A DNA stretch of 64,000 bases from Rhodocyclales bacterium (GTDB taxonomy: Bacteria > Pseudomonadota > Gammaproteobacteria > Burkholderiales > Rhodocyclaceae). Under the pieces are notes generated by a model. The model was given only the letters and a program-made list of their open reading frames with translations. It searched no databases and was not told where the DNA came from. Shown here one piece after another: positions 1-64,000 of the stretch. The stretch is taken from NCBI GenBank assembly GCA_016235025.1, contig JACRMV010000004.1, positions 310,001 to 374,000 of the forward strand, in the 5' to 3' direction. The stretch's first letter is position 1, and every line of letters starts with the position of its first letter. The translations under genes were made by a program, and so were the position numbers.

Positions 1-780
1 GTGCCGGTGATGGTGCCCTTGCTGCTGCTGATGGCGGTCGGCCCGCTGGCGCGCTGGAAGCACGCCGATCTCGCCGCGATGACCCGTCGCCTGCGCGCCA
101 GTGCCGTGCTGGCGCTGCTGGCCGGGATTGCCCTGCCCCGGCTGATGGGCGCATGGACGCCGCTCACGGCCATCGGCTCCCTGCTGGCCGTCTGGATCGC
201 CGCCGGCACGCTGTTCCAGATCATTGACCGGATCAAAACCGGCCACGCCCTCGGCACCATTCCGGCATCCTTCTGGGGCATGCACCTGGCGCACTTCGGC
301 ATCGCCGTCTTCGTCCTCGGCGTGACCATGGTCGGCGGCTTCCAGGACGAAAAGGATGTGCGCATGGCGCCCGGCGACACCGTCACCGTGGGCGGCTATG
401 AATTCCGCATGATCGGCATCCGTACTGCCCCGGGGCCGAATTACACTGCAAGTGTCGGTGAAGTCGAAGTCACCCGGAATGGAGTACCGGTAACCACACT
501 GCATCCGGAGAAACGCCAGTATTTCTCCTCCACGATGCCGATGACCGAAGCTGCGATCGATGCCGGCTTCGTTCGCGACATCTACGTCTCGCTCGGCGAG
601 CCGCTGGACAAGCCGGGTGAAACCAGCGGCGCCTGGAGCGTGCGCGTCTACTTCAAACCTTTTGTCGACTGGATCTGGGGCGGTTGCCTGCTGATGGCGC
701 TGGGCGGGTTGGTGGCCATGCTCGACCGCCGTTACCGGTTGGGCGTCAAGGCCGTTGTCGGGCAAGGCGCTCCGGCATGA
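1..780 (+). CDS. ccmF: Cytochrome c biogenesis protein CcmF, C-terminal part (5' truncated by window)
   Basis: Membrane subunit of the System I heme lyase that attaches heme to apocytochrome c in the periplasm together with CcmH. The frame is open from base 1 and 259 codons remain, roughly the last 40 percent of a usual 650-residue CcmF, so the true start lies outside. Visible are hydrophobic segments near residues 1-15, 35-75 and 90-110, then the periplasmic stretch with LHPEKRQYF and MTEAAID that is typical of the CcmF C-terminus, and a last membrane segment near residue 225. The stop overlaps the ATG of ccmG by four bases, so the genes are translationally coupled. Confidence 0.93.
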   Translation: MPVMVPLLLLMAVGPLARWKHADLAAMTRRLRASAVLALLAGIALPRLMGAWTPLTAIGSLLAVWIAAGTLFQIIDRIKTGHALGTIPASFWGMHLAHFGIAVFVLGVTMVGGFQDEKDVRMAPGDTVTVGGYEFRMIGIRTAPGPNYTASVGEVEVTRNGVPVTTLHPEKRQYFSSTMPMTEAAIDAGFVRDIYVSLGEPLDKPGETSGAWSVRVYFKPFVDWIWGGCLLMALGGLVAMLDRRYRLGVKAVVGQGAPA

Positions 781-1301
781 AACGCTTCCTCGTCCCGCTG
801 GCCCTGTTCGCCGTCCTGGTAGCGTTTCTCGCTATCGGCCTGACGCGCGACCCGCACGAGGTGCCTTCACCGCTGGTCGGCAAGCCGGCGCCGGCGTTTA
901 CCCTGCCGCTGCTGCATGACCCGGCCAAAAGTTTTTCCACCGCCGACATGAAGGGCCGCGTCTGGCTGCTCAATGTCTGGGCCTCGTGGTGCGTTTCCTG
1001 CCGCGAAGAGCATCCGCTGCTGGTCGAATTCGCCAAGACCGGCACCGTCCCCATCATCGGGCTCGACTACAAGGATGGCAGCGAAGATGGCAAGAAATGG
1101 CTGGCGCGCCTAGGTAATCCCTACAGCCTTGCCGTGGTCGATGCCGATGGCCGCGTCGGCATCGACTACGGCGTTTATGGCGTGCCGGAAACCTATGTCA
1201 TCGACAAGGCGGGAATCATTCGCATGAAGCAGACCGGCCCGATCACGCCCGAGGCGCTCGAGAAACAGATTCTGCCGTTGCTCGCGGAGCTCGCGAAATG
1301 A
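777..1301 (+). CDS. ccmG: Thiol:disulfide interchange protein CcmG/DsbE
   Basis: Membrane-anchored periplasmic thioredoxin that reduces the CXXCH cysteines of apocytochrome c, or CcmH, before heme attachment. 174 residues; an N-terminal anchor at residues 4-21, then a TlpA/thioredoxin fold with the active site WASWCVSC (C72, C75) and the cis-Pro region GVYGVPETYVID. The start was taken at the ATG overlapping the ccmF stop rather than the longer upstream frame, because it gives the normal length and puts the membrane anchor at the N-terminus. It ends in an ATGA overlap with ccmH. Confidence 0.95.
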   Translation: MKRFLVPLALFAVLVAFLAIGLTRDPHEVPSPLVGKPAPAFTLPLLHDPAKSFSTADMKGRVWLLNVWASWCVSCREEHPLLVEFAKTGTVPIIGLDYKDGSEDGKKWLARLGNPYSLAVVDADGRVGIDYGVYGVPETYVIDKAGIIRMKQTGPITPEALEKQILPLLAELAK

Positions 1302-1774
1302 AGCTGAAAACCCTGCTGCTGCTTTTCACACTCCTGTTCGGCAGCGTGGCGCTGGCGAAAGAGGTTGCGCCGCTGGCTGCGGACGAAGCCGTCGAAAAAC
1401 GCATGGTGGCGATCAGCGAGGAACTCCGCTGCCTGGTTTGCCAGAATGAATCACTGGCCGGCTCGCGCGCCGACCTGGCGCAGGATCTGCGGCGCGAGAT
1501 CCGGCAGATGATCCGGGACGGCAAGACCGATCAGGAAATCCTCGACTTCATGGTTGCCCGCTATGGCGATTTCGTGCGCTACCGGCCGCCGGTGAAACCG
1601 ACCACCTGGCTGTTGTGGGGCGGGCCGTTCGTCCTGCTGGGCGGCGGAGTTGTCGCGCTGCTGCTCTTTCTGCGCCGGCAACGTCCGGCGGCAACACCCC
1701 TTTCCGCAGAGGAACGCCAGCGCGCAGCGGCGCTGCTCAAATCCTCCGAGACTTCCGACACGTCCAATTCATGA
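1298..1774 (+). CDS. ccmH: Cytochrome c-type biogenesis protein CcmH
   Basis: Periplasmic subunit of the cytochrome c heme lyase; its cysteine pair handles apocytochrome thiols. 158 residues with a signal/anchor at 4-20, the family signature LRCLVCQN (C45, C48), the helical motif ADLAQDLRREIRQMI, and a C-terminal membrane segment near 108-126. This is the short CcmH form without the TPR half; that half is encoded separately by the next gene, which overlaps it by ATGA. Confidence 0.95.
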   Translation: MKLKTLLLLFTLLFGSVALAKEVAPLAADEAVEKRMVAISEELRCLVCQNESLAGSRADLAQDLRREIRQMIRDGKTDQEILDFMVARYGDFVRYRPPVKPTTWLLWGGPFVLLGGGVVALLLFLRRQRPAATPLSAEERQRAAALLKSSETSDTSNS

Positions 1775-3063
1775 CTCCCTTCCTTCTCGCGGCAGCGGCG
1801 CTGGTGCTGGCTGTCCTGCTGTTGCTGTTGCGTCCGTGGTGGCGCCCACTGCGGTCAAAGCGCCGTACCACCAGCGCCGACTTTTCCGCGCAACTCAACA
1901 CGACCATCCACCGCGACCGGCTCGCCGAACTCGACCGCGACCGCGCCAGCGGCGTACTTGCCGCCGCCGACTACGCCGAGGCACGCGAGGAATTGCAGCG
2001 CCAGTTGCTCGACGACACGGCGGCGATCGAGCATGTCGCCGCCCCCGGGGGAAATACCCAGCGCCGCCATGGCATCGCCGTTGCCCTCGCCCTGCTCCTG
2101 CCTGCCTCGGCTGTTGGCCTGTACGCGCTGCTCGGCACACCGGCTGCGCTGGTCGCTGAAACCGCACGCATGCAACCGGGTGCGACGGAAATGGAAGCGC
2201 TCGTCACCCAGCTGGCGCAAAAGATGGAAAAGAATCCCGACGACCCGCAAGGCTGGGTGATGCTGGCGCGTTCCTACAAGGCACTGGGACGCTGGGAGGA
2301 AGCCGAACGCGCGTTTGCCCACATCCCGCAGATCGTGGCGCAGGACGCCGCGCTGCTGGCCGACCGCGCCGAAGTGCTGGCGCAACACGCCGGCAGTTTC
2401 GAGGGGGAGCCACGTGCACTGCTGGCCCAGGCCCTGCGCCTGGACGCCAACGCAACGCAAGCGCTGCTTTTGTCCGGCGTCGATGCCTTCGAGAACAAGC
2501 GTTATGCCGTCGCCATCGGATACTGGCAGCGGCTGCTGAAAGTCATCGAACCCGGCTCGGAAAACACGAAAACGATCGAAGCCGCGATTGCCCGCGCCCG
2601 CGAGCGCCTGGGGCAAAAAGTCGGCGCGGGTGACGACCCGGAGGTAGTGCAAAGCAAGGCGCCCAATGCCGAAAAGCCTGCATCAAGCGCCCCTTCAGTC
2701 GATGCAAAAACCCTCGCCAGGAATGCTGTCAGTGGCCGCGTCGAACTGGCACCAGCCTTACGCGCCAAGGCGGCGCCAGAAGCTACCGTCTTCATCTTCG
2801 CCCGCGCCGTGAATGGCCCGCGCATGCCGCTCGCCGTCAAGCGCGTCACGGTGGCCGACCTGCCGCTGGATTTCTCGCTCGACGATAGCATGGCGATGCA
2901 ACCCGGCCACGGCATCTCCAGTGCCGCCGAACTGCGCATCGAAGTCCGGGTCTCGAAATCCGGCCAGGCCATGCCGGGCGCAGGCGATCTCACCGGCGCC
3001 AGCGCCCCGGTCAGGCCCGGCGCAAAGGGTGTGCGCGTGGTCATTGATACGGCAGGCAACTGA
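1771..3063 (+). CDS. ccmI: Cytochrome c biogenesis protein CcmI (TPR protein), carrying two repeat copies
   Basis: Apocytochrome c chaperone of System I. 430 residues from the ATG overlapping the ccmH stop: membrane segment 2-17, a cytoplasmic helical stretch with LNTTIHRDRLAELDRDR, a second membrane segment around 105-125, TPR repeats (PQGWVMLARSYKALGRWEEAERAFA) from about 150, and a C-terminal beta domain ending at 430. Two copies of the dispersed 25-bp element lie inside: an inverted one encodes SADFS near residues 34-38 and a forward one encodes KVGAGDDP near 283-290, in the linker before the C-terminal domain. Last gene of the ccm operon. Confidence 0.9.
   Translation: MTPFLLAAAALVLAVLLLLLRPWWRPLRSKRRTTSADFSAQLNTTIHRDRLAELDRDRASGVLAAADYAEAREELQRQLLDDTAAIEHVAAPGGNTQRRHGIAVALALLLPASAVGLYALLGTPAALVAETARMQPGATEMEALVTQLAQKMEKNPDDPQGWVMLARSYKALGRWEEAERAFAHIPQIVAQDAALLADRAEVLAQHAGSFEGEPRALLAQALRLDANATQALLLSGVDAFENKRYAVAIGYWQRLLKVIEPGSENTKTIEAAIARARERLGQKVGAGDDPEVVQSKAPNAEKPASSAPSVDAKTLARNAVSGRVELAPALRAKAAPEATVFIFARAVNGPRMPLAVKRVTVADLPLDFSLDDSMAMQPGHGISSAAELRIEVRVSKSGQAMPGAGDLTGASAPVRPGAKGVRVVIDTAGN
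1861..1885 (-). repeat. Dispersed 25-bp element, copy 1 (inverted, in ccmI)
   Basis: The minus strand reads AAAAGTCGGCGCTGG followed by TGGTACGGCG, a full-length copy. It encodes TTSADFS in ccmI. It is one of only two copies in minus orientation. Confidence 0.85.
2616..2640 (+). repeat. Dispersed 25-bp element, copy 2 (in ccmI)
   Basis: AAAAGTCGGCGCGGG followed by TGACGACCCG. The 5' half is intact and the ACGGCG tail is degenerate. It is read in the KVGAG frame. Confidence 0.75.
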
Positions 3064-3077
3064 CGGCCGCTACTCCC

Positions 3078-3293
3078 TCAATAATGCGGCGGGATATCCG
3101 CCCGCGGATCGGGTGGCGCCTCTCCATCCGGAGCCGCCGCGTCTGATGGCTGCGCCAGTCGATACACCTCGCGCAACTGTGCCTGTAACAGATCGATTTG
3201 CTGTTGCTGGCGGAAGACTGTGCGATTGAGTTGATCCAGCGCATCCTCGGCGAGATTCAGCTTGAGTTCGAGTTCGGTCAGCCGTGATTCCAT
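3078..3293 (-). CDS. slyX: SlyX family protein
   Basis: Small coiled-coil protein of unknown biochemical role, named after an E. coli gene beside slyD. 71 residues: heptad-like MESRLTELELKLNLAEDALDQLN through about residue 48, then a Pro-rich acidic tail with the SlyX-like ending DIPPHY. An AGGAGGAAC Shine-Dalgarno directly precedes the ATG. It converges on ccmI with a 14-bp gap and diverges from the ArsR gene. Confidence 0.88.
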   Translation of the reverse strand: MESRLTELELKLNLAEDALDQLNRTVFRQQQQIDLLQAQLREVYRLAQPSDAAAPDGEAPPDPRADIPPHY

Positions 3294-3385
3294 TGTTCCT
3301 CCTGGTGAAAAGCCCGCTGATTGTAATCAACGACGAACGCAAATATACGTTGACGCATATATTCGAATTGGCGTATGTTTGGCTT
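3294..3385. promoter_or_regulatory. slyX/arsR divergent intergenic region with AT-rich dyads
   Basis: AT-rich against a GC-rich background. TGATTGTAATCA at 3318-3329 is a perfect dyad (TGATT/AATCA). AATATACG at about 3342 and CGCATATATT at about 3353 form an imperfect dyad just upstream of the chosen ArsR start. Such dyads are usual operator sites for ArsR-family repressors; assignment to this regulator is inference. Confidence 0.4.
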
Positions 3386-3724
3386 ATGGATGTGCAGCCC
3401 ATATTTGATGCGATGACCGATGCCACACGGCGCCGTCTGCTCGCCCTGTTGGTAAGGGAAGGGGAGTTGTGCGTGTGCGAACTGACGGCGGCGCTGGATG
3501 GTATCCAGCCCAAGGTGTCGCGCCATCTGGGGGTGCTGAAAGCGCTTGGCTTGGTGCTTTCGCGGCGTCAGGGTACGTGGGTGTTCTATCGCCTGGCCGG
3601 CAGGCTGCCGCGCTGGGTGAATGAGCTTCTGGCGGCGCTGGCGGATGGCGCTGTGACGGAGCTCAGGACTGATCGCCAGCGCTTGCGTGCAATGGACGGG
3701 CGTCCGAAACGCGACGCGGCATGA
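3386..3724 (+). CDS. ArsR-family transcriptional regulator with CVC motif
   Basis: Dimeric winged-helix repressor. 112 residues from ATG 3386; an in-frame start at 3284 would add 34 non-family residues. The family opening (MDVQPIFDAMTDATRRRLLALL) is followed by GELCVCEL (C29, C31) at the start of the DNA-recognition region. This matches the arsenite-binding ELCVCDLC box except that the third cysteine position is Thr. There is no clear Shine-Dalgarno. No ars genes are nearby; the next gene encodes a diheme cytochrome c, so target and inducer are unknown. Confidence 0.85.
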   Translation: MDVQPIFDAMTDATRRRLLALLVREGELCVCELTAALDGIQPKVSRHLGVLKALGLVLSRRQGTWVFYRLAGRLPRWVNELLAALADGAVTELRTDRQRLRAMDGRPKRDAA

Positions 3725-3767
3725 AGGAAGATGACTGGATTTTTATCTCACCACAAAGGAGCGGTTC

Positions 3768-4478
3768 ATGAAAGTGAAATCCTGGAGCAATGTTTTGCTG
3801 TTTTCAGCGGCCTTGGCCAGCGGCGGGCTGCTTGCCCTGCCTGTCACGGCGTTCGCGATGTGCGGTCATGGCGGAGAACATGGGTGCAGGGGTGCCACGG
3901 CAACGGATGCGCTTACTGCAGACGATATGGAGCGCGGCCGCCAACGGGCGGCGCAAGAGTGCGCGCGGTGTCATGGTGCCGATGGCAATGCCAGCGAAGC
4001 AACGATCCCGTCGCTTGCGGGACAAAAATCCGCCTATCTCCTGACACAACTGCAGAACTTCCGTGCCGACCGGCGCCATAACCGACTGATGACGCCGGTC
4101 GCCCAGGCGCTGGCGGAACAGGATGCAGCGCCTCTGGCAGCCTATTTCAGCGTACAAACCCTGAAGTTGCGCCCGGGTTCCGGGGCCAGCGCTCCCGGCC
4201 TGGTCGAGGCGGGACGTGCGCTGTATGAAGAGGGCGATGCGAGCCGGCATCTGCCGGCGTGTTCCCATTGTCATGATACCGGCCCCGGTCATGGCCCGCG
4301 GGAACGCTTTCCGCTCCTGGGCGGGCAGCCGGCGGCCTATGTGGTCTCGCAGCTGAAGCAGTTTCAGGCGCGCGAGCGCCAGGCCATGCCACCGATGATG
4401 ACCCGGATCGCTGCGCGCCTCGATGAGAATGACATGCAGGCTGTGGCGGCCTTCATCGCCGCCCGCCCGCAGCGCTGA
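3768..4478 (+). CDS. Periplasmic diheme cytochrome c (c4-like)
   Basis: Electron-transfer protein of the periplasm. 236 residues: signal peptide 1-30 ending LPVTAFA, a Cys/His-rich N-terminus (MCGHGGEHGC), and two class I cytochrome domains with heme sites CARCH (65-69) and CSHCH (165-169). Each domain has a downstream Met candidate (RLMTP, and QAMPPMM in the second) as distal heme ligand. A good AAAGGAG lies seven bases before the ATG. The gene follows arsR by 43 bp in the same direction, so co-regulation is likely. It would depend on the ccm products encoded upstream. Confidence 0.88.
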   Translation: MKVKSWSNVLLFSAALASGGLLALPVTAFAMCGHGGEHGCRGATATDALTADDMERGRQRAAQECARCHGADGNASEATIPSLAGQKSAYLLTQLQNFRADRRHNRLMTPVAQALAEQDAAPLAAYFSVQTLKLRPGSGASAPGLVEAGRALYEEGDASRHLPACSHCHDTGPGHGPRERFPLLGGQPAAYVVSQLKQFQARERQAMPPMMTRIAARLDENDMQAVAAFIAARPQR

Positions 4479-4483
4479 ACCAA

Positions 4484-4522
4484 AGCCGCCCAGCGCAGCC
4501 GTTCCGCAAGGGGCGGCTGCGC
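4484..4522 (+). terminator. Hairpin after the cytochrome gene
   Basis: Two mutually exclusive stems are visible: AGCCGCCC (4484-4491) with GGGCGGCT (4511-4518), and GCGCAGCC (4493-4500) with GGCTGCGC (4515-4522). No T-run follows, so this may be an attenuator or mRNA-stabilising stem rather than a simple intrinsic terminator. Confidence 0.35.
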
Positions 4523-4565
4523 GGTATGTTTGAATCCGGTGCGCAAGAATCCCGGGAGATCGACC

Positions 4566-4802
4566 ATGGAAAACTCACAACACACATTCAGCGAGCTTTT
4601 CGCGCAGCTCGGTTTGCCGGCGGATGCGGCTTCGATCGAGGCCTTCATTGCCGCACACGCGCCGCTGCCGCACCAGAGCGCACTTGCCGATGCGCCGTTC
4701 TGGACACCGGCCCAGGCGGCATTCCTGCGCGAAGCGCTGGAGGCGGATGCCGATTGGGCCGAACTGATTGACCTGCTCGATGCGCGCTTGCGCCAGGATT
4801 GA
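4566..4802 (+). CDS. DUF2789 family protein
   Basis: Function unknown. 78 residues that match the DUF2789 pattern from end to end: TFSELFAQLGLP, IEAFIAAH, LADAPFWTPAQAAFLREAL, and DADWAELIDLLDARL. ATG 4566 was preferred over the upstream ATG 4530 because CGGGAG precedes it at proper distance and family homology starts here. Acidic and helical, no signal peptide. Same direction as the cytochrome gene, separated from it by the hairpin region. Confidence 0.85.
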   Translation: MENSQHTFSELFAQLGLPADAASIEAFIAAHAPLPHQSALADAPFWTPAQAAFLREALEADADWAELIDLLDARLRQD

Positions 4803-5341
4803 ATCGCTTCCGTCGCGACCAGTTTTTCACTGTGAATTTGTCAATTCTGGCCAAGATTGCCGTCACGCGATGCCGCCGAAGCATCGATGACAAAACCACA
4901 ATGGAGATTCTCATGCTGGCCGTCTACGCGGCCGTTCTGTTTGCTCTCGCTGCCGGTGCCGCTTGCCGACCCCGGTCGTGCGGACCCATGCCCTAGTGGC
5001 GCTGTTGGCTTTTGTCATCCTCTTGTGCTCCCCGCCTCCCGGTAGGTTGATTGCGGAAGGGAACCCTGATGGCCGGGGCGGGATTTATATCAGGCCGTGG
5101 TCGGTGTCTGCAGTCGCTGTGTCGGAAGTATCAGAGGCTGGCATGCGGCAGGCGTAATCTGCTGCGTGCTGTGTCCGGGTAAAAGTCGGCGCTGGCGTGC
5201 TCTGCATGCCCGGACGCCCGCTTTGCGAGGGGGCAACGGCGGGGACGGGAGGCACGCGTGAACGTGCGTCGCCCGTGATGCGCGGGACAAAATCGGAATA
5301 AACTGGGCTGCGGCAGAATAACCACCAACATGTGGCATACG
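4803..5341. other. Gene-poor gap of about 540 bp
   Basis: Contains one possible 31-codon membrane peptide (4902-4997: ATG, hydrophobic core LAVYAAVLFALAAGAA, then CRPRSCGPMP) with no homology I recognise, and the long form of the dispersed repeat from 5181. Nothing else codes convincingly. The last 40 bp presumably hold the promoter of the nuclease gene that follows. Confidence 0.5.
5181..5252 (+). repeat. Dispersed element, long-tail form (copy 3)
   Basis: Begins AAAAGTCGGCGCTGG but, instead of ACGGCG, continues CGTGCTCTGCATGCCCGGA, then CGCCCGCT and GGGGGCAACGGCGG. The same tail, with few substitutions, occurs at 31548-31620. Intergenic here. Confidence 0.8.
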
Positions 5342-6727
5342 ATGAAAATCTCCTTTCATGGCGCGGCGCGCGGGGTGACCGGTTCCTGCTACCTCGTTGA
5401 GTGCGCCGGCAAACGAATCCTCGTCGACTGCGGGCTGTATCAGGGCGGGCGCGAGCTGGACGAGGAAAACGCCGCCCCCTTTGGTTTCGATGCAGGTGCC
5501 ATCGATGTCGTCCTCCTCACCCATGCCCATCTCGATCACTGCGGCCGCATCCCGCTGCTCGCCCGGCGCGGTTTTCACGGTGAAGTCATCACCACGGCGG
5601 CGAGCCGCGAACTGGCGCGCATTGTCATGCTCGACGCGGCCTACCTGCAGGAAGAGGATGCCCGCTGGCGTGCGAAGAAACTCGCCCGGCGTGGCAAGGA
5701 AGGATACGCCGAACCGCTGTACGACCGGCTCGATGCATTGAACAGCCTCGAATTCTTCGGTCGCACCGCCGCCTATGGCCAGGTGCTCGAACTCGCCCCG
5801 GGGCTGGCCGCCACGTTTTTCGACGCCGGGCATATCCTCGGTTCGGCCAGCGTGCTGCTCGAGTTTGCGGCGCATGGCCAAACCCGCCGCGTGGTGTTCT
5901 CGGGCGATATCGGAAATTCTGGCCGGCCCTTGTTGCGCGATCCGGTGCCACCCCCTACCTGTGATGCCGTAGTCATGGAAACCACCTACGGCGACCGCCT
6001 GCACAAGCCGCTGGCGCCCTCTGTCGAGGAACTCTACCAGGCCATCGACGACACTTTCCACCGTGGCGGCAATGTGATCATTCCGACCTTTGCGCTTGAG
6101 CGCACGCAGGAAGTGCTGTACTACCTGCATGCCGGGATGCGTTCCGGCCGGCTCAGGGCCAGCATGCAGGTCTTTCTTGATTCGCCGATGGCGATTTCGG
6201 CGACCGAAGTCTTTCGCCGCCATACCGAATGTTTCGATGGCGAGACGGTGCAGGCGCTCGTTCGTGGCGACGATCCGTTCGCCTTGCCCGGCCTGCACTT
6301 CACTCGCGAGAGCAGCGAATCGATGGCGCTCAATGCCATCAGCGGCGGCGCGGTGATCCTCGCCGGCTCGGGCATGGCTACCGGAGGACGGGTGCGCCAT
6401 CATCTGAAACACAACCTGTGGCGCGAGAATTCGAGCGTCATTTTTGTCGGTTTTGCCGCCCAGGGCACGCTGGCCCGGCGCATCATCGACGGCGCCAAAA
6501 GCGTGACCCTGTTTGGCGAGGACATCCCGGTGCGCGCCCGCATCTACACCATCAACGGCTTTTCCGCTCATGCCGATCGCGATGAATTGCTGGCCTGGCA
6601 TCGTCACAGCCAGGCGCCGCGGACTTTTCTTGTGCATGGCGAGGAAGCAGCGATGCAACAGTTCGCCGCGCAGCTCAAAAATACCCGGGTTGAAATGCCG
6701 ATGCTGGGACAGTCTTATGATCTGTGA
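5342..6727 (+). CDS. Metallo-beta-lactamase / beta-CASP family RNase-like protein
   Basis: Zinc-dependent hydrolase related to CPSF73-type RNA exonucleases. 461 residues: MBL motif 2 as HAHLDHCG (H61, H63, D65, H66), later histidine motifs DAGHILGSA and the GDIGNSGRPL metal motif, then the beta-CASP domain with its conserved METTYGDR, TFALERTQEVLYYL, DSPMA and SGMATGGRVRHHL motifs, and the C-terminal NGFSAHADRDELLAW histidine motif. ATG 5342 was chosen because family homology begins KISFHGAARGVTGS; an ATG at 5330 adds four residues. Substrate unknown. It stands alone upstream of cbpA. Confidence 0.88.
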   Translation: MKISFHGAARGVTGSCYLVECAGKRILVDCGLYQGGRELDEENAAPFGFDAGAIDVVLLTHAHLDHCGRIPLLARRGFHGEVITTAASRELARIVMLDAAYLQEEDARWRAKKLARRGKEGYAEPLYDRLDALNSLEFFGRTAAYGQVLELAPGLAATFFDAGHILGSASVLLEFAAHGQTRRVVFSGDIGNSGRPLLRDPVPPPTCDAVVMETTYGDRLHKPLAPSVEELYQAIDDTFHRGGNVIIPTFALERTQEVLYYLHAGMRSGRLRASMQVFLDSPMAISATEVFRRHTECFDGETVQALVRGDDPFALPGLHFTRESSESMALNAISGGAVILAGSGMATGGRVRHHLKHNLWRENSSVIFVGFAAQGTLARRIIDGAKSVTLFGEDIPVRARIYTINGFSAHADRDELLAWHRHSQAPRTFLVHGEEAAMQQFAAQLKNTRVEMPMLGQSYDL

Positions 6728-6742
6728 AAGCGCCCCCACTTA
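6714..6742 (+). promoter_or_regulatory. Possible sigma-32 type promoter for cbpA
   Basis: CTTATG at 6714-6719 and CCCCACTTA at 6734-6742 are separated by 14 bases, resembling the heat-shock pattern CTTGAA / CCCCATTTA. The -35 half is weak. It overlaps the end of the upstream gene and lies 32 bp before the cbpA ATG. Inference from pattern only. Confidence 0.3.
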
Positions 6743-6773
6743 GAAAACCGGTACATTTACATAGGGAAGACTG

Positions 6774-7724
6774 ATGGAGTTCAAGGATTATTACAAGATC
6801 ATGGGCGTGGCGCGCACCGCCACGGCGGATGAAATCAAGCGCGCCTACCGCCAGCTGGCGCGCAAATACCATCCCGACGTCAGCAAGGAGGCCGATGCCG
6901 AAGCCCGCTTCAAGGAAGTGGGTGAAGCCTACGAGGTGCTGAAAGACCCGGAAAAGCGCGCCGCCTACGACCGCCTGGGTACCCACTGGAAGACAGGCCA
7001 GGATTTCCGTCCGCCACCCGGCTGGAACGAGGGCTTCGAATTTTCCGGCGGTGGCTTTGGCGGGGGCGATGCAGCCGACTACAGCGACTTCTTCGAACAA
7101 CTGTTCGGCCGCGCCGGAGGGCCTGCGGGACGCGCAGGAGGCGCAGCCTTCCATGCCCGCGGCAGCGACCGGCAGGCCAGGATACTGATCGACATCGAGG
7201 ATGCCTATCGCGGCGGTATCCGCACCCTCACACTGCGTCATCCCGAGATGGATGCGCACGGCCAGGTCACGCTGCGCGAGCAGACATTGAATGTGGCCAT
7301 TCCGCGCGGCGTGCGCGCCGGCCAGCATATCCGGCTCACCGGCCAGGGCGCCCCGGGCATGGGCCAGGGCCAGCCGGGTGATTTGTATCTCGAAGTCGAA
7401 TTTCGTCCCCATCCGTTCTATCGCGCGGTCGGGCGCGATGTCTTGCTCGATCTCCCCGTGGCGCCTTGGGAAGCCGCGCTGGGTGCCACGGTCAAGATAC
7501 CCACGCCGGACGGCGTCGTGGAAATGAAAATCCCGGCCGGAGCAAAATCCGGCACCCGGCTGCGGCTGAAAGGCCGCGGCATCCCGGCAGCGACCCCCGG
7601 TGATTTTTATGTTGTGTTGCAAATCGTCTTGCCGCCAGCCCAAGACGCCCCCGCGCGCAAAATCTACGAACAAATGGCTGAGCAGTTCAAAACCTTCAAC
7701 CCGCGTGCCGGACTGGGAGTCTGA
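6774..7724 (+). CDS. cbpA: Curved-DNA-binding DnaJ-type co-chaperone CbpA
   Basis: Class B J-domain co-chaperone of DnaK that also binds curved DNA. 316 residues: J domain 1-70 with the HPD triad at 33-35, a Gly/Phe-rich linker at about 75-125 (GFEFSGGGFGGGDAADYSDFFEQLFG), then two beta-rich C-terminal substrate domains (IDIEDAYRGGIRTL; GDLYLEVEFRPHPFYRAVGRDV; GTRLRLKGRGIP). No zinc-finger cysteines, as expected for CbpA. Two bases separate it from cbpM. Confidence 0.93.
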   Translation: MEFKDYYKIMGVARTATADEIKRAYRQLARKYHPDVSKEADAEARFKEVGEAYEVLKDPEKRAAYDRLGTHWKTGQDFRPPPGWNEGFEFSGGGFGGGDAADYSDFFEQLFGRAGGPAGRAGGAAFHARGSDRQARILIDIEDAYRGGIRTLTLRHPEMDAHGQVTLREQTLNVAIPRGVRAGQHIRLTGQGAPGMGQGQPGDLYLEVEFRPHPFYRAVGRDVLLDLPVAPWEAALGATVKIPTPDGVVEMKIPAGAKSGTRLRLKGRGIPAATPGDFYVVLQIVLPPAQDAPARKIYEQMAEQFKTFNPRAGLGV

Positions 7725-7726
7725 TC

Positions 7727-8044
7727 ATGGCCGACGAAATCACACTAACGAGCATTCAGGGCCTGATCCTCGAAGAGCAGATGCATCTGACACTGGCTGA
7801 ACTTTGCGGCGCCTGTGCCGTGCATGCCGAGTCGATCATCGGGCTGATCAACGAGGGCGTCCTCGATCCGGCGGGGAGCGGTCCGCACGACTGGCGCTTC
7901 ACCGGATTGCAGATGCGTCATGCGCGCACGGCGCTGCGCTTGCAGCGCGATCTGGAGATCAATACCGCGGGCGTTGCCCTGGCGCTGCAACTGCTCGATG
8001 AAATCGAAATGCTGCGGGCACAGCTGCGGATACAGGGCAGCTAA
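7727..8044 (+). CDS. cbpM: Chaperone modulator CbpM
   Basis: Specific inhibitor that binds the J domain of CbpA and blocks its co-chaperone and DNA-binding activity. 105 residues with a MerR-like helical fold: LTLAELCGACAVHAESIIGLINEGVLDP, then WRFTGLQMRHARTALRLQRDLEINTAGVALALQLLDEIE. Directly behind cbpA, as in other proteobacteria. Confidence 0.92.
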   Translation: MADEITLTSIQGLILEEQMHLTLAELCGACAVHAESIIGLINEGVLDPAGSGPHDWRFTGLQMRHARTALRLQRDLEINTAGVALALQLLDEIEMLRAQLRIQGS

Positions 8045-8090
8045 GACAGTTCATCGCATCTCATCGTAACCTCTGAAAGGAATGCCGATC

Positions 8091-8762
8091 ATGGAAACAA
8101 GCACCGACGATATCCCCCTCGCAACCCGTGTCCGTGAAGCCGTGGCCCACGGTTCCAATGTTCAGGAGGCCGTGCGCCGCCTGACGCTGGAGGCCTTGAG
8201 TGCGCATAACCTCAATCTCGAATCCATCCGCAGCATCATGCAGGCGGTGGTGCAGGGCGCGCGTGAGGGCATCGAGCCGCAACTGCAGCAAACGGCGAAT
8301 GCAGCCCTGGCGGCGCAGGTGCGCATCAAGGAGGCAGTGGCCGGCCTCGACGCGGCGCTGGCGCAATTTGCCGAGGCTTCGCGCCTGGCGCTGGAAGAAG
8401 CCGCCGGCCGTGCCCAGCGGTTTTCCACCGCTGATCTTGCCCGCACCCGTGCCGATCTCGAAGCCCTGGAGACGCTGTTCGTCGAAACCCTGCGCAATTC
8501 CGCTGCGGCGGCAAAAGGCTTTACTGCCGAGACGCTGCATGAGCTGGGTGAGCACGCCAGACGCACCCGTACTGCGGTGGGTGAGCAGGTGAAGACCACG
8601 CTTGCCACCTTCAGCCAGCAGATGGGGGCGGTCACCCAGGCCCAGCTGGCCTCCGGCGTCGAGCTGGCACGCGCTACCTCCGACATGGTGCGGCAGATTG
8701 CCGCCGGCATGTTGAGCGGACTGGCCGAGCGCATCAAACCGGACGGCAAGAAGGAAACCTGA
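8091..8762 (+). CDS. DUF6781-like helical protein
   Basis: Function unknown. About 223 residues, almost all predicted amphipathic helix and Ala-rich: a segment starting ATRVREAVAHGSNVQEAVR, a central stretch rich in EAL repeats, and ARRTRTAVGEQVKTTLATF near the end. ATG 8091 was preferred over ATG 8082 because AAAGGA lies nine bases before it and directly abuts the earlier one. The stop overlaps the next start (TGATG), coupling it to the AarF/UbiB-like kinase. The phasin-like composition suggests lipid or granule association, but that is inference. Confidence 0.65.
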   Translation: METSTDDIPLATRVREAVAHGSNVQEAVRRLTLEALSAHNLNLESIRSIMQAVVQGAREGIEPQLQQTANAALAAQVRIKEAVAGLDAALAQFAEASRLALEEAAGRAQRFSTADLARTRADLEALETLFVETLRNSAAAAKGFTAETLHELGEHARRTRTAVGEQVKTTLATFSQQMGAVTQAQLASGVELARATSDMVRQIAAGMLSGLAERIKPDGKKET

Positions 8763-10528
8763 TGCTCTGGCAGGCGCTGGCCACTGCCCGTGATCTGGGC
8801 CGGCTGCACCAGATCGCGGCCATCCTGGTTCGTTATGGTTTCGGCGACATGGTGCGTCGCCTGGGCTTGGCGGCCGCGCTGGAAAAAGCCGGTACTGCGC
8901 TGCATTGGGACGATGCGCATGCGCTTGCGCACCTCGAGGCGCCCGCCCGCGTGCGGCGCGCGCTGGAGGAGCTCGGCCCCACGTTCATCAAGCTGGGGCA
9001 GGTGCTTTCCAGCCGGGTCGATCTGTTCGAGCCAGAATGGATTGCCGAATTCAGCCGCCTGCAGGACAGCGCACCGGCCGTGCCATGGGAAGATCTACGC
9101 GCCCAGTTGCTGGAAGATCTGGGCGCTCCGCCGGAAGACCTGTTCGCCGCCATCGATACCCAGCCGCTGGCGGCCGCCTCCATCGCCCAGGTGCACCGGG
9201 CACGGCTGCAGGGCGGTAGCGAGGTTGTGCTCAAGATTCGCCGCCCGGGCATCCGTCCGGTCATCGAAGCGGACCTGCGCTGGCTGCTGCGGCTGGCCGA
9301 CATGGCCGAAAGCGAAAGTACCGAATTGCGCGCCTTCCGGCCACGCCAGATTGTGCGCCAGTTCGTCCGTTCGTTGCACCGCGAGCTGGATTTTGCGAGT
9401 GAATGCCGCAGTGCGGAACGCATCGCAGCCAATTTCGTCGGTTTCCACGACAACGGGGCAGCGCCAGGGACGGTGCCGGGCGCCGCGGGAAAAGTCGGCG
9501 CCGGCGCTACGCCGGATACATCGCCGATCATCGTCATTCCCCGGGTTTTCTGGCAATGGACGGGAGAGCGGGTCTGCGTTCAGGAGTTCATCGCCGGCAT
9601 TCCCGGACGCCAGTTGGCCGCGGTCGACGCGGCCGGGCTCGATCGCCCGTTGCTGGCCCGGCGTGGCGCCGCTGCCGTGCTGAAGATGATCATCGAGGAT
9701 GGCCTGTTCCATGCCGATCCGCACCCCGGCAATGTGTTTTATCTGCCGGGCAACCGCATCGCCTTCATCGATTTTGGCATGGTCGGCCGGCTCGGCGAGC
9801 AGCGCCGTGCACAGCTGATTGCGTTACTGTTCGGCCTGGTGCAGCAGAAGCCGGAACGCGTGGTCGATGTGTTGCTCGACTGGACCGGCGATGGCGCGGT
9901 GGATGAAAGCGGCCTCTTGCTGGAAATCGAAACCTTTGTCGATCAGTATCACGGCGTGCCGCTGAAGCAGTTGCGGCTGGGCAGGATGCTTGCCGATCTG
10001 GCGACGTTGCTGCGCGGGCACCGGCTGGTGCTGCCGGCAGACCTGGCCTTGCTGGTCAAGGCCTTCATCTCGCTCGAGGGCATGGGCCGCGAGCTTGACC
10101 CCGATTTCGAAATGGCCAGCGCCGCGATGCCGCTGCTGGAACATGCCCTGCACCAGCGCTTCACCCCGGGCGCCGTGCTCAAGCGCAGCTGGGCTGGTGT
10201 CACGGAATTGCTCGGCCTGCTTGCAGATCTGCCGCAGGATGTGTCCAACCTGCTGCGTGCCGCACGCCGTGGCCGACTGGAGGTGCATATCGACGTCACA
10301 CACCTGAGGCATGTCGGCGATCAGCTCGACCGCGCCGCCAACCGGCTTGCCGTGGGGATTGTTGTTGCGGCCCTGATCATTGGTTCCTCGATCGTGATGA
10401 CCGTTCCTGGCGGGCCGACCCTGCTTGGCTTGCCGTTTTTCGGTCTGCTCGGTTTTCTTGGGGCGGTGGGTGGCAGCATCTGGCTGTTGCGTTCGATCGG
10501 CAAAAGCGGGCGCGCGGAAGGCGGATAA
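8762..10528 (+). CDS. AarF/UbiB (ABC1) family kinase-like protein
   Basis: Member of the ABC1 atypical kinase family, whose bacterial members support ubiquinone synthesis or lipid handling. 588 residues: signature KxGQ motif in GPTFIKLGQVLSSR near 78-83, AAASIAQVHRARL (nucleotide loop), VVLKIRRPG with the catalytic Lys, HADPHPGN, DFGMVGR, and two C-terminal hydrophobic segments ending LLRSIGKSG. It is not next to ubiE/ubiJ, so it may be a paralogue of UbiB. Residues about 229-252 form an insertion (APGTVPGAAGKVGAGATPD), containing the dispersed repeat, where UbiB proteins normally run straight from NF to the IPRV-W-W segment. Confidence 0.87.
   Translation: MLWQALATARDLGRLHQIAAILVRYGFGDMVRRLGLAAALEKAGTALHWDDAHALAHLEAPARVRRALEELGPTFIKLGQVLSSRVDLFEPEWIAEFSRLQDSAPAVPWEDLRAQLLEDLGAPPEDLFAAIDTQPLAAASIAQVHRARLQGGSEVVLKIRRPGIRPVIEADLRWLLRLADMAESESTELRAFRPRQIVRQFVRSLHRELDFASECRSAERIAANFVGFHDNGAAPGTVPGAAGKVGAGATPDTSPIIVIPRVFWQWTGERVCVQEFIAGIPGRQLAAVDAAGLDRPLLARRGAAAVLKMIIEDGLFHADPHPGNVFYLPGNRIAFIDFGMVGRLGEQRRAQLIALLFGLVQQKPERVVDVLLDWTGDGAVDESGLLLEIETFVDQYHGVPLKQLRLGRMLADLATLLRGHRLVLPADLALLVKAFISLEGMGRELDPDFEMASAAMPLLEHALHQRFTPGAVLKRSWAGVTELLGLLADLPQDVSNLLRAARRGRLEVHIDVTHLRHVGDQLDRAANRLAVGIVVAALIIGSSIVMTVPGGPTLLGLPFFGLLGFLGAVGGSIWLLRSIGKSGRAEGG
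9490..9514 (+). repeat. Dispersed 25-bp element, copy 4 (in AarF/UbiB-like gene)
   Basis: AAAAGTCGGCGCCGG followed by CGCTACGCCG; encodes KVGAGATP inside an apparent insertion in the host protein. Confidence 0.8.
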
Positions 10529-10564
10529 ATTTTCTGATTCATGGATTCACTCAGGGAGAATGCA

Positions 10565-10987
10565 ATGACAAACAGGAATATCGGGTTCATCATCAGACAC
10601 CAGGATCCGCTGATCCTTTCTGCGCACACCAGCGTGCAGCATGCCTGCCAGCACATGTGGCTGCGGCGCGTCGGCGCAGTGCTGGTGACGGACGACAAAG
10701 GCGCTCTGGTGGGGATTTTCACCGGCCGCGATGCCGTGCGCACCCTGGGTGAAGACCAGGACCCTGCGGCAACGCCCTTGGCCAAGGTGATGACGCCCAA
10801 GCCGGAAACGATCGGCCCCGAAGCTGCCGCGATCGATGCCCTGCGCATGATGAGCGACGGCGGCTATCGCCATCTGCCCATCCTGGCCAACGGCAAGATT
10901 CTCGGCATCGTCTCGCGCGGGGACTTCAAGGGGCTCGAGCTCGACCGGCTGGAAGATGAAACCGGCCTCTGGGAACGTATTTGCTGA
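10565..10987 (+). CDS. Tandem CBS-domain protein
   Basis: Probable adenine-nucleotide-sensing regulator. 140 residues forming two CBS motifs: DPLILSAHTSVQHACQHMW...GALVGIFTGRDAVR and MTPKPETIGPEAAAIDALRMMSDGGYRHLPIL...ILGIVSRGDF. Start ATG 10565 has GGGAGA seven bases upstream, better than ATG 10541. Partner unknown; it sits between the AarF/UbiB-like gene and an MFS transporter, which it overlaps by seven bases. Confidence 0.85.
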   Translation: MTNRNIGFIIRHQDPLILSAHTSVQHACQHMWLRRVGAVLVTDDKGALVGIFTGRDAVRTLGEDQDPAATPLAKVMTPKPETIGPEAAAIDALRMMSDGGYRHLPILANGKILGIVSRGDFKGLELDRLEDETGLWERIC

Positions 10988-12153
10988 GCTTTTCGCGACG
11001 CCTGCCGCGCGGTGTCGTTGCGCTCGGGCTGGTCAGCCTGTTCATGGATCTCTCCTCGGAGATGATCCACAGCCTGCTGCCGATGTTCCTGGTCACGGTG
11101 CTGGGGGCTTCGGCCTTGTCCGTGGGTTTCATCGAAGGCATCGCCGAGGCAACTGCATCGATCACCAAGGTGTTTTCGGGCGTCATCTCGGACTGGATCG
11201 GTCGCCGCAAACCCCTGCTACTGCTGGGGTATGGCCTGGCGGCGCTGAGCAAGCCGCTGTTTCCGCTGGCCAGCGGTATCGGCGCGGTACTCACGGCGCG
11301 GTTTCTTGACCGCATCGGCAAGGGTATCCGCGGCGCCCCGCGCGATGCGCTGATTGCCGACATCACGCCGCCGGAAAATCTCGGCGCAGCGTATGGCCTG
11401 CGCCAGTCGCTCGATACGGTCGGCGCTTTCGCCGGGCCGTTGGTGGCGGTCATCCTGATGGCGCTGACGCAAAACGACTTTCGGCTGGTGTTCTGGGTGG
11501 CCGTGGCGCCGGCCTTCGTTTGCGTACTGCTGATCGTTTTCGGCGTGGACGAAGCCGAAGCCAGCCGCCCTGCGCGGCAAACCCGGTTCCCCATTCACCG
11601 CGAAAACCTGCGCCGACTTTCCATCCGTTTCTGGCAGATAGTGGCCTTTGCCGTCATTCTGACCCTGGCGCGCTTCTCCGAAGCCTTCCTGTTGCTGCGT
11701 GCCGAGAACATCGGACTGGCGGTGCGCTGGGTGCCGCTGATGCTGGTGGTGATGAACGTGGTCTATGCCCTCAGCGCCTATCCGTTCGGCAAGCATTCCG
11801 ACAACGGCGGCCAGCGGCGCCTGCTGATCCTGGGTATCGGGTTCCTGATTGCTTCCGACCTGATCCTTGCGCTTGCCGTCAATGCCTGGATGGTCGGCCT
11901 GGGAGCCGTGTTCTGGGGGCTGCACATGGGCGCGACGCAAGGCCTGCTGGCCGCGCTGGTGGCGGATACTGCGCCGGCCGATCTGCGCGGCACGGCGTTC
12001 GGCGTCTTCAATCTGGCCAGCGGCGTGGCGCTGCTGGCGGCCAGCGTGATTGCCGGCGGTTTATGGACCGCTTTTGGCCCGAGCCTGACGTTCTATGCCG
12101 GTGCGCTCTTTGCGTTTACAGCAGGGCTGGGTTTGGCCGTGCTGCGGCGGTAA
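10981..12153 (+). CDS. MFS transporter
   Basis: Major facilitator permease, substrate unknown. 390 residues, about twelve hydrophobic segments, with MFS motif A-like loops SDWIGRRKPLLLLGY and KHSDNGGQRRLLILG and the motif DRIGKGIRGAPRDALIAD. That last motif and the MDLSSEMIHSLLP opening are typical of a drug/metabolite-like MFS subfamily. Start is TTG 10981 overlapping the CBS gene stop; no ATG is available nearby. Co-transcribed with the CBS and AarF/UbiB-like genes. Confidence 0.85.
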   Translation: MLSFSRRLPRGVVALGLVSLFMDLSSEMIHSLLPMFLVTVLGASALSVGFIEGIAEATASITKVFSGVISDWIGRRKPLLLLGYGLAALSKPLFPLASGIGAVLTARFLDRIGKGIRGAPRDALIADITPPENLGAAYGLRQSLDTVGAFAGPLVAVILMALTQNDFRLVFWVAVAPAFVCVLLIVFGVDEAEASRPARQTRFPIHRENLRRLSIRFWQIVAFAVILTLARFSEAFLLLRAENIGLAVRWVPLMLVVMNVVYALSAYPFGKHSDNGGQRRLLILGIGFLIASDLILALAVNAWMVGLGAVFWGLHMGATQGLLAALVADTAPADLRGTAFGVFNLASGVALLAASVIAGGLWTAFGPSLTFYAGALFAFTAGLGLAVLRR

Positions 12154-12166
12154 TCTTCGCCGCGTT

Positions 12167-12778
12167 TCAGCCCGGGTCCGCGTCGCGTTTGGTGGCGACA
12201 TCGTCCCAGCGTTTGCGCAAGCGCGCCAGTTCCGCCCGGTAGGCCGTGCCATCGCCGTAATCGGTAAATAGTGCCTGGCGCGAATGCTGGATCACAGACT
12301 GCCGGGCATGCTTGATCGGGCACCAGAACTGTTCGGTGCGCGCGACAATTTCACGCGTCCATGCGATCAGTCCATTGCCATACGAGCAGTAAAGGCAATT
12401 GATGCGCTCGATGGTATTGAGATAGGGCAGCATCCCACGGTCGTAAACGAAGTAAGCGGAACGCCGGACGCGCGGAATGCCATACACCGGAAAGCAGACC
12501 CACTGGTACACGCTCACCGCCAGGTCGAGCAGTAGCAATGAGATGCCGACGACATAAACCAGCGGCGCCGTGAGCAGGCAGGGAAGCGGCGCCTCGATCA
12601 GCGTGCGCCAGCTGCTGCGGCGCAAATGGCGCAGGGCGCGCGCAGCCTCGTCCTCGAAACGGGCGCGGTGGCCTTCCATCCGGTAGTGCAGGCGATCCCG
12701 CTGTGCGGCGAGGTCGGCCTCAAGGGTCTGCTCCAGTTCATGGATGCGCGCCAGGAGTTCGTCGAGTCTGGGGTTCAT
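12167..12778 (-). CDS. Uncharacterised membrane protein with coiled-coil N-terminus
   Basis: Not recognised beyond being a conserved-looking hypothetical. 203 residues from the ATG with AGGAGG six bases upstream. An N-terminal helical stretch (about 5-50, LDELLARIHELEQTLEADLAAQRDRL) precedes two close hydrophobic segments at about 62-95. The cytoplasmic tail carries CLYCSYGNGLIAW and a later FWCPIKHAR, i.e. three cysteines and a histidine that could bind metal or a cofactor. It converges on the MFS gene with a 13-bp gap. Confidence 0.7.
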   Translation of the reverse strand: MNPRLDELLARIHELEQTLEADLAAQRDRLHYRMEGHRARFEDEAARALRHLRRSSWRTLIEAPLPCLLTAPLVYVVGISLLLLDLAVSVYQWVCFPVYGIPRVRRSAYFVYDRGMLPYLNTIERINCLYCSYGNGLIAWTREIVARTEQFWCPIKHARQSVIQHSRQALFTDYGDGTAYRAELARLRKRWDDVATKRDADPG

Positions 12779-12931
12779 CAAGTGCCTCCTGCGCTGCTGG
12801 CGCCGAATGTAACTGCGGTCGTGGTTGCGGCCACGCTGACCCCCATTCGGCTTGAAGAGGGACTATGACGAACAAGTCAGGCGCCGTTCTGTCAGCGCCA
12901 GCGCTCTGCGTCCTATGGAACTTTCTTCTTG

Positions 12932-13120
12932 TCAGTTTATGTCGTAGTAATAGGCCTTGACCGGCACCTGCGCTGCCTCGCTGCGCTTGATTTCGTCGGG
13001 GGTGCGCGGCGGCTTGTCCCACCACAGGGCGCGGCCTTTTTTCTGTTCCAGGAGTTCCTCGGGATGCTGCTTCATCCACTCACGGATGAATTTGGTGTGT
13101 TCGGATTCGTAACCTGACAT
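12932..13120 (-). CDS. DUF3460 family protein
   Basis: Function unknown. 62 residues matching this betaproteobacterial family: YESEHTKFIREWMKQHPE, EQKKGRALWWDK, and a C-terminal VPVKAYYYDIN. AGGAA precedes the ATG. Placed 12 bp behind spoT and probably part of the gmk-rpoZ-spoT transcript. Confidence 0.88.
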   Translation of the reverse strand: MSGYESEHTKFIREWMKQHPEELLEQKKGRALWWDKPPRTPDEIKRSEAAQVPVKAYYYDIN

Positions 13121-13132
13121 GGTATTTCCTTC

Positions 13133-15358
13133 CTAGGCTTGCGGATTGATATGGCGGGCAACGCGTACCACCTCGGGCACCCGGCGCAAGGCACGCAGCA
13201 CACGTGCCAGATGAATTCGGTCGCTGACCTGTACTGTAAAGTAAATCGTCGGTGTGGCGCCGCGATCGTCGTCCATGCTGATATCGGTAATATTCGACTC
13301 GGTCTCGGCGATGCCTGCGGCCAGCCTCGCCAGTACGCCGCGTGCGTTACTGGCGACGACGCGAATGCCGACCTCAAATAACTGATCGATCCCGCTTTCC
13401 CACTCGACATCGACCCAGTTGCCGCGCTCGCTTCTCAGCTTGGCAAGCGTCGGGCAATCGTGCGTATGCACCACCAACCCCTGCCCCTTGCGGATCAAGC
13501 CGACGATAGGGTCGCCCGGAATCGGCCGGCAGCATTTGCCCAGCTGCACGGCGACACCCGCGCTCCCGTGAATCAGGATCGCCTGCGGGCGGTTGCGGTG
13601 TTTCTTTTCCGGGGCGCCCGCAGCAGGCGCTTCCAGGCCCTCGGCCAGATGCCGCGCCACAATCGCCGGCAGGCGTTTGCCAAGACCGATATCGGAAAGA
13701 ATGGCGCGCCGTGAACGCGCGCCGGACTCACGCTTCAGGCGATCCCACGCGGTGGCGGAGATATCCGCCAGGGAAAAATCCATTTCGCGCAAGGCATACG
13801 CCAGCAGACGCTCGCCCAGTGCAACCGATTCCTCGTTTTGTTGCGTCTTGAAGAAATGCCGGATGCGGGAGCGGGCGCGGGCGCTCTTGACGTAGCCGAG
13901 CCAGGCCGGATTAGGCGCCGCCGTCGGCGCCGTGATGATCTCGACACGGTCGCCGTTTTTCAGCTCGCTGCGCAAGGGCATGGTTTCGAAATTGATGCGG
14001 CAGGCAACGCAGCGATCGCCGATATCGGTATGCACGGCGTAGGCGAAATCGACTGCGGTGGCACCGCGCGGCAGGGCAAATATCTTGCCTTTGGGGCTGA
14101 AGGCATAGACCTCGCCGGGGAAGAGGTCGAGCTTCACATGCTCGAGGAACTCGGTGGAATCACCGGAAGTGGATTGCAGGTCAATCAGCGATTGCAGCCA
14201 CTTGTGGGTTTTCTGCTGCAACTGGTCAATTGCCTGGGCATCCTTGTAAAGCCAGTGCGAGGCAACCCCGGATTCGGCAACGTGATGCATTTCGGCGGTG
14301 CGGATCTGGATTTCCACCGGCGTACCGAACGGGCCGATCAGCGTTGTATGCAGCGACTGGTAGCCATTGGCCTTGGGAATGGCGATGTAGTCCTTGAATT
14401 TCCCCGGCACCGGGTGGTACAGCGCATGCAGCGCGCCCAGCGCCAGATAACAGGTCGGGCGATCCTTGACGACAATGCGAAATCCGTAGATATCCAGCAC
14501 TTGCGAGAAGGAGAGCTGCTTCTCGCGCATCTTGCGGTAAATGCCATACAGGTGTTTTTCGCGCCCCGCCACTTCGGCCTCGATGCCGGCGGCCGGCAAC
14601 GCGGTACGAATCGCCGTGAGCACTTTGCCCACCACTTCGCGGCGATTGCCACGCGCCTTCTTGACCGCCTTTTCCAGCACCTGGTAGCGCAAGGGGTAGG
14701 CGTACCGGAACGACAACTCCTGCAACTCGCGATAGAGGGCATTGAGGCCCAGCCGGTTGGCGATCGGGGCATAGATATCCAGCGTTTCGCGCGCAATGCG
14801 GCGGCGCTTTTCCGGCCGCATCGAACCCAGGGTACGCATGTTGTGCTGCCGGTCGGCCAGCTTGATGAGGATGACACGCACATCGCGCGCCATGGCCAGC
14901 ATCATCTTGCGGAAGTTTTCCGCCTGCGCCTCCTCGAAGCTCTGGTGTTCGATGCGATCCAGCTTGGAGACGCCATCGACCAGTTCTGCCGTAACCTTGC
15001 CGAAGCGTTCGGCAATCTGCTCCTTGCTGATGTCGGTATCTTCCATGACATCGTGCAGCAGGGCGGCGCGCAGCGCCTGGACATCGAGATGCCAGTCGGC
15101 GAGGGATTCGGCTACCGCCAGCGGATGGGTAATGTAATGCTCGCCGCTGACGCGCATCTGGCCCCGGTGCGCCGCTGCGGCAAAAACATAGGCGGCGTCA
15201 ACCAGGGCGATATCTTCCGGCGACATGTAGGTCGCCAGCTTGGCGTTGAAACACTCGAGATCCTCGGCAAGATCCACCGGTGGATGCATGTCGAGCGGAA
15301 TAATGCCCGGCTCATCGGCGTGACCAGGCAAAGTACGGGGTGGCGCGAAGGCGGTCAC
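13133..15358 (-). CDS. spoT: Bifunctional (p)ppGpp synthetase/hydrolase SpoT (RSH family)
   Basis: Makes and degrades the stringent alarmone. 741 residues, start GTG. HD hydrolase domain with HRGQMRVSGEHYITHPLAVA, ALLHDVMEDTDI (HD pair) and KLADRQHNMRTL; synthetase domain with DIYGFRIVVKDRPTCYLALG and KANGYQSLHTTLIGPFGTPVEIQIRT; TGS domain (LFPGEVYAFSPKGKIFALPRGATAVDFAYAVHT); and a C-terminal ACT domain. Both catalytic centres look intact. Conserved betaproteobacterial order gmk-rpoZ-spoT. Confidence 0.96.
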   Translation of the reverse strand: MTAFAPPRTLPGHADEPGIIPLDMHPPVDLAEDLECFNAKLATYMSPEDIALVDAAYVFAAAAHRGQMRVSGEHYITHPLAVAESLADWHLDVQALRAALLHDVMEDTDISKEQIAERFGKVTAELVDGVSKLDRIEHQSFEEAQAENFRKMMLAMARDVRVILIKLADRQHNMRTLGSMRPEKRRRIARETLDIYAPIANRLGLNALYRELQELSFRYAYPLRYQVLEKAVKKARGNRREVVGKVLTAIRTALPAAGIEAEVAGREKHLYGIYRKMREKQLSFSQVLDIYGFRIVVKDRPTCYLALGALHALYHPVPGKFKDYIAIPKANGYQSLHTTLIGPFGTPVEIQIRTAEMHHVAESGVASHWLYKDAQAIDQLQQKTHKWLQSLIDLQSTSGDSTEFLEHVKLDLFPGEVYAFSPKGKIFALPRGATAVDFAYAVHTDIGDRCVACRINFETMPLRSELKNGDRVEIITAPTAAPNPAWLGYVKSARARSRIRHFFKTQQNEESVALGERLLAYALREMDFSLADISATAWDRLKRESGARSRRAILSDIGLGKRLPAIVARHLAEGLEAPAAGAPEKKHRNRPQAILIHGSAGVAVQLGKCCRPIPGDPIVGLIRKGQGLVVHTHDCPTLAKLRSERGNWVDVEWESGIDQLFEVGIRVVASNARGVLARLAAGIAETESNITDISMDDDRGATPTIYFTVQVSDRIHLARVLRALRRVPEVVRVARHINPQA

Positions 15359-15380
15359 GTTTCACCCCGTAAACATGTGC

Positions 15381-15587
15381 TTACAGCTCGCTGCGGTGGA
15401 GTATCTCGACGCCCACCTTGCCTGCGGAAATTTCGCGCAGAGCGATCACTACCGGTTTGTGGTGCAGGGGATCAACCAGTGGCGTACTGCCCATGGTCAG
15501 CTGGCGAGCACGATAGGCTGCCACCAGCGTCAGCTCAAAGCGGTTGGTAATGGTCTTGATAGCATCTTCAACGGTAACACGAGCCAT
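15381..15587 (-). CDS. rpoZ: RNA polymerase omega subunit
   Basis: Small subunit that helps assemble RNA polymerase via the beta-prime subunit and contributes to a ppGpp site. 68 residues with the family opening [29 protein letters not shown] and the conserved [11 protein letters not shown]-type segment ([15 protein letters not shown]). Between gmk and spoT, gaps of 5 and 22 bp. Confidence 0.96.
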
Positions 15588-15592
15588 GAGAT

Positions 15593-16210
15593 TCAGTCCT
15601 GGTCAATAAAACGGAAAACATCGGGGAAACGGGCAAATTGCCGCGGGAAGCGCAGGCGCGAGGCACGAACAGCCGCATTGAGGTCGTCAAACGCTGCATC
15701 CAACTCATTGTTGATTATAACAAAATCAAACTCGGCCACATGACGCATTTCACCCAGGGCAGCCGCTAGCCGACGATTGATCACATCGTCGCTGTCGGTA
15801 CCCCGGCTGCGCAGACGCCGTTCCAGCTCGGCAATCGACGGCGGCAGGATAAAAATCCCCACCGCATCGGGAAACCTCGCCCGCACCTGCTGCGCACCCT
15901 GCCAGTCGATTTCGAGCAGCACATCAGCGCCGGAACGCACGCACTCTTCCAGCCAGGTCCGCGACGTGCCGTAAAAATTGCCATGCACCTCCGCCCACTC
16001 GGCAAACTCACCGTTGCTGCGCATGGCAAGAAAACGCTGCACATCGATGAAGTGGTACTCCCGCCCTTCCATCTCGCCGGAACGCGGCGCCCGGGTCGTA
16101 TAGGAAATCGAATGCACGACCTGCCGATCGGCAGCCATGAGGCGGCGAACCAGCGTCGTCTTGCCCGCGCCGGAAGGAGCGGCGATGATGAATAGAGTGC
16201 CCGTGGTCAT
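15593..16210 (-). CDS. gmk: Guanylate kinase
   Basis: Phosphorylates GMP to GDP with ATP. 205 residues from ATG 16210 ([20 protein letters not shown]). P-loop APSGAGKT at 10-17, GMP-binding [17 protein letters not shown], and [13 protein letters not shown]. The frame stays open upstream through the tandem repeats, but homology and normal length begin at this ATG. The minus strand carries TGCTACACT, an extended -10-like site, at 16249-16241, about 30 bp upstream. Confidence 0.95.
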
Positions 16211-16281
16211 GATTCCGACTGATAAAACTCCGATGCTGCGAGTGTAGCAGGCCGGCACGCCGTCTCGCCATCCGCTACGGC

Positions 16282-16398
16282 AAGGAGACCTGTCTGCGAA
16301 GCAGAAAGCCCAGGTCTGCAAAGCTGACTTGCCCGCGCAGCGGAAAGCCCAAGTCTGCAAAGCTGACCTGTCTGCGAAGCGGAAAACCCAGGTCAAGG
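16282..16398 (+). repeat. Three tandem 39-bp repeats
   Basis: Units at 16282-16320, 16321-16359 and 16360-16398, each close to AAGCTGACCTGTCTGCGAAG + CGGAAAGCCCAGGTCTGCA, diverging at 3 to 8 positions. The unit length is divisible by three, so both strands stay open (plus-strand reading includes KAQVCKADL). The third unit runs directly into a copy of the dispersed element. Confidence 0.9.
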
Positions 16399-16420
16399 AG
16401 TCGGCGCTGGTGAAGCAACT
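16396..16420 (+). repeat. Dispersed element, copy 5 (GAAGCAACT tail)
   Basis: AGGAGTCGGCGCTGG followed by TGAAGCAACT. The 5' half matches the family; the tail matches the waaC copy at 61565 (TGAAACAACT) and not the usual ACGGCG. AGCAAGAA recurs at a similar distance downstream in both. Confidence 0.65.
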
Positions 16421-16566
16421 GGTAAGACAACTGCACAGCAAGAAGGGCCAGCGCAGTGGGGGGTGCGACAATTTGCCACATTTCCAGGCGGCCATCCCGC
16501 TTGTAATATCCGCAGCGTGGCAATTATCAATTTCTATAACGAGTCGCCTTCGAGGAGAGTTTTCAG

Positions 16567-17601
16567 ATGGAGCACCCTGTCATCCGCCACATCGCCACGC
16601 CTGCCGCCGCGCACTGGCTGCTCGCCGCACTCGCCGGCCTCGCCCTGCCATCCGCCCACGCCGCCTGCGGCACAGCCTTCTGCTCGGTCGATACCCACTG
16701 GGATGCCCAAGGAATCACGCACAGCGAAGGCCTCAGTCTCGACCTGCATTACTCTTGGGCGAAAGCTGACCGGCTGCGCGCCGGATCGACCCGGATCAGT
16801 GCCGAAGCGCCCAGTGCCAGTGGCGAAGAGCTGGAAGACAAACGCACCATCAATCAGCTTCTCAACGCCGATTTTGACTACGCGATCGATCGCCGCTGGA
16901 ACATCGGCGTCAACATTCCGCTGGTGATTCGCGACCACACGCATACGCTGGACTCAACCACCGGCACGCCCATCGAGCAACAGGCCAAATTCAGCCAGCT
17001 CGGCGACATCCGCGTCCTTGGCAAATATCGCTTTGAAAACGACAATCCCTTCTCTGGCAACGGCATCCGCTTCGGTCTCAAGCTGCCCACCGGCGCGATC
17101 AACAAGACCATGTCTCCGGCCGACCCGGCCGATCCGACCACTCCCTATGCGCTCGAACGCAGCGCCCAGCCGGGAAGCGGCAGCACCGACCTGATCCTTG
17201 GCGCCTACCATTTCAGCGGCACGCCGGGCAGCGCCCTCACCTGGTTCGTCAGCGGCGAGGCACAATCCGCCATTCGAACCCGCGACAACTACCGTCCGGG
17301 GAATAGCCTCAGCCTCAATCTCGGCTTGGGCTACGCCCTCTCCGGCACCACCAGCGCACTCCTGCAACTCAACGCCCAGCACCGCGCACGCGATACCGGC
17401 GCCAACGCCAATCCAGCCTCCGGCGGTCACTCCCTCAACCTCAGCCCCGGCCTGACGATGGCAGTGACACCCCAAGCCCAGGTCTACGGCTTCGTGCAAT
17501 TGCCGCTGCATCAGTATGTGAATACAGACCCGGCCACCCCCGGTTCTGGCCAGCTTACCGCCCCCTGGTCGCTGGCGCTGGGCGTCCGTTACCGCTTTTG
17601 A
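16567..17601 (+). CDS. Putative outer-membrane beta-barrel protein of the TonB locus
   Basis: Not a named family to me. 344 residues: signal peptide about 1-33 (AALAGLALPSAHA), a mature N-terminus with a Cys pair in ACGTAFCSVDTHWD, then alternating beta-strand sequence and a terminal aromatic residue (ALGVRYRF) as expected for a barrel recognised by the Bam machinery. First gene of a co-directional cluster with a TonB-dependent receptor, so it may channel or bind the same substrate. Confidence 0.6.
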   Translation: MEHPVIRHIATPAAAHWLLAALAGLALPSAHAACGTAFCSVDTHWDAQGITHSEGLSLDLHYSWAKADRLRAGSTRISAEAPSASGEELEDKRTINQLLNADFDYAIDRRWNIGVNIPLVIRDHTHTLDSTTGTPIEQQAKFSQLGDIRVLGKYRFENDNPFSGNGIRFGLKLPTGAINKTMSPADPADPTTPYALERSAQPGSGSTDLILGAYHFSGTPGSALTWFVSGEAQSAIRTRDNYRPGNSLSLNLGLGYALSGTTSALLQLNAQHRARDTGANANPASGGHSLNLSPGLTMAVTPQAQVYGFVQLPLHQYVNTDPATPGSGQLTAPWSLALGVRYRF

Positions 17602-17612
17602 ATCCCCCCGCC

Positions 17613-17810
17613 ATGCCGACCATATTTCGCGACCGCGCGCTGCCCCCGTGTGTGCTGGCGCTGCGCTTGGCCGATATCGCCGAAATCACCGATCTCACGG
17701 TCGAAACCGTGTGTCGCATGACCGCCGCTCTCGACATGGAGGGCGGCCTGCCGCACCGCACGCGGCAAAAACCGGGGCAAAGCCGCACTCCGCAGCCACT
17801 GGCGGCGTAA
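17613..17810 (+). pseudogene. Fragment resembling the C-terminal helix-turn-helix of a Crp/FNR regulator
   Basis: 65 codons. LRLADIAEITDLTVETVCRMTAALD lines up with the FNR recognition helix pattern (ADI-x-x-LGLT-x-ETVSR-x-x-x-x-L). The whole effector domain is absent, the glycine of the turn is replaced, and the tail after GGLP is unlike the family. It follows the barrel gene by 11 bp. It could be a gene remnant or a stand-alone HTH peptide. Confidence 0.45.
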
Positions 17811-17873
17811 CGGCCCTGCGCACAGCTTTCGCTGCATTTACTTGAAAACAAGAAACGCCAAAAGGAAACCGGC

Positions 17874-20249
17874 ATGTACCTGCCTATCACGCACTTGCAC
17901 CCCCGGCCTATCGCGCTGACCGTTGTCGCCATGCTCGCCGCGCCTGGCCTGTGCGTTGCCGCAGACACGCCAGAGACTGCTGCCGTTCTGCCTGAAATGG
18001 CAATCATGGCCGACAAACCGGCGCTTCCGGCCAATGTACCGAATACCGTCGAGAGTGTGACCAAAAAGCAGATCGACGAGAGTATCAACGCCGTGACGAC
18101 GGCCTCGGTGCTCCAATACCTGCCCAGCATGCATGTACGCGAGCGCTACATTGGCGACCGTAACGGCGTTCTGGTGATGCGGGTGAATAGCTCGATCGCC
18201 AGCGCACAAACCACGGTCTATGCCGATGGTCTGCTGCTGTCGAATTTCCTCAACAACAGCTTCAGCACCGCGCCGCGCTGGGGCATGGTGGCGCCCGAGG
18301 AAATCGAGCGCATCGACGTCATGTACGGCCCCTTCTCCGCGCTTTATCCCGGCAACTCGGCGGGCGGCGTGGTGAATATTGCCACCCGCATGCCGGAGAA
18401 ATTCGAGTTCCATGCCAAGGTCGATTACTTCACCCAGCATTTCAAGCAGTACAAGGCCGATGGAAATTTCGATGGCGACCACGGCAGTGTGTCGCTTGGC
18501 AACAAGATGGGCAATTGGTCATTCTGGGCTGCCCTCGATCATCTGGATAACCACGGCCAGCCACAGACGTTCGGCACCGCAACCAGAAAATCAGGAGCGG
18601 CAGCCGGCGCCGGAACCTTCACCGTTGTCAGCGGCGAAGTGCGCGACATCGATACCTCGGGCAATCCGCGCATCATCACCAGCACCACCGGCATGGATCA
18701 CACGGTGCAGGACAATGGCAAATTCAAGATCGCCTACGACATCACGCCGACGCTGCGTGCCAGCTACATCCTCGGCCTCTGGCAGAACAAGTCCGACACC
18801 ACGGTCGATCCCTACCTGAAAGATGCCGCCGGCAATTTTGTCTATGGCACCAGGACGGGCGCATCCCCGTTTCAGTACGTTCGCATCGGCGGCCTGGATT
18901 ACACCGTATCCACTGCCAGTCCGGCGTATAGCGAGAGCGAGCACTGGATGCATGGCCTCTCGCTCAAATCGGCGACCGGCGGCGCATGGGACTGGGAAGC
19001 GATTGCCAGCTATTACAACCAAGAAAAAGATATTTCGCGCACCGCCACCAACTTCGGCTACGACTCCGGCCTCGGCCCTGTCCGGCCGGGCGGAAACATT
19101 ACCCTGGCCGACGGCACCGGCTGGCGCAATCTCGATCTGCGCGGCGAGTGGCGGCCCGGCGGCGACCTGAAGAGCGCGCATCAGGTCAGCTTTGGCTACC
19201 ACCATGATCGTTACATCCTTGATTCGGATACCTACAGCATCGCCACAGACTGGCTCAACGGCGCACCTGGCACGCTGTCTACCAATTCGCGCGGCAAGAC
19301 CGAAACGCAAGCCTTGTATCTGCAGGATGCCTGGCAGTTTCATCCTGACTGGAAGCTGACCGCGGGCGGCCGCTTCGAGCGCTGGAAAGCATTCGACGGC
19401 AGCAACTACAATGCGGCCAACCTCGCTCCGAACGCGACAAACCAGGTTTATGCCGACCGCGCGCAGAGCAATTTCTCACCCAAGCTCTCGCTTGCGTTTC
19501 AGGCGGCTCCCGACTGGCTCTTGCGTGGCTCGCTGGGCAAGGCGTATCGCTATCCTACGGTCAGCGAGATGTTCCAGAGCATCAGCCTGCCTGGTAGCGT
19601 CAAGTTCAACGACCCGAACCTGAAGCCCGAGCATGTCCTGTCCAGCGAATTCACCGCTGAAAAATCGTTCGCCAATGCCCTCTGGCGCACCTCCCTGTTC
19701 TGGGAAGATAAACGCGATGCGCTGATCTCGCAGACCGATGTGACGGTTACACCGACCATCTCCAGCATCCAGAACGTCGACCGGGTGCGCACCCGCGGCC
19801 TCGAAACCTCCATGCAGGCGAACGATCTCTGGATTCGCGGGCTCGATCTTTCCGGCAGCATTACCTACACTGACTCATTCATTCTCAAGGATGCAAGAAA
19901 TCCCGGCCTCGAAGGCACCAAGCAGCCGCGCATCCCCGATTGGCGAGCGACGCTGGTCGGCATCTATCGTGCCTCCGATCGCCTTTCTTACAGCCTTGCG
20001 GCACGTTACAGCGGGCGCCAGCACAATGCATTGTTCAACACCACGACCCGGCAGTACAACGATATCAATCCCAACGTCTATGGCGCCGTCAGCAGTTACA
20101 CCGTGGTCGATGGCAAGGTCGTCTATAAGGTCGATAAACAATGGACAGCAGCGTTCGGCGTGAATAACCTGTTCAGTTACAAGTACTACGTCAATCCAAA
20201 CCCCTATCCGCAACGGACCTGGCTCGCCAGTCTGAAATTCGATTATTGA
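17874..20249 (+). CDS. TonB-dependent outer-membrane receptor
   Basis: Ligand-gated importer. 791 residues: signal peptide about 1-31 (ending CVAA), plug domain (VTKKQIDESINAVTTASVLQYLPSM; YADGLLLSNF; PEEIERIDVMYGPFSALYPGNSAGGVVNI), then a 22-strand barrel with the TonB-receptor motif FSPKLSLAFQAAPDWLLRGSLGKAYRYPTVSEMF and a terminal LASLKFDY. The ligand is unknown. The dedicated tonB-exbB-exbD genes 3' in the same direction supply energy. Confidence 0.9.
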   Translation: MYLPITHLHPRPIALTVVAMLAAPGLCVAADTPETAAVLPEMAIMADKPALPANVPNTVESVTKKQIDESINAVTTASVLQYLPSMHVRERYIGDRNGVLVMRVNSSIASAQTTVYADGLLLSNFLNNSFSTAPRWGMVAPEEIERIDVMYGPFSALYPGNSAGGVVNIATRMPEKFEFHAKVDYFTQHFKQYKADGNFDGDHGSVSLGNKMGNWSFWAALDHLDNHGQPQTFGTATRKSGAAAGAGTFTVVSGEVRDIDTSGNPRIITSTTGMDHTVQDNGKFKIAYDITPTLRASYILGLWQNKSDTTVDPYLKDAAGNFVYGTRTGASPFQYVRIGGLDYTVSTASPAYSESEHWMHGLSLKSATGGAWDWEAIASYYNQEKDISRTATNFGYDSGLGPVRPGGNITLADGTGWRNLDLRGEWRPGGDLKSAHQVSFGYHHDRYILDSDTYSIATDWLNGAPGTLSTNSRGKTETQALYLQDAWQFHPDWKLTAGGRFERWKAFDGSNYNAANLAPNATNQVYADRAQSNFSPKLSLAFQAAPDWLLRGSLGKAYRYPTVSEMFQSISLPGSVKFNDPNLKPEHVLSSEFTAEKSFANALWRTSLFWEDKRDALISQTDVTVTPTISSIQNVDRVRTRGLETSMQANDLWIRGLDLSGSITYTDSFILKDARNPGLEGTKQPRIPDWRATLVGIYRASDRLSYSLAARYSGRQHNALFNTTTRQYNDINPNVYGAVSSYTVVDGKVVYKVDKQWTAAFGVNNLFSYKYYVNPNPYPQRTWLASLKFDY

Positions 20250-20256
20250 CTGTGCC

Positions 20257-21459
20257 ATGAACGCATTCCGCACCGTGCTCCCGGTTTTTGGCATCGCGCT
20301 CGCCGCGATGGCCGGCCTGTCCTGTGCACAGCCCGGCGGCGCGTCACCGGCGCCGATGAAAACGGCGATGAAGCATGGCCCCGCGCTGGCTGCCGGTGCC
20401 GTGTTTGACGCCACCGGAGCGCTCCTGGCCGTGCATGTCGACAACGGCCATGTTGTGCTGCAACGCTCAACCGACGCGGGCGGCCACTGGTCGCCCGCGG
20501 TCAGGATCAACCCCGAACCCGAAACCATCGCCGCCGATGGTGACGGGGCGCCGAAGCTGGCACCGGGCCCGCAAGGTGAAATTTATGTCACCTGGACCCG
20601 GCCAATGGGCAAACCCTACAGCGGCGAAGTGCGGTTCTCCCGCTCGCTCGACGGCGGTATGAGCTTCTCGCCGCCGCTCACCGTGCACGCCGACCGCCAG
20701 GAAATCACCCACCGCTTCGATGCGCTGGCGGTTACCGGCAGCGGCCAGATTGTTGTCGCATGGATCGACAAGCGCGATCTGGAACAGGCCAAACAGTTGA
20801 ATGCCGAGTATCGCGGCGCGGCGGTGTACTTCGCCGTCTCCGACGACCGTGGCGCCAGTTTCCGCGGCGACTACAGGCTCGCCGACCACAGTTGCGAATG
20901 CTGCCGCCTCGCCTTGCGCGCCGATGGTACGCACGAGGTCATTGCCTTCTGGCGCCATGTCTTCGAACCCAACATCCGCGACCATGCGCTGGCGCGTTTC
21001 TCGACCGACGGCACGGTGAAGGAATTCCGCCGCGCCACCTTCGATGGCTGGCCGGTGGATGGCTGCCCGCATCACGGTCCGGCCATCGCCCGTGACGCCC
21101 GCGGCCAGCTGCATGCGGTATGGTTCACCGGCGCCGAAAGCCGGGTCGGCGTCTATTACGGACGCCTCGTCGAAGGCGCCGTCGAGGGTCAGCGAAAAGT
21201 CGGCGCTGGCGATACGGCGGCGCATGCCGATCTGGCGGCTGCCGGAACCCGCGTGGCCATCGCCTGGAAAGAATTCGACGGCCAGCAAACGCAACTGTTC
21301 GGCGAAATCTCCGAGGATGGCGGTGCACACTGGCGGCGCATTGCCCTGGCGCACACCAGCGGCCCCTCCGACCACCCACGCCTGCTGGTAAAGGAAACGG
21401 ATTTTTATGTGCTGTGGAATACGGAGAACGAACCGATGCGCGTAGTGGCCCTGAAATGA
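20257..21459 (+). CDS. Exported sialidase-like beta-propeller protein with CECC and CPHHG motifs
   Basis: 400 residues: a signal peptide around 1-25 ending near a lipobox-like LSCA, then BNR/Asp-box-like repeats (RSTDAGGHWSP, RSLDGGMSFSP, SDDRGASF, SEDGGAHW) of a sialidase-type propeller. Unusual residues are DHSCECCRL (C213, C215, C216) and DGCPHHGP (C270, H272, H273), which look like a metal site rather than a sialidase active site. Seven bases follow the receptor gene and it overlaps the TlpA-like gene by ATGA, so it probably serves the same uptake system. A dispersed-repeat copy encodes KVGAGDTA near residue 314. Confidence 0.7.
   Translation: MNAFRTVLPVFGIALAAMAGLSCAQPGGASPAPMKTAMKHGPALAAGAVFDATGALLAVHVDNGHVVLQRSTDAGGHWSPAVRINPEPETIAADGDGAPKLAPGPQGEIYVTWTRPMGKPYSGEVRFSRSLDGGMSFSPPLTVHADRQEITHRFDALAVTGSGQIVVAWIDKRDLEQAKQLNAEYRGAAVYFAVSDDRGASFRGDYRLADHSCECCRLALRADGTHEVIAFWRHVFEPNIRDHALARFSTDGTVKEFRRATFDGWPVDGCPHHGPAIARDARGQLHAVWFTGAESRVGVYYGRLVEGAVEGQRKVGAGDTAAHADLAAAGTRVAIAWKEFDGQQTQLFGEISEDGGAHWRRIALAHTSGPSDHPRLLVKETDFYVLWNTENEPMRVVALK
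21195..21219 (+). repeat. Dispersed 25-bp element, copy 6 (in propeller gene)
   Basis: AAAAGTCGGCGCTGG followed by CGATACGGCG, a consensus copy; KVGAGDTA in the host protein. Confidence 0.85.
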
Positions 21460-21956
21460 AACACTGCCTTGCTTCGCTTCTCGCCTGCGGCCTGATGGTC
21501 ATGACGCCGCTTGCCGCCGCTGTCGAACTCAAACCCTTCGACGAGAACAGCCTGGCCGCACTGAAAAAGGAACAGGCCGGCCGGCCCTTCGTGGTCGGCC
21601 TGTGGTCGGTGAGCTGCGTCCCCTGCCGCGAGGAGCTGCGCCTGTGGAGCGAATGGAGCCGGCGTTATCCGGCGGTGAAGGTGGTGCTGGTCAGCATCGA
21701 CCCGCCCGCAGAGCATGCCGCAGCGGAACACATGGCCGCGCGTTATGCCGGCGCGAACGCCGACCTGCGCGCCTTCGCCAGTGACTATGCCGAACGCCTG
21801 CGCTGGTCGCTCGATCCGGCCTGGCATGGCGAGGTGCCGCGCACCTATTTCTTTGACGCGGCGCATCGCGCCGAAGCAAAAAGCGGACTGGTCGATACGG
21901 CGTTCGTCGAGGACTGGCTAAGAAGCAATTCGCACACACAGAAAAGGGCTCGCTGA
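21456..21956 (+). CDS. TlpA-like periplasmic thioredoxin
   Basis: Periplasmic thiol-disulfide protein. 166 residues from the ATG overlapping the previous stop: signal peptide 1-22 (CGLMVMTPLAAA), thioredoxin fold with GLWSVSCVPCREELRLWSEW (CVPC active site) and the cis-Pro region GEVPRTYFFDA. Placed between the Cys-rich propeller protein and tonB, so it may keep the CECC/CPHHG cysteines reduced; that link is inference. Confidence 0.82.
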   Translation: MKHCLASLLACGLMVMTPLAAAVELKPFDENSLAALKKEQAGRPFVVGLWSVSCVPCREELRLWSEWSRRYPAVKVVLVSIDPPAEHAAAEHMAARYAGANADLRAFASDYAERLRWSLDPAWHGEVPRTYFFDAAHRAEAKSGLVDTAFVEDWLRSNSHTQKRAR

Positions 21957-21959
21957 GTC

Positions 21960-22601
21960 ATGTCCGATCCATCCTTCGACTTCTCGCCGCACGAGCGCCG
22001 CTGGCCGGGGATCGTCTTCGTCGTTCTGCTCCATGCGGCGGCGCTGTGGAGCCTGTGGCAATACGAGATCATTCCCACGCCGCAGGAGTTGGCGTCCACG
22101 CTGTTCGTGAGCTTCATCGCCCCGCCGGCGCCCAAGCCGGACGAACCCAAACCGCTGCCACCGCAGCCGCGACCGGTGGAAAAACCGCGCGACCCGCATC
22201 CGCATCTGGTGACCCAGGCGCCGGCGGTGGCGCCGACCGACTATGTCGCTCCGCCGCAGCCGGAGCCGGCGCCGGTCGCCGCGCCGGTCTCGCCCATCGT
22301 CGCCGTGCCGGTAAGCCTCGGCTCCGAGCTTTCGCTGGCCTGCCCGCAACGCACACCGCCGGCCTATCCGCCGTTTTCACGGCGACTGGGCGAGACCGGC
22401 GTGGTCGTCCTGCGCGTCGAGCTCGACGAACAGGGCCGTGTCGCCGCCGCGCAGGTGAAGACCTCCAGCGGCCATTCCCGGCTCGACGAAGCGGCGCTGG
22501 CTGCTGTCAAAACCTGGCGCTGCACCCCCGCCACGCGCAACGGCCAGCCGGTGCGCGCCATCGCCCTGCAACCCTTCAATTTCATCCTGCAAGGAAACTG
22601 A
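21960..22601 (+). CDS. tonB: Energy transducer TonB
   Basis: Couples the inner-membrane proton gradient to the receptor. 213 residues: a short cytoplasmic N-terminus, membrane anchor about 16-34 (IVFVVLLHAAALWSLW), a Pro/Lys-rich periplasmic spacer about 50-115 (PKPDEPKPLPPQPRPVEKP), and the C-terminal TonB domain with the YPPFSRRLGETGVVVLRVELDEQGRV-type motif and SGHSRLDEAALAAVKTWR. Dedicated to this locus by position. Confidence 0.93.
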   Translation: MSDPSFDFSPHERRWPGIVFVVLLHAAALWSLWQYEIIPTPQELASTLFVSFIAPPAPKPDEPKPLPPQPRPVEKPRDPHPHLVTQAPAVAPTDYVAPPQPEPAPVAAPVSPIVAVPVSLGSELSLACPQRTPPAYPPFSRRLGETGVVVLRVELDEQGRVAAAQVKTSSGHSRLDEAALAAVKTWRCTPATRNGQPVRAIALQPFNFILQGN

Positions 22602-22604
22602 TCC

Positions 22605-23303
22605 ATGGAACAAACCGCTGCTACCGGCCTGGGCTTTGCCCATTTTCTGACCCATACCGACGGTGTCGGCAAACTGGTATTACTGATCCTGCTGACACTT
22701 TCGGTGGCAAGCTGGTACCTGATCGTTACCCGCGCGCTGGCATTCATGCAGGCCAGACGCCGCGCCGCGGCATTTCTGGAGAATTTCTGGAATGCAAAAT
22801 CACTGGCCGACGTTGAAGTGCTGCTGAAGACGCAGGCCCCCGACAATGCCTTTGCCGAACTCGCACGGCAGGGTCTGCAAGCCAAGCAGGAGCTTGAAGC
22901 CGGCGGCGCACAGAAACTCACAGCCGCCGGAGGGCTCAACGACTATCTCACCCGGGTGCTGCGCAACGGCCTCGATCTTGAATCCGCGCGCAGCGAATTC
23001 GGCCTCACCATACTTGCCACGGCGGGTTCGGCTTCGCCCTATGTCGGGTTGTTTGGCACGGTGTGGGGCATTTACCACGCCCTGGTGCAGATCGGCATGA
23101 GCGGCCAGGGTACGCTGGACAAGGTGGCCGGCCCGGTGGGCGAGGCGCTGATCATGACCGCCCTCGGTCTCGCCGTGGCGATTCCCGCCGTGCTCGCCTA
23201 CAACGCCTTCAACCGCCGCAACCGCATGTGGCTGGCGCGGCTCGATGCCTTCGCCCACGACCTGCTGACCCTCGCCACCCTCGGCGCCCACGCCCCGCGC
23301 TGA
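22605..23303 (+). CDS. exbB: Biopolymer transport protein ExbB
   Basis: Proton-channel subunit that energises TonB. 232 residues with three membrane segments: about 22-42, 145-165 with the conserved TAGSASPYVGLFGTVWGIYHAL, and 185-205 (GEALIMTALGLAVAIPAVLAYN). AAGGAAAC precedes the ATG. Three bases behind tonB and 13 bp ahead of exbD. Confidence 0.94.
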   Translation: MEQTAATGLGFAHFLTHTDGVGKLVLLILLTLSVASWYLIVTRALAFMQARRRAAAFLENFWNAKSLADVEVLLKTQAPDNAFAELARQGLQAKQELEAGGAQKLTAAGGLNDYLTRVLRNGLDLESARSEFGLTILATAGSASPYVGLFGTVWGIYHALVQIGMSGQGTLDKVAGPVGEALIMTALGLAVAIPAVLAYNAFNRRNRMWLARLDAFAHDLLTLATLGAHAPR

Positions 23304-23316
23304 AAGGAACCACACC

Positions 23317-23739
23317 ATGGCCATCGGAAATTTTGGCGCCCGTAACCACCAGGCGCCGCTGGCGGAAATGAATGTGGTGCCGCTGGTCGACGTGATGCTG
23401 GTGCTGCTGGTGATTTTCATCGTCACCACGCCGCTGCTCACCCACGCCGTGAAGATCGACCTGCCCAAGGCCTCCTCCAGCGCCAATGTCACCAAACCGG
23501 AACACATCGAATTCGGCATCCGAGAAAATGGCGAATTGTTCTGGGCCGGCGAAGCGGTGACGCTCGAGCAGCTGCCGGCGCGCTTCGCCGCTGCCGCAGC
23601 GGTGCAGCCGCAACCCGAACTGCATATCCGCGCCGACCGCGACGTGCGTTACGAAAAAGTGGCGCGGGTCATGTCGCTCGCGGCCAAGGCCGGCCTGGTG
23701 CGGATCGGCTTCGTCACCGATCCGTCCGTAACGCAATAA
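23317..23739 (+). CDS. exbD: Biopolymer transport protein ExbD
   Basis: Second subunit of the TonB motor. 140 residues: APLAEMNVVPLVDVMLVLLVIFIV with the membrane Asp that carries protons, then a periplasmic domain ending RIGFVTDPS. The TAA stop (23737-23739) already shares its last two bases with a copy of the dispersed element. Last gene of the TonB cluster. Confidence 0.94.
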   Translation: MAIGNFGARNHQAPLAEMNVVPLVDVMLVLLVIFIVTTPLLTHAVKIDLPKASSSANVTKPEHIEFGIRENGELFWAGEAVTLEQLPARFAAAAAVQPQPELHIRADRDVRYEKVARVMSLAAKAGLVRIGFVTDPSVTQ

Positions 23740-23762
23740 AAGTCGGCGCTGACGATACGGCG
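23738..23762 (+). repeat. Dispersed 25-bp element, copy 7 (at exbD stop)
   Basis: AAAAGTCGGCGCTGA followed by CGATACGGCG. The first two A bases are part of the exbD TAA codon. Lies between two convergent genes. Confidence 0.85.
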
Positions 23763-23784
23763 CACGACGGATAAACCGGGCGCT

Positions 23785-24081
23785 TCAGTCCGTTATCTCG
23801 ATATCGGCGTCGCAGCCGGCGCCGGCGGCAATCCAGCGCGCAAAGCGGCGGCCGGCCCAGGCATTGAGGCGTGCCGGCAGCCAGCGCAGATAGCGCGCTG
23901 GCTGCCGCACCATGCCGCAAACATAACGATGTGCGGCGCCATCCCATTCCAGCGCGCGGCAGCGGCCGCGCCACGACCCCAGCCAGAGCCGGCCGACCGG
24001 ACAGGGCTCCAGCAGGCAGCAGGCGCCGCAGCCCGTGCAAGGCACACCCAAAGCCGGCTTGGGCGGGGCGGCGTGCTGCAT
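23785..24081 (-). CDS. YkgJ-like cysteine-cluster protein
   Basis: Probable metal-binding protein of the YkgJ/zinc-iron chelating type. 98 residues with CTGCGACCLLEPCPVG near 15-29 (five cysteines) and further cysteines in GRCRALEWDGAAHRYVCGM. The C-terminal half is Arg/Ala-rich. Function unknown. Converges with exbD. Confidence 0.8.
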   Translation of the reverse strand: MQHAAPPKPALGVPCTGCGACCLLEPCPVGRLWLGSWRGRCRALEWDGAAHRYVCGMVRQPARYLRWLPARLNAWAGRRFARWIAAGAGCDADIEITD

Positions 24082-24385
24082 TTCGCGCAGGACATGGGTT
24101 TGCGGTTTCAGCGTGATGTCTCCGGCTTCACCGCGCCGGGCGTCGCGGACTTTTGCCGCCGCCAGAGGGAACGGTAACGAAAAAAAACGGCTGGCGCGGG
24201 GGCGTCAGCCGTAAGGAGCCACAAGGGGTTACTGCGGGGGTTACTACGCTGCGAATGATGGACGATATTCGTAACCGGCGCAATGCGGCATATCGCCGCA
24301 CCGGGCAGGTGAATTCCGATGCCACTTTCATGCGCGCCCGCATCGGGTGGAACGTGGCATCGCCTGCCATGCGCTTCACGCGGAT
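24082..24385. other. Intergenic stretch of about 300 bp
   Basis: Contains the terminator for the HD-domain gene at 24180-24212. The open frames here (for example minus 24128-24379) run through that terminator and have no recognisable homology, so I call no gene. Confidence 0.5.
24180..24212 (-). terminator. Intrinsic terminator for the HD/HD-GYP gene
   Basis: ACGGCTG (24187-24193) and CAGCCGT (24206-24212) form a perfect 7-bp stem with a 12-base GC-rich loop. On the minus strand it is followed by eight T residues. It lies about 175 bp behind the minus-strand gene ending at 24386. Confidence 0.75.
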
Positions 24386-25609
24386 TCACCCGGCCTCCCC
24401 TTCGGCGGCCCTGCGGCATTCCTCGGGGTGCAGCGCGACCAGATCGACGATGGCGCCATCGACTTCACCCGCGGCCTGCATCGTGCGCAGCAGCGCCAGA
24501 ATCTTCGGCACGGGCATCGGCGCCCGGTACGGGCGGCGCTGGGCCAGGGCCTGGAAGATGTCGGCCACCTTGATGATGCGCGCCTCGTGGGGAATCTCTC
24601 CGGCCTGGAGATGGAAGGGGTAGCCGCTGCCGTTGAGAGACTCATGATGCTCCGCCGCCCACAGCGCCAGCTCCTCGAATCCTCCGATCCGGCGCAGGAT
24701 CTGGTAGGTCGCAAAACTGTGTTTCTTCATGACCGAGCGGTTCTCCGGCGAGAATATGGCAGAGCTGTCCAGCAGCTCGTCAGGCACCTGGAGTTTGCCT
24801 ATGTCATGCATCAGGGCCGCGATCTCCAGCTTCTCGAGACGCTCTCCGGTCACCCCGGACTGCTCTCCGAGGAAGCGCGCCAGCCGGGCGACGCCCAGCG
24901 AATGCTCGGCGGTGAAGTGGGATTTCGCATCGACGATGCGGGCGATGAGAAAGGCGAACTGCTTCAATTCCTCCAGCGTGCCTGGGCGGATCACACCGGA
25001 CGCATTCATGTCCGCGACATATTGAGGGATGTAGGCCGGATCCAGCAGCAGCCAGAACGCTTCCGGGGCGGATGCTGCAAGAAACGCATCCACCAGATCG
25101 GGCGCAAAGAACTGGTCGCGGTAGCGACTGATCACATCCCGGATTTCGCCGGCATGCAGCAGCAGCGACTCGTCCTGATAGTAGCGGGCGGCCAGCGCAT
25201 CCACCCGGTCTACCAGGTGGATGAGGTTGGCGTGGTGCGCGATGCGTGGTTCGATCCGGAGCCCTGCCATGTGTTCCCAATGGGTGTGGTGGTAGCGGAC
25301 AATCGGCGCCAGATGGGCCAGCGGCGCGAAGTCCCGGAGCAATCCATAGCCTTTCTCGCAATGGAGATTCGATCCCTCCCAGTCGAGCTCATTGACCAGC
25401 CGGTGGTGCTCCCGGGTGGATGAAACGCCGCAGTCATGCAACAGGCCAGCGTCGAACAGCTGCCGCCGGGTTTCCTCATCCCAGCCGAGGGTTCTGGCAC
25501 ATTCAACCGCCATCATACCCACGCGCCGACCGTGAAAGACATCATTAACTCCGACCAGGTCCACGGCACTGGAAAGTGTGAGCACCATTTGCTGAACGTT
25601 GATTTGCAT
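24386..25609 (-). CDS. Tandem HD / HD-GYP domain protein (probable cyclic-di-GMP phosphodiesterase)
   Basis: 407 residues with two HD-type domains. The N-terminal one has FHGRRVGMMAVECAR and LLHDCGVSSTREH. The C-terminal one has LMHDIGKLQVPDELL (H268, D269), MKKHSFATYQILRRI, AAEHHESLNGSGYPFHL (N326 to P331) and RIIKVADIFQALAQRRPYR, the HD-GYP signature. The residues for a binuclear metal site look complete in the second domain. AGGAG lies close to the ATG. Monocistronic, with its own terminator. Confidence 0.85.
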   Translation of the reverse strand: MQINVQQMVLTLSSAVDLVGVNDVFHGRRVGMMAVECARTLGWDEETRRQLFDAGLLHDCGVSSTREHHRLVNELDWEGSNLHCEKGYGLLRDFAPLAHLAPIVRYHHTHWEHMAGLRIEPRIAHHANLIHLVDRVDALAARYYQDESLLLHAGEIRDVISRYRDQFFAPDLVDAFLAASAPEAFWLLLDPAYIPQYVADMNASGVIRPGTLEELKQFAFLIARIVDAKSHFTAEHSLGVARLARFLGEQSGVTGERLEKLEIAALMHDIGKLQVPDELLDSSAIFSPENRSVMKKHSFATYQILRRIGGFEELALWAAEHHESLNGSGYPFHLQAGEIPHEARIIKVADIFQALAQRRPYRAPMPVPKILALLRTMQAAGEVDGAIVDLVALHPEECRRAAEGEAG

Positions 25610-25620
25610 GACAGTCTCCT

Positions 25621-25716
25621 GGGGTACCCCGAGTTGTTGTGGAATTATCGCAGGCTATTCGCGTTGTACCAGCTCTTCACACCGGCAGGCGAGTAGCAAT
25701 TAGGCGAGTAGCAATT
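25621..25716. repeat. GGGGTACCCC palindrome and a 15-bp tandem duplication upstream of the HD gene
   Basis: A perfect 10-bp palindrome at 25621-25630 abuts the Shine-Dalgarno of the HD gene. AGGCGAGTAGCAATT occurs twice head-to-tail at 25687-25701 and 25702-25716 without mismatch. Both lie in the presumed promoter/leader of the minus-strand gene. Confidence 0.8.
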
Positions 25717-25770
25717 TTGGTGCACACGAGTTCGGCGCTCTTTCGATTCTTTATGTAATGGCATGAAATG

Positions 25771-25799
25771 AAAAAAGCCCCGTGGATGGGGCTTTGTTG
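25771..25799 (-). terminator. Intrinsic terminator for yicC
   Basis: AAAGCCCC (25774-25781) and GGGGCTTT (25788-25795) form a perfect stem with a 6-base loop. The minus strand has a run of six T residues after it. It lies 35 bp behind the yicC stop. Confidence 0.8.
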
Positions 25800-25832
25800 G
25801 TTTTCTGCGCCGTCGTGCGACGGCGTGATTCT

Positions 25833-26708
25833 TTACTCCAGATTCTGTACCTGCTCGCGCATCTGCTCGATCAACAGCTTGAGTTCCAGCGCGATTACCG
25901 TGACCTGTGCGGAGACCGATTTCGAGGCCAGGGTGTTGGCTTCGCGGTTGAGCTCCTGCATCAGGAAATCCAGCCGTTTTCCCACCGCGCCGCCTTTTTC
26001 CAGCACGCGCTCGACTTCGTCGAGGTGCGTCGCCAGGCGCGCGATTTCCTCGGCGACATCGGTTTTGGCGGCAAAGACGCCGATTTCCTGGCGGATGCGC
26101 TCCTCGTCGAGGTTGGCTACCGCTTCGCGCAGCTTGGCGGCCAGGCGCTCGCGGTAATTTTCCAGCGCCGCCGGCAGCAGCGGCATGGCCGCAGCCACCT
26201 GTTCGCGCATGCGCGCAACGCAGGCCAGCAATACGTCAACGAGCTTGGCGCCCTCGCGTTCGCGGCTGGCGACGAATTCATCGAGCAGCGTGTTGAAGAG
26301 TTCCAGCGCCGCGCCTTGCAGGGTGTCGGCGGCAAGCGTGTCCTCGCCGAGCACGCCGGGCCAGCGCAGGACTTCGGCCACCGACAGCGGCTGCGCCTGC
26401 GGCAGGGCGGCGCGCACCGCCGTATCGAGCCGGCTCAACTCGGACAACAGCACCGGATTCGGCTGCCGCTCGCGCGCACTGCCACTTTGCGCCGGCTGCG
26501 CCAGCAGATAGCCACGACATTCGATCTTGCCGCGTGCGATGCGCTCGGTGATTTTTTCACGCAGCGGCATTTCGATGAAACGCAGGTCTTCGCCGAGACG
26601 AAAACCGATGTCGAGATAGCGCGAATTGACGCTCTTGATTTCAAGGTTGAGTGCGGCGCTGCCGAGGTCGCGGCTGGCGGCGGCATAGCCGGTCATGCTG
26701 TGGATCAT
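25833..26708 (-). CDS. yicC: YicC family protein (endoribonuclease-like)
   Basis: Conserved protein linked to RNA turnover. 291 residues beginning MIHSMTGYAAASRDLG, with LNLEIKSVNSRYLDIGFRLGEDLRFIE and the C-terminal DUF1732 region GKRLDFLMQELNREANTLASKS. The ATG at 26708 has AGGGA nine bases upstream and matches the family start; the longer frame adds 11 unconserved residues. Divergent from the kinase gene. Confidence 0.93.
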   Translation of the reverse strand: MIHSMTGYAAASRDLGSAALNLEIKSVNSRYLDIGFRLGEDLRFIEMPLREKITERIARGKIECRGYLLAQPAQSGSARERQPNPVLLSELSRLDTAVRAALPQAQPLSVAEVLRWPGVLGEDTLAADTLQGAALELFNTLLDEFVASREREGAKLVDVLLACVARMREQVAAAMPLLPAALENYRERLAAKLREAVANLDEERIRQEIGVFAAKTDVAEEIARLATHLDEVERVLEKGGAVGKRLDFLMQELNREANTLASKSVSAQVTVIALELKLLIEQMREQVQNLE

Positions 26709-26828
26709 GGAGTCATTCCCTGGAGGATAATGCTGCTGCAAAAAGCCACGGCCGCTGTTTCGACGCCAAGCTCTGGTTTACAGGGCACCGCCGAACAGCG
26801 AGAATCAGTGCAGTATAGCAATCCGACC

Positions 26829-27755
26829 ATGTCCGCCCCCGTCCCCACGCCCCTGCCCACCGGCTTCATGCTGGAAGGCTACCGCATCGAACGCCAGATT
26901 TCCTGTGGCGGGTTTTCCATCGTCTATCTCGCCCACGATGCGAACGAAATGCCGGTGGCGGTCAAGGAATACCTGCCGCAAACGCTGGCCCGGCGTGGCA
27001 GCGATGGCAGCCGCGTCGAACCGCTGGAAGACCATGAGGCGGAGTTCAACCGTGGCCTCGCCTGCTTTTTTGAAGAAGCCAGGGCGCTGAACATTCTTCA
27101 ACATGAGCATGTCGTGCGCGTACTGAACTTCTTTCGTGCCAACGACACGGCCTACATGGTGATGGAACTGGAGCGCGGACGCACCCTGCGTGACCACGTC
27201 CGCGTGCACCGGGGACGGCCAGGCGAAACAGCATTCCGCAGCCTGTTCAGCGGCCTGCTTGATGGCCTCGGCGCTGTGCATCAACAGGGCCTGCTGCATC
27301 TCGACATCAAGCCGGCCAACATCTGGCTGCGCTGCGACATGGCACCGGTGCTGCTCGATTTTGGCGCTGCACGCTTCGCGGTCGACATCGGCCCGCCAGC
27401 GCCGCGCGCGATGTACACGCCGGGCTACGCCGCCCCCGAGCAATACCATGGCGACTACACGCTGGGGCCATGGACCGACATCTATGCCGTCGGCGCCTGC
27501 ATGTACGCAACGCTGGCCAAGTCGGCGCCGCAAGCCGCCGATGCGCGGCTGATCGACGATCAACTGGCGCCGGCACGGCAGCGCTTTTCCGATCACTATC
27601 CGCCGCGCCTGCTGGTCGCCATCGACGAGTGTCTGCGGCTCGATCCGGCACGCCGCCCGCCGAGCGCCGAGGCGCTCAAGAGCGCGCTCGCCAACGCCGC
27701 CAGCAGTGGCTGGTCAGCCTGGGTCAGAACCCTGCGCAATCGCCTGCAATCCTGA
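26829..27755 (+). CDS. Serine/threonine protein kinase
   Basis: Hanks-type kinase. 308 residues: glycine loop [23 protein letters not shown] (catalytic Lys), catalytic loop [19 protein letters not shown], and an APE-like YAAPEQY. The domain ends near residue 290 with no membrane segment or sensor domain, so it is probably soluble. The usual partner PP2C phosphatase gene between kinase and rph is absent here. Start ATG 26829 is the first Met near the glycine loop; the upstream in-frame extension overlaps yicC and is not family-like. Confidence 0.88.
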
Positions 27756-27778
27756 TTTCTCAACCCGCGAAAACACTC

Positions 27779-28519
27779 ATGAACCAAATCACACCTGTCA
27801 TCCCGCGCAACGGACGCCCTGCCGACCAGCTGCGCCCGCTGAAAATCACCCGCCAGTACACGCGCCATGCCGAAGGCAGCGTGCTGGTCGAGTTCGGTGA
27901 CACCAAAGTGCTGTGCACCGCCAGCGTCGAGGAATCGGTGCCGCCCTTCCTGCGCGGCAAGGGCGCCGGCTGGGTCACCGCCGAATACGGCATGCTGCCG
28001 CGCTCGACGCACACCCGCAGCGCACGCGAAGCCGCCAAGGGCAAGCAGTCCGGCCGCACCCAGGAAATCCAGCGCCTGATCGGCCGCTCGCTGCGCGCCG
28101 TGACCGATCTGACCGCGCTGGGCGAACGCCAGATCACACTCGATTGCGATGTCCTGCAGGCCGATGGCGGCACGCGCTGCGCCTCGATTACAGGCGCCTG
28201 CGTGGCCTTGCACGATGCGCTGGCGACGCTGGTAGCCAGCGGCAAGCTCGCCGCGCATCCGCTGCGCGAGTTGGTCGCTGCGGTGTCGGTCGGCATCGTG
28301 GGTGGTGAACCCCGGCTCGATCTCGATTACACCGAGGATTCGGCCTGCGAGACCGACATGAACGTGGTGATGACGGAAAGCGGCGGACTGATCGAAGTGC
28401 AGGGCACGGCCGAAGGCGCAGCTTTCTCGCGCGCCGAACTCGACGTCCTGCTGGAACTCGCCACGCAGGGCATCGGCGACATCGTCGCGGCGCAAAAGTC
28501 GGCGCTAGCGATACGGTGA
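27779..28519 (+). CDS. rph: Ribonuclease PH
   Basis: Phosphorolytic 3' trimming of tRNA precursors. 246 residues: [78 protein letters not shown] and [18 protein letters not shown]. The last codons ([10 protein letters not shown], stop) are written by a copy of the dispersed element. The usual family ending AAQ-R/K-x-AL is nevertheless preserved. Confidence 0.96.
28494..28518 (+). repeat. Dispersed 25-bp element, copy 8 (3' end of rph)
   Basis: AAAAGTCGGCGCTAG followed by CGATACGGTG; it supplies the last residues KSALAIR and most of the stop codon of rph. Confidence 0.8.
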
Positions 28520-28548
28520 ATGCGCGCTGATCTCGCGGTGGACTCCCT

Positions 28549-29139
28549 GTGAATAAACTCGTCCTGGCCTCCGGCAATGCCGGCAAGCTGCGTGAATTCG
28601 CGCAACTGCTTGCCCCGCTCGATTTCGAGGTACTGCCGCAGTCGGCGTTTTCCGTGCCGGAGGCCGAGGAACCGCATCCGACCTTTGTCGAGAATGCGCT
28701 GGCCAAGGCGCGGCATGCCGCGCGGCTCACCGGCTTGCCGGCGCTGGCCGACGATTCCGGGCTGGTGGTGCCGGCGCTGGACGGTGCGCCGGGGGTGCAT
28801 TCGGCGCGCTACGCCGGTGAACCGAAATCGGATCTGCGCAACAACGAAAAAATCCTGGCCGCGCTGGCGCACAGCGCCGACCGCCGCGCGCATTATGTCG
28901 CTGTGCTGGTGCTGCTGCGCTCGGCCGAGGATCCGCAGCCGCTGATCGCACATGGCGAGTGGTGGGGTGAGATCGCACTGCAGGCACGCGGCGAAGGCGG
29001 CTTTGGCTATGACCCGATCTTCCTTGTCCCCGATCTGGGCAAAACCGCCGCCGAACTCTCTGCCGAGGAAAAAAACCGTCGCTCGCATCGCGGCCAGGCG
29101 CTGCGCCAGCTTGTCGAACAGCTGCAATACGGCGCATGA
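28549..29139 (+). CDS. rdgB: dITP/XTP pyrophosphatase (RdgB/HAM1)
   Basis: Hydrolyses non-canonical purine nucleoside triphosphates. 196 residues from GTG 28549: KLVLASGNAGKLREFAQLL, TFVENALAKARHAARLTGLPALADDSGL, GAPGVHSARYAG, and the C-terminal GGFGYDPIFLVPDLGKTAAELSAEEKNRRSHRGQAL. Overlaps hemW by ATGA. Confidence 0.95.
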   Translation: MNKLVLASGNAGKLREFAQLLAPLDFEVLPQSAFSVPEAEEPHPTFVENALAKARHAARLTGLPALADDSGLVVPALDGAPGVHSARYAGEPKSDLRNNEKILAALAHSADRRAHYVAVLVLLRSAEDPQPLIAHGEWWGEIALQARGEGGFGYDPIFLVPDLGKTAAELSAEEKNRRSHRGQALRQLVEQLQYGA

Positions 29140-30350
29140 CGAAACGCATCATCCCCATCAGCGCCGTCTCGCCACCGCCGAGTATTTCAAGCGGCAGCGC
29201 AGATTCGGGACTTGTCGCGCCGCCGCCCCTCGCGCTCTATATCCACTGGCCGTGGTGCGTGAAAAAATGTCCCTATTGCGACTTCAATTCGCACGAAGCG
29301 AAAAGCGGCATTGATGACGCCGCCTGGCTTGCGGCGCTGATTGCCGACCTCGAAGCCGCGCTGCCGCAGATATGGAACCGTCCGGTCGGCAGCCTCTTCA
29401 TCGGCGGCGGCACACCCAGCCTGATGCAGGGCGAAACGGCCGATGCGCTGTTGTCCGCGATTCGCATGCGCGTGCCCTTGCAGCCCGATGCCGAGATCAC
29501 GCTCGAAGCCAATCCGGGGACGGCGGAAGCGGAAAAATTCGCCGCCTTCCGCGCCGCCGGAGTGAACCGGCTCTCGCTCGGCATCCAGAGTTTCGCCGAC
29601 GAAAAATTACGTGCGCTGGGCCGCATCCACGACAGCCGCGAGGCGCAGGCCGCGATCGAACTGGCGCTCAGACATTTCGAGCGCGTCAATCTCGACCTGA
29701 TGTATGCGCTGCCTGGGCAGACGCTGGCCGAAGCCAGGCGCGATATCGACCGTGCAATTGCCAGCGGCGTGAGCCACCTCTCCGCCTATCACCTGACGCT
29801 GGAACCCAACACGCCGTTCCATCATGCGCCGCCGCCCCTGCCGGAGGACGACCTCGCCGCCGACATGCAGGAACTGATCGAGGAAGAACTCGCTGCGGCG
29901 GGTTTCGAGCATTACGAAACCTCGGCCTTCGCCAGGCCCGGCGAGCGCTGCCGGCACAACCTCAACTACTGGAATTTCGGCGACTACCTCGGCATCGGCC
30001 CCGGCGCCCACTCCAAGCTGTCGAACCATCAGCGCATCTGGCGCGAGGCGCGCCACCGCCATCCGCGCGCCTGGTTCGAGGGCGCGGCGCGCGGCGAGTT
30101 CATCAGCACCGCGCAGACCATCGCAGCGGCCGACCTGCCGGGTGAATTCATGATGAATGCCTTGCGCCTGTGCGACGGTTTCCCGCTGCGGCTGTTCAGC
30201 GAGCGCACCGGTCTGCCGCTCGCCGCAATCGAAAAGTCGGCGCTGACGGCACGGCGCGAGGGCCTGCTGGAAATCGCCGATGACCAGGTCAAGCCTACGC
30301 CCAAGGGCCAGCGCTTCCTCAACCGCCTGCTGCTGCTGTTCCTGCAATGA
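29136..30350 (+). CDS. hemW: Radical SAM heme chaperone HemW
   Basis: Heme chaperone related to HemN (older name: oxygen-independent coproporphyrinogen oxidase-like). 404 residues: a non-conserved 25-residue N-terminal stretch, LYIHWPWCVKKCPYCDFNSHE with the CX3CX2C iron-sulfur site, GGGTPSLM, EANPGTAE, NRLSLGIQSF, and the HemW C-terminal domain ending NRLLLLFLQ. A dispersed-repeat copy encodes EKSALTARR near residue 367 with no visible disturbance of the domain. Confidence 0.93.
   Translation: MTKRIIPISAVSPPPSISSGSADSGLVAPPPLALYIHWPWCVKKCPYCDFNSHEAKSGIDDAAWLAALIADLEAALPQIWNRPVGSLFIGGGTPSLMQGETADALLSAIRMRVPLQPDAEITLEANPGTAEAEKFAAFRAAGVNRLSLGIQSFADEKLRALGRIHDSREAQAAIELALRHFERVNLDLMYALPGQTLAEARRDIDRAIASGVSHLSAYHLTLEPNTPFHHAPPPLPEDDLAADMQELIEEELAAAGFEHYETSAFARPGERCRHNLNYWNFGDYLGIGPGAHSKLSNHQRIWREARHRHPRAWFEGAARGEFISTAQTIAAADLPGEFMMNALRLCDGFPLRLFSERTGLPLAAIEKSALTARREGLLEIADDQVKPTPKGQRFLNRLLLLFLQ
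30232..30256 (+). repeat. Dispersed 25-bp element, copy 9 (in hemW)
   Basis: AAAAGTCGGCGCTGA followed by CGGCACGGCG; read in the KSAL frame. Confidence 0.8.
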
Positions 30351-30452
30351 GCCGGTGTTCCAGCGCACGGACGGAAATGGCAAAACGTGGCGGAAACCCG
30401 GTTCGAAGCGTATCGTTGACGCGGCTGTCCACGCACTGTCGAGGAGATCGCA

Positions 30453-30782
30453 ATGGAACGCAAACACACGTTTTTGATTCTGGTCGCGATTCCGGCTGCC
30501 TTGCTGCCGCTGTCCGGTGTTGCGGCCGACAATACCGCGCCGCCGGCAAAGCCGCCGGTGATCCGGGCGCCGCTGGCGCCGCCGCCGATCAACGACCTCA
30601 GCCGCGCCTACGAATTTCGCACCCGGCTCTCGGGCGACCCGCAATGCCAGCGTTTCGCCACCGATGCCGATGCCGTGTTCCTGCAAGGCGGACTTGATGA
30701 CACGCAGAAAATTTCCCGTCTCAAGGCCATCGCAGCTGCCGCCGGCGTAAACGGCTGCCTGGCTCCGGCAACGGCTTACTGA
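30453..30782 (+). CDS. Small exported protein of unknown function
   Basis: 109 residues: signal peptide 1-25 ([19 protein letters not shown]), a Pro/Ala-rich stretch to about 50, then a helical part with two cysteines (DPQCQRF, VNGCLAP) that could form a disulfide. GAGGAGAT lies six bases before the ATG. Not recognised. Its end overlaps the 3' end of trmB on the other strand by seven bases. Confidence 0.6.
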
Positions 30783-31528
30783 GGCGCCCCGGCCGGCCGC
30801 TGGAAAATCACGTCCCACACGCCGTGGCCGAGGCGCAAGCCGCGCGTCTCGAACTTGGTTTGCGGCCGGTAGGCGGGGCGCGCGGCGAAGCCAGTGGCGG
30901 AATGCGCGGTGTTTTCCAGCAGCGGCTCGGCAGACAATACCGCCAGCATCTGCTCGGCATATTCCTGCCAGTCGGTGGCGCAGTGCAGATAGCCGCCGGG
31001 CGCCAGCCGTTCGGCCAGCAGATGGACGAACGGCGGCTGGATCAGGCGGCGCTTTTGCTGGCGCTTTTTCGGCCACGGATCGGGAAAGAAAATGTGGATG
31101 CCGGCCAGGCTCTGCGGCGGAATCATGTCGCGCACCACCTCGACGGCATCGTGCTGGATCACGCGCAGGTTGCCCAGCTCGCGGGTAACGATTTCCTTCA
31201 GCAGGCTGCCGACGCCGGGAGTGTGCACCTCGATGCCGAGGTAATCGTTGTCCGGCTGCGCGGCGGCAATGGCAGCGGTGGTTTCGCCCATGCCGCAGCC
31301 GATTTCGAGAATCTTCGGCCGCCTGTCGCCTGCCGTATCGCCTGCCGTATCGCCGAACACGGCCGTCAGGTCGAGTGGCGTCGGCTGGTACGGGATGCCG
31401 AAGCGCGGCATGCCTGTTTCATGAAAGCGCAATTGCGCGGCGGAGACGCGGCCCTGACGCAGGACAAAGCTGCGGATGTGGCCGCCGTGCGACGTGGCGG
31501 CCGCTTGTTCGTTGTTGGAATCACTCAT
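30776..31528 (-). CDS. trmB: tRNA (guanine-N7-)-methyltransferase TrmB
   Basis: Methylates G46 of tRNA. 250 residues from ATG 31528 (MSDSNNEQ). SAM site [38 protein letters not shown] and the TrmB catalytic motif [23 protein letters not shown] are present. The frame stays open further upstream because the long dispersed element there has no stop, but family homology begins after this ATG. It overlaps the upstream gene by eight bases and is last in the eight-gene run. Confidence 0.94.
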
Positions 31529-32330
31529 GCGGTATGGGAACTGTCTCAGAAGTCGGCGCGGGTGTGCTCTGCATGCCCGGATGCCCGCTACGCGGGGGGG
31601 CAACGACGGCCGGGGCGGGTTCAACGGGTGCTGCGGCCGCAGCGGGCACCGCAACGGGTGTGGCGGATTCTGCAACCGCCGGATTTGCCGGAACGGGTGG
31701 AACGGGCGCGGATACGGGAAGGTCCGGCGCATCGAAGGCGGCCGGATCGGCGAGCAGCTTGACGAGATCGTAGCGCGGCTTGTCCAGTACCTGAGTCAGG
31801 CTGGCACAAGCCACTTCCAGGGTGAACTGGCCAAGCGAGGGCGCGATATCGTCCTTGAGATTCAGCGCCCGCGTCAGATCGGGCCACTGCGCCTCGCCGG
31901 CACGCTCACCGAAATAGTAGCGGGAAAGCTCATGCACCACGGTCTCGATCGCCGCGGCTTGTTTCGCATGCCAGGCGGCGTAGGCGTCCTGCACCGCTGC
32001 GGATTGCGCGGGCAAATCGAGGCAGGCCGCCGCCAGCAGGGAAACGCCATGCGCCCGGCCGAACACGCGCTGGCGCACGAGAATTTCCGGCCGATCGACG
32101 GCATAGCCCTGGCGGCCGGGAAGAACGGCCAGCGGCTCTGCGGGCATGACAAGCTCAGCCGCTGCGCTTGAAGCAACCGGCACTGCGGACGGGGCGTCAA
32201 CATCCACCGGTGCCACAGCGGCCGGAACAGCCTCTGCACGGGGGATTTTCGGCTCGAATTCCCCGGCGCAGGTCACGGAAGCTGCGCTTGCCAGCACGCC
32301 GCAGAGAACGAGAGCAAAAATTCGTTTCAC
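31521..32330 (-). CDS. Exported protein of unknown function with repeat-derived C-terminus
   Basis: 269 residues: signal peptide 1-22 ([18 protein letters not shown]), an Ala/Pro/Val-rich linker to about 75, a helical core about 75-190 ([47 protein letters not shown]), another Ala/Pro linker, and a C-terminal end ([19 protein letters not shown]) written by the long form of the dispersed element. It overlaps thiG by four bases and trmB by eight. Function not recognised; probably periplasmic. Confidence 0.65.
31548..31620 (+). repeat. Dispersed element, long-tail form (copy 10)
   Basis: AGAAGTCGGCGCGGG, then TGTGCTCTGCATGCCCGGA, TGCCCGCT and GGGGGGGCAACGACGG: the same tail as 5181-5252. It encodes the C-terminus of the minus-strand exported protein (STPAPTSE frame). 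Confidence 0.8.
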
Positions 32331-33130
32331 TTTGCGCCGCCGGGCCCGCCCACCAATCCCCCGAGCGGCGAACTGGGGCTCGCGGCATAAAACTTCCGTG
32401 CCATGCGCCCGGCCAGGAACGCCTCACGCCCGGCCTCCACCGCCTTCCTCATGGCGCTGGCCATCAGCACCGGATGTTGCGCGGCGGCAATGGCGGTGTT
32501 CATCAGCACGCCATCGCAGCCGAGCTCCATCGCAATCGCGGCATCCGATGCCGTACCGACGCCGGCGTCGACCAGCACCGGCACCCTGGCCTGCTCGATG
32601 ATGAGGCGCAGGTTCCACGGATTCAGGATGCCCATGCCGGAACCGATCAGGGATGCCAAAGGCATGATGGCGACGCAGCCGAGATCTTCCAGCATCTTCG
32701 CCTGCACCGGGTCGTCGGCGCAATACACCATCACCTGAAATCCATCCTGCACCAGCGTTTGCGCGGCTTTCAGGGTTTCCGGCATGTTCGGGAACAGCGT
32801 CTTTTGATCGCCCAGCACTTCCAGCTTGACCAGCGTGTGGCCATCGAGCAGTTCGCGCGCCAGGCGCAGGGTGCGCACGGCTTCTTCGGCGGTATAGCAA
32901 CCGGCGGTGTTGGGCAGGATCGTGAACCGGTCCGCCGGCAACACCTCCAGCAGCGAGGGCTGGCCGGGCTCCTGGCCGATATTCACGCGGCGGATCGCCA
33001 CCGTGACGATCTGGGCGCCGGAGGCGTCGATGGCTGCGCGGGTCTCGGCGAAATCCTTGTATTTGCCAGTGCCGACCAGCAGGCGCGAGGTGTAGGCCGT
33101 GCCGGCGATGACGAGTGGGTCTGGGTTCAT
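32327..33130 (-). CDS. thiG: Thiazole synthase ThiG
   Basis: Builds the thiazole phosphate ring of thiamine from deoxyxylulose phosphate, dehydroglycine and ThiS thiocarboxylate. 267 residues: [51 protein letters not shown] (Schiff-base Lys region), [45 protein letters not shown]. Downstream of thiS with a 17-bp gap. Confidence 0.95.
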
Positions 33131-33147
33131 GGTCTGGGTTGAATGAG

Positions 33148-33348
33148 TTAGCCGCCGCCAACGGCGATGACGATTTCGATGCGGTCGCCGCTGGCGAGCC
33201 GGGTTTCAGCATGGCGGCTTTTGGGTACGATCTCGCCGTTGCGTTCCACCGCCACGCGCTTGCCGGCGAGATCACGAGCGGCGAGCAGATCGGCCACCGT
33301 GGGCGAGGCGGCGAAGTGCTGTACTTCACCATTGATGAAAATTTCCAT
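33148..33348 (-). CDS. thiS: Sulfur carrier protein ThiS
   Basis: Ubiquitin-like carrier that delivers sulfur as a C-terminal thiocarboxylate. 66 residues with the required C-terminal Gly-Gly (AVGGG, end) and the pattern [37 protein letters not shown]. Nine bases behind the ABC permease gene. Confidence 0.93.
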
Positions 33349-33357
33349 GCGCCGATT

Positions 33358-34137
33358 TTACTTCAGCAGCCGGCGCCGGGTCAGCCGTAATGCGATGCCG
33401 AAGGCGACGATGGAAATGATCAGCAAGGCGGCCAGATGCAACAGCATGTCGTGCGGTACAAAGCCAGTCAGCAGCGGCCGCACCAGCGCCACGGCGTGGG
33501 TCAGCGGCAGCCAGGCGGCAACCGCCTGCACTACGGAAGGCAACTGTTGCGGCGGGAAAAAGACACCGCACAACAACATCATCGGGGTGATGAACAGCGT
33601 GAAGTAGTACATGAAAAAGTCATATGAGGGCGCCAGCGCCGTGACGATCAGCCCCAGCGCGGCGAAGGCCAGTCCAGTCAGGAAGATCACCGGCAGCGCC
33701 CACAGCGCCAGCGGCGAGGCGACGTAGCCGAGCAGTGCGATCACCAGCAAAATGGCGGCGCCGGAGAGCGTTGACTTGGCCGCCGCCCACAACCATTCAC
33801 CGGCCAGCACGTCGTCGAGCGAGACCGGCGCATTCATGATCGCCTCCCAGGTTCGCTGCACGTGCATGCGCGAGAAGCTGGAGTACAGGGCCTCGAACGA
33901 TGCCGCATTCATGGTCGAGGCGCACACCATACCGGTCGCCAGGAACGCGATGTAAGGCACGCCGGCGACCTGCGGCAACAGGCTGCTCAAGCCATAGCCG
34001 AGACCGAACAGATAGATCAGCGGATCGGCCAGATTGCCCAGCAGCGAGGGAATCGCCAGCTTGCGCCAAACCAGGAAATTGCGCCGCCAGACAGCCAGGG
34101 CGCGCAGTGAGAGGCGGGGCAGCGCAGTCGGGTTCAT
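33358..34137 (-). CDS. ABC-2 type permease (NodJ-like)
   Basis: Membrane subunit of an exporter. 259 residues from ATG 34137: six hydrophobic segments, with the family motifs FLVWRKLAIPSLLGNLADPLIYLFGLGYGLS, FEALYSSFSRMHVQRTWEAIMNAPVSLDDVLAGE and ALAPSYDFFMYYFTLFITPMMLLCGVFFP. One base separates it from the ATPase gene. Substrate unknown; the NodIJ relation suggests a small glycan or lipid-linked molecule, but that is weak. Confidence 0.88.
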   Translation of the reverse strand: MNPTALPRLSLRALAVWRRNFLVWRKLAIPSLLGNLADPLIYLFGLGYGLSSLLPQVAGVPYIAFLATGMVCASTMNAASFEALYSSFSRMHVQRTWEAIMNAPVSLDDVLAGEWLWAAAKSTLSGAAILLVIALLGYVASPLALWALPVIFLTGLAFAALGLIVTALAPSYDFFMYYFTLFITPMMLLCGVFFPPQQLPSVVQAVAAWLPLTHAVALVRPLLTGFVPHDMLLHLAALLIISIVAFGIALRLTRRRLLK

Positions 34138-34138
34138 C

Positions 34139-35077
34139 TCAATCACGCAACTCGCGCCCGGTGAGCTTGAGGAACACGTCTTCCAGATTTGCCGGCCGGT
34201 GCAATGTCCGCAGCGCTGGCTGCCCGGCCAGATGATCCAGCAAGGGAGCCGCCGCATCGACGTAGCAGAATGCCGTTTCGCCGCTGACTTCGACGCGATG
34301 TGAAAAGCGTCCGCCCTCGCGTGCCGCCCAGCCCGGTGCATCCTCCCCGTAAACTTCCACCACTTCGGCTTCGATATGCGCGCGAATCAGCTCGCGCGGC
34401 GCTCCTTCGCAGACCGTGCGGCCATTGTCGATGATCGCCAGACGCTGGCACAGGCGCTCCGCCTCGTCCATGAAATGCGTCGTCAGCAGGATCGTCTTGC
34501 CCTGCGTCAGCAATTGCTTCAGGCGTTCCCAGATCAGATGCCGCGCCTGCGGATCGAGGCCGGTGGTCGGCTCGTCGAGGATCAGCAGTTCCGGATCGTT
34601 GACCAGCGCGCGGGCCAGCGTCAGCCGCCGCTTCATGCCGCCGGAGAGGACGCGGATGCTTGTCTGCTCCTTGCCCGCCAGCCCGGCGAAATCGAGCAGG
34701 GCGGGAATCTTCGGCTTCAGCACGGCGTCGCGAATACCAAAGTAACGGCCATACACCAGCAGGTTTTCGGCCACGGTGAAATCAGGGTCGAGGTTGTCGA
34801 ACTGCGGCACCACGCCGACGTTCATGCGCGCCTCGCGTGCATGCTCAGGGGCCGGCAGGCCGGCCAGCATGACCTCGCCGGCATCGGGCGTGGTGAGCCC
34901 GAGGCAGCAGCGCAACGTGGTGGTCTTGCCGGCGCCGTTGGGACCGAGCAGGCCGTAGCATTCGCCGCGCCGCAAGCTGAAATTCAGGCCGGCGACGACT
35001 TCCCGACCGTCATAGGACTTGTGCAGGTTGCGAACGACCAGCGGCGAACCCAGTGGCAAACCCGGCGGGGCGTTCAC
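34139..35077 (-). CDS. ABC transporter ATP-binding protein (NodI-like)
   Basis: Energises the adjacent permease. 312 residues, start GTG 35077 overlapping the hydrolase stop. Walker [11 protein letters not shown], signature [34 protein letters not shown] including Walker B, switch His in [15 protein letters not shown]. The C-terminal about 90 residues form the NodI-type extension. Confidence 0.93.
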
Positions 35078-35718
35078 TGCGGCCAGGCGCGCTGCACGAT
35101 ATCGCGCAGAATGTGCAGCTTGCGATGGAAAAAGTGGTCGGCGCCGGGCACCACCACCACCGGCTGTTCCAGCGGCTCGGCCCAGGCGAGGACGTTCTCC
35201 AACGGCACGGTGGTGTCGCTGGAGCCGTGGATCACCAGCGTGCCGGGCGCCACGGCGGCAGTTTCGTAGGTGCGGGCGCCCTCGACGTAGCCCGCCGCGG
35301 TGCCGACCAGCACCAGCCAGCGCACCGGGTGTCCGGTGGCGGCAAGGCGCTGTGCCATCCGTGTGACGACGTAGGCGCCGAAGGAAAACCCGGCCAGGTA
35401 GATTGGCAGCTGTCCGTCCGGGTCATGCCGCGCCTGCGCCCAGGCGAGCACGGCGAGCAGGTCATCGGTTTCGCCTGCACCCTGGTCATGTTCGCCCTCG
35501 GTCGCGCCGACGCCGCGAAAGCCGGGGCGCAAAACGATGCAAGCTTTCTCGCGCAGGGCGCGCGCCAGTGTGGTGACGACTTTGTTATCCGGCGTGCCGC
35601 CGAACAGCGGATGCGGGTGGCCGATCAGTGCAATGCCGGTTGGCTGCGCCGGCAGGTCGATGAAAATCTCGATCGCGCCTTCCGGCCCGTCGATGATGGC
35701 ATGTTGGTGCCGGATCAT
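35074..35718 (-). CDS. Alpha/beta hydrolase (dienelactone-hydrolase-like)
   Basis: 214 residues: [45 protein letters not shown], nucleophile elbow GFSFGAY, Asp in HGSSDTTVP and His in [11 protein letters not shown] complete a catalytic triad. Substrate unknown. Overlaps the ferredoxin gene upstream and the ABC ATPase gene downstream by four bases each. Confidence 0.88.
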
Positions 35719-36029
35719 GGGTCGACCTTGAGCCGGCCGACCACGCGGCCGTGCAGCAGATGTTCGTCGATGATTTCGTCAATGTCTTCCGTGTCGACGT
35801 AGGTGTACCAGGTGGCTTCCGGGTAAATCACCAGCACCGGCCCCTGGTCGCAGCGGTCGAGGCAGCCGGCCTTGTTGATCCGCACCCGCCCCGGTGCTTG
35901 CTCGCCCAGCGCTTTGACGCGTTCCTTGGCATAGGCCCACAGCTCGCTCGCGCCGTGATCGTTGCAGCACGCTTCGCCCGCCGCGCGCTGGTTGGTACAG
36001 AAGAAAACGTGGTGCTTGAAATGGCTCAT
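35715..36029 (-). CDS. Thioredoxin-like [2Fe-2S] ferredoxin
   Basis: 104 residues: HHVFFCTNQRAAGEACCNDHGA, then INKAGCLDRCDQGPVLVIYPEATWYTYVD. The cysteine arrangement fits the 2Fe-2S thioredoxin-fold family (NuoE-like). First gene of the eight-gene minus-strand run; redox partner unknown. Confidence 0.9.
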   Translation of the reverse strand: MSHFKHHVFFCTNQRAAGEACCNDHGASELWAYAKERVKALGEQAPGRVRINKAGCLDRCDQGPVLVIYPEATWYTYVDTEDIDEIIDEHLLHGRVVGRLKVDP

Positions 36030-36064
36030 GGCGCGGTTCCCGGAAAGCGGCGATTATCGCGGGA

Positions 36065-36748
36065 TCAGCCCGCCTTTGCCAGCTTTGCCAGCGCCGCCCG
36101 TCCGGACAGCAGATGATCGTGCATGCGCCGGCCGGCGAGATTGGCGTCACGCGCCAGCAGCGCGGCGAGAATTGCGCGATGCTCCAGCAGCGATTGCGCG
36201 ACGCGGCCTTCGAGCCGCAGCGAATCGCGCCGTGTCAGCTTGATCACCTGCCGCGTATCGTCGAGCAACTGGGTGAGATAGCGGTTGCCAGCGATCTGTT
36301 GCAAGGCGGCATGAAAACGCTGGTTGGCCTCGAAGAAGCGATCCGCATCGTTAGCGGCGGCGTGCTGCTCAAGCTCTGCATGCAGCGCTTCGAGACGCGA
36401 AAAGTCGGCGCTGGTGGCACGCCGCGCCGCCTCGGCCGCGGCCTGCCCCTCAAGCAGCGCCATCACCTGAAAGACATCGTCGATGTCCTGCTCGGAAAGC
36501 TCGGTCACATAACAGCCGCGACGCGGCTTCAGCACCACCAGCCCCTCGGCCGCCAGCACTTTCAGCGCTTCGCGCAGGGGCGTGCGGCTGATACCATACT
36601 CCAGTGCCAGCGCCTGCTCGTCAATCCAGCTTCCCGGCGCCAGATCATGGGCGAAAATGCGCTCCCGCAGGCGCTCGGCGACCTGCTCGTAAAGGGCAAG
36701 CGCATTGAGGCTTTGAATTGGAGGCGGGGCGGGCTGTCTTGCATCCAT
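36065..36748 (-). CDS. GntR-family (FCD type) transcriptional regulator
   Basis: 227 residues: N-terminal winged helix (LYEQVAERLRERIFAHDLAPGSWIDEQALALEYGISRTPLREALKVLAAEGLVVLKPRRGCYV), then an all-helical FCD ligand domain (DIDDVFQVMALLEGQAAAEAA; FHAALQQIAGNRYLTQLL; HRAILAALLARDANLAGRRMHDHL), whose His/Asp positions suggest a metal-plus-carboxylate ligand site. Start ATG 36748 lies inside a perfect palindrome and only about 10-15 bases after the predicted transcription start, so the mRNA may be nearly leaderless. Divergent from the methylmalonyl-CoA genes, its likely target. A dispersed-element copy encodes ATSADFS near residues 111-117. Confidence 0.88.
   Translation of the reverse strand: MDARQPAPPPIQSLNALALYEQVAERLRERIFAHDLAPGSWIDEQALALEYGISRTPLREALKVLAAEGLVVLKPRRGCYVTELSEQDIDDVFQVMALLEGQAAAEAARRATSADFSRLEALHAELEQHAAANDADRFFEANQRFHAALQQIAGNRYLTQLLDDTRQVIKLTRRDSLRLEGRVAQSLLEHRAILAALLARDANLAGRRMHDHLLSGRAALAKLAKAG
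36400..36424 (+). repeat. Dispersed 25-bp element, copy 11 (in GntR gene)
   Basis: AAAAGTCGGCGCTGG followed by TGGCACGCCG; antisense to its host gene, read there as ATSADFS. Confidence 0.8.
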
Positions 36749-36789
36749 AATTATGGATGCAGTATTATATTGAGTCTTCAGGATGTCAA
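36739..36789. promoter_or_regulatory. Divergent promoter with perfect 20-bp palindrome (GntR operator candidate)
   Basis: GCATCCATAA (36741-36750) and TTATGGATGC (36751-36760) form an exact palindrome that includes the regulator ATG. On the minus strand TTGACA (36789-36784) and TATAAT (36769-36764, 14-base spacing; or AATACT with 17) form a regulator promoter whose start site would fall in the palindrome. On the plus strand TTGCAT (36739-36744) and TATTAT (36763-36768) with 18 bases between could serve the mutase operon, with the palindrome between -35 and -10. Confidence 0.75.
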
Positions 36790-36869
36790 CTGTATCGACC
36801 GGCGTCGCCTTGGCTTTGCGGTTGGCGCGCCGGTCAATTTTGCAGCAAGGTTGCAGAAAGGTCGAAACC

Positions 36870-39059
<2,190 letters not shown>

Positions 39060-39065
39060 TCCCCG

Positions 39066-40049
39066 GTGCACGCTACGTCCGCCATCGACTACCGGATGCT
39101 CGCCCGCGAGTTGCGGGGCGGCAATCGCCGTGCACTGGCGAAGGCCATCACGCTGGTCGAATCCACTCTGGCGGAACATCATGTGCTGGCGCAGGAAGTC
39201 TTGGCCGAGGTATTGCCGCATACCGGAAATACCATCCGGATCGGCATCTCCGGCGTGCCGGGTGTCGGCAAGTCGACCTTCATCGAGGCGCTGGGGCTGT
39301 TTCTCATTGCCCGTGGCCACCGTCTGGCGGTGCTGGCGGTCGACCCCTCGTCCTCAGTTTCTGGCGGCTCCATCCTCGGCGACAAGACCCGGATGGAATT
39401 GCTGTGCCGCAAGGAAGACGCCTTCATCCGGCCATCGCCGGCGGCGGGCAGCCTGGGCGGCGTGGCGGAAAAAACCCGTGAGGCCATGCTGCTGTGCGAG
39501 GCGGCCGGCTTCGACGTCATCATCGTCGAGACCGTCGGTGTCGGCCAGTCGGAAATCGCCGTGGCCGGGATGACCGACGTTTTCGTCTTGCTGCAACTGC
39601 CTAATGCCGGCGACGACTTGCAGGCGATCAAGAAAGGCATCGTCGAGCTGGCCGACCTGATCGTCTTCAACAAGGCTGACATCGATCCGGTGGCGGCGCA
39701 GGCCGCCGTCAGCCAGATGCGTTCGGCACTGACCATGCTGCGTCCGACATCGCCCCATTGGCAGCCGCCAGTGCTGACGCTCTCGGCCATAAAAAAGGAA
39801 GGTCTCGCCGAATTCTGGCAGACCGTCGAAAAATTCCGCGACGTCATGACTGCCACCGGAGAACTGGAAGCACGGCGCAAACGGCAGGCCAGCGACTGGA
39901 TGTGGCAACAGATCGACGCGGCCCTGCGTCAGCGCTTTCGCGCCCATCCATCCATCCGGGCCGCACTGCCGGAAATCACCCGTGCCGTGGCGGCCGGCAC
40001 CCTGCCGTCGTCACTGGCCGCCCGGCAACTGCTGGCTCTTTTTACATAA
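39066..40049 (+). CDS. meaB: Methylmalonyl-CoA mutase-associated GTPase MeaB
   Basis: G3E-type GTPase that protects and reloads the B12 mutase. 327 residues from GTG 39066: P-loop [37 protein letters not shown] (switch), VFNKADID (guanine specificity NKxD), and a C-terminal dimer arm. The Shine-Dalgarno is poor, consistent with coupling to mcmA. Confidence 0.94.
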
Positions 40050-40075
40050 ACCGATTTTTGGGGGAGACAATCTAC

Positions 40076-41608
40076 ATGCATGACATCATTCATCAACTAG
40101 ACGCCAAGCGTGAGCGAGCTGCGCTTGGCGGCGGGCAAAAACGCATCGACTCACAGCATGGCAAAGGCAAGCTGACGGCGCGCGAGCGCATCGAGATGCT
40201 GCTCGACGAGGGCACCTTCGAAGAATGGGACATGTTCAAGGAGCATCGCTGCGTCGATTTCGACATGGCTGACAACCATGTCCCTGGCGATGGTGTGGTG
40301 ACCGGATACGGCACAATCAACGGCCGCATGGTGTTCATTTTTTCGCAGGACTTCACCGTCTTCGGCGGCGCCCTGTCGGAAGCACATGCCGAGAAAATCT
40401 GCAAGATCATGGACAAGGCCATGCAGGTCGGCGCCCCGGTGATCGGCCTCAACGACTCGGGTGGCGCGCGCATCCAGGAGGGCGTGGCCGCGCTGGGTGG
40501 CTATGCCGAAGTATTCCAGCGTAATGTGATGGCATCCGGCGTGATCCCGCAAATCTCGATGATCATGGGGCCGTGCGCCGGCGGCGCCGTCTATAGCCCG
40601 GCCATGACCGACTTCATTTTCATGGTCAAGGATTCATCCTACATGTTTGTCACCGGTCCGGAAGTGGTGAAAACCGTGACCCACGAGGAAGTCACAGCGG
40701 AAGAACTTGGCGGCGCGGTAACGCACACCTCCAAGTCCGGAGTGGCCGACCTGTCGTTCGAGAACGACGTCGATGCGCTGCTGATGCTGCGCCGCTTCTT
40801 CAATTACCTGCCGCTCAATAACCGGGAAAAACCGCCGATCCGGCAGACCGACGATCCAGCCGACCGGCTCGACTATTCACTCGACACACTGGTGCCGGAC
40901 AATACCAGCAAATCCTACGACATCAAGGAGCTGATCCTGAAGATGGTCGATGACACCGATTTCTTCGAGATCCAGCCCGATCATGCCAAAAACATCATCA
41001 TCGGTTTCGCCCGCATGGAAGGCCAGACCGTGGGTATTGTCGCCAACCAGCCAATGGTGCTGGCCGGCTGTCTGGACATCAAGTCCTCGATCAAGGCCGC
41101 ACGCTTCGTGCGCTTTTGCGATGCCTTCAGCATTCCGATCATCACCCTGGTCGACGTTCCCGGCTTCATGCCCGGCACGGCGCAGGAATATGGCGGTATC
41201 ATCAAGCATGGCGCCAAGTTGCTTTACGCCTATGCCGAATGCACTGTGCCGAAGATCACCCTGATCACCCGCAAGGCTTACGGCGGGGCCTATGATGTTA
41301 TGGCCTCGAAGCATCTGCGCGGCGACGTCAATTTCGCCTGGCCCTCGGCGGAGATTGCCGTGATGGGGCCGAAGGGTGCAGTGGAGATCATCTTCCGGGA
41401 AGAAAAGAACGATCCGATCAAGGTGGCGAAACGCGAGGCCGAATACAAGGCCAAGTTCGCCAACCCGTTTGTCGCCGGCGCACGCGGTTTCATTGACGAT
41501 GTGATCATGCCGCACGAAACCCGCAAGCGCATCTGCCGCAGCCTGGCGATGCTGAAGAACAAGAAAATCGAGAACCCGTGGCGCAAGCACGGCAACATTC
41601 CTCTTTAA
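40076..41608 (+). CDS. pccB: Propionyl-CoA carboxylase beta chain
   Basis: Carboxyltransferase that moves CO2 from carboxybiotin to propionyl-CoA. 510 residues from ATG 40076, preceded by GGGGGAGA. Motifs: [88 protein letters not shown] and the oxyanion region [15 protein letters not shown]. The in-frame region upstream belongs to meaB in another frame. Ten bases before pccA. Confidence 0.95.
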
Positions 41609-41618
41609 GGTATCCACC

Positions 41619-43613
<1,995 letters not shown>

Positions 43614-43662
43614 TCAGGAAAGGCATTTCACCGCGGTAACACGGATCAAGCACCGATCGTCA

Positions 43663-43680
43663 CACTGGCGAACGCCAGTG
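43663..43680 (+). terminator. Hairpin behind pccA
   Basis: CACTGGCG and CGCCAGTG around AA form a perfect stem 50 bp after the pccA stop. No T-run follows, so termination activity is uncertain. It may end the mcm-meaB-pccBA transcript. Confidence 0.4.
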
Positions 43681-43714
43681 GGACGGCTTGTTCTGCGCAC
43701 ATTTAACCGCTTTT

Positions 43715-43739
43715 CGCCGTCTTGTCAGCGCCGACTTTT
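43715..43739 (-). repeat. Dispersed 25-bp element, copy 12 (inverted, intergenic)
   Basis: The minus strand reads AAAAGTCGGCGCTGA followed by CAAGACGGCG. Lies between convergent pccA and the epimerase gene. Second of the two minus-oriented copies. Confidence 0.85.
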
Positions 43740-43766
43740 TGAGTGCCGGGCGCTCGGCCGCATCGC

Positions 43767-44236
<470 letters not shown>

Positions 44237-44240
<4 letters not shown>

Positions 44241-47200
44241 ATTTTTCCTTGTTTATGCTTGATGGATTCCGCAATGCGAGCAAGCAGTTCGTCTTCGTCG
44301 TAGGGCTTGCCGAGGTAGTGATTGACGCCGAGTTCCATGGCATGGCTGCGGTGTTTTTCGGCCGTGCGCGAAGTAATCATGACGATGGGAACGTGCCGCA
44401 GACGTTCGTCGGCGCGCACATGCCGCGTCAGGTCGAAACCGTCCATGCGCGGCATTTCGATATCGACCAGCATTACGTCCGGCAGCTCCTCGGCCAGTTG
44501 CTCCAGCGCATCGACACCGTCCTTGGCAGTCAACACCCGGTAACCCTGCCGCATCAGCAGACGACCAGTAATCTTGCGCACGGTGAGGGAGTCATCCACC
44601 ACCATGACGGTAGCGATGGCGGCAGCGGCTTCATCTGGCGCGGCGGGGATCGGCATCACTGCCGTTGCTGTCATGGCGGTCGTTGCCGACAAGCTGCGTT
44701 CGGCGGCATGAGCCAGCAGGGCGACCGGGTTGACGATGAAGACGATTTCGCCGTCGGCCAGCACCGTGGCGCCGATCAGGCCCGGCACCCGTGCCAGTTG
44801 CGGGCCAATAGGCTTGACCACGATTTCCTGATTACCGGAAAGGCCATCGACTTCCAGTGCCACGACACCGGTACCGCCCCGTATCTGCAGCACCCAAGTG
44901 CGTCGTGCCGGCGGTGGCGGCGGTGCATCATCACCAAGCAGTTGTGGCAGATATTGCCAGGGGTAATGCGTTCCCTGCCAGTCCAGCCCCCCCATCGCAC
45001 GCACGGTGGCAATGGCATCAGCCTTGAGTTCGCTGGCCTGCTCTACCATGGCTGAAGGAATGGCGAACTGGCGATGTCCCACCCGCACCAGCAGCGCTTG
45101 TGTCACGGCCAGAGTCAGGGGTAGCGTCAGACGAAAGGTGGTGCCTGCTCCGGGCGCCGAGAGGATGTCGATGCGCCCACCCAGGGCGGTGGTTTCGTTT
45201 TTCACCACGTCCATGCCGACGCCACGTCCGGCCAGCGCTGTTACCTCGTCCGCCGTGGAAAAGCCGGGCTGGAAGATCAGTTGCGTCAGTGCGGCCTCCG
45301 TCGCGGCGGAGGCCATATCGCGCGGTAGCAGACCACGTTCGACGGCACGCTGGCGAATCTTGGAAAAATCAAGGCCGGCGCCGTCATCGGTAATGCTGAT
45401 GACAATTTCATTGCCTTCCTGTGCCAGCGACAGGGTGATCTGGCCAATCGCCGGCTTGCCGGCGGCACGGCGGCGCGGCGCCTCCTCGATGCCGTGCGCC
45501 ACGCTGTTGCGCAGCAGGTGTTCGAGCGGCCCGGCCATCTTTTCCAGTACCGAACGGTCCATTTCGAGCTGACCATGGCGAAGGTCCAGGTTGACCCGCT
45601 TGCCGACCTCCTTCGCCGCCTGCCGCACCACCCGGTACAGACGTTCGGCGAGGCTGTCAAAAGGCACCATGCGCGCGCTCATCAGTCGCTGCGACAAGTC
45701 GCGGTTGAGGCGCGCCTGGGCCGCAAGCGCGGCATTGGCATGATCGAGATTGAGCAGCAGGTTATGCTGGACGGTATCGACGTCGCTGACGCTCTCGGCC
45801 ATCATCCGGGTCACTTCCTGGAAGCGGGTGAACCGGTCAAACTCGAGCGGATCGAACACCTGCCCCTGCTCGATGGCGAGTGCCTGACGCGACTGCATCT
45901 GCAACTCTGCCTGGATTTCAACCTCGCGCAACTGACTGCGCAACCGCAGCACGTTCTCCGTCAGGTCGAGCAACGAGGCCTTGATTTCACGCATCTCGCC
46001 TTCGATGCGGGCGCGGGCAATCGCAATTTCACCCGCCTCGTTAACCCACTGATCGACCTGCGCGGCACGTACCCGCAACTGCGCCTGGGTAGCGTCAGAC
46101 ACTCGTCCGTGGTCGGCCGGTCCTGCCAGCCTGATCGCAGCCGCACCAGCCAGAGGCTGGGGCGGCGCGGTGGCGACAGTCGTCGTGACCGTCTCGGCTT
46201 GCGGGTGACGCAAGCGTTCGATCAGCCCTGCAGCGCGGTCATAAGATGCCTCCAGGGAGTCGATCACTGTCGATGCCCCCGTCCTCCCTGCCGCGACATC
46301 TTCGATCCGGGTTTCCATCGCATGCAGCAGCTCGCCGCAAGCCATGGCGCCGGCCATGCGTGCACTGCCTTTCAGCGTGTGCAGTGCGCGCGTCAGCGCC
46401 TGGAGAGGATCGCTCTCCTCAGGCGCGTCACGCCAGGCCCGCAACAACTCGCCGATGCTGTTCATCAACTCGACACTTTCGTCGAGGAACAAGGGCAATA
46501 ACTGGGCATCGATTTCATCTTCGATCCGCAGCGCCCGACGCTCCACCTCGGGAGCAACGGTTTCCGGCATGGCCTCGGCCACTGCCTTGTCAGGGATTTC
46601 GGCCGGGATTTCACTCGGGGTTTCCTGCACTGTTGCCGATGCAGTTTCTTCCTGCACCCCGGCCGGCGTCGCCTCCGGGGTCTCGGTCGGTATTTCAGGT
46701 GCCACCTCGATCGGGGCCGGCGACATGGCGGCAAGTGCGCCAGCAAGCTTGGCTTCTTCACCTGGCATACGACGCTCGGCGATGGCGCCCAGCATGCCTT
46801 CCAGCGCACCGGCACAACGGGCAAAGATGAAACGCTGGTCGTCATCCGGCACCATCTCGAGTTGGGCGAACCGCAGCAGCGCAGCCTCCAGTGCATGCGC
46901 CAGATGATGGACCGGCAGAAACCCGGTCGCCGCAGAAATGCTGGCCATGGTATGCGCAGCGCGAATCACTTCGTCACCGGGTACGCCTTCGTGACCGAGC
47001 TGCGCCTGCAATACGGCGACATGGCCACGGGTTTCCTCCAGATACATGCCATAGAGCGCAGGCGCCACCTCAACCTCGCCCACCCGTACTGGCGCCGGTT
47101 CAGGGAAATCGAATACCTCGGCGGAAACCACAGGCACACCGGCCTGCGCTGCTGCCACGTCCGCTGTTGCGGTTGGCTCGGGTACGGGCGGTTCGACAAA

Positions 47201-49453
47201 AGTCGGCGCTGGCGGAACGGCGGGTTCTGCGGCAACGGCTTCGCCACGCAGTGCCGCACACTGCCGCGACAGCTCACCGGCCTCAAGATGACTGCCGCCA
47301 CCCTGCTCGAGTTGCTGCACCCAGGTGCGGAAAACCTCTGCCGCCCTATCCAGCATGGCGAGCAATCCGGCAGTGCCATCGCGGGCTTCGTCAAGCCAGC
47401 GGTTCAGCACCTGCTCGACATCCCATGCCACCTCACCCAGTTCGGCAAGGCCCACCATGCGGCCGCTGCCTTTCAGGGTGTGGAAGCTGCGGCGCAGCAC
47501 CGCCAGGATGGCCTGATCGTGTGGCGCGCTGTGCGCTTGCGGCAGATGTTCGTCGATGGTGGCGAGTACTTCGTGCGCTTCCTCGATGAAAATTCCGAGC
47601 AATTCGGCGTCAAGTTCATCGGCGCTGGCTTCAACCAGGCGCGCGGCTTCAGCGGACGGCGGAGGTGTCTCGGGCGGCGCCAGAACATCCGGCGTCGGTT
47701 CGGCCGGCAGTTCAAGACCGCTCTCGGCGTATCGCTCGGCGCCTTCGGGGGACACTGGCGAGGCAGCGACCTCGGCTTCAGCCACCATCTCAAGCGCGGG
47801 GGACGGAGTTGGCGGGGCAAGGATGGCATCGATATCGGCGGGGCCGAGTTGCAGTTTCGCGACAAAGAAACCAATCGCAGCCAGCTTCTCGGCGACAGCC
47901 TCGAATTCACCCGGTTGCGGGACATGGCCCGGCTCGGTAAAGCGCTGAATCGCCACGCCGCATTCGGCCAGCAAACTGGCCGCCCGGTCTTCACCGAGCA
48001 CCGCCAGTGCGCCCTCGACCTGACGGATCGGTTGTTGCAGTGCCGGCAGTGTCGGCTTGCGTGAGGGATCGCGAAAGAAGGCATCCAGCGTCTGCTCGAT
48101 GACACCCAGATTGGTGCGTATTTCGCGTACCACCGATTCCATTAGCAGGCGTTCCTGCGCCCGCCGTGACATGGCATCGAGACGAGGAAGCTCGAGGACA
48201 GCGAGCGCATCACCACGCGTCAAGGCGTCGAGACGCCCGGCAACGATATCCACCAGCTCGGTGAAGTCCTTGCCCAGCGTGGCAAAATTATCCAGCGCGG
48301 TTTCCGCCAGCAGCAACGCTGTCGCCATCTCCAGCGCCAGGATATCGCTGTGACGCGTTGGGTCGCGACGCAACAGATCGGCCTGCTGGCGAATGGCGTC
48401 GATCAGGCGCCGGTAGCTTGGCTGATCAGCCGCTGCGGCCTCTTCGCCCATTTTTATGACCCGCTCGTGGAACGGCGGCAAGGCGGCGACTGTCCCAGCC
48501 GACAGGCGATTCCAGTCGTCCTTGGCGGCCGCAAGCAATTCCCGCAGGCGACGAATATGCGGTTCCCGACCTTGCGACGGCATAAGGTCGGGTATCGAGC
48601 CATCGAGCCGGTACGCAGCGCGCACCACAGCCAATGCGGCGTGGCCGTGGGTGGCAGTGGCTGCAAGGTATAGGGCCTCGCGCAGCAAGGCATCGGACGT
48701 TACCTCGGTACCCTCGATCAGTTTTTTGATCCGGGCCGCCAGGCGCAAAAGAAACCTCTTGGCCTCGTCGGCGTCGGGCAAACCCTCCGCCCCCAGTGCA
48801 TCGAGTACGCCCAGCGCAACCCACCACAACGCGCGGGCGCCCGGCGCCTGGCGCGTCGTCTCGATCATGGTGAGCGAGGCCTTCATCTCGCTGACCCCTT
48901 TGACATCGCCCTTGATCCACTTCACCAGGCCGCGTTCGAAACCCAAGCGCGCTGCCTTGAGGCGCGCCAGCAGTGCCTCGGGTAGCATCGGCGTCAACTC
49001 CCGCTCGCGTTTGGGCGGGCGCTGGGTCAGGTCGGGAAAGAAAAATTCGGCCGGGCCCGGAGCCGGCAAGCCCCGCGCCAGGATCAAACTGCGATAGGCC
49101 GGAAAAAGTTTCAGCGGCTGGTGCGCGCCGCCAGCCATCAAATCGTCCAGATAAGTCCGCAGGGCGCCCAGTCCATCTTCTATCACATGAATGAGCGCCG
49201 CCCGTTCCGCTACCGAGGCCTCGTCCAGTGTCGCCAGTGCCGTCTCGATCGCCTGAGAAAATTCAATGACGCCTTCGAGCCCCACCACGACCAGAGCGCC
49301 ATGCGCCTGATGCAGGCTGGCACGCGCCTGTTTCAGTATTGCATTGTCCGGATTACCCGCATAAGCAGCCAGTTCACTGGCAACACGTTCCAGGGAAAGG
49401 TCAATTTCACCTTTAACCCAGGACAGCGGGCCAATATCGAGATCAATAGCCAT
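44237..49453 (-). CDS. chpA: ChpA-type hybrid chemotaxis kinase (Hpt domains, CheA core, CheW, receiver)
   Basis: Core kinase of the Pil-Chp system that controls type IV pili/twitching. 1738 residues. An N-terminal degenerate Hpt-like region precedes HPt sites [10 protein letters not shown] (H658) and [10 protein letters not shown] (H1025). A third module ([13 protein letters not shown]834) has the His but not the Lys-Gly motif. Then follow the CheA dimer/ATPase region ([46 protein letters not shown]), a CheW-like domain, and a C-terminal receiver ([13 protein letters not shown]1664 in [11 protein letters not shown]). A dispersed-element copy encodes PPAPTFVEP in the Pro-rich linker near 750. 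Confidence 0.93.
47198..47222 (+). repeat. Dispersed 25-bp element, copy 13 (in chpA)
   Basis: AAAAGTCGGCGCTGG followed by CGGAACGGCG; antisense to chpA, in the APTF frame of an inter-domain linker. Confidence 0.85.
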
Positions 49454-49465
49454 GGAAGCGCAGAT

Positions 49466-51469
49466 TTACACCTTGAAGCCAGCAACCGAACCCTTGAGCT
49501 CGGTAGCCAGCGCGGCCAGTTCGGCGACGGAACGGGCGGTCTGTTGCGTGCCGGCCGTGGTCTGGTCGGTAATTTCGAGAATGCTTTTCATCGAAACTGC
49601 TACCTCGGTGGCAGTTTTCGCCTGGGTTTGCGTAGCCCCGGCAATGGTCATCACGCGCTGCGCAAGATCCTGTGACACGCTGGAAATTTCAGCCAGCGAC
49701 TGGCCGGCCGCATCCGACCGCTTGGTGCCTTCAACCACCCCTTGAGTCGACTTTTCCATGGCCGCCACGGCATCGTGGGTATCGGTCTGAATCGTCTTGA
49801 CCAGCGCCGCAATCTGCTTGGTCGCCCCGGCGGAACGCTCCGCCAGCCGTTGCACTTCCTCGGCCACCACGGAGAAGCCGCGCCCGGCTTCACCTGCAGA
49901 GGCAGCCTGAATGGCGGCATTCAGGGCCAGCACGTTGGTCTGCTCGGTAATGTCGGAAATCAGCTCGACGATTTCGCCGATCTCTTGCGAAGATTCACCC
50001 AATCGCTTGATCCGCTTGGAGGTTTCCTGAATCTGGCCGCGAATTTCATTCATGCCGGAAATCGAGTCTGCCACGGCGCTTGCACCTCTTTGCGCCGCAT
50101 CAACCGAAGCCAGTGCCACCTGCGCCGACTCCTGCGCCGAGACCGACACGGCGCCCATCGAGTCGGCAGTTGCCAGCACACTGCTGCTGACCTGCCGGAT
50201 CTCGTTTGCCTGCGTCTCGGTAGCGGCCAGCAACTCGCGCGAAATGATCTGCGCCTGATCGGTCGTATGGGTAACCCGTTCGGCGGCATCGTTCAAGCGC
50301 CGCACCAGCGTCGCCAGTTCCTCGATGGCGAAATTCACCGAGTCGGCGATCGCGCCGGTAATGTCCTCTGTGACCGTCGTGCGCACGGTCAAGTCACCGT
50401 CGGCCAGATCGCTCATTTCATTCAGCAACCGCAAAATGGCGTTCTGCGTCACCTCTTTCTCTGCTTCGGCCTGGCGCCGCTGGCTCTCGGCCTCTTCGCG
50501 GCGGTGCGCGGCATCGCTATTGTAGAGCAGCACCATGATGACCAATATGCCCAATGCCAGCGAGCCGAAGAACGGCGCAGCGGCGACCACGATTTCGAGC
50601 GTGACGAACTCGCGCTGGTAGGCGGCAACCAGATCATCCACCGCCGGCGCCAGGTCTTTCGCCCCCTTTTCCAGCTTGACCCCCGCAGCATGCGCCTTGG
50701 CCAGGGGCCGGATATCGGCCGGCAGTGCGGCGGTCGCTTCCTGCAAAGCGGTCAGCCCCTTGGCCAGAGCACTTCCGGCAGGAGCCAGTTCTCGTGCGGT
50801 AGCGATATCCCGCGCCAGTTGCAGAACGGCAAGCTCGTCAAGCTCGGAACTCAAGGCGAGCTGGGACGCGGTACGCAAAATGCGTTCGGTCAGATAGGGC
50901 AGGCGCCCTCCCGCCGCCTCCGCAGCGGCGGTCAGCGCCGGGCCGCGGCTTACAGCTTCATTGACCAGGCGTCCGAGCGCCACCAGAGGTTTTTCCTGTG
51001 CCAGCACCTGGGCCACCAAGGCATCCTGCGCAGTCCAGATATTGCGCAGATTGCCCAAGGCGAGCTGCGATTGGACGCTGGTGGGCGGCACACTCACGCC
51101 CTCGACTTCACCGCCGTTGGCGAGACGCTCGAGCAACAGGTTGAAACGATTGCGTCCTTCCGCCAGTTCGACAAAACTGCGCATCTCACCCCGTTGCGCG
51201 TTTTGTGCCGCTCTCGGTATCTGTTGCGCCAGCGGCTGCAACTGACTGGTCACTTTAGCGTAGATCGTGGCCTTCCCGCTGTTCTGCACCTGTACATAAG
51301 CGGCGGTCACTGCCAGCAGCATACTGACCGCAAAAGCCACGCCAAGAACGCGAAACTGTTGATCGAGAGTGAATCCGCTGCCAAGCTTCGGCGGAAGAGT
51401 CAGAGGCGTCTCGACAACCGGAACATCGGCGCTGCGGTTTTTGAACGGTAAGTTGAGATTGAAGGCCAT
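49466..51469 (-). CDS. pilJ: Methyl-accepting chemotaxis protein PilJ
   Basis: Membrane receptor of the Pil-Chp system. 667 residues: membrane segments about 37-60 and 298-320, periplasmic PilJ-type helical sensor between them, HAMP-like linker ([46 protein letters not shown]), and a cytoplasmic signalling domain with the hairpin [48 protein letters not shown]. Twelve bases before chpA. Confidence 0.94.
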
Positions 51470-51505
51470 GGTTTATCTTCTGCAAGAAGTCAGTCAATGA
51501 AGAAA

Positions 51506-52111
51506 TCAAAGAGCGATGTCGAGCCAGCCCGGGGTGACGAGCAGCGCCGGAATATCGAGCAGCGTCCAGTGCCCGCCTTCCGCATCGGAAAACCGCGCAC
51601 CCTGCCAGAGCGCCGCCTCATCCGTGACCGGTGCTGCATCGTCGTTCAGCTCCAGCGGCATGGGGCATTGCTCCGCGAAACCCCGGTTCCGCCCGGTGCC
51701 GGCTTCGGCTGCCGGCGCAAAGGCAGCCATTGCGCGCAGACCCAAAGTGCGCTCAACCAGCAGGGCGCTGTTGTTGCCGTGCCGGGCACCGATCAGCAAC
51801 AGGCGCGCCTGCGCATTGCGCGGCGTGGGCAGGCCGCCACGCCAGGCCGCAAAATCCACCACGCTGTAGAGCGCGCCACGAATGTTGGCGACACCGGCAA
51901 ACCACGACCGGGTGAGCGGCGCCGGCGTCAGCGGAGGCAACGGCACCACTTCTCCCGACTCGGCCAGATCGATCAGCCAGCGACGCCCGCCGGGCAAATC
52001 ATCAGTGCCCGACTCCACCGCCAGCAGCGACTGTCCGAGTTCGCCGCGCTCGGCCTGCGCCAGGCGCGCAGACAGGTTCTCCTGGAATTCGCGGCGATTG
52101 AGACGACCCAT
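51506..52111 (-). CDS. pilI: CheW-like adaptor PilI
   Basis: Couples PilJ to ChpA. 201 residues from ATG 52111 with GGGAGG about six bases upstream; the longer frame to 52186 overlaps pilH. CheW fold: GGRRWLIDLAESGEVVPLPPLTPAPLTRSWFAGVANIRGALYSVVDFAAW, then LLLIGARHGNNSALLVERTLGLR. Order pilG-pilH-pilI-pilJ-chpA is conserved. Confidence 0.9.
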   Translation of the reverse strand: MGRLNRREFQENLSARLAQAERGELGQSLLAVESGTDDLPGGRRWLIDLAESGEVVPLPPLTPAPLTRSWFAGVANIRGALYSVVDFAAWRGGLPTPRNAQARLLLIGARHGNNSALLVERTLGLRAMAAFAPAAEAGTGRNRGFAEQCPMPLELNDDAAPVTDEAALWQGARFSDAEGGHWTLLDIPALLVTPGWLDIAL

Positions 52112-52127
52112 GAGCGCCTCCCGCCCC

Positions 52128-52499
52128 TTACCCGAGCGCCACGATCTTGGCCAGCAAGACCGGCCCATCGACCGGTTTGGTGACATAGTCCAGCGCGCCC
52201 TGGCGCAGACCCCACACTTTGTCGGTCTCCTGGCTTTTTGTGGTGCACATGATCACTGGAATAGCTTTTGTCGCTTCATCCCGCGATAGCGAGCGGGTCG
52301 CCTGGAAGCCATTCATTCCCGGCATCACGACATCCATCAGGATGAGGTCGGGGTGAAGCTGCTTTGCCCGCTCGATACCTTCCTCGCCATTCTCGGCGGT
52401 CATGATCTCAAAACCACCGGCCGCAAGAATCTGGGTCAGCAACAGGCGCTCGGTAGGTGAATCATCAACGATGAGTATTCTCTTGATGGGCACGATCAC
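52128..52499 (-). CDS. pilH: Response regulator PilH
   Basis: Single-domain CheY-like receiver, one of two output proteins of the system. 123 residues: RILIVDDSPTERLLL, phosphoacceptor Asp in LILMDVVMPGMNGFQ, TTKSQETDKVWGLRQGALDYVTKPV. GTG start overlapping the pilG stop (GTGA). Confidence 0.93.
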   Translation of the reverse strand: MIVPIKRILIVDDSPTERLLLTQILAAGGFEIMTAENGEEGIERAKQLHPDLILMDVVMPGMNGFQATRSLSRDEATKAIPVIMCTTKSQETDKVWGLRQGALDYVTKPVDGPVLLAKIVALG

Positions 52500-52891
52500 T
52501 TCTTCTCCACTGTATGGGCGGCCACCGTTTTCAGCAGGGCATCCTTGGTAAACGGTTTGGTCAGGTATTCGTCCGAACCGACCATGCGGCCGCGCGCGCG
52601 ATCGAACAATCCATCCTTGGAGGACAGCATGATCACTGGCGTGGCTGCGAATTTCGGGTTTTTCTTGATCAATGAACAGGTCTGGTAGCCGTCCAGCCGT
52701 GGCATCAGGATGTCACAGAAAATCACATCCGGCTGATGGTCGTTGATTTTTGCCAGCGCATCAAAGCCATCTTCGGCGAGCATTACGCGCGCACCGGCCT
52801 GTAACAGAAAAATTTCCGCGCTCTTGCGAATGGTGTTCGAATCATCAATCACCATGACCTTGATGTCTGCCAGCAAAGGGGACTCGCTCAC
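52496..52891 (-). CDS. pilG: Response regulator PilG
   Basis: Single-domain receiver that promotes pilus extension in the Pil-Chp paradigm. 131 residues: VMVIDDSNTIRKSAEIFLLQAGARVMLAEDGFDAL, Asp in VIFCDILMPRLDGYQ, MLSSKDGLFDRARGRMVGSDEYLTKPFTKDALL. GTG start without a clear Shine-Dalgarno. Confidence 0.93.
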   Translation of the reverse strand: MSESPLLADIKVMVIDDSNTIRKSAEIFLLQAGARVMLAEDGFDALAKINDHQPDVIFCDILMPRLDGYQTCSLIKKNPKFAATPVIMLSSKDGLFDRARGRMVGSDEYLTKPFTKDALLKTVAAHTVEKK

Positions 52892-52945
52892 GTTTTTTGT
52901 CTATCTTCTATTGGTCTTCTGACTGGTTATCGGCTTGCACCGGCA

Positions 52946-53134
52946 TCATAGCTGGAATTCGACCATTTCAAAGTCTTCCTTGCGCGCACCGCATTCGAGG
53001 CAGGCCCAGTTGGGGGGTACATCTTCCCAGCGGGTTTCAGGCGGAATACCTTCTTCCGGCAAGCCGCGGGCTTCGTCATAAATGAAACCACAGACGAGAC
53101 ACATCAAGGTGCGGTAAGGCGGTTCGATCGTCAT
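52946..53134 (-). CDS. Rubredoxin
   Basis: Small FeS4 electron carrier. 62 residues from ATG 53134: YRTLMCLVCGFIYDEARGLPEEGIPPETRWEDVPPNWACLECGARKEDFEMVEF, with both CxxCG knuckles and the aromatic core. An upstream in-frame start at 53164 would add 10 unconserved residues. Typical neighbour of pilG in betaproteobacteria. Divergent from thiD. Confidence 0.93.
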   Translation of the reverse strand: MTIEPPYRTLMCLVCGFIYDEARGLPEEGIPPETRWEDVPPNWACLECGARKEDFEMVEFQL

Positions 53135-53234
53135 ATCACAGCGTTGGGTTAGAATCAGCAGCATATTAACCCAAGCCGCCTGATGCTGTCGTCCGCCCTG
53201 TCAGCAAGTTCGTGGGGCGGTCGCAGCCAAAGCC

Positions 53235-54101
53235 ATGACCGCCACGCCACCCACTAATGACGCGCCACCCATCGTGCTGGTTTTCGCCGCCTCCGATCCC
53301 ACCGGTGGAGCCGGCCTGCAGGCTGACATCCTCACGCTGGCCAGCCTCGGCTGCCACCCGCTCTCGGTAGTGACGGCGATCACCGTGCAGGACACCGCCG
53401 GCGTCGAAGGCATCCTGCCGATCGATGCCGAATGGGTCGCCGACCAGGCGCGTACCTTGCTGGAAGACATGCCGGTGGCGGCGTTCAAGATCGGCATGCC
53501 GGGCAGTGTCGAAAGCATTGCAGCCATCGCCGAGGTGATCGCAGACTATCCGGACATTCCCGTCATCCTCGACCCGGTGCTGGCGTCGGGGCGAGGCGAC
53601 GCCTTCGCCGACGAAGAAATGATCGAAGCCCTGATCGGCCTGTTGCTGCCGCAAACCACGCTGATCACACCCAACAGCCTCGAAGCCCGGCGCCTGGCGC
53701 AGGAAGCCCGGGAGGAAGCGGATGCCGGGGATGCGGCGCACTCCGATGACCTGGCCCATTGCGCGCACCAGTTGATTGCACTGGGTTGCGAGTATGTCTT
53801 GATTACCGGCACACATGAGGGCACACCCCAGGTCATCAACACACTCTATGGCAGCCACGGCGTGATCCGCACCGACCGCTGGGAACGCCTGCCCGGCAGC
53901 TATCATGGCTCTGGCTGCACCCTGGCTTCGGCCATTGCCGCCCACCTCGCCAATGGCATCGACATGACGGAAGCCATTCGGGGCGCACAGGAATATACTT
54001 GGCATACCCTTGCGGCGGGATTCCGCCCCGGCATGGGGCAATTTATCCCTGATCGCATGTTTTGGTCGCAGGAAGATGAGGAGGAGGTGGATAACACATG
54101 A
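53235..54101 (+). CDS. thiD: Hydroxymethylpyrimidine / phosphomethylpyrimidine kinase ThiD
   Basis: Makes HMP pyrophosphate for thiamine synthesis. 288 residues: VLVFAASDPTGGAGLQADILTLASLGCHPLSVVTAITVQDT, DPVLASGRGDAFADEE, LITPNSLEARRL, and GSYHGSGCTLASAIAAHLANG with the C-terminal catalytic Cys/Gly loop. Overlaps thiE by ATGA. Confidence 0.95.
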   Translation: MTATPPTNDAPPIVLVFAASDPTGGAGLQADILTLASLGCHPLSVVTAITVQDTAGVEGILPIDAEWVADQARTLLEDMPVAAFKIGMPGSVESIAAIAEVIADYPDIPVILDPVLASGRGDAFADEEMIEALIGLLLPQTTLITPNSLEARRLAQEAREEADAGDAAHSDDLAHCAHQLIALGCEYVLITGTHEGTPQVINTLYGSHGVIRTDRWERLPGSYHGSGCTLASAIAAHLANGIDMTEAIRGAQEYTWHTLAAGFRPGMGQFIPDRMFWSQEDEEEVDNT

Positions 54102-54829
54102 ATTCCAATAAGCCATCCCGACATTCCAGCGCCAACCGACTGCACGGCTTGTATGCCATTACCCAGGATGACCTGTTGCTGCCCCGGCTTTCCGCACTGG
54201 TAAGCGCGGCACTGGAGGGCGGCGCGAGCCTGGTGCAATACCGCAACAAGACAGCCACACGACCCTTGCGCCGCGCCCAGGCCGCCGACCTGTTGCGCAT
54301 CTGCCGCGCTGCCGGGGCCCGGCTCATCATCAACGATGACGTCTGGCTGGCCGTCGAAATCGGCGCCGACGGCGCCCATATCAGCCGCGAGGATGCCCCC
54401 GGCGGTTCATTCAAGGCCGCCCGCGAGGCGCTGGGACCCAAACGCATTCTTGGCATTTCCTGCCACAACGACCTCACCTGCGCCGAAGAAGCCGCTGCTG
54501 CCGGCGCCGACTATCTTGCCTTCGGCCGGGTCTTTGCCTCGACCACCAAACCCCACGCGGCGCAAGTGACACTCGACCTCCTGACCGAAGCCAAGCGGCG
54601 TTTCAGCCTGCCCATCGTCGCCATCGGCGGCATCACCCTAGGCAATGCGCCCGGCGTACTGGCTACCGGTGTCGATCTCATCGCCGTCGCCAGCGATCTC
54701 TTCGATGCAATGGACATCCGGACCCGCGCCGAGAACTACAGCAAACTTTTTCAAACGCATGGGCAGGGTGACGCAACCAAAACCCGGGAAACCGGTCGCC
54801 TGGCTCCACAGAAAAAAGCCGCCCCCTGA
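54098..54829 (+). CDS. thiE: Thiamine-phosphate synthase ThiE
   Basis: Joins HMP-PP and thiazole phosphate. 243 residues: LYAITQDD, GGASLVQYRNK, LIINDDVWLAVEIGADGAHISRED, GISCHNDLTCAEEAAAAGADYLAFGRVFASTTKP, PIVAIGGITLGNA. The core ends near 210; the last about 30 residues (polar, Lys/Thr-rich) are an extension. GAGGAGG before the ATG. Complements thiS-thiG elsewhere in the window. Confidence 0.94.
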   Translation: MNSNKPSRHSSANRLHGLYAITQDDLLLPRLSALVSAALEGGASLVQYRNKTATRPLRRAQAADLLRICRAAGARLIINDDVWLAVEIGADGAHISREDAPGGSFKAAREALGPKRILGISCHNDLTCAEEAAAAGADYLAFGRVFASTTKPHAAQVTLDLLTEAKRRFSLPIVAIGGITLGNAPGVLATGVDLIAVASDLFDAMDIRTRAENYSKLFQTHGQGDATKTRETGRLAPQKKAAP

Positions 54830-54893
54830 GCCTGTCTTTCCTGGCCTGTTCAGCATCACGGCAACTCGCCCGATTTAGCCCGATCCTTCTTTC

Positions 54894-56177
54894 ATGACCC
54901 ATAACACTGAACTCTTCGCTCGCGCTCAAGGCGTGATTCCCGGCGGCGTCAATTCACCGGTGCGCGCCTTCCGTTCGGTCGGTGGTACGCCGCCCTTTAT
55001 CACCAGTGGCGCAGGCGCCCGCATCCGGGATGCCGACGGCAAGAGTTACATCGACTATGTCGGTTCCTGGGGCCCGCTGATTCTTGGCCATGCCGATCCG
55101 GACACGGTGCGTACGGTACAGCAAGCCGCCGCCCGCGGACTGTCCTTCGGTGCGCCGACGGCAGGCGAAATCGAGCTGGCCGAACTTCTGACACGCCTGG
55201 TGCCGAGCATGGAGATGGTGCGTCTGGTTTCTTCCGGCACCGAAGCCACGATGAGCGCGATCCGCCTGGCGCGCGGCCACACCGGACGCGACACGCTGAT
55301 CAAGTTCGAGGGCTGCTATCACGGCCACAGCGACAGCCTGCTGGTAAAGGCCGGCTCCGGCATGCTGACCTTCGGCAATCCATCGTCCGCCGGCGTGCCC
55401 GCCGATCTCGCGCGGCATACACTGGTACTCGGCTACAACGACGTCGGGGCGCTGCGTGAGGCCTTCGCCCGCAGCGGCGACACGATTGCCGGCGTCATCA
55501 TCGAGCCGGTGGCCGGCAACATGAACCTGGTCGCGCCCGCGCCAGACTTCCTCGCCACCCTGCGCGAGCTGTGCACCCGGCATGGCGCGGTGCTGATTTT
55601 CGATGAGGTGATGACCGGCTTTCGCGTTGGCCTGACCTCGGCACAAGGGCTCTACGGCATCACACCCGACCTGTCCACCTTCGGCAAGGTCGTTGGTGGC
55701 GGCCTGCCGCTCGGCGCCTTCGGCGGGCGGCGCGAGATCATGGAAAAAGTTGCGCCGCTCGGCCCGGTGTACCAGGCCGGCACGCTCTCCGGCAATCCGC
55801 TGTCGGTCGCCGCCGGTTTGACGACGCTGAAGAAAGTACAAGCAGCGGGCTTCTACGAAGCGCTGGCGGACACGGCCCGCCGTTTCACCGAAGGACTCTG
55901 TGCGGCGGCGCAGCGCCACGGTATTCCGTTTTCCGCGCAAGCCGTGGGCGGCATGTTCGGCCTTTATTTCGCTGCCACGCCGCCGAGGAATTACGCCGAA
56001 GTCATGGCCATGGATGTCGTCGCCTTCAACCGGTTTTTCCACGCCATGCTCGAAGCCGGCGTCTATCTTGCACCGTCGGCCTTTGAGGCCGGCTTCGTCT
56101 CCGCCGCGCATACGCCGGCTGACATCGAGGCGACACTCGCCGCAGCGGACAAGGCTTTTTCGATGCTGGCCAAGTAA
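54894..56177 (+). CDS. hemL: Glutamate-1-semialdehyde 2,1-aminomutase HemL
   Basis: PLP enzyme making 5-aminolevulinate for tetrapyrroles. 427 residues: [75 protein letters not shown] (PLP Lys), [18 protein letters not shown]. The TAA stop shares its last base with a copy of the dispersed element. Confidence 0.96.
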
Positions 56178-56201
56178 AAAGTCGGCGCTGGCGAGACGGC
56201 G
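56177..56201 (+). repeat. Dispersed 25-bp element, copy 14 (at hemL stop)
   Basis: AAAAGTCGGCGCTGG followed by CGAGACGGCG; begins with the last base of the hemL stop codon, in the same arrangement as behind exbD. Confidence 0.85.
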
Positions 56202-56219
56202 ACCGGACTGCGTTTTACC

Positions 56220-57563
56220 TCAGCGCAGCCAGCCCTTGCGGCGGAAATAGGCGAATGGCACGGCCACCGAAACCACCATCAGGGCAATCGAGAACGGATA
56301 GCCAAAGGACCAGTCGAGCTCGGGCATGGCCCTGAAATTCATGCCATAGACGCTGGCAATCAGCGTCGGCGGCAACAGCCCGACCGAGGCCACGGAGAAT
56401 ATCTTGATGATCTTGTTCTGGTTGATGTTGATGAAACCGACCGTGGCATCCATCAGGAAGTTGATCTTGTTGAAGATGAAGGCCGTGTGGCCGTCGAGCG
56501 AGTCGATGTCGCGCAGGATCTGTCGCGCATCCTCATGCTGGTTGGCCGCCAGCAGCCGCCCGCGCATCAGGAATGACAGCGCCCGCCGCGTGTCGAGCAC
56601 ATTGCGCCGGATGCGGCCGTTGAGGTCCTCCTCGCGGGCGATGTCGGCGAGGATCGACGCCGCCTCGGCATCGGTCACATCAGTGGACAGCACCTTGCGG
56701 CCGACAGCCTCGAGGCCGGCGTAAACCTCTTCCAGCGCATCGGCGGAATATTCGACATCGGCGGCATACAGGTCAAGCAGCACATCCTTGCCATCGGAAA
56801 CATAGCCGGGCTGGATGCGCGCACGCAGACGTTGCAGGCGGAACACCGGCAGCTCTTCGTCGCGTACCGAGAACAGGATGTTCCGGTGCAGCATGAAGGC
56901 CACCGCAACGTTGCGCGATTCGTCTTCCTTGTCGAGCAGGAAGGCCGAGTGCAGATGCACCTCGCCGTTGTCCTCGATATAGAACCGCGCCGATTCCTCG
57001 AGATCGGAAATATCATCGGTATCCGGCAGGGCGAGGCCGAAAATTTCCTTGACCCAGGCGCGTTCCGCTTTTGACGGCGCGATCAAATCGACCCAGATCG
57101 GCGTGGTCGCGGCCAGTTCGGTCTTGCTCGAAATCGGCACCTGGCGCAGACGGCCGTTGTCCAGCTCGAAGGCATTGAGCACCACGGGTTTACGCTGCAA
57201 CGGCTGCGTCGCGGCCAGCGTCTCGCGCACCGCGTCGGACAGCTCGTCGAGAATTTCATCCCCGCGTTCACGCGCCACCAGTTCCCAGACCAGCAGGCTT
57301 TCATCCTGCGGCAAGGCCTCGAGAATACGGGCAACGATGGCCGCCGGAAACTGCGCCAGCTTGTCACGCAAGGCCGCCAGATGCTGCTTATGCACCAGGT
57401 TCTCGACCAGATCATGACGCGGCATGTCCTGCCGATGCACCAGCCCTTCGACACGCTTTTGCTGTGCCAGCAAGGTCTGTACTTCGCGCAGATTGTCCTC
57501 CACGTCGGCGGGATCCATAGCGTCTTGATCGGGCAAGAGTTGATCGTCAGAAGGCGGTGTCAT
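56220..57563 (-). CDS. corA: CorA-family magnesium/divalent cation transporter
   Basis: 447 residues from ATG 57563. A long acidic/helical N-terminal cytoplasmic domain (including MgtE-N-like ALPQDESLLVWELVARERGDEILDELSD near 85-115) is followed by the CorA core, with two C-terminal membrane helices and the selectivity motif GMN in ASVYGMNFRAMPELDW. Terminal basic tail YFRRKGWLR. It is longer than a plain CorA (about 320 residues) because of the N-terminal part. Confidence 0.9.
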   Translation of the reverse strand: MTPPSDDQLLPDQDAMDPADVEDNLREVQTLLAQQKRVEGLVHRQDMPRHDLVENLVHKQHLAALRDKLAQFPAAIVARILEALPQDESLLVWELVARERGDEILDELSDAVRETLAATQPLQRKPVVLNAFELDNGRLRQVPISSKTELAATTPIWVDLIAPSKAERAWVKEIFGLALPDTDDISDLEESARFYIEDNGEVHLHSAFLLDKEDESRNVAVAFMLHRNILFSVRDEELPVFRLQRLRARIQPGYVSDGKDVLLDLYAADVEYSADALEEVYAGLEAVGRKVLSTDVTDAEAASILADIAREEDLNGRIRRNVLDTRRALSFLMRGRLLAANQHEDARQILRDIDSLDGHTAFIFNKINFLMDATVGFININQNKIIKIFSVASVGLLPPTLIASVYGMNFRAMPELDWSFGYPFSIALMVVSVAVPFAYFRRKGWLR

Positions 57564-57665
57564 GGTGACATTCCGTAGCAAACCGCTGGGCAAAACTGCA
57601 AGAAGCGGCAAAGGCTGCCATTGTAGCCTTGCCGCATCGGCATGGCTGCTCTTACCGTGGCGCCC

Positions 57666-58364
57666 TCAACGCGGCACTTCGACATCCGCCATCCGGCCCA
57701 GAATCAATTGCGTGCGCCCGTTGATGTACGCGGAGTACGGATTTTTTTCATAGCGGCGTGGCGCCGGCAGCATCACCGCCAGACGGGCGGCCTGGGCGGC
57801 GTTGAGCTGGCCGGCCGACACGCCGAAATAATGCCGTGCGGCCGCCTCCGCGCCGAAAATTCCCTCGCCCCACTCTACCTCATTCAGATACACCTCGAGG
57901 ATGCGCGGCTTGTCCCACAACAGTTCCAGCCACAGCGTGATGATCGCCTCCTCGCCTTTTCTCAGCACCGAGCGGCTGGGCGAGAGCAGCAGGTTCTTCG
58001 CCAGTTGCTGCGAGATGGTCGAGCCGCCGGCCACGACACGGCCCTTGCGCCGATTTTTTTCCAGCGCCTTCTGCATGCCCTCCCAGTCGAAGCCCTCGTG
58101 ATCGATGAAACGGTCATCCTCGGCGGCAATCACGGCACGCTTCAACTGGACGGAAATTTTCTCGTAGGGCACCCATATCCGTTTCAGTTCCGCCTGCGGA
58201 TTCTTCTGCCGCAGTTCATGCAGCCGCTGGCTCTGGAAACTGGTGATGCCGGGATCGACCCATTTCCACCACACCACCCAGCCCACGTACCAACCCTGCC
58301 ACAGCAGCAGCAGGCCAAAGGTCCAGGCCAGGCCGAGTTTCAGCCAGCGCGGCGCCGGCCTCAT
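57666..58364 (-). CDS. mtgA: Monofunctional biosynthetic peptidoglycan transglycosylase MtgA
   Basis: Polymerises lipid II into glycan strands. 232 residues: membrane anchor about 10-30, GT51 motifs AVIAAEDDRFIDHEGFDWEG (catalytic Glu), GGSTISQQLAKNLLLSPSRS, RKGEEAIITLWLELLWDKPRILEVYLNEVEWGEGIFGAEAAARHYFG. Overlaps aroE by ATGA. Confidence 0.95.
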   Translation of the reverse strand: MRPAPRWLKLGLAWTFGLLLLWQGWYVGWVVWWKWVDPGITSFQSQRLHELRQKNPQAELKRIWVPYEKISVQLKRAVIAAEDDRFIDHEGFDWEGMQKALEKNRRKGRVVAGGSTISQQLAKNLLLSPSRSVLRKGEEAIITLWLELLWDKPRILEVYLNEVEWGEGIFGAEAAARHYFGVSAGQLNAAQAARLAVMLPAPRRYEKNPYSAYINGRTQLILGRMADVEVPR

Positions 58365-59164
58365 GCGCTCTGCAAGGAGGCAAGCACGGCCGCCAGCACC
58401 GGCGCGGTCTGCGGCCGCACGCCGCGCCAGACGCAGAACGCTTCCGCCGCCTGCTCCAGCAACATGCCGAGGCCGTCGGCGACCCGCACGCCAGCAGCGC
58501 GTGCCGCCCGCATGAAGGGCGTCTCGCGACCATAGAGCATTTCGTAGGCCAGGGCATCCGCTGAAAAAGTCGGCGCTGGCAACACGGCGTCGGAGAGTCC
58601 GGCGGAGGTCGCATTGATGACCAGATCGAACGTCTGGTTCGCCAGCGCGTCAAACCCGCCGCCGCTGACACCGAACGCGTCCGCCAGCTGCTGCGCCTTG
58701 TCCGGGGTGCGGTTGGCGATGAACAGCGTGGCCGGATTTTGTTCCAGCAGCGGCCGGATCACACCGCGCGCCGCGCCACCGGCGCCGAGCAGCAGAACGC
58801 GCCGCCCGGCCAGAGAAAAACCGAGATTCACCGCCAGATCGCGCACCAGTCCGGCGCCATCGGTATTGTCGCCATGAATCTCCGCACCATTGAAGCTCAG
58901 GGTGTTCACTGCACCCGCGGCGGCGGCGCGGGGCGTGATTTTGTTCGCCAGGGCAAAGGCTTCCAGCTTGAAGGGCACCGTGACATTCGCCCCGCGCCCG
59001 CCAGCTGCGATGAAAGCCATCACTGCCGGGGCAAAGCCATCCAGCGGCGGGCAAATCGCTTCGTAGCGCAGATCCTGCCCGGTCTGCGCGGCGAACAGCG
59101 CATGAATCCTCGGCGACAGACTGTGGCTCACGGGGTGGCCGAATACGGCGTAGCGGTCAGTCAT
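58361..59164 (-). CDS. aroE: Shikimate dehydrogenase AroE
   Basis: NADP-dependent reduction of 3-dehydroshikimate. 267 residues from ATG 59164: [26 protein letters not shown] (catalytic K66), [10 protein letters not shown] (D102), [21 protein letters not shown] dispersed-element copy encodes [10 protein letters not shown] near 192-200 in the loop before LAYEMLYG. The normal spacing between NATSAG and the Y-D/E-M-x-YG motif appears kept. Confidence 0.94.
58565..58589 (+). repeat. Dispersed 25-bp element, copy 15 (in aroE)
   Basis: AAAAGTCGGCGCTGG followed by CAACACGGCG; antisense to aroE, APTF frame. Confidence 0.85.
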
Positions 59165-60177
59165 TTTGCCTCGACGCCGGCATAGCCGCGATACCACTCG
59201 ACGAAACGGCGTACGCCTTCCTGCACCGGCGTTGCCGGGGCAAAACCGGTGATGCGGCGCAGTTCGGCGGTATCGGCGCTGGTGGCCGGCACGTCGCCAT
59301 CCTGCAGCGGCAGGAAGTTCCTTTGCGCGGTCTTGCCCAGCGCCGCTTCCAGCGCCTCGATGTAGGCCATCAGCTCGACCGGCTGATGATTGCCGATGTT
59401 GAACACGCGCCACGGCGCCCAGCTTGCCGCCGGATCGGGATGCGTCTTGTCGAACGCCGGGTTCGCGGTCGGCGGCTGGTCGAGCACGCGCACCACGCCT
59501 TCGGCGATGTCGTCGATGTAGGTGAAGTCGCGCTGCATCCTGCCGTGATTGAAGACGTCGATCGGGCGGTCGTCGAGAATCGCGCGGGCGAATAAAAACA
59601 GCGCCATGTCGGGGCGTCCCCACGGCCCATAGACAGTGAAGAAGCGCAGCCCGGTCGTCGGCAGGCCAAAGAGGTGACTGTAGGTGTGGGCCATCAACTC
59701 GTTGGCTTTTTTCGTCGCGGCGTAGAGGCTGACCGGATGGTCGACATTGTCGTGCTCGGAGAACGGCATCTTCTCGTTGCCGCCATAGACGCTGGAACTG
59801 CTGGCATAGACCAGATGCTCGACGCCGTTGTAGCGGCAGCCCTCGAGGATGTTGGTGAAGCCGACGATGTTGCTGTCGATATAGGCATGCGGGTTTTGCA
59901 GCGAATAGCGTACGCCGGCCTGGGCCGCGAGGTTGATTACGCGCTGCGGTTTTTCCTTCGCGAACAGCTCGGCGATGCCGCTGCGGTCGGCAATGTCTAT
60001 TTTGACGAAACGGAAATTCGGCTGCGCCAGCAAACGCGCCAGCCGCGCCTCTTTCAACGCGACGTCATAGTAATCGTTGAGGTTGTCGATGCCGATGACT
60101 TCATCGCCGCGCGCCAGCAGGCGCTCGCAGACATGCATGCCGATGAATCCGGCTGCGCCGGTGAGGAGGATTTTCAT
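59161..60177 (-). CDS. NAD-dependent sugar epimerase (UDP-glucuronate 4-epimerase-like)
   Basis: Short-chain dehydrogenase-type epimerase supplying sugars for surface polysaccharide or LPS. 338 residues: [80 protein letters not shown]-x3-K as [10 protein letters not shown], and [19 protein letters not shown]. That opening and the GRPDMA segment fit the UDP-GlcA/GalA epimerase group. Overlaps aroE by ATGA. Confidence 0.9.
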
Positions 60178-60213
60178 TGTGCCGGGGAACGGAGTCGCAG
60201 GGAAAACGCCATT

Positions 60214-61005
60214 TTACTTGGCGGCGGAACGCTGCGCATGCAGCATTTTTGCGTATTTGGCGAAGCTCGCGCCGCAGCCGATGAGGATATGCACCAGTCC
60301 CGGCACGCCATCGAGAAAACCGCGCCGGAACAGATAGAACTTGACGAAGCGCAGCAGCGGCGAGAGCACCAGTTGCGCGGTTGTCGCCCGCCTGCCGGCG
60401 GCCAGCGCGGTCTCCGCCGCCAGCGTCGAATAACGGTTCTGCTTGGCCAGATAGTTTTCCAGCGACTCCGCCGACTCGTGCAGCAGATCGCCCTCCAGCG
60501 TGCCGACCGGGCCGTCGGCCAGTACCTTCTCATGCACCGCATCGTCCGACCAGCGCGCCCGGCGGCGGTCGAACAGGCGCAGGCTCCAATCGGGGTAGCC
60601 TTCGCCGTGACGCAGGTAGCGGCCCATGAAAAGGTTGCAGCGGGCGAAACGAAAGGCGCAAAAAGTCGGTGCGGGTAACACGGCGAACTGCGCAATGAGG
60701 GCATCTCGCAAGCGCTCACTCACCCGTTCGTCGGCATCGATGCACAACACCCAGTCATGAGCGGCATGTTCCACGGCGAACTGCTTCTGCGCGCCGAAGC
60801 CGCGCCAGGGCTCGTCGATCACCCGTGCGCCAAAGCGTCGCGCCAGTTCCTGCGAACCGTCCTCGCTACCGGAATCGACCACCACGATCTCGGCGCAAAA
60901 CGCAAGGCTGGCGAGGCAGGCCGGCAACTCGCGCACGGCATTGCGCGTGATGAGGACGGCGGAAACTGGCAGCGGGGGCAGGGAGGGGGAGGCGGGCGGC
61001 AGCAT
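60214..61005 (-). CDS. Family 2 glycosyltransferase (LPS-core type)
   Basis: 263 residues: VSAVLITRNAVRELPACLASLAFCAEIVVVDSGSEDGSQELARRFGARVI, CIDADERVS (DxD-like), and the C-terminal helical part RNRYSTLAAETALA/LLRFVKFYLFRRGFLDG typical of WaaE/KdtX-like core glycosyltransferases. Divergent from waaC with 47 bp between. A dispersed-element copy encodes [10 protein letters not shown] near 107-115. Confidence 0.88.
   Translation of the reverse strand: MLPPASPSLPPLPVSAVLITRNAVRELPACLASLAFCAEIVVVDSGSEDGSQELARRFGARVIDEPWRGFGAQKQFAVEHAAHDWVLCIDADERVSERLRDALIAQFAVLPAPTFCAFRFARCNLFMGRYLRHGEGYPDWSLRLFDRRRARWSDDAVHEKVLADGPVGTLEGDLLHESAESLENYLAKQNRYSTLAAETALAAGRRATTAQLVLSPLLRFVKFYLFRRGFLDGVPGLVHILIGCGASFAKYAKMLHAQRSAAK
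60661..60685 (+). repeat. Dispersed 25-bp element, copy 16 (in glycosyltransferase gene)
   Basis: AAAAGTCGGTGCGGG followed by TAACACGGCG; antisense to host, APTF frame. One mismatch in the otherwise conserved 5' half. Confidence 0.8.
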
Positions 61006-61052
61006 TGGCGCGAGCTTATCATGAGCGCCGCGCCCGTATAATCTGGCACCCC

Positions 61053-62087
61053 ATGCGCATTCTTCTCATCAAGACCTCGTCTCTTGGCGATGTCGTCCAC
61101 AATCTGCCAGCGGCGACCGATCTGCGGGCAGCGTACCCCGAAGCCGTGATCGACTGGGTAGTGGAAGAGACGTTTGCCGCCATTCCACGGTTGCATCCGG
61201 GCATCGATCAAGTCATTCCCGTGGCGCTGCGACGCTGGCGCAAAACGCCGCTTGCCGCCGCCACCTGGCGCGAAGTCGCCGCCTTCCGCCGCACACTGGC
61301 GGCGCAGGCATATGACCTGATCATTGACACGCAAGGGCTCCTCAAGAGCGCGCTGCTCGCCCGCCTGGCGCAGGGTCTGCACTGCGGTTACGATGCCGCA
61401 TCCGCCCGCGAAACGCTGGCCGCGCGGTTTTACGAGCGCACCTGTAGCGTACCGAAAACACTGCACGCCATCGCCCGCAACCGGCAACTGGCGGCGCTGG
61501 CGGCTGGCTACCCGCTGCCAGCGGGGGTCGATTACGGGATTGCCGCAGCGCTGCAGGGCGCCGAAAAAGTCGGCGCTGGTGAAACAACTGCGCTACAAGG
61601 CGGTCGAGCAAGAAACGCTCTCCTCGCCGTAGCGGATGGCAACACGGCGCTGCTTCTCACCGCCACCTCGCGCAGCGACAAGCTGTGGCCGGAAGACCGC
61701 TGGATCGCCCTCGGCCAGGCCTTGAGCCAGCGCGGGCTGACCTGCCTGTTGCCAGCCGGAACGGCGGCCGAGCGCGCCCGGGCAGCACGCCTGGCTGCCG
61801 CCATTCCCGCCGCTCGCGCCCTGCCACCGCTCAGCTTGCGCGCCCTGGCACAGGAACTCGCGGCGGCCCGGATCGTGATTGGCGTCGATACCGGCCTGGT
61901 GCATCTCGCCGCCGCGCTGGGACGGCCGACACTGGCGCTGTTCTGCGCCTCCGAGCCAACGCTCACCGGCGTGCTGGCTGGCTCGCAGAGCGGCACTGCA
62001 ACCGATGCTCCGGCCATCAATCTCGGCCACCGCGGCGCCCCGCCGACGGTGGCCGAGGTACTGGCCCACGCCGAAGCCTGGCTCTGA
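61053..62087 (+). CDS. waaC: Lipopolysaccharide heptosyltransferase I (WaaC)
   Basis: Adds the first heptose to Kdo2-lipid A. 344 residues from ATG 61053: MRILLIKTSSLGDVVHNLPAATDLRAAYP, GLLKSALLARLA, LLTATSRSDKLWPEDRWIALGQ, and the GT9 C-terminal site GVDTGLVHLAAALGRPTLALFC. Residues about 169-193 (AEKVGAGETTALQGGRARN...) are an apparent insertion between the two Rossmann domains, starting with a dispersed-element copy. TGATG overlap with waaA. Confidence 0.92.
   Translation: MRILLIKTSSLGDVVHNLPAATDLRAAYPEAVIDWVVEETFAAIPRLHPGIDQVIPVALRRWRKTPLAAATWREVAAFRRTLAAQAYDLIIDTQGLLKSALLARLAQGLHCGYDAASARETLAARFYERTCSVPKTLHAIARNRQLAALAAGYPLPAGVDYGIAAALQGAEKVGAGETTALQGGRARNALLAVADGNTALLLTATSRSDKLWPEDRWIALGQALSQRGLTCLLPAGTAAERARAARLAAAIPAARALPPLSLRALAQELAAARIVIGVDTGLVHLAAALGRPTLALFCASEPTLTGVLAGSQSGTATDAPAINLGHRGAPPTVAEVLAHAEAWL
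61565..61589 (+). repeat. Dispersed element, copy 17 (GAAACAACT tail, in waaC)
   Basis: AAAAGTCGGCGCTGG followed by TGAAACAACT; same tail type as 16396-16420. Encodes KVGAGETT. Confidence 0.8.
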
Positions 62088-63409
62088 TGGCGCGCTTCCT
62101 CTACACCCTGTTCGCCTGCGCAATGCTGCCCTGGGCCCTGTTGCACCTGCTGTGGCGGGCGCGCCGGCAACCCGAGTATCTGCGCCACTGGCGCGAGCGC
62201 TTCGGCTTTTTCCCCGCCGTCGCGCCGCAGCCAGCGCGGCGCGTCCTTGCCGGAACTTTATGGCTGCACGCCGTCTCGGTCGGTGAAACCCGCGCCGCAG
62301 AACCGCTGGTGGCGGCCTTGCGCCAACGCTATCCCGACCATCGCATCCTGTTCACCCACATGACGCCCACCGGCCGCGCCACCTCCGAGGCGCTGTTCGG
62401 CGACCGCGTGGAACGCATCTACCTGCCCTACGACCTGCCCTGGGCGGTGCGCAGTTTCCTGCGCCGTTACCAGCCCGAACTGGGCCTCATCCTGGAGACC
62501 GAACTCTGGCCGAACCTGCTCGCCGCCTGCCGCGAGGCCAATGTGCCGGTGCTGCTGGTCAATGCCCGCCTCTCGGCGCGCTCGGCCGCGCGCTACGCCC
62601 GTTTCCCCGCACTGACGCGGGAGGCCTTGCACAACCTGAGCGCCATCGGTGCGCAAACGGTGGCCGATGCCGCACGCCTCGGTGCCCTCGGCGCCATCGC
62701 CGTCACCGTAACCGGCAACATGAAATTCGACATCGAACCGCCGCCGGCCCAGCTTGAACTGGCGCAGACATTTCGCGCCCGCTGCGGCCCCCGTCCGACA
62801 TGGCTCGCCGCCAGCACACGCGAAGGCGAGGAAGCGCTGATCCTGGAGGCATGGAAAAAACTCGGCGCTGGTGAGACGGCGAAAAGCGTAGCAGACCCTC
62901 GCCCGCTGCTGATCATCGTGCCGCGTCATCCGCAGCGCTTTGACGCCGTCGCCAGGCTCGCGCAGGAGCGCGGCTTCCGTGTCCAGCGGCGCAGTGAAAA
63001 TCAGGATATTGCAGCGACGACCGAAGTCCTCATCGGCGACAGCATGGGCGAAATGTTCGCCTGGTATGGCGCCGCCGACCTGGCCTTCATCGGTGGCAGC
63101 CTGAAGGATTTCGGCAGCCAGAACCTGATCGAAGCCGCTGCCGTCGGCACGCCGGTGCTGATCGGCCCCTCCACCTTCAACTTCGCCGACGCGGTGCGCG
63201 AGGCGCTGGCCTGCGGCGCCGCGAGTCCGGTGCAAGATGCCGACGATCTGGTGCGACAGGTGCTGGCGCTGCTGGCCGACCCCGCTGCCCGCGCCCGGAT
63301 GGCTGCCGCCGGACGCGAATTTTCTGCGCATCACCGCGGCGCCACGGCACGCACACTGGCATTGATCGACCTGGAAAAAGCCGCCAGCGGCAAAACGGCG
63401 CGCAGCTGA
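62087..63409 (+). CDS. waaA: 3-deoxy-D-manno-octulosonic acid transferase (WaaA/KdtA)
   Basis: Transfers Kdo to lipid IVA. 440 residues from ATG 62087: N-terminal membrane anchor, LWLHAVSVGETRAAEPLVAALR with the conserved Glu, HMTPTGRATSEALFGDRV, YLPYDLPWAVRSFLRR, ETELWPNLLAACR, NARLSARSAARY, GNMKFD, STREGEE, VPRHPQRFD, FIGGSLKDFGSQNLIEAAAVGTPVLIGP. A dispersed-element copy encodes KLGAGETA at about 258-265, followed by about seven extra residues in a loop. Confidence 0.95.
   Translation: MARFLYTLFACAMLPWALLHLLWRARRQPEYLRHWRERFGFFPAVAPQPARRVLAGTLWLHAVSVGETRAAEPLVAALRQRYPDHRILFTHMTPTGRATSEALFGDRVERIYLPYDLPWAVRSFLRRYQPELGLILETELWPNLLAACREANVPVLLVNARLSARSAARYARFPALTREALHNLSAIGAQTVADAARLGALGAIAVTVTGNMKFDIEPPPAQLELAQTFRARCGPRPTWLAASTREGEEALILEAWKKLGAGETAKSVADPRPLLIIVPRHPQRFDAVARLAQERGFRVQRRSENQDIAATTEVLIGDSMGEMFAWYGAADLAFIGGSLKDFGSQNLIEAAAVGTPVLIGPSTFNFADAVREALACGAASPVQDADDLVRQVLALLADPAARARMAAAGREFSAHHRGATARTLALIDLEKAASGKTARS
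62857..62881 (+). repeat. Dispersed 25-bp element, copy 18 (in waaA)
   Basis: AAAACTCGGCGCTGG followed by TGAGACGGCG; one mismatch (C at position 5). KLGAGETA in the host protein. Confidence 0.8.
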
Positions 63410-63559
63410 AACCCGGCGCGGTTATGCAGGCACGCGTTCGCCGCTGCAGTCTTTGCTCTCTACCAGCGGCTTCCACAAATTCGTCACCCGGCATCCCTTT
63501 TCGTCACCCCGGTGCAGACTGGGCGACGGGAATGAAGGGGATCAAGGGCTTCCCGGGAT

Positions 63560-64000
63560 TTACTCCAGCAGCGCGTTGATCGCGGCGATGTCCTCTTCGC
63601 CAAGAATTCCAGCGGCGGCTTTCAGGCGCAGCAGCGCGAGCAGGGTGTCGAGCCGGGCGCGTACCAGCTTTTGCCGCGTGTCGTAAAGCTGGCTCTGGGC
63701 ATTGAGCACGTCGATGTTGATGCGCACGCCGACTTCATAGCCCAGCTTGTTCGAGTCCAGCGCCGACTGCGAGGAGGTCTGCGCCGCCTCCAGTGCCTTC
63801 ACCTGCGCCAACCCCGAGGTAACGCCAAGATAGGTCTGGCGCGCGGCGAGCGCCGCCTGCCGGCGGGAATTTTCCAGATCGGCTGCCGCTTTTTCTTTCC
63901 GCGCCACCGCCTCGCGCCCCTTCGACATCGTGTAACCACCCGAAAACAGGGGAATCGAGAGTTGTACGCCGACCGTATGATTGTCGGCCTCATAGCCGCC
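63560..64000 (-). CDS. TolC-family outer-membrane efflux protein, C-terminal part (truncated by window)
   Basis: The frame is open to the window edge, 146 codons visible. At the edge HTVGVQLSIPLFSGG is the TolC second-repeat strand motif, followed by long helix sequence and the signature LGYEVGVRINIDVLNAQSQLYDTRQKLVRARLDTLLALLRLKAAAG. The protein is an OM channel of type I secretion or RND efflux. Convergent with waaA; the 150 bp between them holds no recognisable gene. Confidence 0.9.
   Translation of the reverse strand, partial: GGYEADNHTVGVQLSIPLFSGGYTMSKGREAVARKEKAAADLENSRRQAALAARQTYLGVTSGLAQVKALEAAQTSSQSALDSNKLGYEVGVRINIDVLNAQSQLYDTRQKLVRARLDTLLALLRLKAAAGILGEEDIAAINALLE

Follow-up and report, generated by a model that had tools for sequence, protein, structure and literature searches.

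A perfect palindrome between a regulator gene and the divergent mcm-meaB-pccBA genes of a Rhodocyclales bacterium is very probably the operator through which this GntR/FCD regulator represses both its own gene and mcm-meaB-pccBA, with wider control in related bacteria. We examined this site in a stretch of 64,000 nucleotides (the window) and compared it with related genomes. The initial annotation had proposed that a single operator serves an autoregulating GntR regulator together with mcm-meaB-pccBA. This proposal is strongly supported by the conservation of the site, by its co-occurrence with the regulator and by 25 of 28 additional sites that precede genes of the same pathway, and we infer autorepression.

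The regulator gene (36065..36748, minus strand) codes for 227 amino acids with a GntR winged helix-turn-helix (HTH) domain (Pfam GntR, 1.2e-19, 70.1 bits, cut-off 27) followed by an FCD domain (1.7e-28, 100 bits, cut-off 24.3). Its ATG start codon (36746..36748, minus strand) lies inside the palindrome, as had been annotated. Other in-frame ATG, GTG or TTG codons upstream of this ATG occur only at 41 and 43 codons, and in 53 of 110 compared loci the equivalent codon is the sole in-frame start before the matched domain. On the plus strand follow mcm, encoding a methylmalonyl-CoA mutase of 729 amino acids (36870..39059; NCBIfam NF006944 above cut-off, Pfam MM_CoA_mutase and B12-binding), and meaB, encoding the mutase-associated GTPase (39066..40049; domain model matches). 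The mcm gene probably starts at 36870 rather than at the mechanical ORF start at 36783. The next two genes are pccB for the beta subunit (carboxyl transferase) of propionyl-CoA carboxylase (40076..41608; Pfam Carboxyl_trans, 2.5e-202), where the specificity for propionyl-CoA is assigned from the neighbouring genes, and pccA for the alpha subunit (biotin carboxylase, PCC_BT; 41619..43613; domain matches). The operator centre precedes the regulator start codon by 2 nt, and some 120 bp separate it from the mcm start. A glyoxalase-type gene (Pfam Glyoxalase_4; 43767..44240, minus strand) codes for a putative methylmalonyl-CoA epimerase. We also noted that the regulator gene is followed on the same strand by genes for a 2Fe-2S ferredoxin-like protein and an alpha/beta hydrolase (35074-36029), a pair that is matched in two of the compared loci (L007 and L036) and not in the others. 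Furthermore, the glyoxalase-type gene shares its first 4 nt with the end of a large gene for a chemotaxis-type hybrid kinase (44237-49453, minus strand; three Hpt, HATPase_c, CheW and receiver domains).

The palindrome had been described as exact and 20 bp long. The exactness was confirmed by direct matching, and the symmetry extends one base further on each side to give a 22-bp palindrome, TGCATCCATAATTATGGATGCA, with the arms TGCATCCATAA and TTATGGATGCA (36740..36761, no strand). This is the longest gapless perfect palindrome in the window (the runner-up measures 16 bp) and the only place in the window where the sequence occurs with up to three mismatches. Its G+C content is 36% versus 63% for the window. 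However, 10 of 200 dinucleotide-preserving shuffles of the window contained a perfect palindrome that was 22 bp or longer. The symmetry by itself therefore carries little weight, and we ruled out palindrome length as sufficient proof of function.

For a comparison of orthologous loci we assembled 110 regulator loci: a search of 150 family genomes contributed 30, and contigs of named genomes contributed the best 80 of 136, with some organisms represented in both sets. The mcm gene is divergent from the regulator gene in 107 of these loci; for the three exceptions (L041, L070, L101), mcm was not matched in the stored DNA. The core ATAATTATG occurs within 330 nt upstream of the matched regulator start in 76 of the 110 loci. 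The ATG of the operator is the sole in-frame start in 53 of these 76; a further 10 have it in frame but also offer later possible starts, and in 13 it is out of frame, which means that the site is kept in the latter loci where it is non-coding. Across 54 loci that are less than 80% alike, the information content is high between positions -18 and +13 relative to the centre and mostly below 0.3 bits outside this footprint, with small rises where a TTGAC motif sits. Since these loci were chosen on ATAATTATG, the middle 9 bp are fixed by construction and the remainder is not.

Read on the mcm strand, the footprint consists of TTG[CT]AT, 18 bp and TAT[TC]AT, and the operator lies between and over these hexamers. 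The corresponding elements of the window are TTGCAT (36739..36744, plus strand), a putative mcm -35 element that overlaps the outer operator arm, and TATTAT (36763..36768, plus strand), a putative -10 element at a spacing of 18 bp. These two elements flank the site, in agreement with the annotated position of the palindrome between mcm promoter elements. Judged by this consensus, the operator would occupy a typical position for a steric repressor. The exact symmetry itself appears less relevant than had been assumed: in 50 of 54 non-redundant loci an A replaces the G that completes the symmetry in the window, so that the exact 20 to 22 bp symmetry is incidental, contrary to the initial annotation. 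The putative binding site of the regulator is a 16-bp core, ATCCATAATTATGGAT (36743..36758, no strand), as indicated by the recurrence of ATNCATAATTATGNA and by a consensus that fades around it: the 25 pathway sites have ATTCATAATTATGAAT in common and little else outside it; this core is shared by construction, the missing TGC/GCA arms are not. The outer TGC/GCA of the window palindrome is therefore better read as promoter than as operator. By these comparisons the minimal operator is the 16-bp core ATNCATAATTATGNAT, with outer arms that overlap the putative mcm -35 element and abut the putative -10 element.

The sequence is silent on the sign of regulation, and an operator that adjoins its regulator gene and is conserved could also serve a regulator that activates mcm-meaB-pccBA or acts in both directions. 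We consider this explanation unlikely, since the site fills the interval between the -35 and -10 elements of mcm, which is the position of a repressor, and since in relatives it lies just 3' of a TAAAAT box in front of an epimerase-like gene (L151) and of two carbonic anhydrase genes (L206, L207). In addition, the nearest characterised relative in the literature that we found is a repressor according to PMC9765439. Repression of mcm-meaB-pccBA thus remains our preferred reading.

The distribution of the site links it to this regulator. With a match threshold of E up to 1e-30 the regulator was found in 118 of the 150 family genomes, including a few matches of only 35-40% identity. The motif TATNCATAATTATGNAT is present in 76 of the 150 genomes and the looser ATNCATAATTATGNA in 97, while the reversed control pattern gave 0 hits in every genome searched, in the family sample (150) as well as in an order sample (250). 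Of the 118 genomes in which the regulator is matched, 96 contain a site, versus one of the 32 without a match (Fisher p = 9.7e-17, with relatedness ignored); the single exception, G035, is an 82% complete genome. The 97 genomes contain 123 distinct ATNCATAATTATGNA sites, of which 95 adjoin the regulator, at no more than 245 bp from its match, whereas the other 28 are found elsewhere; G035 and G144 have no site adjoining the regulator. In the order sample, which includes some genomes of the family, ATNCATAATTATGNATNCA occurs in nine of 250 genomes, each time in the regulator-mcm divergon.

These numbers bear on the possibility that the palindrome is bound by another transcription factor and that the GntR regulator is a mere neighbour. 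Two observations point in this direction. First, the operator core ATNCATAATTATGNAT contains no GT..AC boxes, whereas PMC4494728 gives TKGT/ACMA boxes as the operator consensus of the FadR subfamily, with listed exceptions. Second, the core is missing in 34 of the 110 loci, 27 of which carry a different palindrome of the CATAATTCAAAATTGAATTATA type upstream of the regulator and seven of which carry neither. Yet a neighbour's site would hardly co-occur with the regulator in 96 of 118 genomes versus one of 32, nor adjoin it in 95 of 97 genomes, and we judge this possibility to be even smaller than that of an activator. The GntR regulator itself remains the preferred binding partner.

The alternative palindrome has the form CATAATTCAA-AA-TTGAATTATA and is found in L072, L074, L079 and 24 more loci, mostly from Sphaerotilaceae-like genera, with a nearly unchanged HTH in these 27 loci. 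Operator architecture thus seems to have changed in the CATAATTCAAAATTGAATTATA-type divergons without an obvious change of the recognition helix. We examined wing residues 73 and 79 as a possible cause and rejected them, because changes at these positions occur in many loci that keep the core and hence do not explain the second palindrome. Residues 32 and 35 separate the two palindrome groups more cleanly.

We then turned to the 28 sites located away from the regulator. Twenty-five of these lie 21-185 bp before genes of the propionyl-CoA route, as identified by tblastn of the neighbouring genes: 13 are associated with succinyl-CoA synthetase, either before a DUF2889 gene followed by sucC (10) or directly before sucC (3), six precede an epimerase-like gene (putative methylmalonyl-CoA epimerase) and six a carbonic anhydrase gene. 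Since these three target classes were named after the neighbours had been seen, the proportion of 25 in 28 is descriptive, although the classes were not used in finding the sites; several of the 28 sites come from one genus and are non-independent, and the neighbour families were confirmed by Pfam for a subset. Carbonic anhydrase provides bicarbonate, the co-substrate of propionyl-CoA carboxylase, and epimerase and succinyl-CoA synthetase flank the mutase step. The remaining three sites (in G140, G104 and G016) precede genes without a known link to the pathway. Those of G140 and G104 belong to similar loci of one genus, where a perfect copy of the core stands before the gene for a 192-aa HTH protein (L147, 4755-4771; L148, 4825-4841), and the one of G016 is found at the start of a histidine-phosphatase gene. 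The L148 copy contains a possible start codon of the 192-aa protein, which gave a weak match to a Crp-type HTH. The epimerase-like genes of G106, G104 and G053 seem to be preceded by degraded copies of the site.

The arrangement of a DUF2889 gene before sucC under the operator recurs in ten genomes (L146, L198, L199, L210, L216-L221), and a functional link of DUF2889 to propionate or succinyl-CoA metabolism is possible. In two loci (L206, 1-2045; L207, 1-1989) the operator-borne carbonic anhydrase gene has a downstream neighbour in the same orientation that belongs to the acetyl-CoA hydrolase/CoA-transferase type, an assignment based on Pfam for L206 and on resemblance for L207.

The initial annotation had suggested a search for the palindrome before other propionate genes; this search succeeded in relatives and found no such site in the organism's own genome beyond the divergon. 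With up to three mismatches the 16-bp core occurs at five places in this genome, including the divergon, versus one place for the reversed control. The place with two mismatches (L153) falls inside an ORF, and the stored DNA around the four places outside the divergon (L002-L005) contains no match to the epimerase-like, sucC, carbonic anhydrase or DUF2889 proteins. Conversely, no site was found at the organism's own sucC, carbonic anhydrase and epimerase-like genes. The glyoxalase-type gene of the window is a homologue of genes that carry the operator in some relatives, and the best match upstream of it is 11/17, which is no operator. With pathway genes devoid of sites and the other places devoid of pathway matches, we rejected a regulon beyond the divergon for this genome, where control appears to be local.

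The regulator promoter is less clear than that of mcm. Both elements named in the initial annotation are present on the minus strand, TTGACA at 36784..36789 and TATAAT at 36764..36769, the latter overlapping the putative mcm -10 element on the opposite strand. Their role as a promoter pair is doubtful because the spacer measures 14 bp, which is short for a usual sigma-70 promoter. In each of the 53 loci with an operator-embedded start, the TTGAC motif begins at -36 to -40 relative to the operator centre, and these positions would make the spacer to TATAAT 11-15 bp. TTGAC is thus a candidate regulator -35 element of conserved position with an uncertain -10 partner, and the conserved ATAAT fits better as the opposite-strand -10 element of mcm. 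Given the position of TTGAC and a usual spacer, the 5' end would lie about 10 nt or less from the ATG, and a near-leaderless regulator mRNA is therefore likely. Shine-Dalgarno matches are compatible with this: before the operator-embedded starts they reach 3 nt only (53 of 53, none longer), versus at least 4 nt for about one quarter of random 17-mers and for 75 of 91 mcm starts, a generous count because the best of several possible starts was taken. The earlier proposal of an almost leaderless message is consequently compatible with the data even if the promoter pair on which it was based is not convincing. When sole starts and those with later possible starts are pooled, a quick tree of 85 regulators requires three changes for the operator-embedded start, which concern a 42-row clade, a separate set of Polynucleobacter-like rows and a single Uliginosibacterium row. 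Gains and losses are indistinguishable on this tree.

A sole start codon inside an inverted repeat, as seen in 53 loci, also raises the idea that the palindrome acts in RNA, where it would form a stem at the beginning of the regulator message and hide the start codon. But a gapless palindrome leaves no loop, a C against A breaks the symmetry in most relatives, and a 5' end inside the palindrome, where we would place it, would remove part of the left arm. Because 13 loci keep the motif out of frame, and because it also recurs in front of carbonic anhydrase, sucC and epimerase-like genes, we set this idea aside as the least probable of the alternatives and retain a DNA operator as the preferred interpretation.

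An AlphaFold2 model of the regulator (28 orthologues) has a mean pLDDT of 90.1. Among solved structures, a Brucella GntR protein (7u5q) and Pseudomonas aeruginosa PmiR (7xp0/7xp1) come closest; we take PmiR to be the same protein as PrpR (PA0797). Residues N142, H146, H190 and H212 are invariant among 28 aligned sequences. FCD domains of the metal type contain an Asp or Asn and three His residues; the four invariant residues would fit this pattern, which would point to a carboxylate as effector. For the regulator, all 20 listed NCBIfam models stayed below their cut-offs, and an assignment to phnR_burk (TIGR03338) was rejected with 131.3 bits against a cut-off of 271.5. PccR (ScfR type), which controls propionyl-CoA carboxylase genes in Rhodobacter, belongs to another protein family.

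The closest known system is PrpR/PmiR, which shares the GntR and FCD domains and the fold (7xp0/7xp1; phmmer 3.1e-22 to 7xp0), at an identity of no more than 31-32%. According to PMC9765439, the GntR/FCD protein PrpR (PA0797) represses the methylcitrate prp operon, which serves a propionyl-CoA pathway, and binds upstream of its own gene. In contrast to the present case, PrpR governs the methylcitrate cycle, whereas the regulator described here adjoins mcm-meaB-pccBA of the methylmalonyl-CoA route. The PrpR site predicted in the same paper, ATTGTCGACAAT, is unlike the present operator: with up to two mismatches it is absent from the divergon, and its six matches in the window each have two mismatches. 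A GntR-family PrpR of Shewanella is likewise a predicted regulator of propionate use (PMC3223726). For regulators grouped under the name PrpR, PMC4494728 describes sites in which 2 nt separate GT from AC. In the same paper, BioR, a GntR regulator of biotin genes, provides a FadR-subfamily precedent for an A/T-rich palindrome (TTATMKATAA) that departs from the GT/AC consensus, with the difference that it serves another pathway and has another palindrome centre. PMC4494728 also states that single sites in divergons tend to lie near the middle of the spacer; contrary to this tendency, the operator here is off the middle.

From sequence comparison we infer the following scheme of binding, repression, promoters, effector and near-leaderless mRNA. 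A regulator dimer on the 16-bp core ATNCATAATTATGNAT would cover the interval between the mcm -35 and -10 elements together with the start region of its own gene, and would block RNA polymerase in both directions, which would result in repression of mcm-meaB-pccBA and in autorepression. A metabolite that rises with the production of propionyl-CoA would release the repressor; the best candidates are small carboxylates that would occupy the FCD pocket, such as methylmalonate, succinate or an acid resembling methylcitrate. Its control would extend in relatives to methylmalonyl-CoA epimerase, succinyl-CoA synthetase and carbonic anhydrase. Several findings weigh against this scheme: the 34 loci that lack the core, 27 of them with another palindrome despite a nearly identical HTH, the missing TKGT/ACMA boxes, the three further sites at genes with no known pathway link, and the absence of sites at this genome's own sucC, carbonic anhydrase and epimerase-like genes.

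We would describe this protein as a putative GntR/FCD repressor with a new operator and a new regulon, the kind of regulator being already known. Among the matches listed, the literature names no regulator of the methylmalonyl-CoA route for environmental betaproteobacteria. We found no description of this regulator or motif, and an earlier listing in the 2012 work on malonate/propionate regulation or in RegPrecise is possible. In a broader form, which we hold to be slightly more probable than its opposite, the entire propionyl-CoA to succinate route of Rhodocyclaceae-like bacteria would be under a single GntR/FCD repressor with an unusual A/T operator, bicarbonate supply by carbonic anhydrase and the exit through DUF2889/succinyl-CoA synthetase included. 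The operator-embedded start, which is present in two or more distinct branches of the family, would then yield a leaderless, self-limiting mRNA, and the extent of the regulon would vary by genus while the divergon stays. Since most genomes contain a single site, the system could provide a clean sensor part. For environmental betaproteobacteria, the analysis offers a specific operator and a coherent predicted regulon of the methylmalonyl-CoA route. The link to carbonic anhydrase and DUF2889-sucC would join bicarbonate supply and succinyl-CoA exit to propionate use, and the DUF2889-sucC link is in addition a clue to the function of DUF2889.
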